From positions 1 to 64,000 of the forward strand of contig JACPAL010000016.1 of the NCBI GenBank assembly GCA_016180855.1: a DNA stretch of 64,000 nucleotides. The letters are read 5' to 3'. This document shows, one piece after another, positions 1 to 64,000 of the stretch. The notes under the pieces were generated by a model, which saw only the letters and a list, made by a program, of their open reading frames with translations, was not told where the DNA came from and did no database searches. The position numbers and the translations under genes are program-made. Position 1 is the stretch's first letter, and every line of letters starts with the position of its first letter. This stretch comes from Deltaproteobacteria bacterium. Its GTDB lineage: Bacteria > UBA10199 > JACPAL01.

Positions 1-96
1 ATCTGATATAACAGGGGGTGGCGCAGAGGCATCGTGCTCCTGGATCAAGAGGCCGGAGCAGAGAAACAGCAGAAGAATGGGGACTCTTTTTAACAT
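1..96 (-). CDS. N-terminus of a secreted protein, cut by the window edge
   Basis: Reading the minus strand from the ATG at 96-94, the frame stays open to the window edge (32 codons). The start is MLKR followed by a hydrophobic run (VPILLLFLCSGLLI) and then a polar and Ala/Pro-rich stretch, which is the shape of a signal peptide. The cysteine is preceded by L rather than G, A or S, so it is a poor lipobox. No clear Shine-Dalgarno sequence is seen. A perfect hairpin lies just upstream. Function cannot be told from this fragment. Confidence 0.55.
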   Translation of the reverse strand, partial: MLKRVPILLLFLCSGLLIQEHDASAPPPVISD

Positions 97-115
97 CAGA
101 GGTTTATAGCATTTC

Positions 116-151
116 AACTTTTAGCGGATACGACTGTATCCGCTAAAAGTT
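116..151. repeat. Perfect 16-bp inverted repeat with 4-nt loop
   Basis: The arms are aacttttagcggatac (116-131) and its exact reverse complement (136-151), with loop gact. It sits 20 bases upstream of the minus-strand secreted-protein start and about 150 bases upstream of the cysteine-synthase-like gene. There is no run of T after either arm, so it is a poor intrinsic terminator. It could be an operator, a 5'-leader hairpin, or the end signal of an unseen transcript. Confidence 0.7.
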
Positions 152-305
152 AGAAATACTTGCTGATCAACCATAACAGCACCTTAAACAGCAATCGAGA
201 TGCCAATGTCACGATCTTATCACGCCCTCTAACTCTTTGAAATCATTTATTCTGGTCTGTTTATGACTTTGCTTGGCCTTCTCAATATGATAAGTCTGTA
301 TCACA

Positions 306-1229
306 TTGAGAAGACTCAAATCATCCCCTCTTCAAAAAAACCGGCTCGTTGCCGTCTCCCTTGAGGAGACGGCCCCTCCGATCTGGTCCAAACTCGAATA
401 TCTAAACCCCAGTGGCTCGATCAAGGACAGGGTCGCCCAGTATATCCTCAACAAGGCGTTGCAAAACGGCTCTCTCAAAAAGGGGGAGACAGTTATTGAG
501 GCGTCCAGTGGCTCAACGAGCATCGCCCTTGCGCTTGTTTGTGCCGAGCGAGGCCTCCAATTTATTGCCGTCATGCCGGAGGGAGTCAGTCCGGAACGGA
601 TCATGATCATTGAGGGGTTCGGGGGCCGCATCATTCTGACCCCCCGAGAAAAAGGAATTTGGGGGGCCCTTGAAAAGGCAAAAAGCGAGGCAGCAAAATT
701 TGGCTATTTCATGACAAACCAATTTGAAAACCCTGACAACCCCGAGGCCCATCATTATGAAACCGGTCCGGAGATCCTCTCTCAAATCCCCGGCGCGAGA
801 GTGGATGCCATAGTGAGCGGTGTCGGTACGGGAGGGACGCTATTGGGGCTTTATCGGGCGTTCCAGGAGAAAAACTCCAGGGTCGTTCCTGTCGCGGCGA
901 AACCGGTGATGCTGGAGAAGATTGGGAGCGAGATCGAGTGCTGCAGCTTTGGTAGCCACATCCCCGGTGTTGTTGAGGGGGTCTCAAAACTGTACAAAAA
1001 AGAGCTTCTTCCGGGTTTGATTGAAATCGAGATTGAGGAAAAAAGGGCGATTGAGACAACCCGTCGACTGATCCGGAAGGGATTTCCTGTCGGACCGAGT
1101 TCGGGTCTTAACTTTGCTGCCGCGCTCGAGGCACAAAAAATCCTCGGACCTTCATCAATCGTTGTGACCGTCTTCCCCGACCGGATGGAGCGGTATTTTT
1201 CGACGGGTCTTTTTGACCGAAAGTCTTGA
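306..1229 (+). CDS. Cysteine synthase family PLP enzyme (CysK/CysM-like), short N-terminus
   Basis: Fold type II PLP enzyme of the O-acetylserine sulfhydrylase/cystathionine beta-synthase family, which makes cysteine from an activated serine and sulfide. Visible features: the PLP lysine in NPSGSIKDR (K40), the substrate loop (SSGSTS, where family members usually read TSGNTG), the phosphate-binding GVGTGGT, the PLP-ring serine in GPSSG, and the C-terminal PDRMERYFST. The usual IGNTPL start region is missing. The only usable in-frame start is TTG at 306, with no clear ribosome-binding site. A run of seven A at 334-340 and an ATG at 287 in another frame raise the chance of a frameshift. It overlaps the next gene by 17 bases. 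The exact substrate is not settled because the substrate loop is altered. Confidence 0.8.
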   Translation: MRRLKSSPLQKNRLVAVSLEETAPPIWSKLEYLNPSGSIKDRVAQYILNKALQNGSLKKGETVIEASSGSTSIALALVCAERGLQFIAVMPEGVSPERIMIIEGFGGRIILTPREKGIWGALEKAKSEAAKFGYFMTNQFENPDNPEAHHYETGPEILSQIPGARVDAIVSGVGTGGTLLGLYRAFQEKNSRVVPVAAKPVMLEKIGSEIECCSFGSHIPGVVEGVSKLYKKELLPGLIEIEIEEKRAIETTRRLIRKGFPVGPSSGLNFAAALEAQKILGPSSIVVTVFPDRMERYFSTGLFDRKS

Positions 1230-1956
1230 ACAGGAGATCCGTTTGAAACCGGACGAACAAAAGCTGCTTGAGATTCTTTATCACTTTCGGCTGAAAGACG
1301 GCAACGAAAAGAGATTCAAGGTGCTTCTCGACGCAAATAGTTTGACACTCAAAAATCCGGTTCCAACAAATCCCCCTCCCTGGACGGCCCTCACCTACGA
1401 ACAATGCCCCAATTGCCCCCTCAAGAAGGAGAAGGAGCCGTTTTGTCCTCCGGCACTCCACCTTGCTGAGGTGATCGAGTATTTCAAAGATTTTATTTCG
1501 TATGACGAAGCTGACATCACGATAGAGACGGCAGCACGCCAATACCAAAAAAAGACGACGTTACAACGGGGGTTGAGCTCCATCATCGGACTTTATATGG
1601 CAACAAGCGGTTGTCCCGTTTTAAACAAGCTGCGACCGCTCGCCCCGTTTCACCTCCCTTTTGCGACACTCGAGGAGACACAGTACCGCATCCTCTCGAT
1701 GTATCTGTTAGCCCAGTATTTCCTTAAAAAAGGTGGCAAAAAACCGGACTGGGGATTCAAGAAACTTGGTCAAATCTACCGGGAGATCAAAATAGTGAAC
1801 AAGGCGTTCTCGCAAAGACTAAGAACTCTTGAGGGAGAAGATGCGCTGCCCAACGCGGTTGTGATTCTCAATGCGATGGCCGATACCATTTCACTCGCCG
1901 TTGATCTCAAACTCCTCCAGAGGATGGAGAGATTGTTCAAGGCGTATTGGGAATAA
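1213..1956 (+). CDS. Conserved-looking unknown protein with four-cysteine pattern
   Basis: A 247-residue soluble protein that I do not recognise. It has CPNCPL (C65, C68), a further cysteine in PFCPP (C78) and TSGCP (C134), followed by the helical-looking PLAPFHLPFATLEE segment. The C-x2-C-x9-C plus C arrangement could bind zinc or an iron-sulfur cluster, but this is inference. The start is uncertain: TTG at 1213 overlaps the upstream gene, and TTG at 1243 is an alternative. It is probably co-transcribed with the cysteine-synthase-like gene. Its 3' end overlaps the convergent histidine kinase by 20 bases. Confidence 0.65.
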   Translation: MTESLEQEIRLKPDEQKLLEILYHFRLKDGNEKRFKVLLDANSLTLKNPVPTNPPPWTALTYEQCPNCPLKKEKEPFCPPALHLAEVIEYFKDFISYDEADITIETAARQYQKKTTLQRGLSSIIGLYMATSGCPVLNKLRPLAPFHLPFATLEETQYRILSMYLLAQYFLKKGGKKPDWGFKKLGQIYREIKIVNKAFSQRLRTLEGEDALPNAVVILNAMADTISLAVDLKLLQRMERLFKAYWE

Positions 1957-3190
1957 CAATTTTTTTCTTAAGACTCTTCAAGGCCAACGCCTCCAGATCG
2001 AGGTAATTTTTTGTGTCTCCCGGGTAGGAGGCGACGCCAAAACAGATACAGTCGATCTCCTGACTGATCCTCCGAATCCGCTCGCTGAGTGCCAAAGCAC
2101 CCTGATGCGTCGTGTCGGCAAGAATCAGTAGATAGGTGCTCCCGTCAAAATGAAAGAGGCGATCCGCACGACGCAAGACCTCTCGATACAGCTTCTCCTC
2201 CCACTGGCTGAAAAACAAGGTTTTCTCACCCTTCTCCCCACATTTCAGCATGATCGCCAGAAGACTGAGCGGCGACTGCGTAATGTCCGCATTCGTCATA
2301 AACTCCTTGAGGGTCACATGAAACTCAGAGAGACCCGAATGAATCGGAAGCGTAAAGTGAAATTCGGCTCCGCCCGAACGAGATGAATCAACCCAGATTT
2401 TTCCCCCGTGATGAGCAACAATCTCCCGACAGATAGCAAGGCCCAGACCGGTCCCTTTGTAATAACCACCTCCGGTCGGACGATTCAACTGAACGAATTT
2501 GTTGAAGAGCTGTTTTTGCAATTCTTTGGGGATACCGCAGCCGTCATCCGCGACCGTTACACGGAGAATAGAATCTTCTCTGGAAACAGCCAACGTGATT
2601 TTTTTTTGTGCAAAGCGGATCGCGTTGCTGATCAAATTATGAAGGACCTGGATGACCAGATCCGGATCGGCATAGACGGATAAAAGCTCATGGGGGACAT
2701 CGGTGCGAATCTCGATTCCTCGCTCCCTTGCCTGCTCCGTAAAATTGGCAGCCGCCTCCATGAGCAGTGGGGCCAAATCGAGCGGGCGACGGTTAATCTT
2801 TGTCCGTTTTGACTCCAGGCGCGATAAATCAAGGAGGTTATTGATCAACTGTGAGAGTCGGTCGATACCCCGATTGGTCGCCTCGATTGTTTTTGTCTGC
2901 TTTTCCGTCAGCGACCCTGCAACCCCATCTCTCAAATTGCGAATGTTTCCCTTGATAATCGTGAGGGGGGTTCTCAGTTCATGGGAGACGGTCGCTACAA
3001 AGTCAGTCTTAACCTGATCCAGCTCGCGAAGCTCTTTGTTCTTTCTCTCCAGATCGGCATAGAGGGATCGTATCTTTCTGAGCTCGGTGATCTCTTGTTG
3101 CAGAATCCGGTTACTCTTCATCACCTGAGTGAGTGTTTTCTGAGATGAGCTCTTTTTCGCATTTTTCCGGGATGCTCTCGTTTTAGTCAT
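1937..3190 (-). CDS. Soluble sensor histidine kinase with degenerate GGDEF-like C-terminus
   Basis: Residue numbers count from an upstream in-frame ATG at 3208; the better start is the second Met at 3190. Order: basic N-terminus, coiled coil (about 30-68), HisKA with SHELRTP (H76), and HATPase with N-box NLISNAIRFA (191-200), G1 DDGCGI (221-226) and G2 KGTGLGLAI (251-259). A further domain (about 310-410) follows. It matches the end of a GGDEF domain in RADRLFHFDGSTY, AERIR-like SERIRR and FGVASYPGD, but the GGDEF signature itself is FDGST, so cyclase activity is not expected. No membrane segment or input domain is present. No response regulator is adjacent, so it may be an orphan kinase. Confidence 0.85.
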   Translation of the reverse strand: MTKTRASRKNAKKSSSQKTLTQVMKSNRILQQEITELRKIRSLYADLERKNKELRELDQVKTDFVATVSHELRTPLTIIKGNIRNLRDGVAGSLTEKQTKTIEATNRGIDRLSQLINNLLDLSRLESKRTKINRRPLDLAPLLMEAAANFTEQARERGIEIRTDVPHELLSVYADPDLVIQVLHNLISNAIRFAQKKITLAVSREDSILRVTVADDGCGIPKELQKQLFNKFVQLNRPTGGGYYKGTGLGLAICREIVAHHGGKIWVDSSRSGGAEFHFTLPIHSGLSEFHVTLKEFMTNADITQSPLSLLAIMLKCGEKGEKTLFFSQWEEKLYREVLRRADRLFHFDGSTYLLILADTTHQGALALSERIRRISQEIDCICFGVASYPGDTKNYLDLEALALKSLKKKIVIPNTP

Positions 3191-3256
3191 TTTTTCAAGG
3201 CCTCTCAAGGGAAATTAGCCGCATGGGCAGAACGGTGCAAGAGGTTTTGAGAGGCG

Positions 3257-3289
3257 AAAAAAACAAGCCCCCTCAAGGGGGGCTTGTTT
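3257..3289 (-). terminator. Intrinsic terminator after tRNA-fMet
   Basis: On the minus strand a 12-bp stem (3289-3278 with 3272-3261, AAACAAGCCCCC against GGGGGCTTGTTT) with a 5-nt loop is followed by a run of T down to 3257. It lies seven bases past the tRNA-fMet 3' end, so it should end the tRNA transcript. Confidence 0.88.
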
Positions 3290-3295
3290 CTTCTG

Positions 3296-3369
<74 letters not shown>

Positions 3370-3444
3370 AGAACCAAATTCCAGAAATTTCTGGAATCTG
3401 CTCTTCCAGGGCCAAACAATCTCGCTTGATAAGGCCGCGTAGAC

Positions 3445-4191
3445 TTACGGGGGGCCCTCCTCCTTGTCAAGGTCTCCTTCGGATGACTCCTGCGGTTGCC
3501 CCTGCAAGACCTCCTCCTCGGTCGCCTTGAGATCCTTGATCCTCTCTTCCAACTCGCCCAAAATCTCGCGGTCTTTCTCGTCAAGATCGTTCAGATCCTC
3601 GACCGAACGCATGAGATCCCCCAACTGAAGGTCAGTCCCCTCCTCCTTCGGCAGATTCTTTACCTTCTCCTCCAATTCGGAGAGGGGCGGAAGGTCATTC
3701 AAATCATTCAATCCAAATAATTCAAGGAACTCCTTCGTTGTTGCAAAAAGGAGGGGCCGGCCTGGCTCCTCCTTGCGTCCGACAACACGAATCAACCTCT
3801 TTTCAAGGAGTGTCTTCAGAATCCCCGAGCTATCAACCCCACGGATGTTTTCTATCTCAACACGTGTCAGTGGTTGCCGGTAGGCGATCAGGGCAACTGT
3901 CTCGAGGGCACGACCGGACAAACGCTGCGCCTTCTGGGGGTTCAAAAGCTGTATCCAGGGGGCCATTTGAGGGTCGGTCCGGAACTCATATCCACCCGCC
4001 ACCTTGACCAAACGAATTCCTCCTCCCCTCCCCTCCCATTCCAGAACCATCTGCTCCAGAACTTCCTCTATCTCTTTCTTTTTTACTCCCGGTTGCTCCG
4101 GCCCCGAATCCAGAACGGAAAGAATCTCTGACGCTCCCAAGGGACGATCAGAAGAAAAAAGGATCGATTCCAGCAATGCCTTCAATTCCAT
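3445..4191 (-). CDS. scpB: Segregation and condensation protein B
   Basis: ScpB kleisin-partner family; it acts with ScpA and SMC in chromosome condensation and partition. The winged-helix region includes LKALLESILFSSDRPL at the start, the conserved ALETVALIAYRQPLTR (about 95-110) and GRPLLFATTKEFLELFGL. An acidic and Glu-rich tail of about 75 residues follows and looks disordered. It lies three bases after scpA in the same operon. Confidence 0.93.
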   Translation of the reverse strand: MELKALLESILFSSDRPLGASEILSVLDSGPEQPGVKKKEIEEVLEQMVLEWEGRGGGIRLVKVAGGYEFRTDPQMAPWIQLLNPQKAQRLSGRALETVALIAYRQPLTRVEIENIRGVDSSGILKTLLEKRLIRVVGRKEEPGRPLLFATTKEFLELFGLNDLNDLPPLSELEEKVKNLPKEEGTDLQLGDLMRSVEDLNDLDEKDREILGELEERIKDLKATEEEVLQGQPQESSEGDLDKEEGPP

Positions 4192-4194
4192 TCT

Positions 4195-4929
4195 CTAGGC
4201 CTCCCCTTCCTGCAAAATAAGAGGTTGAATAACGATTGCCCCACTTACATTCTCTTGCAGGATTCTTATCAGTTTCTGTCGCGCCATTTCAAGGATGGCG
4301 AGAAAGGTGACGATCATCTCCTCCCGCGTCTTTTCGTCCTCAAACAGTCGCTCAAACAGCATTTGGGATTCCCCGCGCATCTTTTCTACGAGTTCGATGA
4401 TCCGCTCCGCCACCCCGACACGTTCACGACGGACCTCATGGCTCTGCTCGGAAGGGAGCCTCTTTAACAACTCCTGAAAGGCGGTCAACAGGGCAGCCGG
4501 TTCCGCCTCAATCATCGGCTCCCTCTCCGGATCATCGAGAGATTGAGAAGGTCTCCGGAAGAGATCCCGTCCCAACATAGGTCGCTGCGATAGAAAAACT
4601 GCGGCGAGTTTATACTTGCGATACTCCAATAGTCTGGCCGCCAGGTCGGCCCTTGGATCAGGCCCCTCCTCTTTCTCATTCTCTGATTCCGGCAGGAGCA
4701 TTTTGGACTTGATCCAGGCGAGCTCAGCAGCAAGCTCCAGAAATTCACCGGCCAGATCGATATTCAGACCTCTCGCCTGTTGAAGATAGCCAAGATACTG
4801 GTCAAGGATTAAGGCGATCGGAATCTCCTCGATCTCGACATCGTTCTTTCGAACGAGATGCAGCAACAGATCGAGAGGCCCCTCAAAGAGGGGCAGTTCT
4901 ACCTTGTAATCAAGTGTCTCCTCTCTCAT
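4195..4929 (-). CDS. scpA: Segregation and condensation protein A
   Basis: ScpA kleisin of the SMC-ScpAB complex. The N-terminus carries the family signature FEGPLDLLLHLVRK (about 15-28) and IPIALILDQYL. The C-terminal winged helix (VTFLAILEMARQKLIRI) should contact the SMC head. At 244 residues it has typical length. The start overlaps the trpS stop by four bases, so translation is probably coupled. Confidence 0.93.
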   Translation of the reverse strand: MREETLDYKVELPLFEGPLDLLLHLVRKNDVEIEEIPIALILDQYLGYLQQARGLNIDLAGEFLELAAELAWIKSKMLLPESENEKEEGPDPRADLAARLLEYRKYKLAAVFLSQRPMLGRDLFRRPSQSLDDPEREPMIEAEPAALLTAFQELLKRLPSEQSHEVRRERVGVAERIIELVEKMRGESQMLFERLFEDEKTREEMIVTFLAILEMARQKLIRILQENVSGAIVIQPLILQEGEA

Positions 4930-5918
4930 ATCTTCATCACCTTTCGGATCCTCTCCATCGTAGCCTCAGCGACCTGACGGGCCTTCTTCTCCCCTTCCTC
5001 AATAATCAAATCGATCTCCTGCGGTTTTTCCAGTAGCCGGGCCTTTTCTTTCCGGATCGGCTCTAGAAAATCGTTCAGGATCTCGATGATCCTCTTCTTG
5101 TCTTCCACACAGCCAATCTTCGCTGCACGGCATTCCTCGTTGATCCGATTTTGAAGATCCGACGGGCTGTGGAGCTTGTGGTAATCAAAGATAAGGCAGA
5201 TATCGGGATTTCCGGGGTCACTCTTCCTCTGGCGTGCCGGGTCGGTGATTGCCTCGGAGACTTTTCGGCGGATCTCATCGGCGGAGTCGCCGAGATAGAG
5301 ACAGTTGTTATAACTCTTGCTCATCTTCCGGCGATCGGGACCGAGCAATTTCGGAGAATTCGTCAACAACGGTTGGGGTTCAACCAGGGTTTCGCCGTAG
5401 ATAAAGTTAAACCGTCTCACAACCTCACGTGCCAGTTCAATATGCGGTACCTGGTCCTCTCCGACAGGCACCTTGGTGGCGTTATAAAGGACAATATCCG
5501 CTGTCTGCAGAAGTGGATAACCAAGGAACCCGTGGGTGGAGAGGTCCTTCTGGGTCAGCTCTTTTTGAAGATCCTTGTAGGAAGGGACCCGCTCCAGCCA
5601 GCCGAGTGGCGTGATCATCGAAAGGAGAAGGTACAGCTCTGCATGCTCCTTAATGTCCGACTGAATAAAAAAGGTCGCTTTGGACGGATTGAGACCGACA
5701 GAAAGCCAGTCAATAACCATCTCGCGTGTCGATTGGCGGATCGATTCGGGGGTGGCGTATTCCGTTGTCAAGGCATGCCAGTCAGCCACAAAGAAGAAAC
5801 AGTCGTGTTCCTCTTGAAGCTTGAGCCAATTTCGGAGAACCCCATGATAATGTCCCAGATGAAGTCGTCCCGTCGGCCTCATTCCTGAAAGAACAATTTC
5901 CCGAGTCTGTTTTTTCAT
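4926..5918 (-). CDS. trpS: Tryptophanyl-tRNA synthetase
   Basis: Class I synthetase charging tRNA-Trp. HIGH motif is HLGHYHG near the N-terminus and the KMSKS loop is KMSKSYNN. I place the start at the ATG 5918-5916 (MKKQTREIV), whose first bases overlap the stop of the M50 protease gene in an ATGA arrangement; a longer frame reaches 5942. The protein is about 330 residues, as expected. Order M50-trpS-scpA-scpB is common in deltaproteobacteria-like genomes. Confidence 0.95.
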   Translation of the reverse strand: MKKQTREIVLSGMRPTGRLHLGHYHGVLRNWLKLQEEHDCFFFVADWHALTTEYATPESIRQSTREMVIDWLSVGLNPSKATFFIQSDIKEHAELYLLLSMITPLGWLERVPSYKDLQKELTQKDLSTHGFLGYPLLQTADIVLYNATKVPVGEDQVPHIELAREVVRRFNFIYGETLVEPQPLLTNSPKLLGPDRRKMSKSYNNCLYLGDSADEIRRKVSEAITDPARQRKSDPGNPDICLIFDYHKLHSPSDLQNRINEECRAAKIGCVEDKKRIIEILNDFLEPIRKEKARLLEKPQEIDLIIEEGEKKARQVAEATMERIRKVMKI

Positions 5919-6547
5919 GGAAGCAGTATCCCCGCAATCCAATGGATCGGATACATGAGGAGCCGTAACAATCCAATATAAAAGGCAATAAAGAGGAGAA
6001 TAAATCCGTATTGGCTAAACCGATAGTACCCCTCCAGATACTGGTCCGGTAATAACCCCACCAGGATCCCCGACCCATCCAGCGGAGGGATCGGAATCAG
6101 ATTGAAGATTGCCAGGGAGAGGTTCAAAAAAACCCCGATCTCCAGCATTTGAATCAGCATGAGGTAAAGTGTTGTTTCTCCCTGCCATCCGAGGACAAAA
6201 CGAAAAAGGGCCGCAAACAGACCGGCGAGGAGCAGATTCGAGAGAGGTCCTGCGAGAGAAACCTTAAGGTTGCCAACCCTTCCTCCACGCAAGTGATGGG
6301 GATTGACAGGAACCGGCTTCGCCCACCCGAAAAGGGTCAGTCCGGGCATGAGGAACATCATGAGAGGGAAAAGGACCGTCCCGATGAGATCAATATGATG
6401 CAACGGATTTAATGTGAGCCTTCCCAGAAGCCTGGCGGTCGGATCTCCCAGGCGATTGGCCGTCCAGGCATGAGAGAACTCATGAAACGAGAGTGAAAAA
6501 AGGAAGATCGGGAAAAACAGGGCAAATTGGGCAAGGTTCTGAGACAT
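5915..6547 (-). CDS. Site-2 protease-like M50 zinc metalloprotease
   Basis: Integral-membrane M50 peptidase of about 210 residues. The zinc site HEFSHAW lies in the first membrane segment, and the second motif is NLIPIPPLDGSG (the NPxPPLDG motif). There are five to six hydrophobic segments. No PDZ domain is present, as in the short M50B type often found beside trpS. I choose the ATG at 6547 (MSQNLAQ) because the upstream in-frame extension runs into the divergent toxin gene and looks non-coding. The substrate is not known. Confidence 0.88.
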   Translation of the reverse strand: MSQNLAQFALFFPIFLFSLSFHEFSHAWTANRLGDPTARLLGRLTLNPLHHIDLIGTVLFPLMMFLMPGLTLFGWAKPVPVNPHHLRGGRVGNLKVSLAGPLSNLLLAGLFAALFRFVLGWQGETTLYLMLIQMLEIGVFLNLSLAIFNLIPIPPLDGSGILVGLLPDQYLEGYYRFSQYGFILLFIAFYIGLLRLLMYPIHWIAGILLP

Positions 6548-6592
6548 CGAACGGCGACCCGTAGCAGAGCCGAACGGTTTAATCAACCTTCC

Positions 6593-6639
6593 TTGACAAA
6601 TATCTTTAAATATACTAATAAACATATCTAATGAGATAT
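6593..6639 (+). promoter_or_regulatory. Toxin-antitoxin promoter and candidate operator
   Basis: A -35 match TTGACA (6593-6598) is followed 17 bases later by TAATAA (6616-6621); TATACT (6611-6616) is too close to pair with it. An inverted repeat atatct/agatat (6624-6629 and 6634-6639) spans the toxin start codon and is a plausible site for the ribbon-helix-helix antitoxin. The predicted transcript begins within a few bases of the ATG and no Shine-Dalgarno is seen, so the toxin may be translated from a nearly leaderless message. Confidence 0.45.
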
Positions 6640-6888
6640 CGTATTGAGGTTCGTGAATCTGCAGAGAGGGTGTTGAAGAGACTGGATAAAAAGTATCAGA
6701 GGCATGTTTTCGAGAAGATGCTGGAACTTGAAAAAGAGCCAAGAGGCCACAAATGCGAGAAGCTGAAGGGTGTAGAGAATGGCTATCGCAAAGTGGTGTG
6801 GCCCTACCGTATTCTTTACACGATTGATGAAGAAAAAAAAGTTGTTGATGTCTATCTCATAGCTCATCGAAAGGAGGCGTACCGATGA
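6631..6888 (+). CDS. Type II toxin, RelE/ParE family
   Basis: An 85-residue basic protein with the RelE/ParE layout: YRIEVRESAERVLKRLDKKYQRHVFEKM at the start (helical hairpin), then EKLKGVENGYRKVVWPYRILYTID and YLIAHRKEAY at the end. The GYRKV and PYRILY strands and terminal HRKEAYR fit RelE-type ribosome-dependent ribonucleases better than ParE gyrase poisons, but this is inference. The toxin comes first and its TGA overlaps the antitoxin ATG (ATGA). Confidence 0.85.
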   Translation: MRYRIEVRESAERVLKRLDKKYQRHVFEKMLELEKEPRGHKCEKLKGVENGYRKVVWPYRILYTIDEEKKVVDVYLIAHRKEAYR

Positions 6889-7109
6889 AACCTATTTCCA
6901 TAGGATTTGAAGAATCTCTTTTGAAAGAGATCAACGAAAAAGCAAAGGTCCTTAAGATGACCCGGGCGGAACTGATCCGTAACGCAATTTTAGAATACCT
7001 CTTCAAATTTGATGAAGTCCTGGATGCCAAGATGCTTGCTGAGGCAATTGAAAAAGATGAACAGAAAAGACCATTAGAGAAAATTGCACGCGAGCTCGGT
7101 TTTCACTAA
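6885..7109 (+). CDS. Ribbon-helix-helix antitoxin
   Basis: A 74-residue protein with a ribbon-helix-helix N-terminus: a beta strand (PISIGFEESLLKEI), then helix KAKVLKMTRAELIRNAILEYL. The C-terminal half is acidic and probably wraps the toxin. It is translationally coupled to the toxin by a four-base overlap. It should neutralise the toxin and repress the shared promoter. Confidence 0.85.
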   Translation: MKPISIGFEESLLKEINEKAKVLKMTRAELIRNAILEYLFKFDEVLDAKMLAEAIEKDEQKRPLEKIARELGFH

Positions 7110-7155
7110 GTCCTTCGATTCATAAATTCGGTGACGAATTTATTTACTTAGGACT
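7109..7155. repeat. Nested inverted repeats after the toxin-antitoxin pair
   Basis: An inner perfect 9-bp repeat ataaattcg/cgaatttat (7122-7130 and 7135-7143) sits inside an outer agtcct/aggact (7109-7114 and 7150-7155). It begins at the antitoxin stop codon. No T-run follows closely, so it is a possible RNA end hairpin or boundary rather than a classic terminator. Confidence 0.5.
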
Positions 7156-7225
7156 AGTGCTGAGCGAGTAATTTTGTTGATTTTTTGGCTTTGTATATAC
7201 GTCATAGTCATTACGAGTCGAAGTA

Positions 7226-8125
7226 TTAACCCCTTGGATGTTTGGAGGCGATCTCCTTCAGTCTCTTGAGATTAAGATGGGTGTAGATCTGGGTTGTTGA
7301 GATATCGGAATGCCCCAGCATCATCTGGACCGCCCGAAGGTCGGCCCCACGTTCGAGGAGATGTGTTGCAAACGAATGGCGGAGCATATGGGGAGAGACC
7401 CTCTTTCTGATCCCTGCCTTCAGGGCGAGTTGTCGCAGGATCTCCCAAAACATCTGTCGCGTCATCGCACGACGACGACGCGTGAGAAAGAGCGGCTCAA
7501 CAACAGATCCCTTCACTAATTCTCCCCTCCCCTCTTCGAGGTATCTCTTGACGCTCTTCTGGGCGGAGCGACCAATCGGTACAATCCTCTCCTTGGAGCC
7601 TTTCCCGAGCGTTCGGACAAAGCCGGCAGTTAAATCAAGGTCATTGAGCGAGAGATTGACGAGCTCGGAGACACGAAGACCAGTTGCATACAGGAGATCG
7701 AGCATCGCCCGATTCCGGATCTCCTCGGCGAATTTCCCCGTTGGAAGGGCAAGCATCCGGTCAATCTCCGGAAGGGTCAAAAAATCGGGGAGTTTTCTGG
7801 ACGATTTGGGCAGGTCTAGCTCGGATGCAGGATTCGTATCACAAGAGCCTTGTTTCACCATAAACCGGAAGAAGCCGCGAAAGGTTATCAGTTGTCTCGC
7901 AATAGAACGGGATTTAAGTCCGTTCTTCGAGAGCAGGAGGAGATAGTCCAAAAGATGATGGGGGGAGACCTTCTTCCACAGAGTGATCTTTTTTTGGGCC
8001 AGATACCTGCGGAGGTGGAGAAGATCGCTCGCATAAGCCTCAATGGTATGGGCTGCAAGCCCCCTCTCTACGCGGAGGTAATTTAGATACCGTCGACTCT
8101 CTGTATCCCCCTGCCCCTCTTGCAT
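7226..8125 (-). CDS. xerD: Tyrosine recombinase XerD-like
   Basis: Site-specific recombinase that should act with XerC at dif to resolve chromosome dimers. About 299 residues from the ATG at 8125 (MQEGQGD); a longer frame to 8239 has no support. SAM-like N-domain, then catalytic residues in ATGLRVSEL (Arg), GKGSKER (Lys), HMLRHSF (His, Arg), GHSDISTTQIYTH (His and the nucleophile Tyr). Assignment to XerD over XerC rests on the second Xer gene at 12589-13416 lying in the usual xerC context. Confidence 0.88.
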   Translation of the reverse strand: MQEGQGDTESRRYLNYLRVERGLAAHTIEAYASDLLHLRRYLAQKKITLWKKVSPHHLLDYLLLLSKNGLKSRSIARQLITFRGFFRFMVKQGSCDTNPASELDLPKSSRKLPDFLTLPEIDRMLALPTGKFAEEIRNRAMLDLLYATGLRVSELVNLSLNDLDLTAGFVRTLGKGSKERIVPIGRSAQKSVKRYLEEGRGELVKGSVVEPLFLTRRRRAMTRQMFWEILRQLALKAGIRKRVSPHMLRHSFATHLLERGADLRAVQMMLGHSDISTTQIYTHLNLKRLKEIASKHPRG

Positions 8126-8241
8126 CTGACATGAAAGATTACCCCAACTTCCACCCGATGTCCACGAAACCGTTCCATGGGAATATCCACAACTTTTATG
8201 ACTGACAACGAAAATAGGGCTAAAGCTAAAGGAGATCACTC

Positions 8242-9891
8242 ATGGGCAATTATTACCGTCTTGAGACGAATCAACTTCAAACAGTCTATAACCAATTAAG
8301 AGCGGCTGCCAGCCGGTGTGATGATGATAATCGGCCGGTTGCCGCAGAGGCACGGCAGAGCGTCCCTTCGGCACTCACCCCTTGTGATTTCGGCAAACTC
8401 TCCGCCTCCGATCGGAAAAAGCTCTCGATCACGATGACGGATAAGGCCGGCACAAAAGTTTTCGTGAAGAGAGAGGATCTTCTTCAAAATCTCTATTCAA
8501 AACTCCACCGAAGAGACGAGCGGGATGGAAAGGCCGATGGGACGATTACTAACGTTTCAACCTCCTCCCCGATCACAATCCATGACGGCGAATCAGGCTC
8601 CCTCACGGAGCAATTTCAGGAGCTCTATGGTCCTTCGATCTTCGAAATTACGAGGACAGAGATCTCCAGAGGCGGTGGAGCAAGAGGGACGACCTTCATC
8701 ATCGGAAAGAAAGCGCTGGGAGGGGGAAGGTACCTCTACACCTTCGCCACCAACGACCATGTAGCCGACAACAGAACGGAGGAGGAATTCTCATGGACAC
8801 TGTCGCATCCGAACCTTCGCGGCGACGACATGAAGGCAAGACTCGTCGGCATAGACCCCGTCGCCGATCTTGCACTTTTTGAGGCAGAACTGAATCTCGA
8901 TCTCCCGGTTCTTCAATTTGGCGACTCCGAACTCCTTAAACCGGGTGATACCGCAGTCGCTATCGGTAATACGATGGGGCGCGGCATCTTCGCGGCTCAA
9001 GGGGAGATCAAGGAGGCGCATGACGGCATGGAGGGGTACCCTTATTCCCTGATCCGAGCGGAAATGGGGACCGCCTGGGGGAACAGCGGCGGCCCTGTTT
9101 TTAACGAGGATGGAGAGGTGATCGGCATCGTGAGCCGAGGAGACCCGAATGTCGTTGGAATCATTAATTTTGAGATCCCATCGTCACGTGTGCAAAAATC
9201 GATCGAGAATATGCGTCGCAATGCCTCCATGGAAGGGGTCATGACCGGCTATTGGGGATTTGACTTCTGGCCTCTGACACCTGAAAGAAGGAGGCATTTT
9301 GATCAGACCCTCAATCATGGTGTCTGGATTAGCCACGTCGATCCAGATTCCCCCGCCAAAAAGGCAGGTCTTCGTCCCGGAGATCTTTTGCTTACAATCA
9401 ATGGTCGGAGCGAGGTGACACAAATAGACCGGGAGATTGATAGCCACCGCCTGACCTCTGTCATCTACGACAGTCAACGCGGGGAGAGGTTTGTCCTGAC
9501 GGTGTTACGAGAGGGGGCCATTGAAACGGTACGACTTGAAGCCGATCAGATCCTCGAAAAACGGCTTCAGGTCTTTCATACGCCCTATCCATTCGCCGTC
9601 CGGGAGATTAGTCATGACGAGCGGATCACACGTCAGTTGAAGGTAGAAGGGGTCACCGTTATCTTAGATGATCCCAGAGAGCCGCTCTTTCGGACCTTAC
9701 ATAGTGGCAGCATCGTGACTCATATCGATGGGACACCGACCCCAACGGTCCAGGAGTTCAGAACGGTGCTAGCTAAGGCCCATCGACTGGCGAGAAAAAA
9801 GGAGCAGAGGATGATACGTCTCGATTTCTACAGGCCCGCTTCGGTTTTTGGACGGGAGGATTATGGGTTCACCTTGCTCCCGACTCAATGA
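8242..9891 (+). CDS. HtrA/DegP-like serine protease without signal peptide, two PDZ-like domains
   Basis: A 549-residue S1C-type protease. The catalytic triad is visible as H173 (TNDHVAD), D209 (DPVADLALF) and S282 (WGNSGGPV). The first PDZ-like domain lies near 335-440 (VDPDSPAKKAGLRPGDLLLTING) and a second, weaker one follows (TLHSGSIVTHIDGTPTPTVQEF). The first 130 residues (MGNYYRLETNQ...) are polar and match no export signal, although HtrA proteins normally act in the periplasm. The ATG at 8242 has a good ribosome-binding site (AAAGGAGAT). It ends six bases before convergent argB. Confidence 0.85.
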   Translation: MGNYYRLETNQLQTVYNQLRAAASRCDDDNRPVAAEARQSVPSALTPCDFGKLSASDRKKLSITMTDKAGTKVFVKREDLLQNLYSKLHRRDERDGKADGTITNVSTSSPITIHDGESGSLTEQFQELYGPSIFEITRTEISRGGGARGTTFIIGKKALGGGRYLYTFATNDHVADNRTEEEFSWTLSHPNLRGDDMKARLVGIDPVADLALFEAELNLDLPVLQFGDSELLKPGDTAVAIGNTMGRGIFAAQGEIKEAHDGMEGYPYSLIRAEMGTAWGNSGGPVFNEDGEVIGIVSRGDPNVVGIINFEIPSSRVQKSIENMRRNASMEGVMTGYWGFDFWPLTPERRRHFDQTLNHGVWISHVDPDSPAKKAGLRPGDLLLTINGRSEVTQIDREIDSHRLTSVIYDSQRGERFVLTVLREGAIETVRLEADQILEKRLQVFHTPYPFAVREISHDERITRQLKVEGVTVILDDPREPLFRTLHSGSIVTHIDGTPTPTVQEFRTVLAKAHRLARKKEQRMIRLDFYRPASVFGREDYGFTLLPTQ

Positions 9892-9897
9892 GATATT

Positions 9898-12061
<2,164 letters not shown>

Positions 12062-12062
12062 A

Positions 12063-12614
12063 TCAAGCCTCTTGGATCGTTATCTGGTCGTTTGTAAAAA
12101 CACAAATCTCGGCGGCAATTTTTAGTGACTGTTCCGCAATCTCCCGTGCGGATAACTGCGTCTGCCGCATGAGGGCCCTGGCTGCTGCAAGTGCATAAGG
12201 CCCTCCGGAACCGATCGCCGTAATACCGTCATCCGGCTCAATAACGTCTCCGTTGCCTGAGAGGGTCAGTATCTTGGAGTTATCTCCCACTACGAGAAGC
12301 GCCTCCAGACGCCTTAGGATCTTGTCGGTCCTCCAATCTTTGGCGAGTTCAACGGCAGCACGAGCAATGTGGCCGTTGTACTGTTCCAGTTTGGCCTCAA
12401 ATTTTTCAAACAGCGTCAGGGCATCGGCCGTAGAACCCGCAAAGCCCGCCAGGATCTTCCCGTCCCGCATCGAACGAATTTTGGAGGCCTTCGCCTTAAG
12501 GATTGTGTTGCCGACGCTGACCTGTCCATCCGCCGCAAAAACGAGTTTTCCATCGCGAAGGACAGCCAGCACTGTGGTACTCCTGATCTTATGCTTTGGG
12601 GTGGGATTTGTCAT
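12063..12614 (-). CDS. hslV: HslV peptidase subunit of the HslUV protease
   Basis: Proteasome-like Ntn-hydrolase. A short propeptide of 12 residues precedes the nucleophile threonine in STTVLAV (T13). Conserved [18 protein letters not shown] and [14 protein letters not shown] are present. It lies one base before hslU and overlaps the 3' end of xerC by 26 bases, so the three are likely one transcript. Confidence 0.96.
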
Positions 12615-13416
12615 AAACCTCCATCAACTGTTTCAAGCTCACATGGGTATACTTCTGGGTCGTTGACAGACTTGAATGCCCCAACAACTCCTGAATACCG
12701 CGAAGATCGGCTCCACTCTCCAACAGATGGGTTGCATAACTATGTCTCAATGTATGCGGTGTTACGCGTTTGGCAATACCTGCCTTTAAAACATATTTAC
12801 GAATCATCCGTTGAACGGAACGGGGCGTCAGATTAAAAAGGTGTCCTTTCGGCTCACTCTTCCCGTTCTGCTCCTCGTAGATTCGTAGCGCCTGCCTCGC
12901 TTTTCCGCCAACCGGGACAATCCTTTCCTTCTTTCCTTTTCCCAAAACCTTGATCCATCCCTCTTCCAGATCAACATCCTGCCGACGGAGTCCCAGCAAC
13001 TCACTAACCCGCAGACCGCAGCCATAAAGGAGTTCCAAGATCGCCCGATCCCGTTTCGAGGTTGGAGTTTCAACCAAAGCAAACGCCTCGTCAACCACCA
13101 AAAAACGGGGGACCTTTTTAGGCAGCTTGGGGAGTGAAATCTCGTCCGTTGGAGAGACCTGCAGAACTCCCTTTTTAACCAAAAACCGGAAGAAGCTCTT
13201 TAAGACAGAAACCTTGCGGGCAATGGAGACGGCCTGTCGTCCCTGATAGAGGGACAAAATAAAACCACGGACGGTCTCCAGAGCAACAAAGTCAAGACTT
13301 TTTCGGCCGAGGTAATTATAAAATTGTCTGAGATCCCTCTCATAACTAGCAATGGTATGCCTCGAACACCCCTTCTCTCTAAGATTTTTAAGAAATTCCT
13401 TTAAAGGCTCCTTCAT
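12589..13416 (-). CDS. xerC: Tyrosine recombinase XerC-like
   Basis: About 275 residues from the ATG at 13416 (MKEPLKEF), which overlaps the topA stop in an ATGA; a longer frame reaches 13449. Catalytic residues: [10 protein letters not shown] (Arg), GKGKKER (Lys), [10 protein letters not shown] (His, Arg), [13 protein letters not shown] (His, Tyr). The position between topA and hslV is the usual xerC/codV place. In many genomes trmFO stands between topA and xerC; it is absent here. Confidence 0.92.
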
Positions 13417-15698
13417 GATGAAGAGGCTGTCGGACGCGTGTATTCGCACCCTTTGGTGGCACAGCGGATCTCTTCTCCGGTCTTCTTGAACTTCACAACC
13501 AGAAACACCGCCTTACATTCAGGGCATTTTTCAGGAATCGGTTTGTCCCAGGAGGCAAACTTGCACTCGGGATAGGCCGTACAACCGTAGAAGGTTCGCC
13601 CCTTCCGGCTTCTCTTCTCCGTCACCTTTCCTTGCTGGCAGACCGGGCAACTGACCCCGATAGAAACGGCACGGGTCGTCTTGCACTCCGGGTATTTGGG
13701 GCAGGCCAAAAAACGGCCAAAACGACCTGACTTGATGATCATCTGAGAACCACACTGGGAACAAAATTCACCGGTCACCTCACGTTTGGAGAGCTCGATT
13801 TCCCCCTCCTTGTTCCACTGGAATTCCCGCGTATTCTTGCACTCCGGATAATTACTGCAGGCGACAAACTCGCCACGTCTTCCCCATTTGACAATCATCG
13901 GACTGTTACATTTTTCACAGACAAGATCGGTCTTGATCTCCTGCGCCTTGATGTTCTTCATCTGTTTCTTGGCCTTTTCAAGCGTCTTTTCAAATGGATC
14001 GTAAAAATCTTTGAGGGCCTCGACGTAATGCCGCCTCCCCTCTTCGACCTCATCCAGCTCCCCTTCCATCTGGGCAGTAAACTCCACATTGAGGATCTCC
14101 GGAAAATTTTCGACGAGGAGTTTGTTCACGATCACTCCAAGGCGCGTCGGTGTAAACTTGCCTGTCTCCTTCGCAACGTATTCTTTTTCCAGAATGGTAG
14201 AAACAATCGCCGCATAAGTGGAGGGACGCCCAATCCCTTTCTCCTCCAATATCTTAATCAACGAGGCCTCATTATAACGGGGAGGCGGCTCGGTAAAATG
14301 CTGTTCCGGAAAGGGATGCAGGAGCTTGAGTGTTTCTCCTTCTACAAGTGCCGGCAGGTTGCGGTCTTCATCATCCGCTTCCTCCTCACCCTGCTTCTCC
14401 TCAATCAAGCGATCGATCTGATAGGCGGCCAGAAAACCCGGAAACTTGATCTGAGAGCCGGTCGCCCGCAGTCCATAATCACCTGAAGTCATCTGGAAGG
14501 TCGTTTGATCGATGACGGCTGATTCCATTTGCGAGGCCACAAATCGTTTCCAGATCAGTTCGTACAACCGGAATTGATCACGATCGAGAAACGGTCTCAC
14601 CCGGTCCGGCGGATAATCAAGCGAGGACGGCCGAATCGCCTCGTGTGCATCCTGGGCCGCCTTCTTGTTCTTGTAAAAGTTCGGCTGCGGGGGGACAAAG
14701 GAAGGGCCAAACTGACCATGAATGTATCCGCGAACCGCCTCGATTGCCGAGGGAGAAACTCGTGTCGAATCGGTCCTCATGTAAGTAATGAGACCGATCG
14801 GCCCCTCCTCCCCTAACGAAACCCCTTCATACAGTTGCTGGGCAAGCACCATCGTCTTTTTAGCAGAGAAGCCGAGCTTTTGCGAGGCGTCCTGCTGGAT
14901 ACGGCTCGTGATAAACGGGGGCGGTGCATGGCGCCGGCGCTCCTTCCGTTCGATTGTCTTGAGAAGAATGTTTTCACGGGAGATCTCATCGACAATCCGT
15001 TTTGCCTCATCAGCGTTTGTTACCTGAATTTTTTTTCCTTCCAAGGTGACAACACGGGCCCGGAAAGGAGGGGGCGACGAACCCTCACATTCAAAGTCGA
15101 TCGACCAGTATTCTTCAGGCTTAAATGCGCTAATTTCTTCTTCCCTCTCGCAGATCAGGCGAACCGCCACTGACTGGACGCGACCAGCCGAGAGACCACG
15201 GCGAACCTTGTCCCAGAGAAGCGGGCTGATCTGGTAGCCGACGAGTCGGTCCAGGATTCGTCTCGCCTGTTGGGCCTCATAAAGATGTTGATCGAGTTCC
15301 TGTGGATTTTTAAGTGCCTCCTGAATCCCATTTTTTGTGATTTCATGCATCAGAATCCGGTGAATCTTCTTTGCCCCTTTACTCCCCTTTCCCTTCTTTC
15401 CCTGGATCTCCTCAGCCAGATGCCAGGCAATCGCCTCTCCTTCGCGATCCGGGTCACAGGCGAGATAAATCTCATTCGCCGACTCGGCGGCCTTTCGTAT
15501 CTGGTCAACTACTTTCTTTTTGGAAGGGAGGAGGAGGTAGGTGGGAGAAAAACCGTTTTCGATATCGACCCCGAGCTTTCCCTTGGGCAGATCCTTGATA
15601 TGACCGACCGAGGCCTTGACGGTAAAATTCTTCCCTAAATATTTTCCGATCGTCTGTGCCTTCGTCGGTGATTCAACGATAACAAGTGATTTAGCCAT
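13413..15698 (-). CDS. topA: DNA topoisomerase I
   Basis: Type IA topoisomerase relaxing negative supercoils. Toprim domain at the start (SLVIVESPTKAQTIGKYLG, ACDPDREGEAIAWHL) and the active-site Tyr in TYMRTDSTR. Four C-terminal four-cysteine zinc fingers are visible (CEKCNSP, CSQCGSQ, CPVCQQG, CPECKAV, each with a partner CxxxxxxC). The start is the ATG at 15698 (MAKSLVIV) rather than 15740. The start region overlaps the dprA end. Confidence 0.97.
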   Translation of the reverse strand: MAKSLVIVESPTKAQTIGKYLGKNFTVKASVGHIKDLPKGKLGVDIENGFSPTYLLLPSKKKVVDQIRKAAESANEIYLACDPDREGEAIAWHLAEEIQGKKGKGSKGAKKIHRILMHEITKNGIQEALKNPQELDQHLYEAQQARRILDRLVGYQISPLLWDKVRRGLSAGRVQSVAVRLICEREEEISAFKPEEYWSIDFECEGSSPPPFRARVVTLEGKKIQVTNADEAKRIVDEISRENILLKTIERKERRRHAPPPFITSRIQQDASQKLGFSAKKTMVLAQQLYEGVSLGEEGPIGLITYMRTDSTRVSPSAIEAVRGYIHGQFGPSFVPPQPNFYKNKKAAQDAHEAIRPSSLDYPPDRVRPFLDRDQFRLYELIWKRFVASQMESAVIDQTTFQMTSGDYGLRATGSQIKFPGFLAAYQIDRLIEEKQGEEEADDEDRNLPALVEGETLKLLHPFPEQHFTEPPPRYNEASLIKILEEKGIGRPSTYAAIVSTILEKEYVAKETGKFTPTRLGVIVNKLLVENFPEILNVEFTAQMEGELDEVEEGRRHYVEALKDFYDPFEKTLEKAKKQMKNIKAQEIKTDLVCEKCNSPMIVKWGRRGEFVACSNYPECKNTREFQWNKEGEIELSKREVTGEFCSQCGSQMIIKSGRFGRFLACPKYPECKTTRAVSIGVSCPVCQQGKVTEKRSRKGRTFYGCTAYPECKFASWDKPIPEKCPECKAVFLVVKFKKTGEEIRCATKGCEYTRPTASSS

Positions 15699-16548
15699 GA
15701 GTACGGTACCGCCCCCCCGGGAGCTGTGCAATCTTACCACAAATTTCCAAAGAGACCAACAACGCCGTCAACTGCGAGATGGGAAGTCCGGTTTTCCCCC
15801 TGATCTCATCGACTGACGCCTCACCGATCTCACCTAAAACTTCAACTATTTTCTCTTCGGGAGAAAAATTTTGCCTCTCTTTTAAGTGTGGAACAAGATG
15901 GCTCAAGGAAAGCGCTTCGAGAACATCCTCCACCTGAAGAACAGGGGTCGCCCCATTTTGAATCAGACGATTCGTTCCTGCGCTCAAGGGCGAGGTGATG
16001 TTGCCTGGAACGGCAAAAATCTCCTTCCCCTGTGAAAGTCCCCAGGCGGTCGTTGAAAGGGCCCCGCTTCGCACGGCCGCCTCAACAACAATCACTCCGA
16101 GTGAAAGGGCACTGATGATACGGTTTCTCCTTGGAAAATGGGGTGAAATCGCGGCCGTTTCGGGAGAAAATTCGGAGAGAACGGCACCCGCGTTAGCGAT
16201 TCTCTCCTTTAAGTCCAGATTTTTCTTTGGATAGGGATAATCAAGTCCGCATCCAAGAACGGCAATCGTCTTGCCTCCCGCAGCGAGAGCCCCTTCATGG
16301 GCCTGACGGTCAATACCATAGGCAAGACCGCTCACGACAATAATCCGGCGCAGGGCGAGTTCATAGGCAAGGTCGTAGGCGACTTTTTCGCCGTAACGGG
16401 TTGGTTTGCGTGAACCAACAATTGCGATCCGATATCCCTTACTCAGTGACTCTCTTTCGCCTGAAACCCAAAGTTTTGAGGGGGGCTCCTCTGTCTCCTT
16501 TAACGAAGGGGGATAGAAAGGATCGCTTTTATCAAGCTCAAATCTCAT
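15691..16548 (-). CDS. dprA: DNA-processing protein DprA
   Basis: Rossmann-fold protein that loads RecA on incoming single-stranded DNA during transformation. Seen: IAIVGSRKPTRYGEK, VSGLAYGIDRQAHEGAL, TIAVLGCGLDYPYPKKN, FPRRNRIISALS (the FPRRNRIIAGLS signature), VEAAVRSGALSTTAWGL and a C-terminal winged-helix region. At 285 residues it lacks the N-terminal SAM domain of longer homologues. It overlaps topA by eight bases. Confidence 0.94.
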   Translation of the reverse strand: MRFELDKSDPFYPPSLKETEEPPSKLWVSGERESLSKGYRIAIVGSRKPTRYGEKVAYDLAYELALRRIIVVSGLAYGIDRQAHEGALAAGGKTIAVLGCGLDYPYPKKNLDLKERIANAGAVLSEFSPETAAISPHFPRRNRIISALSLGVIVVEAAVRSGALSTTAWGLSQGKEIFAVPGNITSPLSAGTNRLIQNGATPVLQVEDVLEALSLSHLVPHLKERQNFSPEEKIVEVLGEIGEASVDEIRGKTGLPISQLTALLVSLEICGKIAQLPGGRYRTHG

Positions 16549-16582
16549 GCCGGCGCGTAGGTAGGTCAGTCAGAGAAGGGGG

Positions 16583-16873
16583 TCAAGAGGATTTTATTTT
16601 CCCGTCCACACGTTCCCGCAACTCTTTCCCAACCTTGAAGAATGGAAGTTTTTTTGGTTTGACCTGAATCGATTCGCCCGTTCTCGGATTCCGGCCGGTG
16701 TAAGAACCGTACTCTTTCACCATGAAACTGCCCAAACCACGGATCTCAACCCGGTGCCCTTGTTTCATCGCCTCCACCATCGAATCAAAAATCAGATTGA
16801 CGACATCCTCCGCCTTCTTCTTTGGCATCTTCCCTTGAACACAAACAAGCTCAATAAGATTAGATTTATTCAT
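16583..16873 (-). CDS. ihfB: IHF beta-type DNA-bending protein
   Basis: HU/IHF family, 96 residues. MNKSNLIELV start, RVEIRGLGSF core strand, and the arm GRNPRTGESI with PFFKVGKELRERV, which is closer to IHF beta than to HU. A partner IHF alpha-type gene lies at 41631-41960. The ribosome-binding site is GAGGGGG upstream of the ATG at 16873. Confidence 0.9.
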   Translation of the reverse strand: MNKSNLIELVCVQGKMPKKKAEDVVNLIFDSMVEAMKQGHRVEIRGLGSFMVKEYGSYTGRNPRTGESIQVKPKKLPFFKVGKELRERVDGKIKSS

Positions 16874-16920
16874 GACGTCCCCCTCTTCAAAAGAGATCTA
16901 ATATACTAAAATTATTCAGA

Positions 16921-16949
16921 AATTTAACATCTTCGAGAGAGGCTGTCAA
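16921..16949 (-). promoter_or_regulatory. Strong sigma-70 promoter for ihfB
   Basis: On the minus strand, TTGACA (16949-16944), a 17-base spacer, and TAAATT (16926-16921). It lies about 50 bases upstream of the ihfB start and downstream of tRNA-Arg, so ihfB and the dprA-argB run can start here independently of the pcm-apt transcript. Confidence 0.75.
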
Positions 16950-16982
16950 GCGTTGAAAAATTCATCTACGCCAAATTTTCTG

Positions 16983-17054
16983 CGCCCCCAGCAGGAATCG
17001 AACCTGCATCCCAAGCTTCGGAGGCTCGTACACTATCCATTGTGCTATGGGGGC
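16983..17054 (-). tRNA. tRNA-Arg (anticodon CCG)
   Basis: Minus-strand cloverleaf: acceptor GCCCCCA paired with TGGGGGC, D loop AATGGATA, anticodon loop CTCCGAA, T arm GCAGG-TTCGATT-CCTGC, discriminator G. CCA is not encoded. It reads codon CGG. It lies 12 bases after the apt stop, probably in the same transcript. Confidence 0.94.
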
Positions 17055-17066
17055 CAAAGCAGATTG

Positions 17067-17582
17067 TTAATATTTCAGCAACGAATAGATCTCATGCCCC
17101 TTGAGCTTTTCGCGGCCATTCAAGAATTCAAGCTCCATGAGGCAGGCGAATTCAACAACTTTCCCTCCGGTCTTCTCAACAAGCTCACAGGTCGCCCGGG
17201 CCGTACCACCCGTTGCAAGGACATCATCGATCACAAGCACCCGGCTTCCTTCATGAACCGCATCCTGATGGATCTCGAGCGTATCGGTACCATACTCCAG
17301 GGCATACGTGACCGAATCGGTCTTATGCGGAAGCTTTCCCTTCTTTCTGACCGGGACAAACCCGGCATCGAGTCGATAGGCAAGCGGTGCCCCAAAGAGA
17401 AAGCCACGCGACTCAATCGCCACAACATAATCGATTCCCTTGTCGGCATATCGCTTGGCAAAACCGTCAATCACCTGTTGAAAACTGTGCGAGTCTGCCA
17501 GCAGCGGTGTGATATCCTTGAAGACAATCCCCGGCTTGGGAAAATTAGGAATATCACGAATCTTCTTTTTAATCTCTTCCAT
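17067..17582 (-). CDS. apt: Adenine phosphoribosyltransferase
   Basis: Purine salvage: adenine plus PRPP to AMP. The PRPP-binding motif VLVIDDVLATGGTA lies near residue 115, with IESRGFLFGAPLAY and the N-terminal IPNFPKPGIVFKDITPLL. Length 171 is typical. It follows the LysM/M23 gene on the minus strand with a 42-base gap. Confidence 0.96.
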   Translation of the reverse strand: MEEIKKKIRDIPNFPKPGIVFKDITPLLADSHSFQQVIDGFAKRYADKGIDYVVAIESRGFLFGAPLAYRLDAGFVPVRKKGKLPHKTDSVTYALEYGTDTLEIHQDAVHEGSRVLVIDDVLATGGTARATCELVEKTGGKVVEFACLMELEFLNGREKLKGHEIYSLLKY

Positions 17583-17624
17583 GAATACCTCCTTAATCTC
17601 CTCCCATACGAAGGGGAAATACCC

Positions 17625-18317
17625 CTACTTTTTCTCTGGCAAAAAGAAAAGCGGATTTCTCGACCTCTCCCCCTCACGAACCTCAAAGTGAAGGTGGGGG
17701 CCTGTGGCACGACCGGTCCGTCCCACCTTGGCAATCACCTGCCCCTTTTTTACCCGATTCCCCTTTTTAACCAGGTTGACGGAATTGTGGGCATAAACCG
17801 TGTAGAAATTGCCCGAATGCTTGAGGAGAACGAGATTCCCATACCCTTTCAGACGATCCGAAAAGGCGACCTCTCCAGCCTCTGCGGCCTGTATCGGCGT
17901 CCCACGAGGGGCTCTGATATCAATCCCATCATGACGCCGTCCTCTCCGGACCCCGAATCCTGAGGAGATGGATCCATGAATCGGCCAGGCAAATTTTCCA
18001 TGATAAAGCTGAATTTTATCGGCCGGTCTCGCTCCGCCTCGCCGTTTTGATCTTTTGAGTAAGGCGAAACTCCTTGCCTTGACCCCAGGAATAAAAATGG
18101 ACCTCCCTTCTTTAATAGAGGAGATATCCTGAATATCATTGATCTCCGCCAGCTCTTGAAGAGGGAGATGATACCGTTCCGCCAGATCCCCCAACGATTC
18201 CCCCTTCTGAAGTCGATGGTACAGCCCCTTGGCGGTGTAGATGTCCGTGCATCCGCAAAGAAAAACAAAATAAACTAAAAAAAAATAGCCGATTCTAATT
18301 TTCAAGTTCCCAGCCAT
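17625..18317 (-). CDS. LysM-M23 murein hydrolase-like lipoprotein (NlpD type)
   Basis: 230 residues: signal peptide ending in a lipobox-like LCGC (C24), one LysM repeat (YHRLQKGESLGDLAERY, about 33-80), a basic linker and an M23 (LytM) domain (about 105-225). The zinc residues of an active M23 are present: H and D in RHDGIDI, and the HLH of GPHLHFEVR. An active cell-wall endopeptidase is therefore plausible, unlike NlpD/EnvC, which have lost these residues. It follows pcm, an arrangement also seen in pcm-nlpD loci; no rpoS is adjacent. Confidence 0.9.
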   Translation of the reverse strand: MAGNLKIRIGYFFLVYFVFLCGCTDIYTAKGLYHRLQKGESLGDLAERYHLPLQELAEINDIQDISSIKEGRSIFIPGVKARSFALLKRSKRRGGARPADKIQLYHGKFAWPIHGSISSGFGVRRGRRHDGIDIRAPRGTPIQAAEAGEVAFSDRLKGYGNLVLLKHSGNFYTVYAHNSVNLVKKGNRVKKGQVIAKVGRTGRATGPHLHFEVREGERSRNPLFFLPEKK

Positions 18318-18978
18318 GCTCCCCCACGAGTCTCACAAAACGACACCCCACCAGATTCTCTTTAACCATTTTTTTTTCTTCACGACGAAAACGAACCAGA
18401 ACCTGCTCTTCCTCATTACCGATCGGGATGACAAGCCGCCCACCCTCTCTCAACTGTTGCAGATAGCAGGCAGGGACCTCCGGCGCTCCCGCCGTCACGA
18501 GGATCGTATCAAACGGGGCCCTCTCCGGCCATCCCAGCGTACCATCCCCTATTTTTAGCTCAAAATTGATATACCCCAATCGATAAAGATTTTTTCTCGC
18601 CTTGTTGGAGAGCTCTGTAATTCTCTCAATCGAGTACACATGAGAGGCCAGTTCGCACAGGACCGCTGTTTGGTAGCCACAACCTGTTCCAATTTCAAGA
18701 ACCTTCTCTCCACCCTGAAGTTGCAAGGCGGCGGTCATAAAGCCGACTATAAACGGTTGCGAAATTGTCTGTTTAAAGCCGATCGGCAAAGGACGATCCT
18801 CGTACGCCTGGCGAGCCATCCCGGGGTCAACAAATTCATGACGGGGAATTCGGCACATCACCTCGAGGACGCGAGGATCATCAACATGGCGTTCCTGTAG
18901 CTGCTCCTCAACCATTTTGCGACGTGCAACGGAAAAATAAGCCATACCGTTTAAGGATTGAACATGGTTTTCTTTCAA
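18295..18978 (-). CDS. pcm: Protein-L-isoaspartate O-methyltransferase
   Basis: Repairs isoaspartate in damaged proteins using SAM. Motif I is VLEIGTGCGYQTAVL, with the Pcm-specific QTISQPFIVGFMTAAL and GDGTLGWPERAPFDTILVTAG. Length 227 is slightly above usual because of the N-terminal extension; an internal ATG (MAYFSVARRKM) is another possible start. It overlaps the next gene by 23 bases. Confidence 0.95.
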   Translation of the reverse strand: MKENHVQSLNGMAYFSVARRKMVEEQLQERHVDDPRVLEVMCRIPRHEFVDPGMARQAYEDRPLPIGFKQTISQPFIVGFMTAALQLQGGEKVLEIGTGCGYQTAVLCELASHVYSIERITELSNKARKNLYRLGYINFELKIGDGTLGWPERAPFDTILVTAGAPEVPACYLQQLREGGRLVIPIGNEEEQVLVRFRREEKKMVKENLVGCRFVRLVGEHGWELEN

Positions 18979-19021
18979 ATCAAAGTGGTTTTTTAAATAA
19001 AAAATAGATAGTGGCTATTTT

Positions 19022-19078
19022 CGGAAGAGTGGCTCAGAAATAATCTTTACGCGCGAAGCCGCGAGGAGAGCGCCGCAG
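19022..19078 (+). repeat. Dispersed repeat, copy A (57 bp), abutting an ABC gene start
   Basis: The 57 bases match 47991-48047 in reverse complement with one mismatch. The copy ends at the base before the ATG of the ABC ATPase gene. Its GAGGAGAG segment (19062-19069) is the only Shine-Dalgarno-like sequence in front of that gene. Copy A lacks the second palindrome arm that copy B has. Confidence 0.9.
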
Positions 19079-19816
19079 ATGCAAAAGATTATAGAGGCGA
19101 ATCAACTGACCAAACGATTTGGGGCTCTTCTTGCGGTTGACAAGATCAACTTTTATGTGGGCGAGGGGGAATGTCTCGGTTTTCTTGGACCCAATGGAGC
19201 CGGAAAGACAACAACACTCAAGATGATCTATGGATTTTCAACCCCAACGGAAGGATCTCTGGAGATTCTGGGATGGAAGCTTCCGGATCATCTGAGGGAG
19301 ATCAAGAGAAATCTGGGGGTCGCCCCACAGGAGGACAGCCTCGATCCGGAACTGACCGTTATGCAAAACCTCCTCGTTTACGCCCACTACTTTGATATCC
19401 CTCGACAGATCGCAAGAAACAGGGCGGAAGAGCTTCTCGATTTCTTCCACCTGGGGGATAAAAAGGGAGAGGAGATCTATCAGCTCTCCGGCGGGATGAA
19501 ACGGCGTCTCATGATCGCGAGGGCCTTGATGAACAATCCAAAACTTCTTCTCCTCGATGAACCGACAACAGGCCTCGATCCCCAGGCAAGGCGGCTCATG
19601 TGGGACCGAATCAGGGGTCTTGGCCAAAAAGGAGTAACGACGCTCCTCACAACCCACTACATGGAGGAGGCGGCGGAGCTCTGCAACCGGGTCCTCATCA
19701 TGGATAATGGAAGGATCATTGAAGAAGGGAAGCCAAGCGAACTGGTTCGGAAACATGGGGTCAATAATCTGGAAGAGGTCTTTCTGAAATTGGCGGGACG
19801 AGAACTTCGCGAATGA
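19079..19816 (+). CDS. ABC transporter ATP-binding protein (ABC-2 exporter type)
   Basis: 245 residues with Walker A GPNGAGKTT, signature LSGGMKRR, Walker B LLLLDEPTTGLDP and the switch His (TTHYMEEA). Closest by eye to the NodI/DrrA group that partners ABC-2 permeases. It overlaps the permease gene by four bases. Substrate unknown. The dispersed repeat runs directly up to the start codon and probably provides the ribosome-binding site. Confidence 0.93.
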   Translation: MQKIIEANQLTKRFGALLAVDKINFYVGEGECLGFLGPNGAGKTTTLKMIYGFSTPTEGSLEILGWKLPDHLREIKRNLGVAPQEDSLDPELTVMQNLLVYAHYFDIPRQIARNRAEELLDFFHLGDKKGEEIYQLSGGMKRRLMIARALMNNPKLLLLDEPTTGLDPQARRLMWDRIRGLGQKGVTTLLTTHYMEEAAELCNRVLIMDNGRIIEEGKPSELVRKHGVNNLEEVFLKLAGRELRE

Positions 19817-20580
19817 ACTTTTTTTTCAACCACTACGCAATCAAGGTTTGGTACAGGGATTTTCTGGTCTGGTCCCGCTATTGGGGGATCAGTCTTTTGG
19901 GGGCGATCGGGGAACCGGTCCTCTATTTTACCGCGATCGGCTTCGGATTAGGGGCGTTCGTCGAGCAGATCGAAGGAATGTCTTACATCCAGTGGTTGGG
20001 ACCGGCCTTGATCTGTTCGGCCGTGATGGAGTCGGCCTCATTTGAAACAACCTATAGTTCATTTACCCGAATGGAGCGGCAAAAGACCTATCACTCAATC
20101 GCCTCCACACCGGTCAACCTGCAGGAGGTGATCGCCGGTGAGATCCTCTGGGCCGCCTCCAAGTCACTCCTGCCGGGTGGTATTATGTTTCTCGCGGTCA
20201 TCATCCTCGGACTCGTCAAGTCGTGGATGGCGCTTTTGATGATCCCTGTCCTCTTTGTTGAGGCGATTCTCTTCGCGAGTCTCGGAATGCTCGCCACCTC
20301 CTTTGCAAAAGATTATGACTACTTCACCTATTACTTTACCCTCTTCATCTCTCCGATGTTTCTCTTCTCCGGAACCTTTTTCCCCCTGACCAAACTACCG
20401 GCGTGGGTTCAGCAAGTTGCCTGGCTGCTCCCGCTGTCGCATCCTGTTAATATCGCACGACATCTCTTTTACGGCTACGGAGAGGGAAATTTTTTCTTGA
20501 ATCTGCTTTGGCTTGTCCTGCTCGCCTATTTTATCTCACATTGGGCTATTAAAAGGATGTTGAAGAGGTTGGTGGTATAA
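19813..20580 (+). CDS. ABC-2 type permease (NodJ-like)
   Basis: 255 residues with six hydrophobic segments and the ABC-2 signature near the C-terminal half (FLFSGTFFPLTKLPAWVQ and WLLPLSHPVNIARHL). The N-terminal region is WYRDFLVWSRYWG. It forms a two-gene export unit with the preceding ATPase. NodJ and drug-export permeases share this pattern, so the substrate cannot be assigned. Confidence 0.92.
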   Translation: MNFFFNHYAIKVWYRDFLVWSRYWGISLLGAIGEPVLYFTAIGFGLGAFVEQIEGMSYIQWLGPALICSAVMESASFETTYSSFTRMERQKTYHSIASTPVNLQEVIAGEILWAASKSLLPGGIMFLAVIILGLVKSWMALLMIPVLFVEAILFASLGMLATSFAKDYDYFTYYFTLFISPMFLFSGTFFPLTKLPAWVQQVAWLLPLSHPVNIARHLFYGYGEGNFFLNLLWLVLLAYFISHWAIKRMLKRLVV

Positions 20581-20587
20581 AAAACAA

Positions 20588-20617
20588 AACGGACCCGACT
20601 ATGCAGCCGGGCCCGTT
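20588..20617 (-). terminator. Intrinsic terminator of the small secreted protein gene
   Basis: On the minus strand AACGGGCCCGGCT pairs with AGTCGGGTCCGTT (13 bp with two G-T pairs, loop GCAT), followed by TTGTTTTTT. It serves the minus-strand gene; there is no T-run on the plus side for the ABC-2 operon. Confidence 0.85.
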
Positions 20618-20619
20618 CC

Positions 20620-20635
20620 TTGACTAGCTAGTCAA
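20620..20635. repeat. Perfect 16-bp palindrome between stop codon and terminator
   Basis: TTGACTAGCTAGTCAA is fully self-complementary with no loop. It abuts the stop codon of the small secreted protein. It could be a dimeric protein site or part of the 3' RNA structure. Confidence 0.7.
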
Positions 20636-20872
20636 CTAGTTTGCTGGCTTCGCAGCAGTCGCAGCGGTCGGGGCAGCTGGCTTCTCAGCAGAGGCCTTCA
20701 ACTCGGTGGCAACGCACTCATCGAGTTTGGCACCTGTGTTACCTGCCTTCGTGCACTTCTCCACAGCAGCCTTGCGGGCTGGGGTCTCCTCAACAGCCTT
20801 GGCAACCTCCTCAGCAACAACAACGGAGGAAAGGGCCATGACAGCCACGAGAATTCCAATAATCTTCTTCAT
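20636..20872 (-). CDS. Small secreted Ala/Lys-rich protein with two cysteines
   Basis: 78 residues: a signal peptide (MKKIIGILVAVMALSSVVVA, likely cut after AVVVA-type site) and a mature part of about 57 residues that is rich in Ala, Glu and Lys, with two cysteines (EKCTKAG, DECVATE) 12 residues apart that may form a disulfide. The tail KPAAPTAATAAKPAN is low-complexity. A very strong ribosome-binding site (GAGGAGGTGA) and own terminator suggest high expression. No family recognised. Confidence 0.75.
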   Translation of the reverse strand: MKKIIGILVAVMALSSVVVAEEVAKAVEETPARKAAVEKCTKAGNTGAKLDECVATELKASAEKPAAPTAATAAKPAN

Positions 20873-20966
20873 TATAATTCACCTCCTCTCTTCCTTGAAA
20901 AAGCGATGAGGCCCTTTAAATAATCCAAAAAGAAAGGTCAAGTCTCTCCCCTCCTCCTCTTTTCTC

Positions 20967-20994
20967 TTGAAAAATCGGGGGTCGGCTATATGAT
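20967..20994 (+). promoter_or_regulatory. Sigma-70 promoter of the PuuD-like gene
   Basis: TTGAAA (20967-20972), 16-base spacer, TATGAT (20989-20994). The leader to the ATG at 21054 contains a short inverted repeat acttaa/ttaagt (21019-21035) and ends with the purine-rich AAAGGGGG ribosome-binding site. Confidence 0.6.
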
Positions 20995-21053
20995 CCTTCG
21001 CAATCTTGTAGTTAACGTACTTAACTTTTTTAAGTTTCTTCAAAGGGGGTTTT

Positions 21054-21818
21054 ATGGAAGTCTCTGATGTCCTGCAGTCGTTGTTCCGCTGGATTCATGT
21101 GGTCGCCGGGGTGCTCTGGATCGGTCATCTCTATTTCTTCAACTTCGTCAACGGCCCTTTTGCCGGGACGATGGACGGGGAGACCAAAAAGAAGGTCGTT
21201 CCCCAACTGATGCCGCGGGCTCTTTTCTGGTTTCGGTGGGCAGCCGCCTACACCTGGGTCACAGGCGTTCTCATGCTGATGCTCGTCTTTTACCATGGCG
21301 GGGCACTTTTTGAGGATGCGGTTGGCGGTTGGGGATTTCCAGCGATCCTTATGCTGCTTGTCACCTTTTCAGGCCCTTTTCTTTACGATCTAATTTTAAA
21401 GCATCTCTGGGCAAAAAATACCAAGGTAGCAATTGGAGTTGGTTTTATACTCGTCAGCGGGATTGTCTGTCTCTACCATGAGTGGGCCGGTTTCGGTTAC
21501 CGTGGCTACAACATCCATCTCGGGACATTCCTCGGCACGATCATGGCGTATAACGTCTGGTTCAAGATCTGGCCGTTTCAGCAAAAGATTATCACTGCCG
21601 TTAAGAACGGTGAGGCACCCGATGCGGCGCTCGTTGCAGAAGCAGGAGTTCGTTCACGACAGAACACCTATTTCTCGGTCCCTCTGATCTGGACGATGCT
21701 GAACGCCCATACGGTCTGGGCCTCGAGTACCAAGCTGTATCTCTTTGCAATGATCATTGTGGGAGCCGTCGGGGTGCATCATCTGCTCAAGAAGGCAACT
21801 AAGGTTCAGGGATTCTAG
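21054..21818 (+). CDS. PuuD-type membrane protein (urate hydroxylase N-terminal domain)
   Basis: 254 residues and about seven hydrophobic segments. The start FRWIHVVAGVLWIGHLYFFNFVNG matches the membrane domain named urate oxidase N-terminal (PuuD). The cytochrome c domain that follows this region in full PuuD is absent. Whether it acts on urate is unknown; no other purine degradation gene is nearby. Its stop (21816-21818) is immediately followed by the stop of the convergent symporter gene. Confidence 0.75.
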   Translation: MEVSDVLQSLFRWIHVVAGVLWIGHLYFFNFVNGPFAGTMDGETKKKVVPQLMPRALFWFRWAAAYTWVTGVLMLMLVFYHGGALFEDAVGGWGFPAILMLLVTFSGPFLYDLILKHLWAKNTKVAIGVGFILVSGIVCLYHEWAGFGYRGYNIHLGTFLGTIMAYNVWFKIWPFQQKIITAVKNGEAPDAALVAEAGVRSRQNTYFSVPLIWTMLNAHTVWASSTKLYLFAMIIVGAVGVHHLLKKATKVQGF

Positions 21819-23123
21819 TTAAGCCTCTTGCCTCTTGAGCCACCTTGCATACGCCTGTTGCGGAAGGGCCGCCTTTTCACTCTTGGAGAGAAGCGTGGCG
21901 ATTACCAGATCCCCGCTCACATTGAGGCAGGTGCGACACATATCGAGCAGACGATCGACGCCCAGGATGATTCCGATCCCCTCCCCCGGTACACCGACCG
22001 TCTGAAGCACAATAACGATTAAAGGGATCGAACCGCCCGGGACACCGGCCGTCCCAACCCCTGCTAAAATCGACATCAGAACGACGGTAATCTGCTGTCC
22101 CAGTGTGAGATCAACGCCAAAAACTTGTGCCAAAAAAAGGATCGTCACCCCCTCAAAAAGGGCCGTTCCGTTCTGGTTCGCTGTAGAACCAACAGTGAGA
22201 ACAAAGGTTGCGAGTTTGCGCGGTAATTTGAGATTCCTCTCGGCCACCTCGAGTGTCACCGGCAACGTGGCATTACTGGAGGCCGTTGAAAAGGCGGTCA
22301 ACATCACTTCTTTGATATTGGAAAAAAACCAGCGGGGGGAAAGACCACCGAGAAGCCGAAGCAGCGTCGAATAAACAATAAACTGCTGAATGAGAAGCCC
22401 ACCAATCACAACAGCGACATACAAGGCGATATGTCCCAGGATCTCATGCCCAAAACGTCCCGTCATCGTATAAACAAGGCCGGCGACACCAAACGGGGCA
22501 AAATCCATGACAAGATCAATGAGTCGCATCGAGACATCCCGAACCCCTTCCAGAAACCGGCAGACCGGTTCCCGCACGCGTTCTTCCACCAGCATCAGCC
22601 CAACCCCAAAGAAGAGCGAAAAGACCATGAGGGCGAGCATCTCTCCTTCCAAGGCCTGGGTCGCCGCCGCAATCGGATTTTTGGGTATGAGGGAAAGGAT
22701 GATATCGATCGGGTCCTTTGACTTCTGCGCAAAGGTAACCGCTTGTTGGGCCGGCCCCTGGAATTCGGTCATCAGTCGAGCTTGGGTCGCCGAATCGAGT
22801 CCGTGCCCCGGTTGAATCCAATGGACGAGCGTAATCCCAAGGACAACGGAGATCGAGCTCGCAATGATCGTATAAAACAGCGTCTTGATTCCAACCCGTC
22901 CGAGGCTCTTCACCTCCCCCAGCTCGGCAATCCCCATGATGAGCGCCGAGACAACGAGCGGGACAACGAGCATGAAAATCAATCGGAGAAAAATCTGCCC
23001 GGCCGGATAGGCAGCATACTTGATAACCGTGGAAACAAGGTCAGCGGGGAGCCAGAGGTTGGAGGCGATACCAAGCAGTCCACCAATAACGAGACCGAGA
23101 AGGATCCGGGTATGACGAGGCAT
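21819..23123 (-). CDS. Dicarboxylate/amino acid:cation symporter (DAACS family)
   Basis: 434 residues, GltP/DctA-type. Conserved pieces include the serine-rich re-entrant loop STASSNATLPVTLE, VGSTANQNGTALFEGV, and GVGTAGVPGGSIPLI with the C-terminal GVDRLLDMCRTCLNVSGD. Eight membrane helices and two hairpins are expected. Substrate is probably glutamate, aspartate or a C4 acid taken up with Na+ or H+; the sequence alone does not decide. Confidence 0.93.
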   Translation of the reverse strand: MPRHTRILLGLVIGGLLGIASNLWLPADLVSTVIKYAAYPAGQIFLRLIFMLVVPLVVSALIMGIAELGEVKSLGRVGIKTLFYTIIASSISVVLGITLVHWIQPGHGLDSATQARLMTEFQGPAQQAVTFAQKSKDPIDIILSLIPKNPIAAATQALEGEMLALMVFSLFFGVGLMLVEERVREPVCRFLEGVRDVSMRLIDLVMDFAPFGVAGLVYTMTGRFGHEILGHIALYVAVVIGGLLIQQFIVYSTLLRLLGGLSPRWFFSNIKEVMLTAFSTASSNATLPVTLEVAERNLKLPRKLATFVLTVGSTANQNGTALFEGVTILFLAQVFGVDLTLGQQITVVLMSILAGVGTAGVPGGSIPLIVIVLQTVGVPGEGIGIILGVDRLLDMCRTCLNVSGDLVIATLLSKSEKAALPQQAYARWLKRQEA

Positions 23124-23349
23124 CGATTAGCGCTTATAGTAAGTCACCCGACACAAGGAAAGAAATATTTTAGTTGTCTAGAAAATGTTCCTTCGGCAAA
23201 AATTATTTGATTCTGATTATAAATCAAAGTGTTCCACGCGTGCCTGTCACCAAACAGCGGCCATTTTCATTCCTGATTGGTGCGCCGCAGGCGCATGACC
23301 GGTTGCTAAAAAAACCTCTTAAAAAACACTTGTTTTAAAGGAGGGACCG
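23124..23349. other. Intergenic stretch before the duplicated gene start
   Basis: No convincing gene. It holds the divergent control region for the symporter and a short inverted repeat tgcgcc/ggcgca near 23280. From 23301 it carries the left copy of a sequence that is repeated at 24682 in front of the acyltransferase gene. Confidence 0.5.
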
Positions 23350-23368
23350 ATGAGTTCACTTTCCCCAA
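23301..23368 (+). repeat. Left imperfect direct repeat: copy of the acyltransferase 5' end
   Basis: It starts GGTTGCTAAAAAA and ends with the ribosome-binding site, ATG and first codons of MSSLSP. It aligns to 24682-24738 apart from a gap of about 11 bases and a few substitutions. The two copies bracket the DUF4143 ATPase gene. Confidence 0.85.
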
Positions 23369-23436
23369 CTTTAGCGAGGGGCCAGGTCATTTTTACCCAC
23401 ACAGGTGATTTTGTCTTGACTATTTTTATTTATTAG
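23350..23436 (+). pseudogene. Orphaned 5' fragment of the acyltransferase gene
   Basis: ATG at 23350 begins a 28-codon frame whose first six residues (MSSLSP) equal the start of the acyltransferase at 24721, including the same ribosome-binding site spacing. It then diverges and stops at TAG 23434-23436. Best read as a leftover of the duplication rather than a working gene. Confidence 0.65.
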
Positions 23437-23443
23437 ATAAAAA
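23416..23443 (+). promoter_or_regulatory. Candidate promoter of the DUF4143 ATPase
   Basis: TTGACT (23416-23421) and TAAAAA (23438-23443), 16 bases apart, directly upstream of the GTG start in a very A+T-rich stretch. The match is moderate. Confidence 0.4.
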
Positions 23444-23450
23444 TATCATA

Positions 23451-24659
23451 GTGTTCCATCGGGCCCTAGAAGAGGTTTGCTTTGATCCACTTTTTGGACG
23501 GCAGATGAGATTTGTTGCTGGGCCTAGGCAAGTTGGCAAGACAACACTAGCCCGGTCTTTTTTGGAATCCAAAAAATCGGGGATATTTTACTATAATTGG
23601 GACCAACGCACCCTCCGCACCCATTTTAAGAAAGACCCACATTTTTTCCATTCAGATGTTCTGAAAGAGAAAAAGCAAGGAGAGACCTGGATCTGCTTTG
23701 ATGAAATTCACAAATATCCAAAATGGAAGAACATCTTGAAGGACCTCTTTGATTCGTTTGAAGATCGTTATCATTTCATTGTCACGGGTAGCGCCCGGCT
23801 AGACCTTTTTCGGAGGTCGGGTGACTCTCTTTCAGGTCGCTACTTTCTTTTTCGTCTCTTACCGATTTCCCTTTTTGAAATGGAAGGACGCCCACTGGAT
23901 CTGCCTGATACCGATGCCAAGACATTTATCGAGAAAAATATTCAAGATCGGGAACACGCTTCAGACTTAGAACAACTCCTTCAATTTGGTGGTTTCCCAG
24001 AGCCTTTGTTTAAAGCAAACGAGGTTTTTTCCTCTCATTGGCGCGAAGAGTATCTTGAGTCCCTTTTAAAAGAAGATCTTAGGGATCTTACAAAGATTCA
24101 TGAACTTGAGAATGTGGCAAGTTTTCTTTCCCTTTTGCCCGAACGTGTTGGTTCTCCTTTGTCGCTGAATGCCGTTCGAGAGAATCTGGAGGTGAGCTAC
24201 ACGGCAACAAAAAATTATCTTCAGGCGGCCTTTTTTACGTACATTCTCTTTCAAGTGCCTCCTTACACCCAAAAAATATCAAGAAGCTTAAAAAAAGAGA
24301 AAAAAATTTATTTTTTTGACTGGACAAATGTCACAGATCCGTCAAAGCGGTTTGAAAACTATGTAGCGGTAGAACTCAAAAATAGAGTGGATCTTTGGAC
24401 CTCAGCTACAAAATACAAGTTTGATCTCTTCTTTGTTCGAAGTCGTGATGGGAGAGAGACAGATTTTTTGGTGACTCGAGATGCCAAACCCTATTTTCTT
24501 GTTGAAGCAAAACTTTCATCGGATCAAATTGAATCTCACAATCGCCATCATGCAGTGGTTCTTGGAAATATCCCCCTTATCCAGCTAATTGCCAAACAGG
24601 GGGTTGTTAAGGCGGGGCGGGATAATACCTATCTTCTTTCCGCATCAAGATTTCTTTAA
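23451..24659 (+). CDS. AAA ATPase with DUF4143 C-terminus
   Basis: 402 residues, GTG start. Walker A GPRQVGKTTLARS (about 24-36), Walker B WICFDEIHKYPKW, sensor motif FIVTGSARLDLFRRSGDSLSGRY. The C-terminal DUF4143 part has a PD-(D/E)xK-like nuclease core (RETDFLVTRD and FLVEAKLSS). These ATPases are widespread and patchy; their function is mostly unknown. The gene is visibly more A+T-rich than its neighbours and is bracketed by copies of the next gene's 5' end, so it was probably inserted. Confidence 0.9.
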   Translation: MFHRALEEVCFDPLFGRQMRFVAGPRQVGKTTLARSFLESKKSGIFYYNWDQRTLRTHFKKDPHFFHSDVLKEKKQGETWICFDEIHKYPKWKNILKDLFDSFEDRYHFIVTGSARLDLFRRSGDSLSGRYFLFRLLPISLFEMEGRPLDLPDTDAKTFIEKNIQDREHASDLEQLLQFGGFPEPLFKANEVFSSHWREEYLESLLKEDLRDLTKIHELENVASFLSLLPERVGSPLSLNAVRENLEVSYTATKNYLQAAFFTYILFQVPPYTQKISRSLKKEKKIYFFDWTNVTDPSKRFENYVAVELKNRVDLWTSATKYKFDLFFVRSRDGRETDFLVTRDAKPYFLVEAKLSSDQIESHNRHHAVVLGNIPLIQLIAKQGVVKAGRDNTYLLSASRFL

Positions 24660-24681
24660 TATCGCCCCCCCTCCCCGCCAT

Positions 24682-24738
24682 GGTTGCTAAAAAACCCGTC
24701 TTGTTTTAGAGGAGGGGCCGATGAGTTCACTCTCCCCA
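24682..24738 (+). repeat. Right imperfect direct repeat at the acyltransferase start
   Basis: It covers GGTTGCTAAAAAA, the ribosome-binding site GAGGAGGGG and the first codons of the acyltransferase. Its partner is 23301-23368. Confidence 0.85.
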
Positions 24739-26463
24739 TGGCTTGTTCTCTTGATTTATCTCGTCCCGATCATCGGAACGATCAGCCAGATCTGGCGACG
24801 AATGGGGCAGATCTGGGTCTGGGATGCCCGATTCATCAACTGGAAGCGGCTCCACCCGTTGACCCAATACACAAACCTCCGTTCTCTGAACCATCTTGCG
24901 GGACGGATCGAGTACGCCACAGGCCACTTCCGCGACTATACGATCGGTCTCTATATGATGGGAACGGCCGTCTATGAGGCGACCCTCATGGTCTCCTGGG
25001 ACCCCTCCATTCGGGGGGACCTCTTCTTGAGCCTCTTCTACCACACAGTTTTTGCCCTCCTCTCCCTCTGGACCTACCGCCGACATGTCGCCATCGGCCT
25101 TCAAATGACCGAATTCATGAGGATCAACCCGCACGTACACCCCCAGGAGTTTTTTGACCATTATTATGAAAGGCTGGGGCCGGGGGCGATTCCGATCCCG
25201 ACCAGGGCGGAGAGAACAGTCGATCCGACCAATGTCTCCTACTTAACCGGTCGCCCTCAGAGACAGACCTATTGGACCTGGATTCATGGGGCGTATGACA
25301 CCGCCCTCTTTGCACGAAGTGCCTTCCGGGCCCTCGAGGTCTTGGGAAAGGAATATGGGAGGGAGGTGTTTGACGTCATGGCCTCACTCTGGGGTTCCCG
25401 GATGCTTCAACTCTTTCACGCCAAGATGACGGTTACGGGATCCGAAAAACTGAAGAGCCTTTCAGGGAAAATTATTCTCGTCTTCAATCATAAAACCTAC
25501 CTTGATTTTGTCTTCAATTTCTTTGCGTTGAGTTCTGCCCAGTTGGCCGACGGCCGTTCCCTTCGCCCTCGCTACATGGCGGCCAAGGATCATCTCGTCG
25601 ATAATGCCCTCGTTTACAACGGCTTTGGGATCGGAAAATTGGTAGAGAGCGTCGATATGGTCTTTGTCGATCGTCAGGGAAAGGGACAGCTCGCCGTCTC
25701 CGACGCCTCCGAAAAAATTGTTGGGAAGGAGATCGACCTCGCACTCTATCCGCAAGGAACACGCGCCCTCCCGAACTACGGATCGCTTGGGGAGCGCCTC
25801 GATGCGGGCTACTACACGACCGGTGGTCTCAATTCCCTTAAAAAAGAGCTCGGCCATCTTAAAAAAGGTTGTGCCTACCTTGCCGCGGATGCGGCGATTG
25901 CGCTGCGTGACAAAGGCGTTCCCCTGCATCTTGTTTTTATCGGTATCAACGGCGATGCCACGATACTCCCGAAAGGTTCCTTCAAGATCCAGACGGAAGG
26001 GGTTGTCGAGTGTCATGTCGGCGAGATTTTGACACTCACTTCGGACGACGTTCGGGAGGTTGAAAAATCAGGACAAAAATATCTGGAGTTGACCGGGCGG
26101 ATCCACCGGGAAATCAATCGCGGGCTCGTCAAGGCAACCGGAATCAACGAAACCCTGAAACGTCGTTTTCTGGAAGATTCAAGAAAAGATTCGATTGCCT
26201 CCAAGGAGCAACAATTGAAACTCCAGGGGCTTTTAAAACAGGCCGATCAGGAGGAAAACTTTCTTCCCTTTATTATTCTGGACCGAATTTTCACCCTTCC
26301 TTTCGTGGAGAGGGCCCCCTTCCTTAAAGAACTCGTCGCCCGCCTCACGGAGAGGGGAAATCTGACGGATCTCTCTGAACAGGTTACGGATCAGATGTTC
26401 CGGTACCGTGGAACGGAGCTCAAAAGAATTGTTCGGCAGGAACAGGCGAGGAGATCGGCATGA
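24721..26463 (+). CDS. PlsC-type acyltransferase fused to a long N-terminal membrane region
   Basis: 580 residues. An N-terminal hydrophobic region (1-130) precedes the acyltransferase core: NHKTYLD (the HxxxxD catalytic motif, near 259) and LYPQGTRALPN (the EGTR-like block, here PQGTR). It should transfer acyl groups to a glycerophosphate-like or other alcohol at the membrane. A helical C-terminal part of about 130 residues has no family I recognise. It overlaps the downstream epimerase gene by four bases, so the two are coupled. Confidence 0.82.
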   Translation: MSSLSPWLVLLIYLVPIIGTISQIWRRMGQIWVWDARFINWKRLHPLTQYTNLRSLNHLAGRIEYATGHFRDYTIGLYMMGTAVYEATLMVSWDPSIRGDLFLSLFYHTVFALLSLWTYRRHVAIGLQMTEFMRINPHVHPQEFFDHYYERLGPGAIPIPTRAERTVDPTNVSYLTGRPQRQTYWTWIHGAYDTALFARSAFRALEVLGKEYGREVFDVMASLWGSRMLQLFHAKMTVTGSEKLKSLSGKIILVFNHKTYLDFVFNFFALSSAQLADGRSLRPRYMAAKDHLVDNALVYNGFGIGKLVESVDMVFVDRQGKGQLAVSDASEKIVGKEIDLALYPQGTRALPNYGSLGERLDAGYYTTGGLNSLKKELGHLKKGCAYLAADAAIALRDKGVPLHLVFIGINGDATILPKGSFKIQTEGVVECHVGEILTLTSDDVREVEKSGQKYLELTGRIHREINRGLVKATGINETLKRRFLEDSRKDSIASKEQQLKLQGLLKQADQEENFLPFIILDRIFTLPFVERAPFLKELVARLTERGNLTDLSEQVTDQMFRYRGTELKRIVRQEQARRSA

Positions 26464-27443
26464 GGGTTCTTGTGACCGGAGCCAGCGGTTTTGTCGGCTC
26501 CCACGTTGTCCGCAAACTCCTGGAAAAGCGACACTCGGTTCGTATCCTGCGCCGCAAAAACTCTCCGACAAAACTCCTGGAGGGACTCCCTCTCGAATCG
26601 GTGTTGGGAGACGTAACGGATCTTGACTCGATTTTAACCGCCATCAAGGGGTGTGAGGCGGTATTCCACATTGCCGGACATATCTCCTACTGGAAGGGGG
26701 AGAGAGAGCTTCAAAACCGGATCAATATTGAGGGGACGCAAAACATCGTTCGGGCCTGCCTCAAAGAACGGGTTACCCGGCTCGTCCATACGAGTTCAAT
26801 CGCCGCAATCGGTTTTGGAGAAGAGGGTCAAGTCGTCGATGAAGCGCTCTCCTATAACTGGGGACCGTATCGGATCAATTACAACGACTCAAAATTTCTG
26901 GCGGAAGAGGAGGTCCGGAGCGGGATTGCCAGAGGCCTCGATGCCGTCATTGTCAATCCGGCCGTTGTCTTCGGGGCTGGTGATATTCATCTCCATGCCG
27001 GCGCCATGGTCTGCCAGATTGCTCGCGGAAAGATGCCATTTTATTTCGACGGCGGCTGTTGCACCTGCGATGTGGAGGATGTGGCCGATGGTCATGTTGA
27101 GGCGCTTGAGAAAGGGAGGAAGGGGGAACGTTATATCCTGGGGGGTGAAAATTTCAGATGGAGAGAGTTGTTTCGGCTCATTGCCGAAACCGTTCAGGGA
27201 TCTCCTCCAAAATGGAAAATTCCTCTTCCCCTGATGAAGACACTCGCCCTCCTGGAGGAGGGGTCTTCAAAACTGATGAAAAAACGCCCGCGCTACACGC
27301 CGGAGGCGGTGAGGGTTGCGAGCCTTCCCTGTTATTACTCTTCCAAGAAGGCAATCCGGGAACTGGGATACCAGGTCACCCCCTTTAAAAAAACAGTTCA
27401 AAAGACCTACGACTGGTATAAGGCAAACGGCTATCTCACATGA
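26460..27443 (+). CDS. Extended-SDR NAD(P)-dependent epimerase/dehydratase
   Basis: 327 residues. N-terminal GASGFVGSHVV dinucleotide motif, catalytic YNDSK (Tyr and Lys), HTSS upstream of it, and NPAVVFGAGD. It resembles the dihydroflavonol-reductase/HpnA-like group. Coupling with the acyltransferase suggests lipid or surface-glycolipid synthesis, which is inference. It overlaps pgeF by four bases. Confidence 0.88.
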   Translation: MRVLVTGASGFVGSHVVRKLLEKRHSVRILRRKNSPTKLLEGLPLESVLGDVTDLDSILTAIKGCEAVFHIAGHISYWKGERELQNRINIEGTQNIVRACLKERVTRLVHTSSIAAIGFGEEGQVVDEALSYNWGPYRINYNDSKFLAEEEVRSGIARGLDAVIVNPAVVFGAGDIHLHAGAMVCQIARGKMPFYFDGGCCTCDVEDVADGHVEALEKGRKGERYILGGENFRWRELFRLIAETVQGSPPKWKIPLPLMKTLALLEEGSSKLMKKRPRYTPEAVRVASLPCYYSSKKAIRELGYQVTPFKKTVQKTYDWYKANGYLT

Positions 27444-28090
27444 TTCAGTCACCGCTCCTTACCACATTCTCTTTCATTAATCATGCCTTTGGGACGTTGG
27501 CTGACGACAAGATCCCAAGCGATGTTGTCACGGTCAAACAGGTGCATGGAACCTACCTCTATTTTGTTGAGGAGGACCGCGAGATCGAAAAGCCGGGTTA
27601 TGACATCCTCATGACCGAGAAGAAAGGGACACGGATCGGCGTCAAAACCGCCGATTGCCTGCCAATCCTCATGGTGGAACCGAAAAAGAGAATTATTGTC
27701 GCGGCCCACGCCGGCTGGAGGGGAACGCTCGAGAAGATTGCCAGGACGGCCTGTGAAGAGATTACCAAGCGGGGTGGTTCCGTTGAAAATTTGTCTGTTG
27801 CCTTGGGCCCCTGTATCGGCGGGAGATGTTATGAAGTTGAAAAGGAGGTCGCCCTCCCGTTTCAAAAAAAATTCCCGAACCACCCCTCTTTTTTAACGCG
27901 AAAATCGGAGACGAAGTGGCTCCTGGATATCGGCCGGGCCAATCGTGACGAGTTCATTGCAGCAGGAGTCAAACCGGAAAAGATTGATCAGATTGATCTC
28001 TGCACCCACTGTCGTCCGGACCTGTTTCATTCCTACCGGCGTGAGGGAAAGACGGACAAGCGGATGGTGAATTTTATCGGCTTGTTGTAG
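27440..28090 (+). CDS. pgeF: Peptidoglycan editing factor / purine nucleoside phosphorylase family (PgeF, YfiH/LACC1)
   Basis: 216 residues. Metal-site residues are visible in HAGWRGTL, LGPCIGGRCYEV and CTHCRPDLFHSYRRE. Family members have been reported as multicopper-like oxidases, purine nucleosidases/phosphorylases and muropeptide editing enzymes, so the biochemical role here is open. Third gene of the acyltransferase operon; its 3' end overlaps the convergent gene by 17 bases. Confidence 0.9.
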   Translation: MIQSPLLTTFSFINHAFGTLADDKIPSDVVTVKQVHGTYLYFVEEDREIEKPGYDILMTEKKGTRIGVKTADCLPILMVEPKKRIIVAAHAGWRGTLEKIARTACEEITKRGGSVENLSVALGPCIGGRCYEVEKEVALPFQKKFPNHPSFLTRKSETKWLLDIGRANRDEFIAAGVKPEKIDQIDLCTHCRPDLFHSYRREGKTDKRMVNFIGLL

Positions 28091-28451
28091 TTAAAGAAGA
28101 TTCCCTTCGGATCCACGAACAGGCGATACTTCCAATAAAAAACAAAACAGTCCCCACCAAGAGTACCAAAAAGAGGACCCCCATCTTGGCACCACGAACG
28201 AGCGAAGAGTTTCCCCCGAAGCAGACGGAGCAGGCCCAGACCGATCTCTCACAAAAAAGAAGCGGGGCCAAAACAGTGATCATGGAGAGCGTCTTCATCT
28301 TTTTTAAGAAATAAAAACCGTACGGAATAAGCGCCACAAGCAGGAGAATGCCAAAAGAGGTCAGCAGAGTACTGAAATTTTGGACGATCAAAAAGAGTCC
28401 TAGTGCCGCTGAAATCGTAATAAAAGCGATATGAAATGATTTAAGGGACAT
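28074..28451 (-). CDS. Small membrane protein with CSVCFG motif, last gene of the cytochrome oxidase operon
   Basis: 125 residues with two N-terminal helices, a third hydrophobic stretch ending in ACSVCFGG (two cysteines, C-x2-C) and a last helix. The start overlaps the subunit IV stop. The C-x2-C next to a membrane helix and the operon position suggest a role in metal or redox handling for the oxidase, but this is inference; the family has no name I can give with confidence. Confidence 0.7.
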   Translation of the reverse strand: MSLKSFHIAFITISAALGLFLIVQNFSTLLTSFGILLLVALIPYGFYFLKKMKTLSMITVLAPLLFCERSVWACSVCFGGNSSLVRGAKMGVLFLVLLVGTVLFFIGSIACSWIRRESSLTTTSR

Positions 28452-28749
28452 GCCTTAACATATCCTGATCGGTCGCAACTGGCAAGAGGAGCAAGGCCAC
28501 AAAGAATAAAACGGTCAGGGTCAGGACCCAGTAGATAAGTTTTCTCTCTGAAATCAGGTGCATAAAGTAACTCGCCACGAGCGACCCCTTCACGGTCGCA
28601 ATGATGAGCGCAACCGCAATCGCCCCCTTTGTGGAGAGATCCAGGTAGGAGACTGACACCGTTACAAGCGTCAACGCCGCCAAGGCAACAAACACGGAGA
28701 TGTAGATCCGGACATGCTTTTTAACATCAAAGAGACCCTCATGAGACAT
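28441..28749 (-). CDS. Cytochrome c oxidase subunit IV (bacterial, caa3/aa3 type)
   Basis: About 102 residues with three membrane helices. The pattern STKGAIAVALIIATVKGSLVASYFMHL is the prokaryotic subunit IV signature. The ribosome-binding site GGGAGG is spaced correctly for the ATG at 28749, not for the ATG six bases upstream. It lies between subunit III and the CSVCFG protein. Confidence 0.9.
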   Translation of the reverse strand: MSHEGLFDVKKHVRIYISVFVALAALTLVTVSVSYLDLSTKGAIAVALIIATVKGSLVASYFMHLISERKLIYWVLTLTVLFFVALLLLPVATDQDMLRHVP

Positions 28750-28767
28750 AAGCATCCTCCCGCTCTC

Positions 28768-29367
28768 TTACAAAAGGTACAGCACAGGAAACAGGAATAT
28801 CCACACGAGATCGACAAAATGCCAGTAGAGCCCCGCTGCCTCAACACGGCCAGCGAACTGCTTGGGGTTGCTCTTCCAAAGAGCCGCCCCCGGAAATAGC
28901 AGATAGGTATTGACCAAAATTCCCCCCATTACGTGCAGGCCGTGCAGACCGGTCAAGGTGAAATAAATGGCAAGAAAGGTGTTTTTTGAGGGGAAGAGGC
29001 CGTGGTGAAATTTGGCCGTGTATTCAAAGTACTTGATAATTAAAAAGCCAAAGGAAAGGAGGATCGTCGAAGCCATGAAGAGACGATAGCGGTCAAACCG
29101 GTTCATCATGAGCGAGGCCCAAGCCATCACCATCGTGACACTCGAACTGATCAACACCATCGTATTAAGTGTCGCAAGGGGAACATTGAGAATGGAGGAG
29201 CCTTCCGGCCAGTTCAGGCTTCCAACCCGAAGGATAATATAAGTCGAAAAGAGGGCGCCAAAAAGCATCACCTCGGAGGCCAAAAACAGCCAGACCCCCA
29301 GTTTGGAATTGGTAACCCCTGTAACCGGATGAGGATCTTCAATATGATGAATGAGTGAGTTAGACAT
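28768..29367 (-). CDS. coxC: Cytochrome c oxidase subunit III
   Basis: About 199 residues, five helices: KLGVWLFLASEVMLFGALFSTY, the conserved FTLTGLHGLHVMGG and a C-terminal YWHFVDLVWIFLF. This is the short five-helix form. The ATG at 29367 overlaps the last codons of coxA, so translation is coupled; a longer frame to 29421 is inside coxA. Confidence 0.95.
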   Translation of the reverse strand: MSNSLIHHIEDPHPVTGVTNSKLGVWLFLASEVMLFGALFSTYIILRVGSLNWPEGSSILNVPLATLNTMVLISSSVTMVMAWASLMMNRFDRYRLFMASTILLSFGFLIIKYFEYTAKFHHGLFPSKNTFLAIYFTLTGLHGLHVMGGILVNTYLLFPGAALWKSNPKQFAGRVEAAGLYWHFVDLVWIFLFPVLYLL

Positions 29368-31075
29368 TTTGAGGTATGAAATCCTCCTTCTCTCCTGGAA
29401 CACTGTACTCATACGGCCCACGGTTCACCTCCGGTTCCTTCAAAAAATTTCCGTGGGGCGGAGGCGTTGGCGTAGCCCATTCAAGGGTTGTTGCCTGCCA
29501 TGGATTCTCGGGGGCCTGTCTCCCCTTCTTAAGGCTCCAGAAAAAATTGATAACAAAGAGGAGCTGAACCAATCCAAGAATCCATGCGGAATAGGACATG
29601 AAAACATTTGTCCCCTGAAGACCCTGGGCATGGGCATACATCGTTGGTGTATGTAGACGTCGCGAGGCGCCGGCAATTCCCTGAATGAACATCGGGAAGA
29701 AAACCCCGTTTAAGCAAAGAAATGAGCCCCAAAAATGGATCTTGCCTAAAGTCTCATTCATAAATCGGCCCGTCACCTTTGGATACCAGTGGTAAACACC
29801 GGCAAACAGCGCCAGCAAGGTCCCTGGGGCCACAACATAATGAAAGTGACCAATCACATAATAGGTGTCGTGGAGGTGAATATCCGAAGCCGCCAGCCCA
29901 AGAGGAAGTCCGGTCAATCCACCGATGGCGAACATCGGCAGAAATGCCAGGGCAAAGTGCATCGGCACGGTATAACGGATCGATCCTCCCCAAAGGGTTA
30001 AGACAAGGACCGTCAGGATGATAACGGAGGGGATCGAGATGATCATTGTTGTGACCTGAAAGAAATTTGAAATCGCAGTCCCCATCCCGGTCATGAACAT
30101 ATGATGCGCCCAGACAAGGAACGACATGAAACCCAAAAAGAGGGAGGCACCGACAATCGTCTTGTAACCATAAAGAGGCTTGCGTGTATTCGTGACAATA
30201 ATTTCGGTCACAATCCCCATGGCAGGCAGGATCAGGACATAGACCTCCGGATGGGCCAGAAACCAGAAAAGGTGCTGCCAAAGGATCGGGTTTCCCCCGC
30301 CACTTACCGGGAGAGGCATCCCACTCACGACAAGACCGCTTGGCAGAAAAAAACTCGTTCCGGCCAGACGATCCATCAGTTGCAGGACACCGGCCGCCTC
30401 GAGGGGCGGAAAGGCAAGCAAAAGCAGAAACGAAGTAACAAACTGCGCCCAGACGAAAAATGGGAGCCTGAAGAACGTAAGCCCTTTCGCGCGGAGCTGA
30501 ACAATGGTGACAATAAAATTAACCGATCCGAGCAATGACGAGGTGATCAACGCTACCATGCCGAAGAGCCAAACGGTCTGACCGGTCGTCGCGATATCCG
30601 ATAAGGGGGGGTAGGAGGTCCAACCGGAATTGGCCGCCCCTCCTGGCACAAAAAAACTCGTGAGCATCACAACGCCACCGACGAAGTAGCACCAGTAGCT
30701 GGCGGCATTCAGCTTGGGGAATGCCATATCGGGGGCACCGATCTGGAGCGGAACGAGATAGTTTCCAAAGCCCCCCACCGCAAGCGGGACAACCCCCAAG
30801 AAAACCATGATCGTTCCGTGCATGGCACCGAGCGAATTATAAAATTCGGGAAGCATCATACCACCCGGCATTGTCGTCTCGCTAAACAAGCCTCCAATCC
30901 ACGGGAGCGGCTCACCCGGATAGGCGAGCTGCCAACGCATGAGCATCATGAGACAAAAACCGAAAAAGAGAAAAACAAGTCCGGTGAGGCCATACTGGAG
31001 GCCGATCACCTTGTGATCAACCGAAAAAACAGTGCGTCGAAGAAAGCCTAAATGTTCACCGTGATCTTCACTCAT
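29360..31075 (-). CDS. coxA: Cytochrome c oxidase subunit I
   Basis: 571 residues, twelve helices, the catalytic heme a/heme a3-CuB subunit. Visible: HGTIMVF (heme a ligand), HPEVYVLILP (CuB His and cross-linked Tyr), AHHMF (CuB His pair) and HDTYYVIGHFHYV (heme ligands near the C-terminal third). The C-terminal tail is Pro-rich. It lies four bases into subunit II. Confidence 0.98.
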   Translation of the reverse strand: MSEDHGEHLGFLRRTVFSVDHKVIGLQYGLTGLVFLFFGFCLMMLMRWQLAYPGEPLPWIGGLFSETTMPGGMMLPEFYNSLGAMHGTIMVFLGVVPLAVGGFGNYLVPLQIGAPDMAFPKLNAASYWCYFVGGVVMLTSFFVPGGAANSGWTSYPPLSDIATTGQTVWLFGMVALITSSLLGSVNFIVTIVQLRAKGLTFFRLPFFVWAQFVTSFLLLLAFPPLEAAGVLQLMDRLAGTSFFLPSGLVVSGMPLPVSGGGNPILWQHLFWFLAHPEVYVLILPAMGIVTEIIVTNTRKPLYGYKTIVGASLFLGFMSFLVWAHHMFMTGMGTAISNFFQVTTMIISIPSVIILTVLVLTLWGGSIRYTVPMHFALAFLPMFAIGGLTGLPLGLAASDIHLHDTYYVIGHFHYVVAPGTLLALFAGVYHWYPKVTGRFMNETLGKIHFWGSFLCLNGVFFPMFIQGIAGASRRLHTPTMYAHAQGLQGTNVFMSYSAWILGLVQLLFVINFFWSLKKGRQAPENPWQATTLEWATPTPPPHGNFLKEPEVNRGPYEYSVPGEKEDFIPQNV

Positions 31076-31842
31076 AGCTGTCCCCCCGGTTGTGTCTCCA
31101 GATAACTCTCCTGCTCCTTCATCCAGACCTCATACTCCTCCGGCGTATCAATACTTACAAAACCCCGCATCAGGGTATGGCCGACTCCACAGAGCTGGGC
31201 GCACATGATTTCATACTGCCCTGTCTGTGTCGCCTCCCACCAGATCGGAACGACCATCCCCGGAACGGCGTCTTGCTTGACCCGTAAAACCGGGATCGAA
31301 AAACTGTGAATGACATCTTTGGACGTAATATGGGCAATGACCGGTTTGTGGACGGGGAAATGGAGCCAGCCAACCGAGACGATATCATCCTTGCCTGCCG
31401 GATCATCCGGATTTAAACCGATCGGATCTGCATCGCTGATAAAACGGGGGTCCGTTCCTCCAAAAACACCGTCTCGTCCCGGATAATGAATGTTCCAGGC
31501 GAATTGCTGGGCAACAACACGAATGACAAGCGAATCCTGTTCCCGCGGAAATTCCGATTTGTATTTTGACCAGATCGGGAACGAGAGACCGATCAAGAGA
31601 AAAATCTCAAACAGGACGACGCCGATCTCAAGATATTTGGGAAGTCGTGACTTGGCCGATTCATAACTGGCCCTCTGGCCGGGTTTCGCACGGAATCGGA
31701 TCAGCGAATAGAGTAGAAAGAGGCCCCAGCCGACAAACAGGACGGCGGCAAACCAGTGGACAACGTTGATCAACTGATCGATCGCCGGACTCTGTGTCGA
31801 AAGACTCGGTGGAAAACCCCAACCGTAACCTGTTGTCTCCAT
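31072..31842 (-). CDS. coxB: Cytochrome c oxidase subunit II
   Basis: 256 residues: two N-terminal membrane helices and a periplasmic CuA domain. The CuA ligands are visible: DVIHSFSIP (His), then CAQLCGVGHTLMRG (two Cys, His, Met). No fused cytochrome c is present, so electrons must come from a separate carrier. First gene of the minus-strand operon coxB-coxA-coxC-subunit IV. Confidence 0.97.
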   Translation of the reverse strand: METTGYGWGFPPSLSTQSPAIDQLINVVHWFAAVLFVGWGLFLLYSLIRFRAKPGQRASYESAKSRLPKYLEIGVVLFEIFLLIGLSFPIWSKYKSEFPREQDSLVIRVVAQQFAWNIHYPGRDGVFGGTDPRFISDADPIGLNPDDPAGKDDIVSVGWLHFPVHKPVIAHITSKDVIHSFSIPVLRVKQDAVPGMVVPIWWEATQTGQYEIMCAQLCGVGHTLMRGFVSIDTPEEYEVWMKEQESYLETQPGGQL

Positions 31843-31941
31843 AAAAATGAACTCGCCGCGCTACCATACTGTTTTTTTTACGTCAACAAAACAGTCGCTT
31901 GATGAAAAAAAGGCGAGGTGCTAGCAACTCAAATCATCAGA

Positions 31942-32802
31942 ATGAAATCAAGAAAATTGGCACTGGTAATCACGCTTCTCACCTTCTGTCTCATCCTGCT
32001 CGGTGGTATTGTGCATGGGACTGACTCGAGCCTTGCCTGCCCCGACTGGCCTCTCTGTTACGGAAGTCTCTTCCCCGAGATGAAAGGGAACATCGCTGTT
32101 GAACACGGTCACCGTCTGCTGGCTGCGATGGTCGGCCTGTTGACGATTATCTTGGCCGTTTTTCTGAGACAAGAATTCCCAAACAACAGAGGGCTCCACC
32201 GACTTGGCCTAGCTGCCCTCTTTCTCGTAATCTTTCAGGGGGTCCTGGGTGGAATCACCGTCCTCTACAAACTGTCCGATCTCGTCTCAACCGCCCATCT
32301 CGGAATGTCGATGATCTTTTTTTCAACGCTACTCCTGATAGTTTTAACTTTAAGGAGTCCTAAAAGTTTTTCTGAGGCGAGGAAGGGTACGCCCCCGTCA
32401 ACTCAGTTTATAAAACTCATGATCGCCCTCCTTTTTCTTCAGATTCTCCTCGGCGCCTTTGTCCGCCACAGCGGATCGGGTCTCCTCTGCCCTGATATAC
32501 CGATGTGCTACGGTTCCTGGTGGCCGATCGACAGTTGGGGTCGTCAGATCCATATGCTGCATCGGTTGATGGCGGTTGTCCTCCTCCTGCTTTCAATCCC
32601 CCTCCCCTTTCTTTATTGGAAAATAAGCGATGACCTGACAAAGGCAGTCCTTTCGGCAATCCCGCTACTTCTCCTCTCTCAAACTGTTCTGGGAATCTTG
32701 AGTATTCAAATGCTGCTTGGATTGATCCCGTTGACAGCCCATCTCGCCATTGCCGTATTGCTCATTGGAAGCCTCATGACGGCCCACGAAAGGCTCAGAT
32801 GA
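31942..32802 (+). CDS. ctaA: Heme A synthase
   Basis: COX15/CtaA family, about 286 residues in eight helices. Converts heme O to heme A. Conserved His regions VEHGHRLLA, STAHLGM and HMLHRLMA are present, and two similar four-helix halves each contain LCPD-type pairs (LACPDWPLCYG and LLCPDIPMCYGSW). The start ATG at 31942 is preferred over a GTG at 31918. It is divergent from coxB and overlaps ctaB by four bases. Confidence 0.95.
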   Translation: MKSRKLALVITLLTFCLILLGGIVHGTDSSLACPDWPLCYGSLFPEMKGNIAVEHGHRLLAAMVGLLTIILAVFLRQEFPNNRGLHRLGLAALFLVIFQGVLGGITVLYKLSDLVSTAHLGMSMIFFSTLLLIVLTLRSPKSFSEARKGTPPSTQFIKLMIALLFLQILLGAFVRHSGSGLLCPDIPMCYGSWWPIDSWGRQIHMLHRLMAVVLLLLSIPLPFLYWKISDDLTKAVLSAIPLLLLSQTVLGILSIQMLLGLIPLTAHLAIAVLLIGSLMTAHERLR

Positions 32803-33671
32803 TTCTGGATCTCCCGTCTCTGTCGGGGAAGGTATCGGATCTCTGGGCCCTCACGAAGCCGCGCATTACCTTTCTTGTCCTGTTAACGACGGCCGCCGGC
32901 CTCGGAATATCCCCCCTCCCCCTTGACCGCTCCCTCCTCATAATGACACTTGCGGGAACCGCCCTCCTTGTCGGCGCCGCGAATGCCCTCAACATGTATC
33001 TGGAGAGGGATGTCGATGCGCTCATGGAGAGGACGATGGATCGCCCCCTCCCTGCCAAGAGGCTTTCTCCTCAGATCGCCCTTTGGATGGGGATTTTTTT
33101 TGCAATCTGCTCAACCGTCCTGTTGTTCAAACAGGTCAACCAGCTGACCGCCTTGCTTGGCCTGACCGCCTTTATCAGTTACGTCTTGTTTTATACACCT
33201 CTTAAAAGGCGGAGCCTCGTAGCCCTCTTCATAGGGGCGATTCCAGGGGCAATCCCACCCCTTATGGGATGGACCGCAGCAACCGGCTCGATCAGCGGAC
33301 CTGGATTGGTCCTCTTCTTCATCCTCTTCCTGTGGCAGATCCCTCACTTCCTGGCGATCGCCCTTCTTTATAAGGAGGAATATGCGAAGGGGGGGATCCG
33401 GATCCTGCCGCTGGAGGCAGGCAATGAGGAGACGAAGAGGTGGATCGTGCGTTACTCCATTGGGTTAGTGGCGATCAGCCTCTATCCGAATCTGTTGGGC
33501 ATAGCCGGCCCTCTTTACTTCACGGTCGCCTCCCTGACCGGTCTCCTCTTTCTATGGATTGCCCTCTCCGGAATAAAAAAAAGGGCCTTGAGGCCTTGGG
33601 CCAGAACCCTTTTCTTTGCCTCGGTTATCTACCTTCCGGTGTTGTTGATCACCCTCGTTATTGGAAAATAA
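32799..33671 (+). CDS. ctaB: Heme O synthase (protoheme IX farnesyltransferase)
   Basis: UbiA-type prenyltransferase of 290 residues. Asp-rich motifs are NMYLERDVDALMERT (NxxxDxxxD) and the second loop around YTPLKRRS. It makes heme O, the precursor used by ctaA. It stops two bases before the stop of the convergent FG-GAP gene. Confidence 0.95.
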   Translation: MILDLPSLSGKVSDLWALTKPRITFLVLLTTAAGLGISPLPLDRSLLIMTLAGTALLVGAANALNMYLERDVDALMERTMDRPLPAKRLSPQIALWMGIFFAICSTVLLFKQVNQLTALLGLTAFISYVLFYTPLKRRSLVALFIGAIPGAIPPLMGWTAATGSISGPGLVLFFILFLWQIPHFLAIALLYKEEYAKGGIRILPLEAGNEETKRWIVRYSIGLVAISLYPNLLGIAGPLYFTVASLTGLLFLWIALSGIKKRALRPWARTLFFASVIYLPVLLITLVIGK

Positions 33672-33673
33672 GA

Positions 33674-35491
33674 CTATCGATTGATATGGATTGTCACTGT
33701 ATTGTCGTTGCTATTCGCAACCGCCAAGTCGAGCGCCCCGTCTCCGTCAAAATCACCGATTTCAACACCAGTGGGTTGATCTCCAACCGTTAAAAGGGCT
33801 TGGGTATCAAAGGTACAATTCCCCTTATTCAAAAAGATGGAGATAGTATCATCTATTGTGTTTTTACCGGCAATATCCAGATCACCATCCCCATCAAGAT
33901 CGGCACAAACATTGGCGCTCGCTCCATTACCTGCCGTTAATGTAGTGCTTTCTGAAAAACTGCCACTCCCATTATTTTTGACCACAGAAATGGTGGTCCC
34001 CGCCCCCTGATTAGCGTTGCCGGCAAACAGGTCCTCATCTCCATCGGCATCGCAGTCACAGCTAACAACACTTAAAGGGCGGGCCCCTACAGAGACGGTG
34101 GAGCTACTCCCGCATGTCAAGTTTCCACTACAGGAAAAAACTGTCAGACTGTTCGCCCCGGCCCCTCCATTCGCAACAGCAATATCGAGATCCCCGTCGT
34201 TATCAAAATCGGCCATCGTAATTAAATTGGGTCCCGTCAATCCTGTGAGCGTTGATGTAACTGTAAAAGTGCCGCTGCCGTTGTTGGACAAGAGGGAAAC
34301 GGTATTCCCATCCTCATTCGTTACCGCTAAATCAAGATCTCCATCATTATCCAGATCGCCGGGCATCACAATAAAAGGGGCATCCCCCACGGTAACATTA
34401 GTAGCGGTTCCAAATGAGCCCGAACCATTGCCGAGCAAAATCGAGATGCTGTCACCCGCATCATTGGCTGTCACCAGATCCAGGTTTCCACTCCCATCAA
34501 AATCCCCCGTGGCAATACCAAATGGTCCCAGCCCAACATTGAAATTAGTACCACCCCCAAAGGTTCCATCACCATTTCCAAAATAACAGGTGATCGTTGT
34601 CCCAAGATTGTTGTTATAATTGGTGCAGCAAAGATCATGACGAGAATCCCCGGTATAATCTCCGACGGCACAGCGACGTGGCTCGACCCCTCCCGCCACT
34701 AAGGTAGCAGTTCGGCTAAAGTTTGTCCCTCCTGTTCCCCTTACAAAGAGGTTTGTTCCATTGGCCACTTCAGTTTTATCAATCGTATTGTCAGCGTCTC
34801 GATCCGTCGTTGAATTGTCACTCGTTGGGTTGAGACCTTGGGTAGGCCTAAGCAGGGCTGTTACATTTCGGGTACAGAGTGTTGAATTCTTGCAGGTACA
34901 CCAGGTCCATCCATGAGCACTGACAAAAGGTTTTTGTCTGAAGAGGCACTCCTTCCAATCATTGATAGAATCCCCATCGGCATCATTCAAGACAAATGTT
35001 GTTGAATCGCTTTTAGAGCCTTCTGTAACCGTATAAACAACTTCAATATCGGCCTTCGTTGTTGAATTAGTCGGGATCGTCGTGTTGCCACTTGAAAGCT
35101 TGAGTTCTCTCGTGCCGGTGTCAAAGGTAAGGCCTGTTTCGGTCGATAATCCGGTCATTGAATAGGTCAATGTCGCACCACTCGTTGAGGCAGTTCCTGC
35201 CGGCATCGTAATGGTGGTAAACGCCTCTCCAGGGACAATACCGAGCGTATTTGTAGTGGTATTTGTAACTGCTGTTCGCACCGTGGTAGCCGTCGGTGCA
35301 TCCGGGGTCCCTGAACTGCCGCTGCCGCCATTATCCCCGCCTCCCCCTCCTCCACCTCCCCCAGAACTCTCAGAACTAGAAGTGCTTCCCCCGTCATCAA
35401 GGGAGGCGGCACATCCCATCAGAAGTGACAAGAAAAACGCCAACCAAACTGGAAAAAGTCGGAAAATGTAAAGCTGAGACCTTCTCTTCAT
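33674..35491 (-). CDS. FG-GAP/VCBS-repeat lipoprotein with polyglycine linker
   Basis: 605 residues: lipobox LLMGC (C27), then a Ser/Gly-rich linker with nine Gly in a row, a beta-rich domain (about 65-165, cadherin/Ig-like by pattern), a Cys-bearing segment (WCTCKNSTLCTRNV), and then about seven FG-GAP/VCBS repeats (DFDGSGNLDLV, DLDNDGDLDLAV, DFDNDGDLDIAV and similar). The DxDxDGxxD loops should bind calcium and form a beta-propeller. Surface-exposed recognition or adhesion is likely, ligand unknown. Confidence 0.87.
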   Translation of the reverse strand: MKRRSQLYIFRLFPVWLAFFLSLLMGCAASLDDGGSTSSSESSGGGGGGGGGDNGGSGSSGTPDAPTATTVRTAVTNTTTNTLGIVPGEAFTTITMPAGTASTSGATLTYSMTGLSTETGLTFDTGTRELKLSSGNTTIPTNSTTKADIEVVYTVTEGSKSDSTTFVLNDADGDSINDWKECLFRQKPFVSAHGWTWCTCKNSTLCTRNVTALLRPTQGLNPTSDNSTTDRDADNTIDKTEVANGTNLFVRGTGGTNFSRTATLVAGGVEPRRCAVGDYTGDSRHDLCCTNYNNNLGTTITCYFGNGDGTFGGGTNFNVGLGPFGIATGDFDGSGNLDLVTANDAGDSISILLGNGSGSFGTATNVTVGDAPFIVMPGDLDNDGDLDLAVTNEDGNTVSLLSNNGSGTFTVTSTLTGLTGPNLITMADFDNDGDLDIAVANGGAGANSLTVFSCSGNLTCGSSSTVSVGARPLSVVSCDCDADGDEDLFAGNANQGAGTTISVVKNNGSGSFSESTTLTAGNGASANVCADLDGDGDLDIAGKNTIDDTISIFLNKGNCTFDTQALLTVGDQPTGVEIGDFDGDGALDLAVANSNDNTVTIHINR

Positions 35492-35542
35492 GATACCGAT
35501 GGATTCTATAGTAAATCCCCCCGACGTGGTACCGGAATTTAG

Positions 35543-36685
35543 TCAGGCAACCACCTCTCTGGCAAGTAAGAATATCACTGCCATGAGCAGTGCAGCAAGA
35601 CAAAAAGGGGCGGCATACCATCGGTCATAAAGGAAACCGGCGATGAGCGGCCCTATAAACCGCCCCAGACTTGCACCGGATTGAAAGGTCCCCATCACGG
35701 CGCCCCTCAGGTGGGGGCCTGAACTCTTGGAGGCAAGACTGAGCAAAGAGGGAAAGACAATCCCTCGGCCAAGAGAACCCAAGCAAAGCGGAATGAGAAG
35801 AAGAATGACCCAGGGGACATGCGGACTGACCAGATAAGAGAAAACCAGAATGAGGGAGCCGGCCAAAACCAGCTTTTTCTCTCCAATCCTCTCAGAAAGG
35901 GGACGAATCAATCCCCCCTGAACCGCCATCATCACACAAGCCATCAAAACGATCACATAACTCACCTGGCGAACATCATAACCAAAACGATCTCTCATAA
36001 AAAAAGCAAAGATCGATTCCAACTGGTTGACGGAGAGGGTGAAGAGAAAATGGATGAGACAGAGCCAAAAAACCGGTTTCTGTCTTAAAACCTTCTGTGG
36101 AAGCGGATCCGGAATATGATGATGACGTGGCGGCTCTTGCAAGACAAAAAAGGAATAGATCAGATTGATCAAATTTAATAAGGCGGCGGTCAAAATCGGG
36201 ACCGAATATCCATAGGGGGCGAGCGCCCCACCAAGGGCGGGTCCCAAAAGAAAACCGATCCCAAAGGCAACCCCAATGAGCCCCATACCGACCATCCGCT
36301 CCTTCTCAGAGGTCAGGTCGGTCATCATTGCATTGGCGACACTGATGTTGGCAGCAAAAAAACCGCCCAGGGACCTCGCCAGAAGCAAGGACCAAAAACC
36401 GTTTGCCGATGCCATGAGGATAAGGGAAAGTGCGGACCCGGTGATCGTTATCAGAAGGATCCGTTTTCTCCCCCACCGGTCAGAGAGCCTTCCCCAAAAC
36501 GGCGAGAAAAAAAACTGCATCCCCGAATAGGACATTAAGAGGAAACCAAGGCGGGTGGCACTCGCACCAAACTCAGCTGCGTAAAACGGAAGGATCGGGA
36601 CAACAACACCGAAACCGATGAGATCAAGCGCCACAACACTGAAAAGAATGAATCGAGAACGCCTTAAAGGAGAGGGCGTTGACAT
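35543..36685 (-). CDS. Major facilitator superfamily transporter (drug efflux-like)
   Basis: About 380 residues, twelve helices. Motif A between helices 2 and 3 is GRLSDRWGRK, and the N-terminus LIGFGVVVPILPFYA is typical of the TetA/DHA1 group. The ATG at 36685 lies 30 bases from the start of the divergent SCO gene, so the two promoters must overlap. Substrate not assigned. Confidence 0.9.
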   Translation of the reverse strand: MSTPSPLRRSRFILFSVVALDLIGFGVVVPILPFYAAEFGASATRLGFLLMSYSGMQFFFSPFWGRLSDRWGRKRILLITITGSALSLILMASANGFWSLLLARSLGGFFAANISVANAMMTDLTSEKERMVGMGLIGVAFGIGFLLGPALGGALAPYGYSVPILTAALLNLINLIYSFFVLQEPPRHHHIPDPLPQKVLRQKPVFWLCLIHFLFTLSVNQLESIFAFFMRDRFGYDVRQVSYVIVLMACVMMAVQGGLIRPLSERIGEKKLVLAGSLILVFSYLVSPHVPWVILLLIPLCLGSLGRGIVFPSLLSLASKSSGPHLRGAVMGTFQSGASLGRFIGPLIAGFLYDRWYAAPFCLAALLMAVIFLLAREVVA

Positions 36686-36715
36686 AGGGGAACGGTTTAT
36701 GTCATCGAAGATCCC

Positions 36716-37288
36716 GTGAGGCAAGCAATACCTGCACTTTTTACCCTCCTCATCTTGTTGTTACCTCTCTCTTGCGATAAACCACTCCCCGTCTTCGGGC
36801 CCGTTTCTGATTTTAGCTTAACAGACCAGAGGGGGCGAACGATTGTGAACACGGATCTCGCTGGCACAACCTGGATTGCCAATTTTGTCTACACACGCTG
36901 CTCTGATATCTGTCCCATGCTCATGCAGAAGATGTCAGGCCTTCAGGACTTGATACAGAAGAGAGGCTGGCACAATCTGAAGCTCGTTACCTTCTCCGCT
37001 GATCCGTTGAATGACACGCCGGAGACGTTAAAGGCGTATGGCGACCGTTTCGGAGTCGACGATTCAGAATGGCTTCTTTTGACCGGCCCCCTGGAGGAGG
37101 TTGAGAAATCAGTTATTCGGGGATTCAAAATAACGATGCTAAAACAATCAACCGATCTCAATTCGTTCAGCATCCTCCACGGCGACCAGTTCGTCCTCGT
37201 TGACGCCCACGGAAAGATCCGCGGATACTATTCTCAAAGTGATATGCAAAAGCTGGAAAAAGGGATTGAACAATTACTGAGGGAATAA
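36716..37288 (+). CDS. SCO1/SenC copper chaperone
   Basis: 190 residues, GTG start. A signal sequence ends near LLPLSC, a lipoprotein-like cysteine. The thioredoxin fold has the copper-binding CSDICP (C-x3-C) and the distant His in ILHGDQFVLVD. It should deliver copper to the CuA centre of cytochrome oxidase subunit II. It abuts the DUF420 gene with no gap. Confidence 0.93.
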   Translation: MRQAIPALFTLLILLLPLSCDKPLPVFGPVSDFSLTDQRGRTIVNTDLAGTTWIANFVYTRCSDICPMLMQKMSGLQDLIQKRGWHNLKLVTFSADPLNDTPETLKAYGDRFGVDDSEWLLLTGPLEEVEKSVIRGFKITMLKQSTDLNSFSILHGDQFVLVDAHGKIRGYYSQSDMQKLEKGIEQLLRE

Positions 37289-37702
37289 ATGGACAACGGC
37301 ACTCTCCTGGCCACACTCAATGCCTCCCTCAACGGCCTCTCGGCCTTGCTGTTACTGATGGGCCTTTGGGCCATTAAAAAGAAAAAGGTCCTTTTCCATC
37401 GAGCCTGTATGATCAGTGCTTTTTCCGTTTCGGTCCTTTTTCTTATCTCTTACCTGACCCGATTTTACCTAACCGGCGTGCATCGATTTCCTGAAGAGGG
37501 ACTTATAAAAAAGATTTATCTGACAATCCTTTTCTCACATACCTGTTTGGCAGCGATGACACCGTTCCTCGCACTTCGTACCCTATTTTTGGCCTGGAAG
37601 AAAAATTTCACCGCCCATCGTCGAATAGCCCGAATCACCTATCCAATCTGGTTGTATGTCTCTGTAACAGGGGTGGTGGTCTATTGGATGCTGTATCATT
37701 AA
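37289..37702 (+). CDS. DUF420 membrane protein, probable oxidase assembly factor
   Basis: 137 residues, four helices. HRACMISAFSVSVLFLISYLTRFY and HRRIARITYPIWLYVSVTGVVVYWML match the DUF420 pattern (His in the helices, TYPIWLYVS near the end). Family members usually lie near cytochrome oxidase genes and some are required for its assembly; here the SCO gene directly precedes it. Its stop lies one base before the convergent M20 peptidase stop. Confidence 0.85.
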   Translation: MDNGTLLATLNASLNGLSALLLLMGLWAIKKKKVLFHRACMISAFSVSVLFLISYLTRFYLTGVHRFPEEGLIKKIYLTILFSHTCLAAMTPFLALRTLFLAWKKNFTAHRRIARITYPIWLYVSVTGVVVYWMLYH

Positions 37703-37703
37703 T

Positions 37704-39083
37704 CTAACAAGCAGCAATTTCTCGATAAAGATAGGCCGTCGACCGAATCCCCTTCTCGAAATCAGCAAGGCTCAAACTTTCATCCTCCCCATGGGCGTTG
37801 CAAGGAGGGTCCTCAAGCCCTAAAAGAAGTGAAGGAAGGTTTCCAAACACCTCCTGAAAGTAATGGACAAACGGGATACTCCCACCGCAACCGATCAGAA
37901 CAGGCTCTCGCCCAAAACCTTTTGAGAGCGCCCGTCGCGCGGCATCAAAGTAGGGGCCTTGGGGAACTGTCTTCCAGTAAGGAGCAACCTGAACCGGCCG
38001 AACATGAAGTTCCGCACCAAAAGGGAGATTTCTTTGAAGATGCTCCCCGAGCAGCAACTGAATCTTTACGGGGTTCTGGTTCGGAACGGTGCGACAGGAG
38101 ATGATCGCCTCAGCAGAAGGCACAATCTGATTGGGTGCCCCTTCAAGCCTGGAACCCTCAACGGCAAGGACCGACAAGGTCGGCCGGCTCCAAAGACTCT
38201 CATAAGGGCTCCGCGTTGCATCTCCAATCAGGCGAAGACCTTTAACCGCCCCACCCTCTTGGAGAAAATTCTTTTTATTCCATGGGAGGCTTGCCAACTG
38301 TTGCCTTTCCCAATTCGACAACTCTTGAACGTCATTGTAAAAACCTTTTACGAGCACCTTCCCCTGATCATCCATCAGAGAGGCAAGTAGTTTAGAGAGG
38401 ACCATCGGGGCATCCGGCAATAGTCCCCCCCACATCCCGCTATGAACGGGTCCCCGAAGTGTCCGAACTCTGACATGAACAGAGGCCAAACCGCGTAACG
38501 AGTAGGTCAACGACGGAAGTCCCGTCTCCAGATTGGAACAGTCAGTCAGGCAAAGGAGATCTGATCTCAATCTTTTTTGATATCTCTTCAAAAAACGAAC
38601 AAGCGTCCGGGAGCCAGACTCCTCATCCCCCTCAACAACAAACTTTATATTGACCGGAAGTTGTCCCACGGTCTTCAGATAGGCTGAAATCGCCGCCAGA
38701 TGGATGACAATTCCCGATTTGTCATCGACCGTTCCACGACCATAAAGCCGCCCCTTGCGAACAACCGGTTTAAAAGGGTCAGAGCTCCACCTCAATTCAT
38801 CTCCGACCGGCTGGACATCATGGTGGGCATAAAGAAAAAGCGTTGGCTTCCCAACGCCCGCCTTTAACCATTCCCCGTAAACGTAAGGTGGTCCTCCTTT
38901 AAACGGAATCACCTCCACCCTCTCAAGACCGGCCTCTTTCATGAAACGGGCCGTTAACCGCACCGATCGATCAATCTCTCCCCAGTTTGATTCAAAACGG
39001 CTGATGCTGGGAATTTTACAGAGGTCAATCAGTTGGGCACAAAATCGTTTTTGATTTTTCTCAATATAAGAAAGGACGTCCAT
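37704..39083 (-). CDS. M20 family metallopeptidase (dipeptidase-like)
   Basis: About 459 residues. Zinc-site residues: YAHHDVQPV (His), GTVDDKSG (bridging Asp), EGDEESGS (Glu pair) and HGEDESL near the C-terminus. The lid domain includes GPVHSGMWGG. It fits the M20 ArgE/DapE/ACY1/CPG2 group, dipeptidase branch. The ATG at 39083 is preferred; an extension to 39218 lies inside the reductase gene. Probably cytosolic. Confidence 0.9.
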   Translation of the reverse strand: MDVLSYIEKNQKRFCAQLIDLCKIPSISRFESNWGEIDRSVRLTARFMKEAGLERVEVIPFKGGPPYVYGEWLKAGVGKPTLFLYAHHDVQPVGDELRWSSDPFKPVVRKGRLYGRGTVDDKSGIVIHLAAISAYLKTVGQLPVNIKFVVEGDEESGSRTLVRFLKRYQKRLRSDLLCLTDCSNLETGLPSLTYSLRGLASVHVRVRTLRGPVHSGMWGGLLPDAPMVLSKLLASLMDDQGKVLVKGFYNDVQELSNWERQQLASLPWNKKNFLQEGGAVKGLRLIGDATRSPYESLWSRPTLSVLAVEGSRLEGAPNQIVPSAEAIISCRTVPNQNPVKIQLLLGEHLQRNLPFGAELHVRPVQVAPYWKTVPQGPYFDAARRALSKGFGREPVLIGCGGSIPFVHYFQEVFGNLPSLLLGLEDPPCNAHGEDESLSLADFEKGIRSTAYLYREIAAC

Positions 39084-39097
39084 CGAGCCACCCACTC

Positions 39098-41311
39098 TTA
39101 AACAGCCAGATGATCCGGTTTCACTGCCGCTGTAACCCCTTTGCGTGGCGAACTTCCTGCCACCTCGGGCTCCTTTTCCTGGCAGACCTTTAAAAAAGAG
39201 GCTGCCTTGGAGATCCATTCCTTGGCGATCGCCTCATCGACCGTCTTCTTTCGCAGCCCCTGTATCGATCGATGAAAATTGTTCCACTCCGGAAACATCC
39301 CACGCGCCACAAACTGATTCTCAAATTCGTGAGTTGTCTCGATGTCATTAAAAGTGGCAACGAGCCAATGATAAAGTAACCCGTTGGCTGACTTCACAAT
39401 CGACTCATACGCCTTGTTGGAAGCACCAATAAAGTCACTGTGACTCAAGAGGGCCCTTGCTGTCTCCAGTGGTTTTCCCCCATCGCTCACCTGGGGTGTA
39501 ACGTCCTCCCTCATCTGGCCGGCACATTCTCCAATAACCCCCTTTTGCAAAGCGAACTCCTGCTGACTTTCCCAATCGACGTAGAAGTCAGATCGATCCT
39601 TGTAGAGAGGAATTTTGAGAAAGTCCCCCAGAAGCTTCACCACCGCCTCCTTGCCGAGCCGCCCATAAAAATCATTGAATCCTTCCGCTGACCCCCTCTT
39701 TTCAGAAAAATGACGAACGAGTCGTATGACGGCGTCTGGAATATTCCTGGATGGGATCTGACAGATAGGGGTCGCCATCTCCGTATCACACCCATAATTT
39801 CCGCCCAACACCAATTGGAAGGCAGGTGCCGTATGACCATTGACTGAAATGGCTCCACCATAGAATCCGATATTTGCAATATGGTGCTGCCCGCAGGAGT
39901 TGGGGCAACCGCTGATCTTGATTCTTAAAGATCGGGCCGCCTCGGCAATTTTTCCGTCTTCCTTGTACAACCTTTCCTCAAGAACCCTTGCGAGCCCCAT
40001 GGAAGAGGTAATGCCGAGCCGGCAGGAATCGGTGCCGGGACAGGAGGTCACATCATAGATTGTCTGGGCATCGGGATCTGCCATACCGATATTCTTGAGT
40101 TCCTGATAGATTGCGGGCAGATCCTGATTTCTCGCCCAGCGAATCAGAAGATTTTGGTGGACCATCGTTCGTAGCTTTCCACCAACATACTTTCGGAGAA
40201 GTGTGGCCAGTTGCCGCATCTCTTTTGGCTTCATGTCACCCGTGCGGAGTTTCACCTCTACCATTGAGTAACCCGATTGTTTCTGGGGAGTAACATTTGT
40301 TTTTTTCCAAACAAGGAAGTCAGCCCCCCCCTCTTGCCGCTGTGGACCGGCCTTGGGAAGTTGGAGGGAGGGGGGAGTCCGTGGCGGTCTCTCCTCCCAT
40401 TCTTGAATATGTTTTAGATAATCGTTCGATTCTTGTGGGAGCTGAACTGTTTTAATTTCGTTCTGTACCATCTCACGAAATTTTTCAAAACCCCACTTCT
40501 CAATCAAAAATTTCATGCGGGCCTTCATCCGGACCTTTCTCTCTCCATAACGGTCAAAGACCCGAAGGACCGCCTCAGAAAACCGGAGCAGATCTTCAAC
40601 GGGCAAAAAATCAAAAAATTTTGATGCAACAACCGGATACGAACCGAGTCCGCCTCCCACATAAACCTCAAACCCACGCCTCAAAACCGTTCCCTCTTTG
40701 CGAACCCTCGCAATCAATCCAATCTCATGAATCTTGGGAATTGCGGTAAAACGCCCTCCCCCGTCAAATGCTACCTTGAACTTGCGCGGAAGATTCTGGC
40801 AGATCGGGTTTCTGAGGAGATGATAAGTAAAGGCATGGGCGTATGGAGTGACATCAAACGCCTCCTCCGGATCGACACCGGCCGATGGCGACGCTGTCAC
40901 ATTTCGGACCGTATTACCGCATGCCTCGCGAGTTGTCAGCCCGACACGCGCCAACTGACGCATCATCTCCGGCGTGTTCGGCAACTTAACGAAATGGATC
41001 TGGATATCCTGCCGGGTTGTTACATGGGCATTGTTTCCGGCAATCGTCTCAGCCAAGTTGGCGACACACTCAATCTGCTCCGCATTGAGTCGCCCCAAGG
41101 GTATCTTGATCCGGATCATCTGGACGCCGGACTGTCGTTGCCCGTAGATACCATGCTGAAGACGAAACCGCTGAAACGACTCCTGACCGATCTCTCCCGA
41201 CAAAAACTTTTTTACGGCCTCTTCGTAATGGTCAATCTCCCGGGCAATTTCATCTGTAAAAGGGATTGGAGAGGAGAGTGATTTGAGTGTTTCCTGATCA
41301 AGAGAGGCCAT
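39098..41311 (-). CDS. Siroheme nitrite/sulfite reductase with C-terminal extension
   Basis: 737 residues. Two nitrite/sulfite reductase repeats: a ferrodoxin-like half (QRQSGVQMIRIKIPLG) and the catalytic part. The siroheme/4Fe-4S cysteines are in TSCPGTDSCRLG (two Cys) and SGCPNSCGQHH (two Cys). Siroheme should come from the precorrin-2 dehydrogenase gene at 61365. Residues beyond about 620 form a helical extension (ETARALLSHSDFIGASNKAYES...) not part of the reductase core. Whether it uses nitrite or sulfite is not decided by the motifs. Confidence 0.88.
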   Translation of the reverse strand: MASLDQETLKSLSSPIPFTDEIAREIDHYEEAVKKFLSGEIGQESFQRFRLQHGIYGQRQSGVQMIRIKIPLGRLNAEQIECVANLAETIAGNNAHVTTRQDIQIHFVKLPNTPEMMRQLARVGLTTREACGNTVRNVTASPSAGVDPEEAFDVTPYAHAFTYHLLRNPICQNLPRKFKVAFDGGGRFTAIPKIHEIGLIARVRKEGTVLRRGFEVYVGGGLGSYPVVASKFFDFLPVEDLLRFSEAVLRVFDRYGERKVRMKARMKFLIEKWGFEKFREMVQNEIKTVQLPQESNDYLKHIQEWEERPPRTPPSLQLPKAGPQRQEGGADFLVWKKTNVTPQKQSGYSMVEVKLRTGDMKPKEMRQLATLLRKYVGGKLRTMVHQNLLIRWARNQDLPAIYQELKNIGMADPDAQTIYDVTSCPGTDSCRLGITSSMGLARVLEERLYKEDGKIAEAARSLRIKISGCPNSCGQHHIANIGFYGGAISVNGHTAPAFQLVLGGNYGCDTEMATPICQIPSRNIPDAVIRLVRHFSEKRGSAEGFNDFYGRLGKEAVVKLLGDFLKIPLYKDRSDFYVDWESQQEFALQKGVIGECAGQMREDVTPQVSDGGKPLETARALLSHSDFIGASNKAYESIVKSANGLLYHWLVATFNDIETTHEFENQFVARGMFPEWNNFHRSIQGLRKKTVDEAIAKEWISKAASFLKVCQEKEPEVAGSSPRKGVTAAVKPDHLAV

Positions 41312-41363
41312 AACGTCAGGGGATAGTAGGTGATCATCGAGAGGGCGTCAAGCAAGAGGAGAG

Positions 41364-41437
41364 TCGGGCCGGCCGGATTTGAACCGGCGACCACCTGCAC
41401 CCCAAGCAGGTGCGCTACCAGGCTGCGCTACGGCCCG
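41364..41437 (-). tRNA. tRNA-Pro (anticodon GGG)
   Basis: Minus-strand cloverleaf: acceptor CGGGCCG paired with CGGCCCG, D arm GCGCAGCCTGGTAGCGC, anticodon loop TTGGGGT (GGG), T arm CCGG-type with TTCAAAT, discriminator A. CCA is not encoded. Pieces of this gene recur within the next 185 bases. Confidence 0.96.
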
Positions 41438-41630
41438 ATGACCAATCAATGCTCTCTTTTCATTTCCGCCACAGCGCCCCTGCTTGGGGTTCCCCCAAGC
41501 GCACTAGGCATTTTTTCTACCAATGCTCCAGATTGCTCTCGATCGCACCACCGTAACGATCCGCTGGATCGTTACTTTAATTCCCCACAGCAATCGACTA
41601 CCAGGCTGCGCTACGGCCCGAGTGAAAAAA
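41438..41630. other. Intergenic region holding tRNA-Pro fragments and hairpins
   Basis: No gene. The sequence ctaccaggctgcgctacg plus six more bases is identical at 41415-41438 (in tRNA-Pro) and 41598-41621, a 24-base direct copy. An inverted copy of tRNA bases 41399-41416 lies at 41473-41490 with one mismatch and contributes to a hairpin (gcttgggg/ccccaagc). A separate perfect 10-bp hairpin gtaacgatcc/ggatcgttac is at 41553-41575. This looks like recombined tRNA pieces. Confidence 0.75.
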
Positions 41631-41960
41631 TTATCCGTTGTTCTTGTTTAAGGCCGCCTTGAGCACCTGACTGGGCCGGAAGGTCAGGACGGTACGGGCT
41701 GAAATTTCAATCTCTTCGCCCGTCTGGGGATTACGACCGATCCGGGGTCGTTTCTTGCGAACAACAAAATTCCCAAAACCTGAAATTTTTATCTTCTCCC
41801 CCTTCTCAAGAGTTTCCTTCATCGAGCCGAGCACCATCTCGACAATCTCAGCTGACTCCTTCTTGGAGAAGCCTATTTTTGAGTAGATACTTTCGATTAT
41901 TTCCGCCTTGGTCAACGTCCCGGCCGGAAACACCTCATTCGTTTCATCGGATGTCTGCAT
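41631..41960 (-). CDS. ihfA: IHF alpha-type DNA-bending protein
   Basis: 109 residues of the HU/IHF family: LTKAEIIESIYSKIGFSKKESAEIVEMVL, KISGFGNF and the arm GRNPQTGEEI with RTVLTFRPSQVLKAAL. It lies directly after pheT, the usual place of ihfA, overlapping it by 17 bases. A 14-residue N-terminal extension precedes the family start. Partner of the IHF beta-type protein at 16583. Confidence 0.93.
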   Translation of the reverse strand: MQTSDETNEVFPAGTLTKAEIIESIYSKIGFSKKESAEIVEMVLGSMKETLEKGEKIKISGFGNFVVRKKRPRIGRNPQTGEEIEISARTVLTFRPSQVLKAALNKNNG

Positions 41961-43989
41961 GGAATTCCCTTCTGACGGATTCTAGGATCCGTCCCCAGGC
42001 CTCACTGATCTCCTCTTCGGTCAATGTTCGATCCGGACGACCGAGAAGGAGCGAAAAAGCAAGGCTCTTCTTCCCCTCTGAAATCTGATCTCCCTTATAA
42101 TAGTCAAAGACCCTCACTCGCTGTACCAAGCTCTCCTTCTGCTCCCTTAAAAATCCAAGGATTTTCTCTGCTGGAATCGCTTCATCAACCAAGAGAGAAA
42201 GATCCCTTTCAACAAGAGGAACCCTCGGATAAGGACTATAGTATGTTGTTTTTTGGGCAAAATCCAAGAATTTTCTCAAAAAAATTTCCCCCAGGACAGC
42301 CCCCTTGCTGAGAGCGAATCCCTCAATACGGGAGGGATGGAGCTCACCGATCCAGCCAATCTCCTCCCCGGCCAGAGAGAGTCTCGCTGATTTGCCGGGA
42401 AGCAGGAGGGGGTGAGAGGCCGCTTCAAAGTTGGCCTCTAGCCGCCGAAGCCCAAAGACCCCTTCAATAACCCCTTTGGCATCAAAGTAGTCAACCTCCT
42501 TACGTCGATCATTGAGGCGTCCCCCAAGCGAAGAACCACTCATGACAAACCCCAACGCAGGCGCCTCTCTCGTCTCTCTCCCCTCACGCCAGAAGACAGT
42601 TCGGAGCTCGTAGAGACGCATATCAAACATCCGGTTCAAGTGATGAAATGAGAGGGTCTTCAGAAGGGAGGGAATAAGGGTCGGCCTGAGCAGTGAATCA
42701 TGAGCCCCAAGCGGGTTGGCAAGGGGAACGGCGCGACCCAAGAGGGTTGGGTCATAATCAAGATCCCCGGGGGAGAGAAACGACATGTGGATCGACTCGT
42801 AGAAACCAAGCTCAACCATTCTCCTCTTGATCTCTTTAATCAGGGAGCGGTCGGCTGAGCGTTTTTTCATGACGATCACCTGGGGGTAGGTCAGCGGAAT
42901 TTTGTTGTACCCTCCAAGGCGGGCCACCTCCTCAACCAGATCTTCGGAGAATTGCAAATCTCCCCGGTAGGAAGGGATCTCCCAAGAGGATCCTTTTGGT
43001 TTAAGATGGAGCCGCTTGAGATACTTTTTTACATCGGGAGAAGACCACGTCCCTCCCAATTTTTCTTCTACAGAAGAGGGATCAAGGGAAATCAGCCTTC
43101 GCCGGATCTTGCGCGGATAACGATCGACCCAATCTCTTGAGGCCACTCCGCCGGCCAGTTCAAGGATCATCTCCGTTGCCCGATTCAAGGCATTAATCAC
43201 CCCTTCCGGATCGACCCCTCTCTCAAAACGGTAGGATGAGTCCGAGGAGAGACCAAGTCGGCGGGAACTTTGTCGGATCCAATGGGGATTAAAGAAGGCG
43301 CTTTCCAAAACAATATGCCGTGTTCTTTCGCTCACCTCGGAATTTTTTCCGCCCATGAGACCGGCCACGGCAATCCCTTCACGAAGATCCGCAATGAGAA
43401 GATCTTCCTCCTTCAATTCACGCCGTTTGCCGTCCAACGTTTCAAAGACTTCTCCTCTCCTGGCCTTTCGGATGATAATCTGGGCTTTTCCCTTCCCCTC
43501 GATTTTTTGCAGATCGAAGGCATGGAGAGGCTGTCCGCACTCCAGCATGACATAATTAGTCAGATCGACCACGTTATTCACACTGCGAAGGCCGACCTGT
43601 TCCAGGCGTTTCACAAGCCAGGAGGGACTTGGCCCGACGGTGAGATTCCGGATGACACGTGCCGTGTACCGTGGACACCCCTCAGGGTTTTTTAAATCGA
43701 CACTTAAGAAATCATTGACAGAAAACAGATCCCCCTTCTTCTTGGGAATCGATCGCCGACGCCTCTCACAAAGTGAAGAGCCCAAAAGAGCGCTTACCTC
43801 CCTGGCAATCCCAAGAAGAGACAAACAATCCCCCCGATTAGGCGTTACATTGATCTCCAGGACCGGATCCCCTTCCTTGTCCAAAATTTGTTCCACTTCC
43901 AATCCCGCATAGGTCAGTTTTTCCGCGAGCGCCTCTGCCTTGAGACGAATCGGCACAATCTCCTTTAGCCATGAAAGGGGAACCTTCAT
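41944..43989 (-). CDS. pheT: Phenylalanyl-tRNA synthetase beta chain lacking the tRNA-binding OB domain
   Basis: 681 residues, about 110 shorter than the usual bacterial PheT. The N-terminus (VPLSWLKEIVPIRLKAEALAEKLTYAGLEVEQI) runs straight into the B1 segment (LEINVTPNRGDCLSLLGIAREVSALL), so the EMAP-type OB-fold (tRNA_bind) that normally sits between them is missing. B3/B4 (VNNVVDLTNYVMLECGQPLHAFDL), B5, the catalytic-like core and the FDX-ACB anticodon domain (YPRVPLVERDLSLLVDE) are all present. The four-base overlap with pheS fits coupled expression. Confidence 0.94.
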   Translation of the reverse strand: MKVPLSWLKEIVPIRLKAEALAEKLTYAGLEVEQILDKEGDPVLEINVTPNRGDCLSLLGIAREVSALLGSSLCERRRRSIPKKKGDLFSVNDFLSVDLKNPEGCPRYTARVIRNLTVGPSPSWLVKRLEQVGLRSVNNVVDLTNYVMLECGQPLHAFDLQKIEGKGKAQIIIRKARRGEVFETLDGKRRELKEEDLLIADLREGIAVAGLMGGKNSEVSERTRHIVLESAFFNPHWIRQSSRRLGLSSDSSYRFERGVDPEGVINALNRATEMILELAGGVASRDWVDRYPRKIRRRLISLDPSSVEEKLGGTWSSPDVKKYLKRLHLKPKGSSWEIPSYRGDLQFSEDLVEEVARLGGYNKIPLTYPQVIVMKKRSADRSLIKEIKRRMVELGFYESIHMSFLSPGDLDYDPTLLGRAVPLANPLGAHDSLLRPTLIPSLLKTLSFHHLNRMFDMRLYELRTVFWREGRETREAPALGFVMSGSSLGGRLNDRRKEVDYFDAKGVIEGVFGLRRLEANFEAASHPLLLPGKSARLSLAGEEIGWIGELHPSRIEGFALSKGAVLGEIFLRKFLDFAQKTTYYSPYPRVPLVERDLSLLVDEAIPAEKILGFLREQKESLVQRVRVFDYYKGDQISEGKKSLAFSLLLGRPDRTLTEEEISEAWGRILESVRREFHADIR

Positions 43990-44984
43990 CCAAACTGCTC
44001 CAAGAAACGAAGGTCATTCTCAAAAAACATCCGGATATCCGGTATTCTGTATTTGAGCATCGCCAGCCGCTCGATCCCCATACCAAAAGCGAAGCCGGTC
44101 AGTTTTTTCGATGAATACCCCACATTGTTGAAAAGGTTCGGGTGAACCATGCCACAACCGATCACCTCCAACCAGTCCCCTTTTTTCCAGGCGATATCCA
44201 CTTCTGCTGATGGTTCTGTAAAAGGAAAATAACTTGGCCTGAATCGGATCTCGGTCCCTTCTCCGAAAAAGAGATCAAGAAATTTGACTACAACTCCCTT
44301 GAGATCGGAGAATCGAATCCCCTCATCCACCACGAGTCCTTCCACCTGATGAAACATCGGCGTATGGGTCATGTCGGAATCTCTTCGATAGACAACCCCC
44401 GGAGCGATCATTCGAATGGGTGGCTTTTGTTTTTTCATGACACGAATCTGGACAGGAGAGGTATGGGTTCTTAAAAGTAACTGCTCCCCCCGCCCCTCTG
44501 AGTTGACATAAAACGTATCTTGCATGTCCCGTGCCGGATGGTTCTTTGGAATATTCAGCGCCTCAAAATTGTAGTAATCAGACTCGATCTCCGGCCCTTC
44601 ATGGACCTCAAACCCCATCGTCTGAAAAATTGCTTCGACCTCTTCTAAAACCTGACTGATCGGGTGGAGCGCACCACGGTGCAAATCGGTTCCGGGCAGG
44701 GTGACATCAATCGTCTCCCGCCGGGCCTTTGCCTCCTGCCCTTCCCTCTTGAATCGCTCCAGAATGGAACGGCATTCCTCCTCGATTCTGACCTTGAGAC
44801 GATTCGCCTCCGCACCCACAACGGGACGGCTTTCCTCAGGCAATGAACGAAGGGAGTGAAGAACGTCTGAAAGCTCCCCCTTCTTTCCGAGAAACCGTGC
44901 CTTTAGTTGAAGGAGCTCCTGGAGTGACTTGACTTCAAGGATTTCCTGACCAAACTTTTCTTCGACTGTCTTGAGATCGATCAT
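43986..44984 (-). CDS. pheS: Phenylalanyl-tRNA synthetase alpha chain
   Basis: 332 residues. N-terminal coiled coil, then class II motifs: motif 2 around HTSPVQIRVMKKQKPPIRMIAPGVVYRRD and motif 3 GFAFGMGIERLAML near the end. FRPSYFPFTEPSAEVDI is the conserved phenylalanine-pocket segment. It forms the (alpha-beta)2 enzyme with pheT. Confidence 0.97.
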   Translation of the reverse strand: MIDLKTVEEKFGQEILEVKSLQELLQLKARFLGKKGELSDVLHSLRSLPEESRPVVGAEANRLKVRIEEECRSILERFKREGQEAKARRETIDVTLPGTDLHRGALHPISQVLEEVEAIFQTMGFEVHEGPEIESDYYNFEALNIPKNHPARDMQDTFYVNSEGRGEQLLLRTHTSPVQIRVMKKQKPPIRMIAPGVVYRRDSDMTHTPMFHQVEGLVVDEGIRFSDLKGVVVKFLDLFFGEGTEIRFRPSYFPFTEPSAEVDIAWKKGDWLEVIGCGMVHPNLFNNVGYSSKKLTGFAFGMGIERLAMLKYRIPDIRMFFENDLRFLEQFG

Positions 44985-45329
44985 TTAAGAAGATGCGTCA
45001 ACCACTGCCTTAAACGCCTTAGGATCATGAATCGCCAGCTCCGAGAGCATCTTTCTGTTGATCGCAATCCCCGCCTTGTTCAACTGACCGATCAGACGGG
45101 CATAGGAGAGACCATGCTCTTTGGCAGCCGCTCCCAATCGGACGACCCAGAGGCTCCTGAAATCTCTCTTTCGCATCCGTCGATGAATATAGGCATACCG
45201 TCCAGCCCTTTTCACCGCCTCGGTCGCCTGACGAACCAGACGTGACTTGGCTCCTCGAAATCCTTTCGCCCTTTTCAAAATCCGGTTGATGCGGCGCCGG
45301 GTTTTAAATCCGCCTTTTGCTCTAGCCAT
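44985..45329 (-). CDS. rplT: Ribosomal protein L20
   Basis: 114 residues, very basic. ARAKGGFKTRRRINRILKRAKGFRGAKSRLVRQATEAVKRAGRYAY and the C-terminal LIGQLNKAGIAINRKMLSELA are diagnostic. It overlaps rpmI by eight bases. In many bacteria L20 represses infC-rpmI-rplT translation; no such leader structure could be confirmed here. Confidence 0.97.
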   Translation of the reverse strand: MARAKGGFKTRRRINRILKRAKGFRGAKSRLVRQATEAVKRAGRYAYIHRRMRKRDFRSLWVVRLGAAAKEHGLSYARLIGQLNKAGIAINRKMLSELAIHDPKAFKAVVDASS

Positions 45330-45519
45330 ACGGTAGTAACCTCCTCAATGCCTTTTCTTGAGTCCAGTGGACCATGCCGGATTGGCGCAGTCTCCTTTTT
45401 CTCTTTCGTGTTTTTGATGTCATAATGTGACGATGAAACGGTTTCCCTCGCTTGAATCGGCCCGAGGCGGTGACTTTGAACCTCTTTCTCGCCGCTTTTT
45501 TTGTCCTCAGTTTTGGCAT
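45322..45519 (-). CDS. rpmI: Ribosomal protein L35
   Basis: 65 residues. MPKLRTKKAARKRFKVTASG start and the basic RGKPFHRHIMTSKTRKRKRRLRQ stretch. Follows infC with a 28-base gap and runs into rplT. Confidence 0.97.
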   Translation of the reverse strand: MPKLRTKKAARKRFKVTASGRFKRGKPFHRHIMTSKTRKRKRRLRQSGMVHWTQEKALRRLLPYG

Positions 45520-45547
45520 ACTAAAATTCCTTTCTTAATATATTCTA

Positions 45548-46078
45548 TTAGTGAGGCGAGAGAATCATAATCATCATCCTCCCCTCCATCTGCGGTGCCA
45601 TCTCAACCTTGCCGACCTCCTTGATCTCCTCCATCACACGGCTCATCAAGTTATGTCCCTGTCCGGTATAGGCCATCTCCCTTCCCCGAAAAACAATCGT
45701 CACCTTCGCCTTGTTTCCCTCCTCAAGAAACCTCTTGAGATGCCTGACTTTAAACTGAAAATCATGTTCATCGGTCGCCGGCCTCATTTTAACTTCCTTC
45801 AAGTGAATGATTACCTGCTTTTTCTTCGCATCGTGGGCCTTTTTTTTCTGCGTGTACTTGTACTTCCCATAATCAAGGATCTTGCAGACTGGCGGTTTTG
45901 CCGTCGGTGAGATCTCAACCAGATCCAGACCTGCCTCCTCGGCTCGCAAAAGCGCTTCCTGCGTTTTCATGATCCCCAGCGGCTCACCACCACTTCCAAT
46001 CAGTCTGACCTCAGGAACCCTGATTCGATAATTGACCCGCGGTTCCTTTTGTCGCGGATCTCTATTAAAGTACGCCAT
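45548..46078 (-). CDS. infC: Translation initiation factor IF-3
   Basis: 176 residues: N-domain [47 protein letters not shown], and C-domain [17 protein letters not shown]. The start is an ordinary ATG at 46078, not the AUU that makes IF-3 autoregulated in enterobacteria. It overlaps the thrS end by 14 bases. Confidence 0.97.
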
Positions 46079-47825
46079 TGACCTCCTTATTTTTCACGAT
46101 CTCTTCGAGATGCCTGATCGCCTGCTCCGTCGGGAGAGCACCCAAATCTCCCTCACGACGGCTTCGAACACTGACGGTCCCTGATTCTTTCTCCCGTTTT
46201 CCTATCACAAAGATATAAGGGATCTTCTGCAACTCAGCATTCCTGATCTTTCCACCCAATTTTTCGTTACGATAATCCTCTTCAATACGAAACCGCTGGC
46301 CTCTTAACTTTTCAGCCACTTCTCGGGCATACGGAATCTGATCCTCAGCGACCGCCAGAACCGCCACCTGCACCGGAGCGAGCCAAGCAGGAAATGCCCC
46401 TGCATAATGTTCAATCAAGACCCCAAGAAACCTCTCCAGAGAGCCCAAGAGCGTCCGATGGATCATGATCGGCTGCTGACGGCTCCCATCCTCGGCCACA
46501 TATTCCAGATCAAACCTCTTGGGGAGATTAAAATCAATCTGGATCGTCGAGCATTGCCAGGCCCTATCCAGCACATCCTTGATCTTGATGTCAATCTTTG
46601 GACCGTAAAAAACCCCCTCTCCGGGGTCAATTTGATAGGCCGTTCCACGTCTCTCCAGGGTCTTTTTCAGCCCGGTTGTTGCCCTTTCCCAGTCTTCATC
46701 GGTTCCAACCGATTTTTCCGGCCTTGTGGAGAGCATCACCTCGTACTGGTCGAATCCAAACGTCTTGAGCATTGAAAAAACAAAATCGAGGACCTTTCCA
46801 ACCTCCGTTTCGAGTTGGTCAGGACGGCAATAAAGATGGGCGTCATCCTGTGTAAAGCCACGAACCCGGAGGAGTCCATGCAGGACACCGGAGCGCTCAT
46901 ATCGATAAACGGTCCCCAATTCGGCCCAACGGAGAGGGAGTTCCCGATAACTCCGAAGACGACTCTTGTAGATGCTGTTATGGAAGGGGCAATTCATCGG
47001 TTTGAGTTGATACTCAATGCCCTCCATCTCCATCGCCGAGAACAGATAGTCCTTGTAAAAATCGAGATGCCCTGATTTTTTCCAAAGAGTCCTTCGAGCC
47101 ACATGCGGTGTAAAAAGGATCTCATACCCCGCCTTCTCATGCGCCTCGCGCCAAAAATCCTCAATCACACGTCGGATCCGTGCCCCTTTTGGATGCCAAA
47201 GAACAAGACCAGCCCCCTCTTCATCCATTGTACTGAAGAGATCGAGCTCCCTTCCCAGCTTGCGATGATCACGCGCCTCGGCCTCTTTAAGACGATGAAG
47301 ATACTGTTCCAGCTCCGCAGAAGAAAGAAAGGCGGTTCCGTAAATTCTCTGGAGCATCGGGTTCTTTTCATCCCCCCTCCAGTAGGCACCCGCAACGCTT
47401 AAAAGTTTGAACGCCTTGATCTCTCCTGTTGAACCAACGTGTGGTCCCTTGCAAAGATCAACCCAATCCCCATGCCGGTAGAGGGAGATCTCTTCACCCT
47501 CCGGAAGCCCCTCAATAATTTCCACTTTATATTTTTCCCCTTTGTTTCTGAAAAACTTCACCGCCTCTTCTCGACTCATCACGCTCCTCTTAAATGGAAG
47601 ATCCTGGCCAACCAATTCACCCATCCTCTTTTCAATCTTCTGAAGGTCATCGGGGGTAAAAGGCTTTGAGGCATCAAAATCATAAAAAAAGCCGTTGTCG
47701 ATAACCGGCCCGATCGTCACCTTTGTCCCAGGAAAAAGTTCCTGAACGGCAGAGGCCATCAGATGGGCCGCCGAATGGCGAATCCTCTCAATCGGATCAT
47801 TTTCATGTCCTGGTCTGCAAACCAT
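46065..47825 (-). CDS. thrS: Threonyl-tRNA synthetase lacking the TGS domain
   Basis: 586 residues, about 55 shorter than usual. It starts directly at the editing domain ([13 protein letters not shown], the HxxxH site) and has no ubiquitin-like TGS domain, because tRNA-Val lies only 10 bases upstream. The catalytic core is complete: MNCPFHN (zinc Cys), [36 protein letters not shown], and the anticodon domain. Editing and charging should be kept. Confidence 0.95.
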
Positions 47826-47834
47826 AATTCACTG

Positions 47835-47908
47835 TGGGCACGACTGGACTCGAACCAGTGACCCCTTCCATGTCAAGGAAGTACTCTAACCAACTGAGCT
47901 ACGTGCCC
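47835..47908 (-). tRNA. tRNA-Val (anticodon GAC)
   Basis: Minus-strand cloverleaf: acceptor GGGCACG with CGTGCCC, D loop AGTTGGTTAGA, anticodon loop TTGACAT, T arm ACTGG-TTCGAGT-CCAGT, discriminator A. CCA is not encoded. It is only 10 bases before thrS, so the two probably share a transcript. Confidence 0.96.
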
Positions 47909-47931
47909 TTCTCTTTCCTATCGTGGCCCAT

Positions 47932-48047
47932 AAATAACTTTACGCTTTGTCGCCGTTCGTAGAGTGTCCTCGACGTACAGACAAGTACGCCTGCGGCGCT
48001 CTCCTCGCGGCTTCGCGCGTAAAGATTATTTCTGAGCCACTCCTCCG
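47932..48047. repeat. Dispersed palindromic repeat, copy B (full-length)
   Basis: Arms aaataactttacgc (47932-47945) and gcgtaaagattattt (48017-48031) are near-perfect inverses, giving an element of about 100 bases with an inner hairpin around gtac..gtac at 47973-47988. Bases 47991-48047 match copy A (19022-19078) in reverse complement with one mismatch. The core 47971-47995 is shared, apart from the loop, with the element inside cdd at 59236-59260. Confidence 0.85.
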
Positions 48048-48147
48048 AGTTAGTCAACGTATTCACCGGACATCGGACTAAATATATAACCCATTGGAAA
48101 TTCAGTGCTTTTAAAGATTGGATTGCAATGTGTCAAGGAGATATCTG

Positions 48148-48342
48148 CTAATTTCCGGTCGATGGAAGAACGACTTGGCCCTGTACCCGAATGGTTGTCT
48201 CCTCCTCAGGAAGCGATTTCCCCTCGCCCGTAACCTCTTCCACCTGACCTGAGGCCTCCCCCATACGATTATCAATAGCAGCCGAGCAACCGGTCACCAA
48301 TATGATCGCCACGATGAGAAATTTTGTAAATTTGAGTGTCAT
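48148..48342 (-). CDS. Small lipoprotein downstream of the giant Calx-beta gene
   Basis: 64 residues. Signal peptide with lipobox VTGC (C19) and a mature acidic part of 46 residues (ASGQVEEVTGEGKSLPEEETTIRVQGQVVLPSTGN). The ribosome-binding site GGGAGGG is strong. It starts 23 bases after the giant gene stop, so the two are probably one operon. No family recognised; a role in anchoring or export of the giant protein is only a guess. Confidence 0.7.
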   Translation of the reverse strand: MTLKFTKFLIVAIILVTGCSAAIDNRMGEASGQVEEVTGEGKSLPEEETTIRVQGQVVLPSTGN

Positions 48343-48365
48343 CCGTTTAAACCCTCCCTCAGGTT

Positions 48366-51300
48366 CTAGTGACGTCCTAACCCTCTTCCATCTCCTTCAT
48401 CATCCTCTTCGTCGTCATCGTCCCCATGACCGTTTCCATTACCATTGCCATTTCCGTTCCCGTTATTTCCTTCTCCACCGTTCCCACTCCCCCCTTCATG
48501 ACTGCGAACGGAAGGAGGAGCTGGCTCCTCATCCTCGTCATCATCAATCAGAGGGACTGATGGGGCAGGAGATCCAATATCTTCCTCTTCTTCAGAGAAA
48601 TCAACCGTCTCAACTGGAGGAGCTGGTGGTGCAGGAGGGGCTGTCTCTTCATCATCTGTTCTCCGCTCGCCATCGTCATGATGGCCATTGCCATTCCCAT
48701 TACCGTTGTTCCCTTCTCCACCGTTCCGATTCCCCTCTCCATCACTGACAACGGGGGGAAGGGTCTCAACCGGAGGAGCTGGTGGTGCAGGAGGCATTGT
48801 CTCTTCATCATCAGAAATGATCGGGTCAACAGGTCTCGGTGATTCATTGACATCGGGCGGCGACATCTCTGTACCAAAAATGGGACCACTCGTCACACCG
48901 TCATTACGATTGTCGTTACCATTTCCATTTCCGCGGCGGCCTTCCTCCTCCTCTTCTTCAAAAAACTCACGCAGATTGTCGAGCAGCCAGCGAGGATTAA
49001 CGGTACGACCAGCCTCGATCTCAGAGGCAATGTAGTGAATAATCTCATCCCGATGTCTTTCGATTCTTTGCCGATCTCCCGACCCTGCCATCTGCATGAT
49101 CTCGGTCATGAGATGGGCAAGAATTGCCATGTTGTCGGGGGGAAGAACCATGCCAGTTGACTCCTCCGCCTCCCGGATCACCTCCACGGTCTCCTGAACA
49201 ACCTCCATGAGATTCTCCGCAGACGTTTCATCTTCTCCGGCAGCATTCAGTGAGCCGGCCACGACAACCGCCTCCTCATGGTTCTCAACCAGGGAGTAAT
49301 CGTCTGCTGCATGCATCTCGTCCACGAGATCAGCAACGATATTGAAAATTTCCCCTGTATTGACCACTGATTCATCGATCCAGTCCTCATCCATCGCATG
49401 GGTGATATCAACCATCACCTCTAAGCCTTTCGCATCCTCATCAATGACCTCACAGGCCGTTGCATCTCCCATCGCAAAAGAACTGGTAAAATCGGCCACG
49501 GAGCGAATAACCTTCTGCGTCTTGTGGATCTTCTCCTCAAACGCCTCCTCTTTCAAACCACAGCCATCACTCGCATAATTCGCCACGGCCTGGAGGACTT
49601 CCTCTCCAATTCTTCCTGAGGAGAGATCACCCATCAGTTGTCCGTAGTTACGGCACCCAAGTTTAGAACAGGAGATTCCGCGCGCCATGAGGCAGCCAAT
49701 CGCCTTTCGGAAGGTGCCAACGACCCCACCGATCCCGGAGAGGGCATCGTCCGAACGGCTGAAGAACCGGTTCGCAAACGTCTCTGCACAGGTCGCTCTG
49801 GCACTGATCTCCTCGGAATGACCTCCCAGGTTTTCACTGATCTGTTCGCGCAGGAGACTGAGCGAGAAGGTGCTATCAATATCAACAGTACCAATAGGGA
49901 AAGATTCCTTCCTTGCCTCCCCCAGCGTCGTCTTCATCTCCGCATATTTCTCGATCACAAGGTGCCCAATAGAGGCTGTGAAGACGACCTTGAGACTGCT
50001 GAGGTGAGCAACATGGATCTCCTGAAGATTGCTTTCACTCGGATCGACCGCCCGCATAAAATTAATATCCATTGAAAAACTGCAGTCGGGATTGAGCGTT
50101 CCCTGTCCCACCATCTCACCCGTCATCAAATTCGTCGCGACCACCGTTCCGCCGGCGCAACTCGAGACGACCGTCTCACCGATCGTTTCGGTCTCCACAA
50201 CAGGGACCGGGGTTGGCTCCGGAGTTGGTTCCGGCCCGGGTTCCTGCTCTGGCTCTGCAGCAACATCGTTATCGACGACGGTCACATTAATATTGCTGAT
50301 GGGGGCCACGGCATAAAGGGGATCAAGACTCGTTACCGCCTGGAGAACAGAACTGGCATGGTTCCCTTCAATCTCTTGATCGTCGACGGCTGTGAGGGTG
50401 ACCGTCTGGGAAACATTCCAGTCAAGCGCCGTAAAGACAAGCATCGCCTGATCCGTACTAACTTCTGCATCTGTGCCGAGGGTCACCGTTACATCCGACA
50501 TCGGCTCGCTCGTCAGAACGACCTCGTAACTATCGGTCGCTCCCCCTTCTGACAGAACGGTTGCCCCCGCTGATTCGGTGACGACAAAGCCCGCCGTATC
50601 GTCATCACTGATCGTAATCTCCAGAGGGGTAACGACTAATGCATTAAAATTGTTATCGGTGCTTGTCGTGGCAAGTGAGAGGGAGGCGTTACGCGCCCCT
50701 TCGTCACGTTTATTGTCAACAGCACCCAGCGTAACGGTCTGGAAATCATCCCAGTTATCAGAAGTGAAAGTCACACCGTTCGTATTGACTGTAACGCCCG
50801 TATCGGTAGTCAATGTCACTGTCACATCGGCCTCAGGCTGGGCGCCCAAGACCAGTGTAAAGCTGTCAGCTCCTCCCCCCTCGCCAACGAGATTACTACC
50901 GCCGGAGAGGCCAACGAGCAGGGCCGCCCTGTCATTCTCCGTGATTTGAACATTGACGGAGGCAACTGAAATTGCATTGTAGAGTGGGTCGGTGCTCACG
51001 ACAGCATGGGTAATCGTTGAACCATGGTTTTCGGCCTCAACACGTGCATCATCAACTGCTGTCACCGTAACGGTCTGGGGCTGATCCCAATTGGCCGCGG
51101 TAAAGACCAGATTGTTCCGATCGACCGTCACCTGACTGTCTGTGGTAACCGTGATCGTCACATCCGCGGTCGGCTCGCTCGTCAGAACGACCTGATAGCT
51201 ATCAGTCGGACCTGCCTCGGTCACACCGGTTGAGCCACCAGTCTGGGTAACTGAGATGCCGACAGAATCGTTGTCGGTAACCGAAGCAACAACGTTGCCG

Positions 51301-54300
51301 ACGGAAATCCCGTCGTAATCGGTATCGGAGGCACTCGTAACAATATGACTGATCGTAACACTGGATACCTCCTCGTCCAAATCATCATTGGTCGCCGTCA
51401 CCGTCACTGTCTGCGGTGAGTCCCAGTTAGAGGCATTGAAAATGAGTTCGGAGGTACTAACCGTCACTCCGAGATCGGTATCGGAAGAGGTGATCGCAAC
51501 GGTCACAACACCGCGTGGACGACTTGTCAGCACAACCGTGTAATCATCCGTTGCGCCGCCTTCCGTCACATTAGTGCTGCCTCCCGAAGAGGCAACGCTC
51601 ACACCAGCGGAATCGTTGTCTACGATACCGACCATCAAATCACCCAAGGAGACTCCATCGTAATCCGGATCATCGGAAGAGACGGTGTGGGTAATCATTC
51701 CCGAATGATTCCCTTCGGCATCGTCGTCATCGACCGCAGAGAGCGTAATCGTCTGGGGAACCGCCCAGTTCTGGGATGTGAAGAGAACAGTTGTCTGATC
51801 GGCAACAATCTGGTTGCCCGTATTGAGCAGGATCGTCACATCAGCAGAAGGCTGGCTGACCAGAACAAGGCTATAGGCGTCAGAATTCCCTCCCTCCGTA
51901 AGACTGGTGGAGCCCCCTGTCTCCGTCAAAGAAACAGTCCCGCGGTCATCATCCGTGATCGTCAAGGCATACAAATCATTGGCACCCAGAACGGCATTTG
52001 TGGGAAGAGACAGGCTGATTTCAACGCTCTCATCCCCCTCATCGAGGGTATCATTCACAATCGACAGGGTTATATTTTTCGTCGTCTCTCCGGGATTAAA
52101 GAGGAGGATCCCATCCGTCAGAGAATAATCGGTTCCATTTCCCGTAGCGGAACCACCCGTCACTGTATAGAGGACCGACACCGTCTGGGAGGTATTACCC
52201 TGGAGGGCCACCTCCATCGTGACATCTCCCGTCGATTCTCCCTGACTTGAATTTGAGGCGGTAAATGCCACGCTGGGTGTCGAATCGGTGTCCTGTATTG
52301 TCAACAGACCGACGGCATCTCCCAGCGTGGCATTGGTGGGGGAGCTTAAAGTAATCTGAATCGTCTCATTCGTCTCATCAATATTATCGCCCAGGAGTGA
52401 CACGGCAATGGTCTTGCTTGTCTCTCCGGGATTGAAAGAGAACGGCCTCTCTGAGGCAGCGATATAGTCAGAACCTGCCGTGGCCGTCCCGTTCGCCGTT
52501 GAGAAATTAGCCGTTACGTACCTCCCGCTGGGGGTCGAGAGAGAAACCGTCATCAAGGCAAAAGAGTCTGTCAGGGGCTCATCGACAACCAGATCATTGA
52601 TCGAAAGTTGTGGGGCATTATCATCATCCGTGATTTTGACCGTATGCACCATTGTTCCACCTTGAGTTGCATTATGTGGTGTCCCCATCGTCAAAACGAT
52701 CGTCTCATCATCCTCATCCAGGAGATCATTCGTTAATGTGACCGTAATATCCGCCGTCATCGATCCCGCAGGGATCAGAAGCGGGGCAGCACTGACAGTT
52801 CGATCCGAATCCCCGGCCGTCCCGGTCACCGCAAAAGGAACGTCAACATCAAACCCGGAAATAGCTGAGAGCGAGGCCGTCACGGTCAGTGAACCGGCAT
52901 TCTCGGTGGCATCCTGTACACTAGAAGTGAAGTCAACCGACGGGGTCGCATCATCGTCGGTGATCGTCGCGGTATGAACCGTTGCCCCCCCGACCGTTGC
53001 ATTGGTCGGTGCCCCCATCGTCACAATAACCGTCTCGTTATTCTCATCGAGCGTGTCATTTGTTACGGCCAGCGTGATTGTTCCCGAGGTGGAGCCGGCT
53101 GAGATCGTGATCGGACTCGAGGTTGCTGTATAATCCGCCCCTCCTGCGGTTCCACTCAACACAAATGGAACCGTTACATCCAATCCCGAGGATTGCGAAA
53201 GTTGAGCGGTCACAGTGACCGACCCGACGCCCTCGGATTCACTTTGTGAGGTCGTCGTAAAATAAACTATAGGAGGTGAATCATCATCCGTAATCGTCAC
53301 GGTATGAACCGTTGTCGCCCCGACCGTTGCATTGGTCGGTGCCCCCATCATCACAATAACCGTCTCGTTATTCTCATCGAGTGTGTCATTTGTTACGGCC
53401 AGCGTGATTGTTCCCGAGGTGGAGCCGGCCGGGATCGTGATCGGACTCGAGGTTGCTGTATAATCCGCCCCTCCGGCGGTCCCACTCAACGTAAATGGAA
53501 CCGTTACATTCAATCCCGAGGATTGCGAAAGTTGAGCGGTCAGCGTCATTGTACCGATGCTCTCGGCACCACCCTGAGAGGCCGATGTGAAAGAGATCGT
53601 CGGACTCGCATCATCATCCGTTATGGTGACTGTATGTACCGACGTCGCGCCAACCGTTGCATTCGTTGGTGTCCCCATCGTTACAATAACGGTCTCGTTA
53701 TTCTCATCGAATGCGTCGTCAACAGGGGTCACCGTAATCGTGCCACTGTTTGCGCCAGCGGCAATCACGATCGAACTTGAACTGATACCATAATCAAGGC
53801 CGGTCGCCGTACCGCTAACTGTTAATGGAACAGTTACAACCAATCCCGAGGCCGCCGAGAGGTTCGCGGTGATCGTTATGGCCTCGGCCCCCTCCGCCCC
53901 CGATTGTGAATCCGAACTGAAGGTAACGACAGGTGTCACATTATTATCCGTAATCGTCGCCGTATGGGTCGTGACCGCTCCCAAGGTGGCATTGGTCGGC
54001 GCTCCCATTGTCAGGATAACCGTCTCATCATTCTCATCCAGGAGATCATTCGTTAATGTGACCGTAATATCCGCCATCATCGATCCAGCCGGAACCACAA
54101 GCGGGCTAGCGCTGACAGTTCGATCCGAATCCCCGGCCGTCCCGGTCACTACGAAAGGAATGCTAACATCCAATCCGGAAACCGCCGAGAGGAAGGCCGT
54201 CACCGTCAGTGAACCGGCATTCTCGGTTGCATTCTGTCTATCAGAGGTGAAGGCAACCGACGGTGTTGCATCATCATCCAGGATCGTCGCGGTATGAACC

Positions 54301-57300
54301 GTTGTCGCCCCAATCGTTGCATTCGTGGGAGATACCATTGTCACAACAACCGTCTCGTTATTCTCATCGAGCGGGTCATTGATTACGGTCAATGTGATCG
54401 TTCCCGAGGCAGAGCCGGCCGGGATGACAAGCGGGCTCGAGGTCGCCGTATAATCCGACCACACTCCCGCGGTTCCAGTCAGTGTAAATGGAACGGTTAT
54501 GTTGAGTTCAGACGCCGATGAAAGCTGCGCTGTTACTGTCATCGTACCAACCCCCTCGACTCCGTTTTGGGATGCTGATGTAAAAGAGACTGTAGGGGGA
54601 ATATCATTGGCACTGATCAAGATCGTATGGCTCATATTGGAGCCTGGATTGGCATTATCAATGTCATTAATCGTCAAAACGATCGTCTCTGGGCTCTCTT
54701 GTTCCGTATCGTTGATGAGCGTTACGGGGATATTAACAGAGGTAGAACCCTCGGGTACTGTTACCGACCGGGCCGTGAGGGTGTAATCCGTACCGCCTCC
54801 CGTTGCGGTTCCCGTCACGTTATAATTAACAATGACGTCCCTTCCAACGACCTTGGAGATCCGTACAGAAACATTGACAACCCCATCACTCTCCGAGACG
54901 GTCTGCGAGGCACTCCCAAAATCAGCCAGAGAGCGATCATCATCGTCATCAATCTCTGCCGTGTGTCTGATCGTTGCCCCCTGTGTGGCGTTGACCGGCG
55001 TCCCCATATTAACAATAATCTTCTCATCATGTTCATCCAAAACATCATCAACCACCGTAATGACAATAGCCGCCGAGGCCGAACCGGCCGGGATTGTCAC
55101 GGGGCTTGCTGAAATTGTGTAATCGATTCCCCCTGTGGCAATGCGTGACCCCGTGGTCGTGATTGTAAATGGGACCGTCACATCCCGTCCTGAGACAGTC
55201 GAGAGAGCGGTGACAATATTCATCGTCCCGATGACTTCCTTCTTCTTCTGCGAACTGCTCGTAAAGGTGACGGTCGGTGTGGCATCATTATCAGTAATGG
55301 AGACCGAATGGACGGGAAGTGGTCCCAGTGTGGCATTGGTTGCCCCCCCTAAAGAGATCACGACGGTTTCATTATCTTCATCGAGGGTATCATTTACCAG
55401 CGTTAGCGCCATCGTCACGGAGGCCGACCCGGCCGGGATTATGAGCGGGCTAGCGGACAAACTGTAGTCAACCCCTGCCCCGGTCGCTGTACCGGAAACG
55501 GTAAACGGGACCGTCACCTCTCGGCCTGAAACAGGTGAAACGGTTACCTCAATCGAGATCGTACCGAGGTTTTCGTTCTTTTGCTCATCGGAAAGGGTAA
55601 ATGAGACATAGGGGAGATCATCATTGTCGTTTATTGTCATGGTATGCGAGGTAATCGCCCCTGCCGTTGCGTTCGTGGGAGATCCCATCGTCACCACAAC
55701 CGTTTCGCTATCTTCATCAAGGGCATCATCGGCTAATGTCAGCAGAATCGTACCGGAGCTTGAACCAGCCGGGATCGTCAGCAGACTATCTGTTACTGTG
55801 TAATCGGCCCCTCCGGCCGTTCCACTGAGAGAGAACGGGACCGTCACCTCCTGGCCTGAGATACCCGAGAGCTCGGCGATAATATAAATCTCACCGCCAC
55901 TCTCTACGACACTTTGAGAGGCCGCTGAGAATGAGACCGTTGGTGGGAGGTCATTATCAACAAGTGTCATGGTATGCGTTGTGACAGCCCCCAGAGTGGC
56001 GTTGGTCGGCGACCCCATTGTCAGGATAACCGTCTCATCATTCTCATCAAGTGCATCATCTGTCGCCTGCAGTAGAATCGTTCGTGTCGTTGAACCAGCC
56101 GGGATCGTGATCGGACTGCTGAAATCAAGGTTATAATCACCGACCCCTGCGGTACCGCTGATCGAGTAGGGAACCGTAACGTCTCTTCCTGAAACAGCAG
56201 AAAGGGTAATGCTTATAGCAGTTGCAACAGGCCCCTCCTCGCCCGCCGTGTCAGTGCTTCTTGTAAAGCGAACCGTAGGAACGGCATCATTATCAAGAAT
56301 CGTCCCGGTCGCTGGTCCCGAAACCGCATTCGTTCCATTAATGACAGAGGCAACCGATGCCACCACGGTTTCATCATTCTCATCAAGGGCATCATCCACA
56401 ATACTCAAATTGATAAAGGCATAGAGATTCCCTGGGGTTATAACAATCGAGGGAGAGGGAGCGGTATAGTCACTGTTCAAGGTCGCCGTACCACCCAAGT
56501 TGAGATTAACAGTGACATCCTGACCCGAGGCCTGAGAGAGCGTCGCCATAAATCGGATTGCAGCCCCAGGAAAATTTTCCAGGTCGAGTGAGGGATCACC
56601 ATTAAGATCAAGCGCCGTCACGCTCGGAGGGTCATCATTATCACCGATACTGACCGTATATTCACTGCCGGTCCCTGAAATGATCGGGGCGTTCGTTGGA
56701 TTCGTGAGCGTAAAGATGAGCGTCTCGGTCGCCTCATCAATCGCATCATCCACGATAGAAAAAGTGACCTCCCTGAAGGGACGACCTCCCGTCTCCATGC
56801 CGATCGGGTAGGTCAATCGCTGTGTTGCAGGCACCCCGTGAAAATCGTAAAAGGAGGCCGCTGTACCGGAACTGGCCACATCAACAGTCACCGTCTTTTC
56901 AACATAGCTCGTGAGATAAACTCGGACAGAACCATCACCTGAGTTTTCGAAGGTCCCAATGCCTGATGCCGGTTCGGTAAAGCTGCTACCTGAAAAATAG
57001 ATCTCAGGGGCCGCATCGTTGTCGGTAATCGTGATATCGGCCATGGAAGAGGCATTAATGGTTGCGTCTCCGGCATTCGTAAAATTAAGATAGAGAACCT
57101 CATCAAACTCATCGATCGCATCTCCATGAATATCAACGACGACATTTTTTTCTGTCTCTGCAGGGAGAAAACTGAGTGAACCGCTGGCTGTTGAATAATC
57201 AGTCGTGTAGGCTGAAGAACCGCTCCGTCGCATTAAAGAATAATTGACGGTCGCATTAACCTCAGAGGCCCCCTCCTTCAAGACCCTGATCGTGACCCTC

Positions 57301-58814
57301 TGGGTACCGCTATCCCCTTCAGTCACGGAAACGGCATCGTATCGGATCAGGGGTGCCGCATCGTCACTGGCAATACGCATCTGAAAGGTATCGGATCCGC
57401 CAACCCGACCGTTGGTTGCGGAACTAATGGAAATCGTCACGTTCTCCAACGACTCATAAGCAGAGTCATCCGTCGCAGAGACGGTCAATGACCCGGTTGT
57501 CGATCCGGCAGGGATCACGAGGCTGGCCGGTCCGCTATAATCCCCTGGCGAGGCCGGGATCGCTGGATTGGCAAAGCTACCGACATAAGAGAGGTTGACG
57601 GTCACATCCTCCGCAGCAAGGCGATCCAGACTAACTCCAATCTCGACAGAGGCCCCATTTTCCGTAGCGATCCCTGAAAAACTGGTAAAGTCGACGATTG
57701 GATAGGCATCATCATTCTGGATCGTCGCCACACCAACTCTTTCGCTCTCTGCCATCGTTGTATTCACGGGGTTTGAGAAATTGATCTGGAATGTCTCATC
57801 CTCTTCAACGAAGAGATCGCCACGAACCGTCACACTGACCGTCTGTGAAGTGGTGCCCGGCAAGAAGGTGACTGTCCCTGTTGCCGCCAGATAATCACTC
57901 CCCGCCTGGGCCGTTACATCCTGGGTTGAGAAATCGACGTTCACGGTCTGGCCACTCGCCGGTCCAAGAAAGAGGGTGAATGAAACCGTGTGGTCTTCAT
58001 GCGCCTCAAGAAATGATATGGTATTGGTGAGTGTCAAGGCGGGCAGAGGATCATTATTGACAATTGTCCCTTGGCCCGTTCCGTCCGTGATCGTCGCATT
58101 AGTTGGATTCGAGAGATCAACAAAAAAGGTCTCATCGGCCTCATTAAGATTTTCCCCAATAACGGAGACAGAAATAGTTCTGGAGGTCTCGCCGGGAGTA
58201 AAGGTCAACGTCCCCGTGGTTGAAGTATAATCCCTCGGCCCACTGGCAGCCCCTACGGCCGTTCCATTTCGAGTCGCAAAACTGACCGTAACGGTATTGA
58301 CAGGAGCGATCGAAAGGGAGGCCGTGAATGTTGCCGTTGCGGGAAGACCATCTGTCTCAACCACAGAAACGTCATTAATGCTGATTGCTGGCACATCATC
58401 GTCGGTAATTGTATAGGTGTGGAGATCATTGGCCCCCTTGGTCGCATTCTGGGGGTTTGTCAAACTGATCTCGATCGTCTCATCCGGTTCATCGATCAGA
58501 TCGTTTGCAACGGTGAATGTAAGTGTTTGGCTACTGACCCCGGATCCGAACGTAAGCGTCCCGCTCTCCAGAGAGTAATCAACATCCCCACCGGTTGCTG
58601 TCCCGCCGGTCACATCAAAATCGATCTTCGAGGTTCCAGCGAGGGGGATTGATCGGGTTACGGTGATATTAACTGTCGTGGTTGATTCGCTGCCCGAAGA
58701 AGAGCTAGTGGCAAACTGGATGTTGGAAAGCCCCGCGAATGCCTCAGATCCAAACGCGAAGACCCCCAGAAGGCCAACCGCAAAAAGGTATCTATGTAGA
58801 AGTCTCTCCCCCAT
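48366..58814 (-). CDS. Giant secreted Calx-beta repeat protein (3482 residues)
   Basis: Signal peptide (MGERLLHRYLFAVGLLGVFAFGSEAFA), then about 20 Calx-beta modules of 110-115 residues (about 28-2290), each with DYxxxSGxLxxxPGxxSxxxxxxxxxDxxDExxETxxxxLxxPTNA and ending DDD or DND. Five related modules of another type follow (about 2290-2850, GGSTxVTEGGATDSYxVVLTSxPxADVTVT). A Pro/Glu linker leads to a unique Cys-bearing helical region (about 2870-3280). The tail (3285-3482) is Glu/Asp clusters, PPAPPAPPVET repeats and GNGNGN blocks. Calx-beta domains bind calcium and occur in surface adhesins, so an extracellular fibre is likely. No cell-wall sorting, autotransporter or clear type I signal was seen. 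Confidence 0.93.
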   Translation of the reverse strand: MGERLLHRYLFAVGLLGVFAFGSEAFAGLSNIQFATSSSSGSESTTTVNITVTRSIPLAGTSKIDFDVTGGTATGGDVDYSLESGTLTFGSGVSSQTLTFTVANDLIDEPDETIEISLTNPQNATKGANDLHTYTITDDDVPAISINDVSVVETDGLPATATFTASLSIAPVNTVTVSFATRNGTAVGAASGPRDYTSTTGTLTFTPGETSRTISVSVIGENLNEADETFFVDLSNPTNATITDGTGQGTIVNNDPLPALTLTNTISFLEAHEDHTVSFTLFLGPASGQTVNVDFSTQDVTAQAGSDYLAATGTVTFLPGTTSQTVSVTVRGDLFVEEDETFQINFSNPVNTTMAESERVGVATIQNDDAYPIVDFTSFSGIATENGASVEIGVSLDRLAAEDVTVNLSYVGSFANPAIPASPGDYSGPASLVIPAGSTTGSLTVSATDDSAYESLENVTISISSATNGRVGGSDTFQMRIASDDAAPLIRYDAVSVTEGDSGTQRVTIRVLKEGASEVNATVNYSLMRRSGSSAYTTDYSTASGSLSFLPAETEKNVVVDIHGDAIDEFDEVLYLNFTNAGDATINASSMADITITDNDAAPEIYFSGSSFTEPASGIGTFENSGDGSVRVYLTSYVEKTVTVDVASSGTAASFYDFHGVPATQRLTYPIGMETGGRPFREVTFSIVDDAIDEATETLIFTLTNPTNAPIISGTGSEYTVSIGDNDDPPSVTALDLNGDPSLDLENFPGAAIRFMATLSQASGQDVTVNLNLGGTATLNSDYTAPSPSIVITPGNLYAFINLSIVDDALDENDETVVASVASVINGTNAVSGPATGTILDNDAVPTVRFTRSTDTAGEEGPVATAISITLSAVSGRDVTVPYSISGTAGVGDYNLDFSSPITIPAGSTTRTILLQATDDALDENDETVILTMGSPTNATLGAVTTHTMTLVDNDLPPTVSFSAASQSVVESGGEIYIIAELSGISGQEVTVPFSLSGTAGGADYTVTDSLLTIPAGSSSGTILLTLADDALDEDSETVVVTMGSPTNATAGAITSHTMTINDNDDLPYVSFTLSDEQKNENLGTISIEVTVSPVSGREVTVPFTVSGTATGAGVDYSLSASPLIIPAGSASVTMALTLVNDTLDEDNETVVISLGGATNATLGPLPVHSVSITDNDATPTVTFTSSSQKKKEVIGTMNIVTALSTVSGRDVTVPFTITTTGSRIATGGIDYTISASPVTIPAGSASAAIVITVVDDVLDEHDEKIIVNMGTPVNATQGATIRHTAEIDDDDDRSLADFGSASQTVSESDGVVNVSVRISKVVGRDVIVNYNVTGTATGGGTDYTLTARSVTVPEGSTSVNIPVTLINDTEQESPETIVLTINDIDNANPGSNMSHTILISANDIPPTVSFTSASQNGVEGVGTMTVTAQLSSASELNITVPFTLTGTAGVWSDYTATSSPLVIPAGSASGTITLTVINDPLDENNETVVVTMVSPTNATIGATTVHTATILDDDATPSVAFTSDRQNATENAGSLTVTAFLSAVSGLDVSIPFVVTGTAGDSDRTVSASPLVVPAGSMMADITVTLTNDLLDENDETVILTMGAPTNATLGAVTTHTATITDNNVTPVVTFSSDSQSGAEGAEAITITANLSAASGLVVTVPLTVSGTATGLDYGISSSSIVIAAGANSGTITVTPVDDAFDENNETVIVTMGTPTNATVGATSVHTVTITDDDASPTISFTSASQGGAESIGTMTLTAQLSQSSGLNVTVPFTLSGTAGGADYTATSSPITIPAGSTSGTITLAVTNDTLDENNETVIVMMGAPTNATVGATTVHTVTITDDDSPPIVYFTTTSQSESEGVGSVTVTAQLSQSSGLDVTVPFVLSGTAGGADYTATSSPITISAGSTSGTITLAVTNDTLDENNETVIVTMGAPTNATVGGATVHTATITDDDATPSVDFTSSVQDATENAGSLTVTASLSAISGFDVDVPFAVTGTAGDSDRTVSAAPLLIPAGSMTADITVTLTNDLLDEDDETIVLTMGTPHNATQGGTMVHTVKITDDDNAPQLSINDLVVDEPLTDSFALMTVSLSTPSGRYVTANFSTANGTATAGSDYIAASERPFSFNPGETSKTIAVSLLGDNIDETNETIQITLSSPTNATLGDAVGLLTIQDTDSTPSVAFTASNSSQGESTGDVTMEVALQGNTSQTVSVLYTVTGGSATGNGTDYSLTDGILLFNPGETTKNITLSIVNDTLDEGDESVEISLSLPTNAVLGANDLYALTITDDDRGTVSLTETGGSTSLTEGGNSDAYSLVLVSQPSADVTILLNTGNQIVADQTTVLFTSQNWAVPQTITLSAVDDDDAEGNHSGMITHTVSSDDPDYDGVSLGDLMVGIVDNDSAGVSVASSGGSTNVTEGGATDDYTVVLTSRPRGVVTVAITSSDTDLGVTVSTSELIFNASNWDSPQTVTVTATNDDLDEEVSSVTISHIVTSASDTDYDGISVGNVVASVTDNDSVGISVTQTGGSTGVTEAGPTDSYQVVLTSEPTADVTITVTTDSQVTVDRNNLVFTAANWDQPQTVTVTAVDDARVEAENHGSTITHAVVSTDPLYNAISVASVNVQITENDRAALLVGLSGGSNLVGEGGGADSFTLVLGAQPEADVTVTLTTDTGVTVNTNGVTFTSDNWDDFQTVTLGAVDNKRDEGARNASLSLATTSTDNNFNALVVTPLEITISDDDTAGFVVTESAGATVLSEGGATDSYEVVLTSEPMSDVTVTLGTDAEVSTDQAMLVFTALDWNVSQTVTLTAVDDQEIEGNHASSVLQAVTSLDPLYAVAPISNINVTVVDNDVAAEPEQEPGPEPTPEPTPVPVVETETIGETVVSSCAGGTVVATNLMTGEMVGQGTLNPDCSFSMDINFMRAVDPSESNLQEIHVAHLSSLKVVFTASIGHLVIEKYAEMKTTLGEARKESFPIGTVDIDSTFSLSLLREQISENLGGHSEEISARATCAETFANRFFSRSDDALSGIGGVVGTFRKAIGCLMARGISCSKLGCRNYGQLMGDLSSGRIGEEVLQAVANYASDGCGLKEEAFEEKIHKTQKVIRSVADFTSSFAMGDATACEVIDEDAKGLEVMVDITHAMDEDWIDESVVNTGEIFNIVADLVDEMHAADDYSLVENHEEAVVVAGSLNAAGEDETSAENLMEVVQETVEVIREAEESTGMVLPPDNMAILAHLMTEIMQMAGSGDRQRIERHRDEIIHYIASEIEAGRTVNPRWLLDNLREFFEEEEEEGRRGNGNGNDNRNDGVTSGPIFGTEMSPPDVNESPRPVDPIISDDEETMPPAPPAPPVETLPPVVSDGEGNRNGGEGNNGNGNGNGHHDDGERRTDDEETAPPAPPAPPVETVDFSEEEEDIGSPAPSVPLIDDDEDEEPAPPSVRSHEGGSGNGGEGNNGNGNGNGNGNGHGDDDDEEDDEGDGRGLGRH
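52991..53650 (-). repeat. Recent tandem duplication of one Calx-beta module (330-bp unit)
   Basis: Bases 52991-53320 and 53321-53650 are nearly identical across most of their length at DNA level, in register, with period 330. They encode modules 17 and 16. A further match lies four units away: the stretch starting ggagatcattcgttaatg at 52721 recurs at 54041 (offset 1320), modules 18 and 14. Confidence 0.8.
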
Positions 58815-58829
58815 ACGCCAGTGGGTTAG

Positions 58830-58846
58830 AGCAAGCGACGTGCCAA
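58830..58846 (-). promoter_or_regulatory. Sigma-54-type (-24/-12) promoter of the giant gene
   Basis: On the minus strand TTGGCACG (58846-58839), then TTGCT (58834-58830), giving GG-N10-GC with the spacing required by RpoN. Transcription would begin near 58820, only a few bases before the ATG, so the message would be nearly leaderless; no Shine-Dalgarno is visible. A sigma-70 -10 like TATAAT (58885-58880) further upstream, without a clear -35, is the alternative. Confidence 0.55.
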
Positions 58847-58953
58847 CTATTGATTAATCGCCTGTCATATTAATTTATAATTATATTCAATAAGTTATCT
58901 GCTTTTTATGACTGCCATTCAAGACCACTTAGATGATCCGGAAATGAAATTCA

Positions 58954-58971
58954 TTTCTTAAGCTTAAGAAA
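58954..58971. promoter_or_regulatory. Candidate upstream activator site (18-bp palindrome)
   Basis: TTTCTTAAGCTTAAGAAA is perfectly self-complementary, in an A+T-rich tract. Its position about 110 bases upstream of the sigma-54-like promoter fits an enhancer-binding protein site. No second copy was found in the window. Confidence 0.45.
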
Positions 58972-59158
58972 CTGGGTTCCTAAAATAAGAGAAATTATTA
59001 GACAAAACGAAATAACTGCCTGAAACTGTTATATAAAAACATCAATATGTTTTTATTAATAGTGATTTTATTCAATCAACTATAAAATTATCATATTGAT
59101 AAATAATTTGTCTGTTCCAATCAAATTGATAATGGGAATTAGAACCCTTGAAAGTGCT

Positions 59159-59647
59159 TTAAGGGGTGTGTTGAAAAATGGCTTTTGGGGACTGTTCAAA
59201 AATGCCCAGCTGCAAGGCACCCCGAGGAGCCGCGACGCAGGCGTACTTGAGGGTACGTCGTCGTTTGGAAGTCCTCTTGTAGGGGACGGGGTAGAGGGCC
59301 GAGAGCGGGATCGTCCTCGTTTGTCTCTTCCGGTTGATCATGAGGATATCGATCTCTCCCGCCAGCTCCCAAATCACCTGACGGCAGGCTCCACAAGGAG
59401 AGATAAACTCTTCCGTATTGGCGGTTACCGCCAGCATCTTGAACCGCCGCTCACCCGCAGCAATCGCGTGATAAAATGCACCCCTCTCGGCACAGATCGT
59501 GAGGGCATAGCAGCAATTTTCGACATTGCCGGATGAAAAAATTTTTCCCGACTTGCAGAGAAGCGCCGCACCAACCCTCAATCCCGAATACGGACTGTAG
59601 GAGTTTTTACGGGCCCGAAACGCCTCAGCGACTAAACGGTTCTTCAT
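59159..59647 (-). CDS. cdd: Cytidine deaminase with a repeat-derived C-terminus
   Basis: 162 residues. Cytidine deaminase converts cytidine to uridine. Zinc ligands: ICAERGAFYHA (Cys, with catalytic Glu) and SPCGACRQV (two Cys). YSPYSGLRVGAALL is the family N-terminus. The normal end near the LPxxF-type sequence (here LYPVPY, about residue 121) is followed by about 37 residues encoded by a palindromic repeat element (59168-59270), with the stop just past its edge. The catalytic core looks intact. It overlaps hemA by four bases. Confidence 0.88.
   Translation of the reverse strand: MKNRLVAEAFRARKNSYSPYSGLRVGAALLCKSGKIFSSGNVENCCYALTICAERGAFYHAIAAGERRFKMLAVTANTEEFISPCGACRQVIWELAGEIDILMINRKRQTRTIPLSALYPVPYKRTSKRRRTLKYACVAAPRGALQLGIFEQSPKAIFQHTP
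59168..59270. repeat. Palindromic repeat element inside the 3' end of cdd
   Basis: Carries tgttgaaaaatggc and ttcaaaaatgcccagctgca, then the core cgcaggcgtacttg plus gtacgtcg (59236-59260). That core also occurs, with a different loop, at 47971-47995 within copy B. The element encodes the last about 30 residues of cdd. Confidence 0.7.
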
Positions 59648-60930
59648 GAATCCTCCTCCAATCGAAACAATCGTCTTAGAATATCAGAATACTTGGATTC
59701 ACCATTTTCAGCCTCATCCGCCTTGATTGAAATAATCGGGTCATGCAGGATTTTATTGATAATCGCCTGCGTCAAAGACTCCAATGATTTTCGTTCGTCC
59801 TCTGTAGCACCGGGATGATGTTGCCAGAATTTTTGAAGTTCTCGTGTGCGGATTGATTCAAACTTTCTCGAGAGGTCCCGAATAGTCGGAACCGCTTCTC
59901 TTTCTGTGAGATTTCTGAGAAACTTTTCGACCTCTCGCGCAACAATCGTCTCGGCAAGAACCGCCTCCTTCTCCCTCTCCTTCTGGTTGGCCGTTACAAT
60001 CCCCTGAAGGTCATCAATCGTGTAGAGATAAACATTCGGAATCCGGTTGACCGATGCCTCAACATTCCTGGGAACTCCCAAATCGATGAAAAACATCGAC
60101 CGTCCTTTTCTCTCCTTCATAACCTGTCGAACCTGCTGTTCCGTCACGAGCGTCTTATCGATGCCAACCGATGTAATCATGATATCAAGGTCCGACAAAA
60201 GCGCGAGCCCCTCCTGTTCAAACAGTCTCGACAGCGAAATCGCTTCTCCCTTCACAGAACGTGCCAGCGCTTCAGCGCGCCCAGCGTCCCGATTCGCTAC
60301 AAAGATTTTTGCAACGCCTTTTTCTCGCAAGTGTTGACAAGCCAATTCCGCCATCTCTCCGGCCCCTACAACAAGCACCCGCTTTTCATTAAGGGGGTTG
60401 AAGATGCGGGAGGCCAGAACAACCGCCGCGTAACTAACGGAGACCGGATATTGCCCAATCGCCGTTTCATTTCGAACCCGTTTGGAGAGATGAAGCGCAC
60501 GATGGACCAGCTTGTTTAAGTAAGCACCAGTCGCCTGGCTCCCCAAGGCGGCCGCATACGCCTCCTTCACCTGCCCACTGATCTGTGGTTCGCCTAATAC
60601 CATTGAATCAAGACTCGCCGTCACGCGGAAGAAATGAAGAATCGCATCGTGGTCCTCCTTGCGATAGAGGTACCGGGAAATCTCTCCCTCTGAAATTCCG
60701 ATGATTGTCTGAAAAAAATCACGGGCGACCTGATACCCCTTGTCCGGATTCTGGGTCACAAGCATTATCTCAACGCGGTTGCAGGTAGAGAGAAGCATCG
60801 CCTCCGCTACTTCCCCACCTGATAAAATCTGTCCCAACGCCCCGCGATTTTCTGAGGAGGAGACCGCCGCCTTTTCGCGAATCTCCAGAGGGGCCGATCG
60901 GTGAGAAAGTCCGACGATGAGATAATGCAT
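59644..60930 (-). CDS. hemA: Glutamyl-tRNA reductase
   Basis: First step of tetrapyrrole synthesis in the C5 pathway. 428 residues: GLSHRSAPLEIREKAA, the catalytic cysteine in STCNRVEI, YAAALGSQATGAYLNKLVHRALHLSKRVR and the NADPH-binding VVGAGEMAELACQHL. A coiled C-terminal dimerisation helix follows. It feeds both heme A for the oxidase and siroheme for the reductase. Three bases separate it from the CcsA-like gene. Confidence 0.96.
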   Translation of the reverse strand: MHYLIVGLSHRSAPLEIREKAAVSSSENRGALGQILSGGEVAEAMLLSTCNRVEIMLVTQNPDKGYQVARDFFQTIIGISEGEISRYLYRKEDHDAILHFFRVTASLDSMVLGEPQISGQVKEAYAAALGSQATGAYLNKLVHRALHLSKRVRNETAIGQYPVSVSYAAVVLASRIFNPLNEKRVLVVGAGEMAELACQHLREKGVAKIFVANRDAGRAEALARSVKGEAISLSRLFEQEGLALLSDLDIMITSVGIDKTLVTEQQVRQVMKERKGRSMFFIDLGVPRNVEASVNRIPNVYLYTIDDLQGIVTANQKEREKEAVLAETIVAREVEKFLRNLTEREAVPTIRDLSRKFESIRTRELQKFWQHHPGATEDERKSLESLTQAIINKILHDPIISIKADEAENGESKYSDILRRLFRLEEDS

Positions 60931-60933
60931 AAA

Positions 60934-61368
60934 TCAATCCCGGTGATGAATCGCAATAAATGTCAACGCCACGGTCAAAAAACCGACCAGTGAGAGGAGA
61001 ATCCCTCGCCGGCCTCGCCATCCGGACCGGATCCGCACATTCAAAAAGAGGGCATAAATGCCCCAAGTGACCAGGGAGGCAATCTGCCTCGGGTCTGAGG
61101 TAAAAAAAGCGCCGGACAGACTCTTGGAAAGAAACGCCCCTGAAATCATCCCGAGGGAGAGCAGGAGAAACCCGATGAACAGACCTCTGTAGTGCAGGGA
61201 ATCGATCACCTCGAGTGACGGAAGCCTCTGCAACCAGGCAAGAATGGGGCGATGATTTTTAAGCTGCCGCTCCTGACAGAGAAAAAGGAGCCCCACGAAA
61301 AAACTGATCCCAAACGTGACAAGCGCCGCACTCATGAAAAACGTGTGAATCATCCAGAAATGGCTCAT
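60934..61368 (-). CDS. Half-size CcsA/HemX-like cytochrome c assembly membrane protein
   Basis: 144 residues with four hydrophobic segments. The second half (SDPRQIASLVTWGIYALFLNVRIRSGWRGRRGILL) matches the C-terminal half of CcsA/HemX proteins (WDPKETWSLITWLIYA.. GWRG), which are normally about 270 residues. It lies between hemA and the precorrin-2 dehydrogenase gene, the usual hemX place. Either a short functional form or a shortened gene. Confidence 0.78.
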   Translation of the reverse strand: MSHFWMIHTFFMSAALVTFGISFFVGLLFLCQERQLKNHRPILAWLQRLPSLEVIDSLHYRGLFIGFLLLSLGMISGAFLSKSLSGAFFTSDPRQIASLVTWGIYALFLNVRIRSGWRGRRGILLSLVGFLTVALTFIAIHHRD

Positions 61369-61997
61369 CGGTCACCTCTCTTTTTTCGAACCTCCCGCTC
61401 TATCAGCTTTTTAACTCCCCCACCATCCCCTTTTTGAATCCTCCTGAGAAGGGGCCAATGAGCAACCTTCCTGAAAACAGCTCGGTACTTTACCCTTTCA
61501 CCCGCCGGAATCTCCAAACGGACTTTCTCCAGAATCCTTGCCAATCTCCCATATTCCGGACCATACAGCCTGCCAAGTCTCCGGCGGATTTTCCTGGCAA
61601 ACGCCGGCGATGCACCCCCGGTAGAAACCGATATTACAAAGTCACCGCGCCGGACGATCGCCGGAAAGATAAAGTCACACAGGGCCGGACGATCGACCAC
61701 ATTCAAGAGGACCCCTTCCCTTCGCGCCTCCTGGCGAATTATTTCATGAAGTTTTGCCTCCCCCGTCGCATCAACCGCCAAAAAGACCCCCTTTAGATCA
61801 CCGGCGCGATATCTTCTCGCAAGATGTCTGATTTTACGTTTAAACCGCAAAAATGAACGGGCAAGTCGCGGGGCAATTACAAGAGGACTCCCACCGCTCT
61901 GCAGAAGGGAGAGCGCCTTTCGAGCCGCCACCGACCCACCACCAATGACAACGATCTTTTTTTCTGACAGGTTAAGCCCGGCTGGAAAATACCTCAC
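61365..61997 (-). CDS. Precorrin-2 dehydrogenase/sirohydrochlorin ferrochelatase
   Basis: 210 residues: N-terminal NAD-binding KIVVIGGGSVAARKALSLL, then LNVVDRPALCDFIFPAIVRRGDFVISVSTGGASPAFAR, the Met8/CysG N-terminal signature. It makes siroheme from precorrin-2. The uroporphyrinogen methyltransferase half of CysG is not fused and is not seen in the window. It overlaps the CcsA-like gene by four bases. Confidence 0.92.
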   Translation of the reverse strand: MRYFPAGLNLSEKKIVVIGGGSVAARKALSLLQSGGSPLVIAPRLARSFLRFKRKIRHLARRYRAGDLKGVFLAVDATGEAKLHEIIRQEARREGVLLNVVDRPALCDFIFPAIVRRGDFVISVSTGGASPAFARKIRRRLGRLYGPEYGRLARILEKVRLEIPAGERVKYRAVFRKVAHWPLLRRIQKGDGGGVKKLIEREVRKKRGDR

Positions 61998-62077
61998 AAA
62001 AAGGAGCTCTATCCCAAAACCTCTTGCAATTTCAAATGGCGGGACCTATTTTCCTTGAGCCTTAAAAAGGAGACCCC

Positions 62078-62407
62078 ATGACCTCACAAAATATCAAAAC
62101 CGCAACAGACCAGAATTTTGAAAAAGAGATTTTGACAAGCCAGAAACCGGTTCTTGTCGATTTCTGGGCCACCTGGTGTGCCCCCTGCCGCGCCTTGGCC
62201 CCTCTGATTGATGAGGTAGCCAACAAGTATAGTGGCAAGCTCGAGGTCTACAAGATGGACGTTGATAATAACCAGGAGACACCGGCCAAGTTCGGCATCC
62301 GCGGGATTCCAACCGTCATTCTCTTTAAAAATGGAAAGGCGCTCGATCAAGTCGTCGGCGCCGTGCCGATTGATCGCCTCGAAGAGTTAGTCCGCAAAGC
62401 CCTTTAA
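62078..62407 (+). CDS. trxA: Thioredoxin
   Basis: 109 residues with the active site WCAPC in VDFWATWCAPCRALAPLIDE and the cis-Pro segment IRGIPTVILFKNG. Cytosolic disulfide reductase. Ribosome-binding site AAAGGAG upstream of the ATG. Its TAA shares bases with the stop of the convergent metalloprotease gene. Confidence 0.97.
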   Translation: MTSQNIKTATDQNFEKEILTSQKPVLVDFWATWCAPCRALAPLIDEVANKYSGKLEVYKMDVDNNQETPAKFGIRGIPTVILFKNGKALDQVVGAVPIDRLEELVRKAL

Positions 62408-64000
62408 GGTACAATGTCCGGCTGAAAGACAATATTCTCGAGTTTCAACTTTTCCTGAACCGCCGGCACGTAGAAGGTCCCATACCGCATCTGGATCGCG
62501 TAGGTAAAGGTGGTGTCGTCTCCCAAAATTACAAGACGGGAACGGGATTGGGGTTCACTCCGACATAGTTCAAGGGCCATCCTCCTTGCCTTATCGCTCG
62601 GACTGAAGAGATCACCCGCAGAGTCAATAATTTTCTCTAGCTCCGCGGTGATTTTCTCCTGAGCCTTTTGCTCGGCATCTTTAATAGAGACGGTCAGCTC
62701 TTCAGTAATCTCACCCCCTCTGAACAAACGTACCCCGTTGTGATAAACCTGGAGTGTTTTCCCGCTCTGATCATGTCGGACGTGCATTGTCCGCCCAATG
62801 ACATCAACGGTTTTGTATCTCTGCTCAAGGGAGCGATCAACCGGACGATACGCCTGCTGATAATACTCGGTCCGTCCTCCGATAAAAGGAACCGTTCCTA
62901 CCTTGGTAAAGAGCATGCGTCCGCCGCTATAATCCTCATAGCTCTTCCTCGCCGCCTCGATATCACTGAAGACAACCGGGTTGGCAGTCACCGCCGAGTT
63001 CACAGGGGCAATGCCGGCCCCCTGAAGGTTCGTCGTCGGCGCGGGCGGTACATTCTTCACGAGCTTGCGTCGTGTCGCCTCTTCCAAAATCATCTGGTCC
63101 AAGTCCCGTCTGGCAAGTGGAGCCGGAATTTTGCCGGCGCGCTCCAAACCTTCGACTCCCTTCAGGACCGCATTTACAAAATCCTGGGAATCCGGACGAA
63201 ACACGTTGGTGTAGTTGGAGCCGTGATTGACAGCAATCCGAATGGCAAGGATCCTCGCACTATCTTCATCCAGTTTCTTTTTGAGCCGCTCATAAACAGA
63301 CCAGAAAAATCCGGCGTAAACCCGCCCCCGGTCATGAACCTCCTCTGTCACATCACTGAGGGCCAACTTGTTATTAACGAGGCGGAGCCCCTTGTCTTTC
63401 CCCGACGTCCTGCCAAGGGCCCTTGTAAAATCTTCACTCAGCTCAGGATCGTTATAGATGAGCGTCGCCAAGGCATCACCAAATCCTTCATGGATGGCTC
63501 CCCCATCACCCCCAAAAGGGAGAAGGAGGTTCGGATTCATGTGGTGAAGGAGCTTGTGTCCCGTCTCATGCAGTGAGACATCATTATCGGCCGCGAGATG
63601 CCATTTGTCGTTGCCTGCCGCATCCTTCCCGCCGGTTCCAAAAACCAGCCGGTCTTCCTTGGGGCTGAAGTAGGCGTTCAACTGACCCATCCCGTTTGCA
63701 GTAGCGGCAATCGGATGGCTTTTCCCCTGATGGGTGCTGCCCAGAATTCCTTTCAGATCGAAACCAAGATGCGTTAGATAGTGATAACCAAGACTCAAGC
63801 TGTAGTAGAGCTGCCCCTGATCAAAACCATCTTGCGTTACTTTTGAGCCTTCCAGATAAGGCGCATATTTAAAGACACCATTGACCGGTGTCGTCCCTTT
63901 CACATCGACATATTGACTCTGGAAAGCCCTCGCTTCAACGGCGAGGTCGGGAAACCAGACTTCCCTAAACCGGCCGTCACTCGAGATGTCATTTTCGAGC
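62404..64000 (-). CDS. Gluzincin metalloprotease, 5' end outside the window
   Basis: The frame is open to the window edge, with a GTG at 63903 as an internal candidate start. It encodes more than 530 residues. The zinc site is HETGHKLLHH, and the third ligand is the Glu in AIHEGFGDAL, about 40 residues later, as in thermolysin/fungalysin-like enzymes. The C-terminal part (about 300 residues past the catalytic domain) has no domain I recognise. Probably secreted, but the signal region is not visible. Confidence 0.82.
   Translation of the reverse strand, partial: LENDISSDGRFREVWFPDLAVEARAFQSQYVDVKGTTPVNGVFKYAPYLEGSKVTQDGFDQGQLYYSLSLGYHYLTHLGFDLKGILGSTHQGKSHPIAATANGMGQLNAYFSPKEDRLVFGTGGKDAAGNDKWHLAADNDVSLHETGHKLLHHMNPNLLLPFGGDGGAIHEGFGDALATLIYNDPELSEDFTRALGRTSGKDKGLRLVNNKLALSDVTEEVHDRGRVYAGFFWSVYERLKKKLDEDSARILAIRIAVNHGSNYTNVFRPDSQDFVNAVLKGVEGLERAGKIPAPLARRDLDQMILEEATRRKLVKNVPPAPTTNLQGAGIAPVNSAVTANPVVFSDIEAARKSYEDYSGGRMLFTKVGTVPFIGGRTEYYQQAYRPVDRSLEQRYKTVDVIGRTMHVRHDQSGKTLQVYHNGVRLFRGGEITEELTVSIKDAEQKAQEKITAELEKIIDSAGDLFSPSDKARRMALELCRSEPQSRSRLVILGDDTTFTYAIQMRYGTFYVPAVQEKLKLENIVFQPDIVP

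Follow-up and report, generated by a model that had tools for sequence, protein, structure and literature searches.

A DUF4143 ATPase gene between two copies of an acyltransferase gene start, and similar one-gene insertions at host-gene ends

Introduction

Integrative elements that enter at the 3' ends of tRNA genes rebuild the end of the host gene and leave a fragment of it on the far side. Long, variable target duplications have been described around inserted restriction-modification genes that have no link to a known mobile element and are missing from related genomes (PMC3031569, PMC3874152), and the same two papers credit such insertions to Nobusato et al. 2000 and Furuta et al. 2010. Laboratory bacteria are known to undergo homology-facilitated illegitimate recombination during DNA uptake and conjugation (PMC3240628). 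Among single-gene defence candidates, PDC-S01, which combines an ATPase with a PD-(D/E)XK nuclease, is reported to rank fourth in frequency among prokaryotic defence systems and to have been transferred repeatedly, and defence activity awaits validation for most candidates of this kind (PMC12988326). With PDC-S01 among the commonest prokaryotic defence candidates, we address how single defence genes reach their sites without transposases, starting from one such gene in a window of 64,000 nt (the whole stretch of DNA that was analysed) from a Deltaproteobacteria genome, and extending the comparison to other DUF4143 genes of the same genome, of its class and beyond.

Results

A block of 57-67 nt that holds the leader of an acyltransferase gene with its ribosome-binding site and six initial codons is present twice in the window, with the DUF4143 ATPase gene between the copies (Table 1). 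The two copies share a direct repeat core of 39 nt with 92% identity (23329-23367 / 24700-24738) and a second segment of 16 nt (23301-23316 / 24682-24697); aligned over the whole block they are identical in 53 of 67 columns, with about 10 additional nt in the A-rich leader of the upstream copy and a single difference, which is synonymous, in the coding part. The best local score of one flank against the other was 67, whereas 2000 first-order Markov resamples reached 31 at most; this confirms the repeat reported in a preliminary description of this DNA, whose coordinates are correct to within 1 nt. The orphan 28-codon frame that it noted at the upstream copy is likewise read in the sequence, from its ATG at 23350 to a TAG that ends at 23436, and the ATPase gene is A+T-rich as described, with a GC content of 0.42 against 0.52-0.54 in the flanks. 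The downstream acyltransferase is a membrane-lipid gene with homologues in 41 of 60 genomes.

Table 1. Features of the ATPase insertion in the window (positions are those of the whole stretch)
Feature	Position	Strand	Basis
Orphan upstream copy: leader, ribosome-binding site, start codon and first six codons	23301..23367	+	direct repeat
Orphan 28-codon frame opening with the shared MSSLSP; remaining codons unrelated, TAG stop	23350..23436	+	sequence
Inserted unit: one gene and promoter, ~1.3 kb, abutted by the copies on both sides	23368..24681	+	direct repeat
Palindrome TATTTTTATTTA-t-TAGATAAAAATA, directly 5' of the ATPase start	23421..23445	+	palindrome score 9.5
AAA_14-DUF4143 ATPase with PD-(D/E)XK residues (PADLOC PDC-S01), 402 aa, intact	23451..24659	+	ORF, profiles
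Downstream copy, the working acyltransferase start	24682..24738	+	direct repeat
Host gene: 580-aa acyltransferase (PF01553), intact	24721..26463	+	ORF list, Pfam

Three other readings of this arrangement were considered and rejected. A transposon was discarded because the unit has no transposase ORF, no ends shared with other units and no terminal inverted repeats pairing its two ends. A pre-existing dispersed repeat was discarded because the block is found in exactly two copies in the 2.21 Mb genome. A conserved leader peptide encoded by the upstream copy was discarded because six relatives have no second copy 5' of the acyltransferase. In these six relatives the acyltransferase also lacks an adjoining ATPase; we had looked among them for genomes without the ATPase that still carry both copies, the case that the preliminary description set against its own reading, and found none. 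The relatives of this locus are distant, with ~55% protein identity and different upstream neighbours, and offer no base-by-base empty site; a contig scan for closer ones retrieved distant Deltaproteobacteria MAGs only.

The ATPase ORF starts with GTG, and its product matches Pfam AAA_14 (E=1.9e-29) and DUF4143 (E=1.3e-20) above cut-off as well as, across nearly the whole protein, the PADLOC model of PDC-S01 (PDLC04790, E=2.7e-53). An alignment of 12 diverse members including the window ATPase has nine invariant residues (G24, G29, K30, D84, E85, E302, D338, E352 and K354), corresponding to the Walker A/B motifs and to the E/D/ExK of PD-(D/E)XK nucleases. Among archaeal ATPases, the AlphaFold model (pLDDT 74) matches 2qen (Z 15.1; 257 aligned at rmsd 5.0) and 2fna (Z 14.8; 254 aligned at rmsd 4.8), so that the predicted ATPase fold is AAA/STAND-like, and the middle region probably contains a winged helix. 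When the C-terminal part of the model was searched alone, its weak best matches were restriction-endonuclease-fold nucleases (Bax1, 3ijm, DrdV, McrC and TnsA), none with E<0.001, and a phmmer search against PDB sequences gave no match. By its assignment to PDC-S01, an unvalidated single-gene candidate, the product would act in phage defence.

DUF4143 genes number ~22 in this genome and up to 50 in other genomes of the class. The best match of 88 out of 94 DUF4143 proteins lies in another genome, identity reaches 86% even where the two class members are distant relatives, and a neighbour is shared in 8 of 544 related pairs, so these genes move far and land at unrelated places. One DUF4143 gene of the same genome (L066, G000:C12:16000-30000, ~6592-7183) is broken by an in-frame TGA, so that some copies are decaying.

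We then inspected the flanks of other DUF4143 genes for bracketing repeats, the check that had been proposed for this locus. Within the genome itself, 6 of the 8 genes with the top bracketing-repeat scores, among 186, are DUF4143 genes. Counting repeats scoring at least 36 within 300 nt in 61 regions of the class, we found 10/69 DUF4143 genes bracketed versus 2/314 other genes (Fisher 1e-6); a further set yielded 2/23 versus 0/59, for a combined 12/91 versus 2/373, and the 12/91 dropped to 0-2 when windows shifted by 700-1500 nt at the same loci were used as a control. The outcome of the check is thus positive, and the one-gene insertion pattern recurs at other genes of this genome and across the class. 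The bracketing repeats are 19-59 nt long, their copies are similar, and most are specific to one locus. As a clear repeat surrounds only ~13% of DUF4143 genes, the rest needs other routes of entry or decay of the repeat. Beyond the class, a second phylum plus scattered further genomes gave about 4 of 50 at the same score, one of them a dispersed repeat (L262, G072:C47, query region 1240-1340), present by a DUF4143 gene and in dozens of intergenic copies in one genus of another phylum. The stranded copies of L130 and L257 do not run into the expected gene context; L257, from another phylum and exact over 52/52 nt, has a stranded piece that comes from a PIN/VapC-like gene, but was discarded since the context misfits a simple duplication.

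Some neighbouring arrangements were recorded in the same genome. At L067 (G000:C2:67000-81500, 6824-9345) three copies of a 23-31 nt block lie around a DUF6036-type nucleotidyltransferase gene followed by a DUF4143 gene, an order that would fit two successive entries at one spot. At L062 (G000:C5:55000-69000, 6033-8095) exact 19-nt repeats flank a DUF4143 unit that stands directly before a pair encoding a nucleotidyltransferase-substrate-binding protein and a nucleotidyltransferase (PF08780, PF01909).

Sister genomes provided counterparts that lack the gene at two further sites, both occupied in genome G016. There, the final 21 nt of smc, up to and including the stop codon, recur after a DUF4143 gene (20/21 identical), while G043 and G045 have no DUF4143 gene at this place and the smc stop touches the ATG of the next gene (TAAATGG and TAGATGG). 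The smc interval of G016 also holds an additional 347-aa gene, and therefore more than one insertion has occurred in it. Similarly, the end of ald (48 nt, 46/48 identical) is repeated beyond another DUF4143 gene of G016; at the ald locus, neither G043 nor G021 has this gene. None of these gene-less counterparts has a second copy, and the reading as an insertion that duplicates a gene end therefore holds at both sites.

Two other candidates for empty sites were discarded: L158, for which the left and right flanks in G007 are on different contigs and the homology on the left ends at the first copy, and the bcp locus of G007, where G018 of the same genus carries a toxin-antitoxin-like pair. This pair (L190, G018:C149:16500-25193, 3865-4944) consists of an HTH gene and a nucleotidyltransferase gene after bcp, at the place of the DUF4143 gene of G007, and has no duplicated bcp end. 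The site after bcp is a recurrent insertion spot.

To define the inserted unit we compared bracketed cases, leaving out L148 and L112, whose repeats overlap promoters or repetitive coding sequence. Across 11 comparable cases the unit measures 1246-1368 nt from copy to copy, with the start codon 41-141 nt past the first copy and the stop within ~40 nt of the second. Between related elements at different sites, DNA similarity mostly begins 20-53 nt 5' of the start codon and does not run past the stop codon; given this extent and the uniform length, the unit comprises a single gene and its promoter. The duplicated piece is mostly the 3' end of the neighbouring gene (smc, ald, bcp and others); in L143 and L062 it comes from intergenic DNA, and at the window locus from a 5' end. 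In several cases the insert supplies the host gene's new last codon or two, as at bcp, where the working gene ends WKELP and the stranded copy continues to LSAID.

Palindromes scoring at least 9 precede the start codon in 40% of 95 DUF4143 genes versus 4.4% of 411 other genes (p=4e-26), and their sequence changes from element to element. The window palindrome overlaps a TTGACT promoter-like box at 23416-23421. These palindromes are possible autoregulatory operators, which suggests that each unit carries a control switch of its own.

The two copies of a duplicated end could be compared in coding sequence at nine gene ends. Together these contain 28 differences, 22 of them synonymous and 20 at third positions, where duplication followed by drift predicts 11.6 synonymous changes (~40%); none of 2000 simulations of this null reached 22. 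At L115 the stranded copy has a GC3 of 0.83 over 18 codons, against 0.38 in the surrounding genes. The synonymous excess makes a decayed plain target-site duplication unlikely, and jointly with the foreign GC3 it gives the copies the look of one gene end taken from two alleles or species, which favours an entry in which a homologous gene end paired with the host's.

Long-repeat insertion is not exclusive to DUF4143 genes, since an AbiEi/AbiEii pair with a small gene lies between 192-nt repeats of 96% identity at L119 (G003:C3:32757-45233, 9305-12021). At L114 (G012:C30:46359-61580, ~7100-14250) a run of small toxin-antitoxin-like and nucleotidyltransferase genes and a DUF4143 gene are separated by several copies of one repeat of ~24-40 nt (TTTGCAAGCGTGCCTGGCACCAAGATT), in an arrangement like a cassette array. 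The entry route is probably common to other defence and toxin-antitoxin genes.

Discussion

Our preferred reading, to which we give a probability of about 0.6, is that the window ATPase is a horizontally acquired, stand-alone PDC-S01-type gene that entered together with, or paired through, a stretch of homology to the acyltransferase start. The gene, behind its own promoter palindrome, would have arrived by horizontal transfer and entered just 5' of the acyltransferase, either with a short stretch homologous to the start of that gene or by pairing with one. The homologous gene end would serve as an anchor on one side, and the other side would be closed by an illegitimate join, unless a small circle integrated at the gene end. 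One copy of the start would remain fused to the acyltransferase, and the host gene would for this reason keep a complete start, while the other copy would be left stranded beyond the insert. The synonymous excess over the nine coding ends and the GC3 of the L115 copy fit what such an anchor would bring from a donor. Since the coding part of the window copies shows a single, synonymous difference, we infer the anchor step at this locus from the others, and prefer a homologous anchor to a target duplication made by a transposase.

The preliminary description had proposed an insertion that duplicated its target and kept the acyltransferase start intact, as though selected to do no harm. Insertion with duplication of a gene end stands, as seen at smc and ald, whereas a plain target duplication is at odds with the synonymous excess. 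An intact host gene does recur from locus to locus, but special design is not needed to explain it, because insertions that broke the gene would have been lost.

A true target-site duplication, in which a nuclease makes widely staggered cuts, the unit is inserted and the gaps are filled, leaving a copy of 20-60 nt that has no function and decays, would explain why the repeats vary in sequence and length from locus to locus, why each copy touches one side of the insert and why gene-less sister genomes have no second copy. It is nonetheless unlikely, given the simulated expectation for synonymous changes and an orphan copy at L115 whose GC3 is foreign to its surroundings. The synonymous excess would be accounted for with no special insertion step if the insertion did duplicate its target and the working gene end was later replaced by alleles from other strains, and core genes such as smc and ald are indeed among the host genes. 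This explanation, which we also consider improbable, requires repeated import of alleles ending inside a short repeat, and at L115 it is the stranded copy, not the working one, that has the foreign GC3. We put still less weight on the possibility that DUF4143 genes are self-moving, with their own ATPase-nuclease cutting conserved host-gene ends and the carried gene-end fragment acting as the attachment site; if they were, the unit would repair the gene that it enters and spread with neither a transposase nor an integrase.

A duplication unrelated to the ATPase is very unlikely; in this reading the ATPase would have come in by ordinary recombination between two older repeats, or a tandem duplication of the start would have been filled later. 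The distance of the relatives at the window locus leaves some room for this, but bracketing repeats are strongly enriched around DUF4143 genes, and relatives without the gene have no second copy. Chance similarity or an assembly error has next to no weight: the genomes are draft assemblies, many of them in 20-200 contigs, yet the flank score is more than any resample gave, and the pattern recurs in several genomes with copies that have diverged and are not identical.

Compared with known systems, the window protein equals PDC-S01 in its HMM match and domain make-up; the passages on PDC-S01 used here mention neither how the gene inserts nor any promoter palindromes or duplicated ends of host genes (PMC12988326). 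Integrative elements of tRNA 3' ends resemble these insertions in the rebuilt gene end and the fragment on the far side, and differ from them in that here the unit contains no integrase, the targets are protein genes and each locus has a different target. In homology-facilitated illegitimate recombination, one homologous and one illegitimate join could leave a gene-end duplication of the kind seen here. With dozens of DUF4143 genes per genome, some of them clean insertions with gene-less counterparts and traceable gene-end copies, the entry route is directly testable. The likeness to the insertions of restriction-modification genes, as the papers cited above characterize them, is in the long, variable, locus-specific direct repeats at both ends and in the lack of linkage to a known mobile element, and at smc and ald also in the absence of the gene from sister genomes; the window unit differs in being one ATPase-nuclease gene with no methyltransferase, and the repeats here are at host-gene ends, differ mostly by synonymous changes and occur class-wide. 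Our finding thus extends the long-target-duplication insertions known for restriction-modification genes, and what it adds to them is new: class-wide one-gene DUF4143 insertions at host-gene ends, promoter palindromes and a synonymous signature between the copies.

Follow-up and report, generated by a model that had tools for sequence, protein, structure and literature searches.

Results

The Giant Calx-Beta Gene and Its Module Array

The window analysed here, a stretch of 64,000 nucleotides, contained on its reverse strand a single ORF with an ATG start (48366–58814) encoding a giant Calx-beta protein of 3482 amino acids. Twenty Calx-beta (PF03160) stretches were recognised by Pfam, with an E-value of 8.6e-177 and a score of 577.9 bits for the whole protein, above the curated cut-off; 15 of the type-1 modules exceeded this cut-off alone. 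Cutting at the D-D-D linkers resulted in exactly 25 modules, with 20 of type 1 (51945–58733, residues 28–2290, delimited by Pfam and linker splitting) followed without any intermixing by five of type 2 (50265–51944, residues 2291–2850). This agrees with the initial annotation, which had counted about 20 Calx-beta modules and then five of a related second type. The two types shared 10–30% identity, and the type-2 modules were 36–53% identical among themselves. Identity between modules 16 and 17 reached 80% at the protein level and 87% at the DNA level, and modules 13 and 14 resembled 16 and 18 at 75%. The nearest module to M1 was M20 and the nearest to M2 was M19. These comparisons show that the array has grown through internal duplication, and its outer modules look old.

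The acidic calcium-site positions of the type-1 modules (DY, DD, DExDE and the final D) were invariant or nearly so, and the closest solved structures by sequence were the calcium domains of NCX1 and CALX. With these sites kept and these structures as nearest neighbours, the modules would be expected, as members of the family, to bind calcium. The giant thus shares with NCX1 and CALX the PF03160 family (20 modules) and its acidic positions, but it is an exported bacterial tandem array and no exchanger. The type-2 modules had no match in Pfam. A profile–profile comparison of type 2 against type 1 gave a probability of 78% (E 1.9e-5), and the type-2 model (pLDDT 77) was an Ig-like sandwich, with CALX-CBD1 (TM 0.63/0.63, 16% identity) among its best two-way fold matches, in the company of many other Ig-like folds. 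The viral structure library returned Ig-like look-alikes and nothing more. The idea that the type-2 modules were exotic was dropped, as they are present in many other bacteria and have an Ig/Calx-beta-like sandwich fold.

Export Signal and Secretion Genes

The first 27 residues of the giant (MGERLLHRYLFAVGLLGVFAFGSEAFA; 58734–58814, reverse strand), read directly from the sequence, corresponded by inspection to a textbook Sec signal peptide with a basic n-region, a 13-residue hydrophobic core and AFA at positions −3 to −1, cleavage being predicted before G28. Signal peptides were also seen at the N-termini of the two relatives described below, in genomes G001 and G012. The initial annotation had seen no known export signal, a view that is contradicted by these peptides and by the outcome of a genome-wide check for secretion systems, which revealed a type II secretion (gsp) operon. 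In this contiguous operon GspC, GspD, GspE, GspF and GspG matched above the curated cut-offs and GspK below its own, with prepilin-like ORFs in between and a PilM-like ORF behind. With such an operon in the genome, a type II secretion route would be available to the giant. GspE itself (contig C2, locus L181, 9319–11049) showed an N-terminal match, above cut-off, to an MshE-type cyclic di-GMP-binding domain, so that type II secretion may be under c-di-GMP control. A PilQ-type secretin and TolC-family proteins were also encoded in the genome.

The C-terminus of the giant (...EGDGRGLGRH) had no hydrophobic segment and showed neither a Cys motif nor a membrane helix nor a basic tail. Sorting by a MYXO-CTERM or GlyGly-CTERM signal was ruled out, the matching C-terminus being absent. 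The only MYXO-CTERM match in the genome was sub-threshold and at another place, and NF038115 (SVAGG) matched the giant weakly, far under its cut-off, with the best stretch within the repeats. No RTX repeats were found in the giant by Pfam, and a LapA-domain match was sub-threshold. With a Sec signal peptide and no RTX match, the protein does not correspond to a type I-secreted RTX/LapA adhesin.

The C-Terminal Domain Belongs to a Lipoprotein Family

Behind the array, on the same strand, were found a Pro/Glu linker (50166–50264, residues 2851–2883), a C-terminal domain (48957–50165, residues 2884–3286) and a tail rich in acidic, Pro-Ala-Pro and Gly-Asn stretches (48369–48956, residues 3287–3482). 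The tail is the Glu/Asp, PAPPAPP and GNGN segment seen at the outset, and the G001 ortholog had a tail of like character. The description of the region before it as a Cys-bearing helical domain held for the cysteines, of which there are eight, all within residues 2886–3121, but not for a wholly helical structure, since the first 120 or so residues form a beta part and the helical part comes after. Searches of Pfam, NCBIfam and solved structures gave no match to the C-terminal region, and no known sorting or autotransporter family was matched in the profile search. Single-sequence AlphaFold2 prediction of residues 2884–3287 (pLDDT 46) was too poor for a fold search and hinted at strands followed by helices. 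A contig search yielded no relative with the C-terminal domain alone and no conserved stretch with the alignment.

The region had been called unique, and this did not survive the use of a profile made from lipoproteins of the class in other genomes together with paralogues from the same genome, the giants being left out. This lipoprotein-only profile matched residues 2884–3178 of the giant with an E-value of 7e-19, and 200 shuffles were all at 0.18 or worse. In whole-genome searches with a 15-sequence profile, the class gave matches in 16 of its 46 genomes, and none was obtained from the 339 genomes outside it. On this profile evidence the C-terminal domain is a member of a class-specific lipoprotein family new to Pfam and NCBIfam.

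Nearly all members of the family were lipoproteins, with a lipobox Cys and then, in order, a short linker, a conserved strand (strand A), the beta part, the helical part and varied C-terminal modules. By inspection, these modules were a beta-propeller-like repeat in one of the two paralogues of the same genome (on contig C17, the other being on C22), FG-GAP-like repeats in G016 and PQQ-like repeats in G037. Strand A has the consensus TVxLTGTVxAP (for example TVSLTGTVNAP), with V and P invariant in alignment A5. Most intact lipoproteins carried it behind the lipobox, and a few were without it by the regular expression used. Weak sub-threshold matches of intact members to CarboxypepD_reg, Big_6 and bMG3 fit a beta-sandwich and prove no membership. 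In genome G032 (locus L041, 8459–16489), a protein with a GCSL motif, a membrane helix and a basic tail was followed in frame, with no intervening stop, by a family lipoprotein (IGCGSARV...), a pattern suggestive of a fusion between two surface proteins or of a lost stop.

A Tiny Lipoprotein Gene Carries the Missing Strand

Three Calx-beta members of the family were not lipoproteins: the giant of the window, a protein of 1543 residues in G001 and one of 402 residues in G012. In all three the family domain was C-terminal and was devoid of strand A and lipobox; in the giant, the Pro/Glu linker lies ahead of the domain and does not contain the strand. Reading past the stop codon of the giant revealed an ORF that was absent from the earlier ORF reading of the window (48148–48342, reverse strand). 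It starts 23 nt past the stop, behind a strong ribosome-binding site (GAGGGAGGG), and encodes a tiny protein of 64 amino acids, MTLKFTKFLIVAIILVTGC-SAAIDNRMGEASGQVEEVTGEGKSLPEEETTIRVQGQVVLPSTGN. Basic and hydrophobic segments are followed by a VTGC lipobox, assigned by rule to residues 16–19, and the protein is predicted to be lipidated. Strand A (TTIRVQGQVVLPSTGN; 48151–48198), the proposed donor strand, occupies its extreme C-terminus, where the strand stretch reads TTIRVQGQVVLP.

The same arrangement was found next to the two other strand-less proteins. In G001 the tiny lipoprotein ORF starts on the stop codon of the larger gene (GTGA overlap) and ends SKIILRGQLTPP. The G012 pair had been forecast from the pairs of the window and G001 before its discovery; here the tiny lipoprotein, MKWIKKSLYLLIIVFTISSC-GSEATSSSETTTEDGDQTDITGQIVLPSS, begins 19 nt downstream of the stop. 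The stop-to-start spacings were therefore 23, −4 and 19 nt, the ribosome-binding sites were good, and the three proteins terminated with IRVQGQVVLPSTGN, IILRGQLTPP and TDITGQIVLPSS, respectively, each immediately before the stop. The mature proteins measured 30 to 90 residues across the three genomes. Signal, lipobox and strand were kept intact in all of them, and the linker, acidic or Ser/Thr-rich, was variable with its sequence lost. In G012 (locus L051, 12283–12678), the start of the tiny lipoprotein occurred once more in clearly degenerate form, upstream of the cassette and separated from it by an ATPase gene.

The presence of strand A in the last 16 residues was evaluated with a BLOSUM-averaged profile, which replaced a first log-odds matrix too harsh to give a clear result. 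The shuffle P values were 0.0009, 0.0018 and 0.0004 for the tiny lipoproteins of the window, G001 and G012, the strand of G001 standing out only if the last 16 residues were considered. When the tiny lipoprotein was joined to the domain, the family score rose for the window and for G012 to a level reached by only 1 of 300 shuffles; the joined sequence of G001 scored no better, and 175 of 300 shuffles were as high. Three pairs are known, each taken from an assembled genome. A tiny lipoprotein whose start lay between −10 and +60 nt from the stop accompanied exactly 3 of 339 ORFs of 200 amino acids or longer, and these three were the strand-less proteins. The 339 ORFs came from the class loci examined, which were selected because they contain members of the family, further giant Calx-beta genes or secretion genes and are not a random sample; the negatives among them included other Calx-beta giants and intact lipoproteins.

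History and Surroundings of the Locus

On one side the two genes are bounded by a tRNA-Val(GAC) gene (47834–47908) and on the other by a cytidine deaminase gene (59159–59647), both on the reverse strand. The window and G001 displayed the same gene order: thrS, tRNA-Val, tiny lipoprotein, giant, cdd, hemA. The G001 gene is, by this gene order, the positional ortholog of the giant. In three other families of the order neither cassette gene was present at the site, and tRNA-Val adjoined cdd or hemA. As the site is empty in these three sister families, the two-gene cassette was probably inserted once in the family beside tRNA-Val. Since then the array has come to differ strongly in length between the two orthologs, with 25 modules in the window against about 6 in G001, where delta-60-like repeats lie in front. 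The G012 pair occupied a locus unrelated to that of the window and G001. The three split domains formed a single clade (support 100/100) at about 24% identity, with the partner kept in all; such a well-supported clade at this level of identity indicates that the split state is old and that the partner has been retained through divergence.

Several repeated sequences were observed in the window. The segment 59148–59260, which covers part of the cytidine deaminase gene at its 3' end, is a dispersed repeat of about 100–113 bp found at 40 or more places in the genome of 2.2 Mb; 14 copies were 95–100% identical over 90 bp or more, and a partial copy (47971–48010) lay beside the cassette. Segments 47991–48048 and 19021–19078 were inverted 58-bp copies, 98% identical, and segment 7106–7229 had 90% identity with a sequence lying close to a type IV pilus cluster on a different contig. 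A Ser/Gly-rich lipoprotein with FG-GAP repeats and an MGC lipobox, probably a surface protein, was encoded at 33674–35491.

Discussion

In three genomes, a protein whose C-terminal domain is homologous to a lipoprotein family is strictly paired with a tiny neighbour, and the strand and lipobox absent from the first are present in the second. We propose that the two genes form a surface-display cassette, in which a split lipoprotein, with its halves joined by strand complementation, anchors the giant; we would put the probability of this reading at roughly 60%. In this model, the first gene would supply a Sec-exported rod made of 25 beta-sandwich modules, with predicted stiffening by calcium and the lipoprotein-family domain at its end. 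The second gene, directly downstream and probably translationally coupled, would supply a signal peptide, a lipidated Cys, a flexible linker and one beta-strand, the counterpart of the strand that comes first in intact members, after the lipobox and ahead of the domain. Once in the periplasm, this strand with its lipid would fill the open edge of the C-terminal domain of the giant by donor-strand complementation. The two chains would thereby rebuild the lipoprotein fold. The giant would be tethered to the membrane by its C-terminus and its Calx-beta array would project away, type II secretion being the likely way outside. Physical complementation between the two proteins is what this pattern suggests to us, and we likewise infer the membrane identity and topology of the anchored giant, its type II export and a function in adhesion or matrix. 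Whether this amounts to a new kind of surface anchor, with a lipoprotein split at its first beta-strand and a lipopeptide peg of 30 to 90 residues capturing the C-terminal domain of the giant, is in our estimation an even bet.

The closest parallel is provided by the type V fimbriae of Bacteroidetes (Mfa1/Mfa2, FimA/FimB), in which a protease cuts off the lipidated first strand and the strand of another subunit is expected to fill the void (PMC5789003). A lipidated N-terminus followed by a separable first beta-strand, a void filled by another chain and a lipoprotein anchor are common to both systems (PMC5789003). In the fimbriae, however, the donors are fimbrial subunits and the strand is removed by a protease, whereas here strand and lipid lie in a separate tiny gene beside a Calx-beta rod. 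The giant has no lipobox, its C-terminal domain matched a solved fimbrial protein at chance level (E 0.21), and Pfam and solved-structure searches found no sequence relation to type V fimbriae. At the sequence level, the strand is absent from one chain and present in its partner, as would be expected of a donor strand. A split lipoprotein, or a lipoprotein donating a strand to an adhesin, was not found in the open-access literature.

In Myxococcus, proteins with MYXO-CTERM become lipid-anchored and are transferred by type II secretion (PMC11980579). The MYXO-CTERM/myxosortase system resembles the proposed one in Sec export, surface display, a probable type II route and a lipid anchor at the C-terminal end (PMC11980579). 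The giant differs in having neither a Cys motif at its C-terminus nor a membrane helix nor a basic tail, and its lipid would be supplied by a second protein. Four other Calx-beta giants of the class (L183, L185, L186 and L187, in G022, G008, G021 and G016, respectively) were without the lipoprotein-family domain and ended with GGCSL or a similar Cys motif, a hydrophobic helix and a basic tail, in a MYXO-CTERM-like manner. The split lipoprotein may be the alternative of this family to the MYXO-CTERM-like C-termini of the other giants.

The tiny lipoprotein might be a decaying, functionless remnant of a tandem lipoprotein copy. The giant beside it would then simply be secreted by the type II route as a matrix or adhesion protein, its C-terminal domain being specific to the lineage. 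The lipoprotein paralogues of this domain in the same genome (C17 and C22) agree with such an origin, and the degenerate start in G012 demonstrates that such pieces can decay. We nevertheless regard it as unlikely: signal, lipobox and strand are intact in three genomes at about 24% domain identity while the linker varies in length and has lost its sequence, a remnant would not end each time just behind the strand, and the pairing is exclusive to strand-less proteins. The gene order, with the giant first and the lipobox piece second, also speaks against the tiny gene having been left over when a single lipoprotein gene broke. Lipoproteins that act as pilots are well known, and the tiny protein could serve the giant without donating a strand, for example as a chaperone or pilot to the secretion pore or by binding the acidic tail. 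The adjacent same-strand layout in all three cases and the variable, acidic or Ser/Thr-rich linker would suit such a partner, which we find less probable still because it leaves unexplained why the sole conserved part past the lipobox is the very strand missing from the domain of the giant.

It could also be imagined that the giant, like LapA or BapP, leaves the cell through a type I system and is retained by a module at its N-terminus. Repeats of the same kind are known in such adhesins (PMC12153261), and the genome encodes TolC-family proteins, to which the sub-threshold LapA-domain match may be added. The Sec signal peptide, the lack by Pfam of RTX repeats or any other domain at either end and the homology of the C-terminus to a lipoprotein family make this very improbable. 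BapP has a predicted Sec signal peptide and Calx-beta-like arrays with predicted calcium binding, and its export route is unsettled; signal peptide and arrays are shared with the giant (PMC12153261). Unlike the giant, neither BapP nor the Calx-beta or cadherin-like adhesins CabC and CabD are associated, in the passages drawn on here, with a lipoprotein-family domain or a tiny lipoprotein partner (PMC12153261).

The two grounds on which the locus first drew interest fall, as an export signal is present and the C-terminal family is found elsewhere. It merits description because one domain is divided over two neighbouring genes. The way in which giant repeat proteins exported by Sec are held at the Gram-negative surface has often not been established. 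On the split-lipoprotein reading, a 16-residue peptide should bind a defined domain, and other giants could be searched by a simple rule: the small lipoprotein that comes next is inspected for the missing strand, its gene being so tiny that gene callers miss it. If the reading is true, a separately encoded lipid peg would represent a compact anchor for such proteins.
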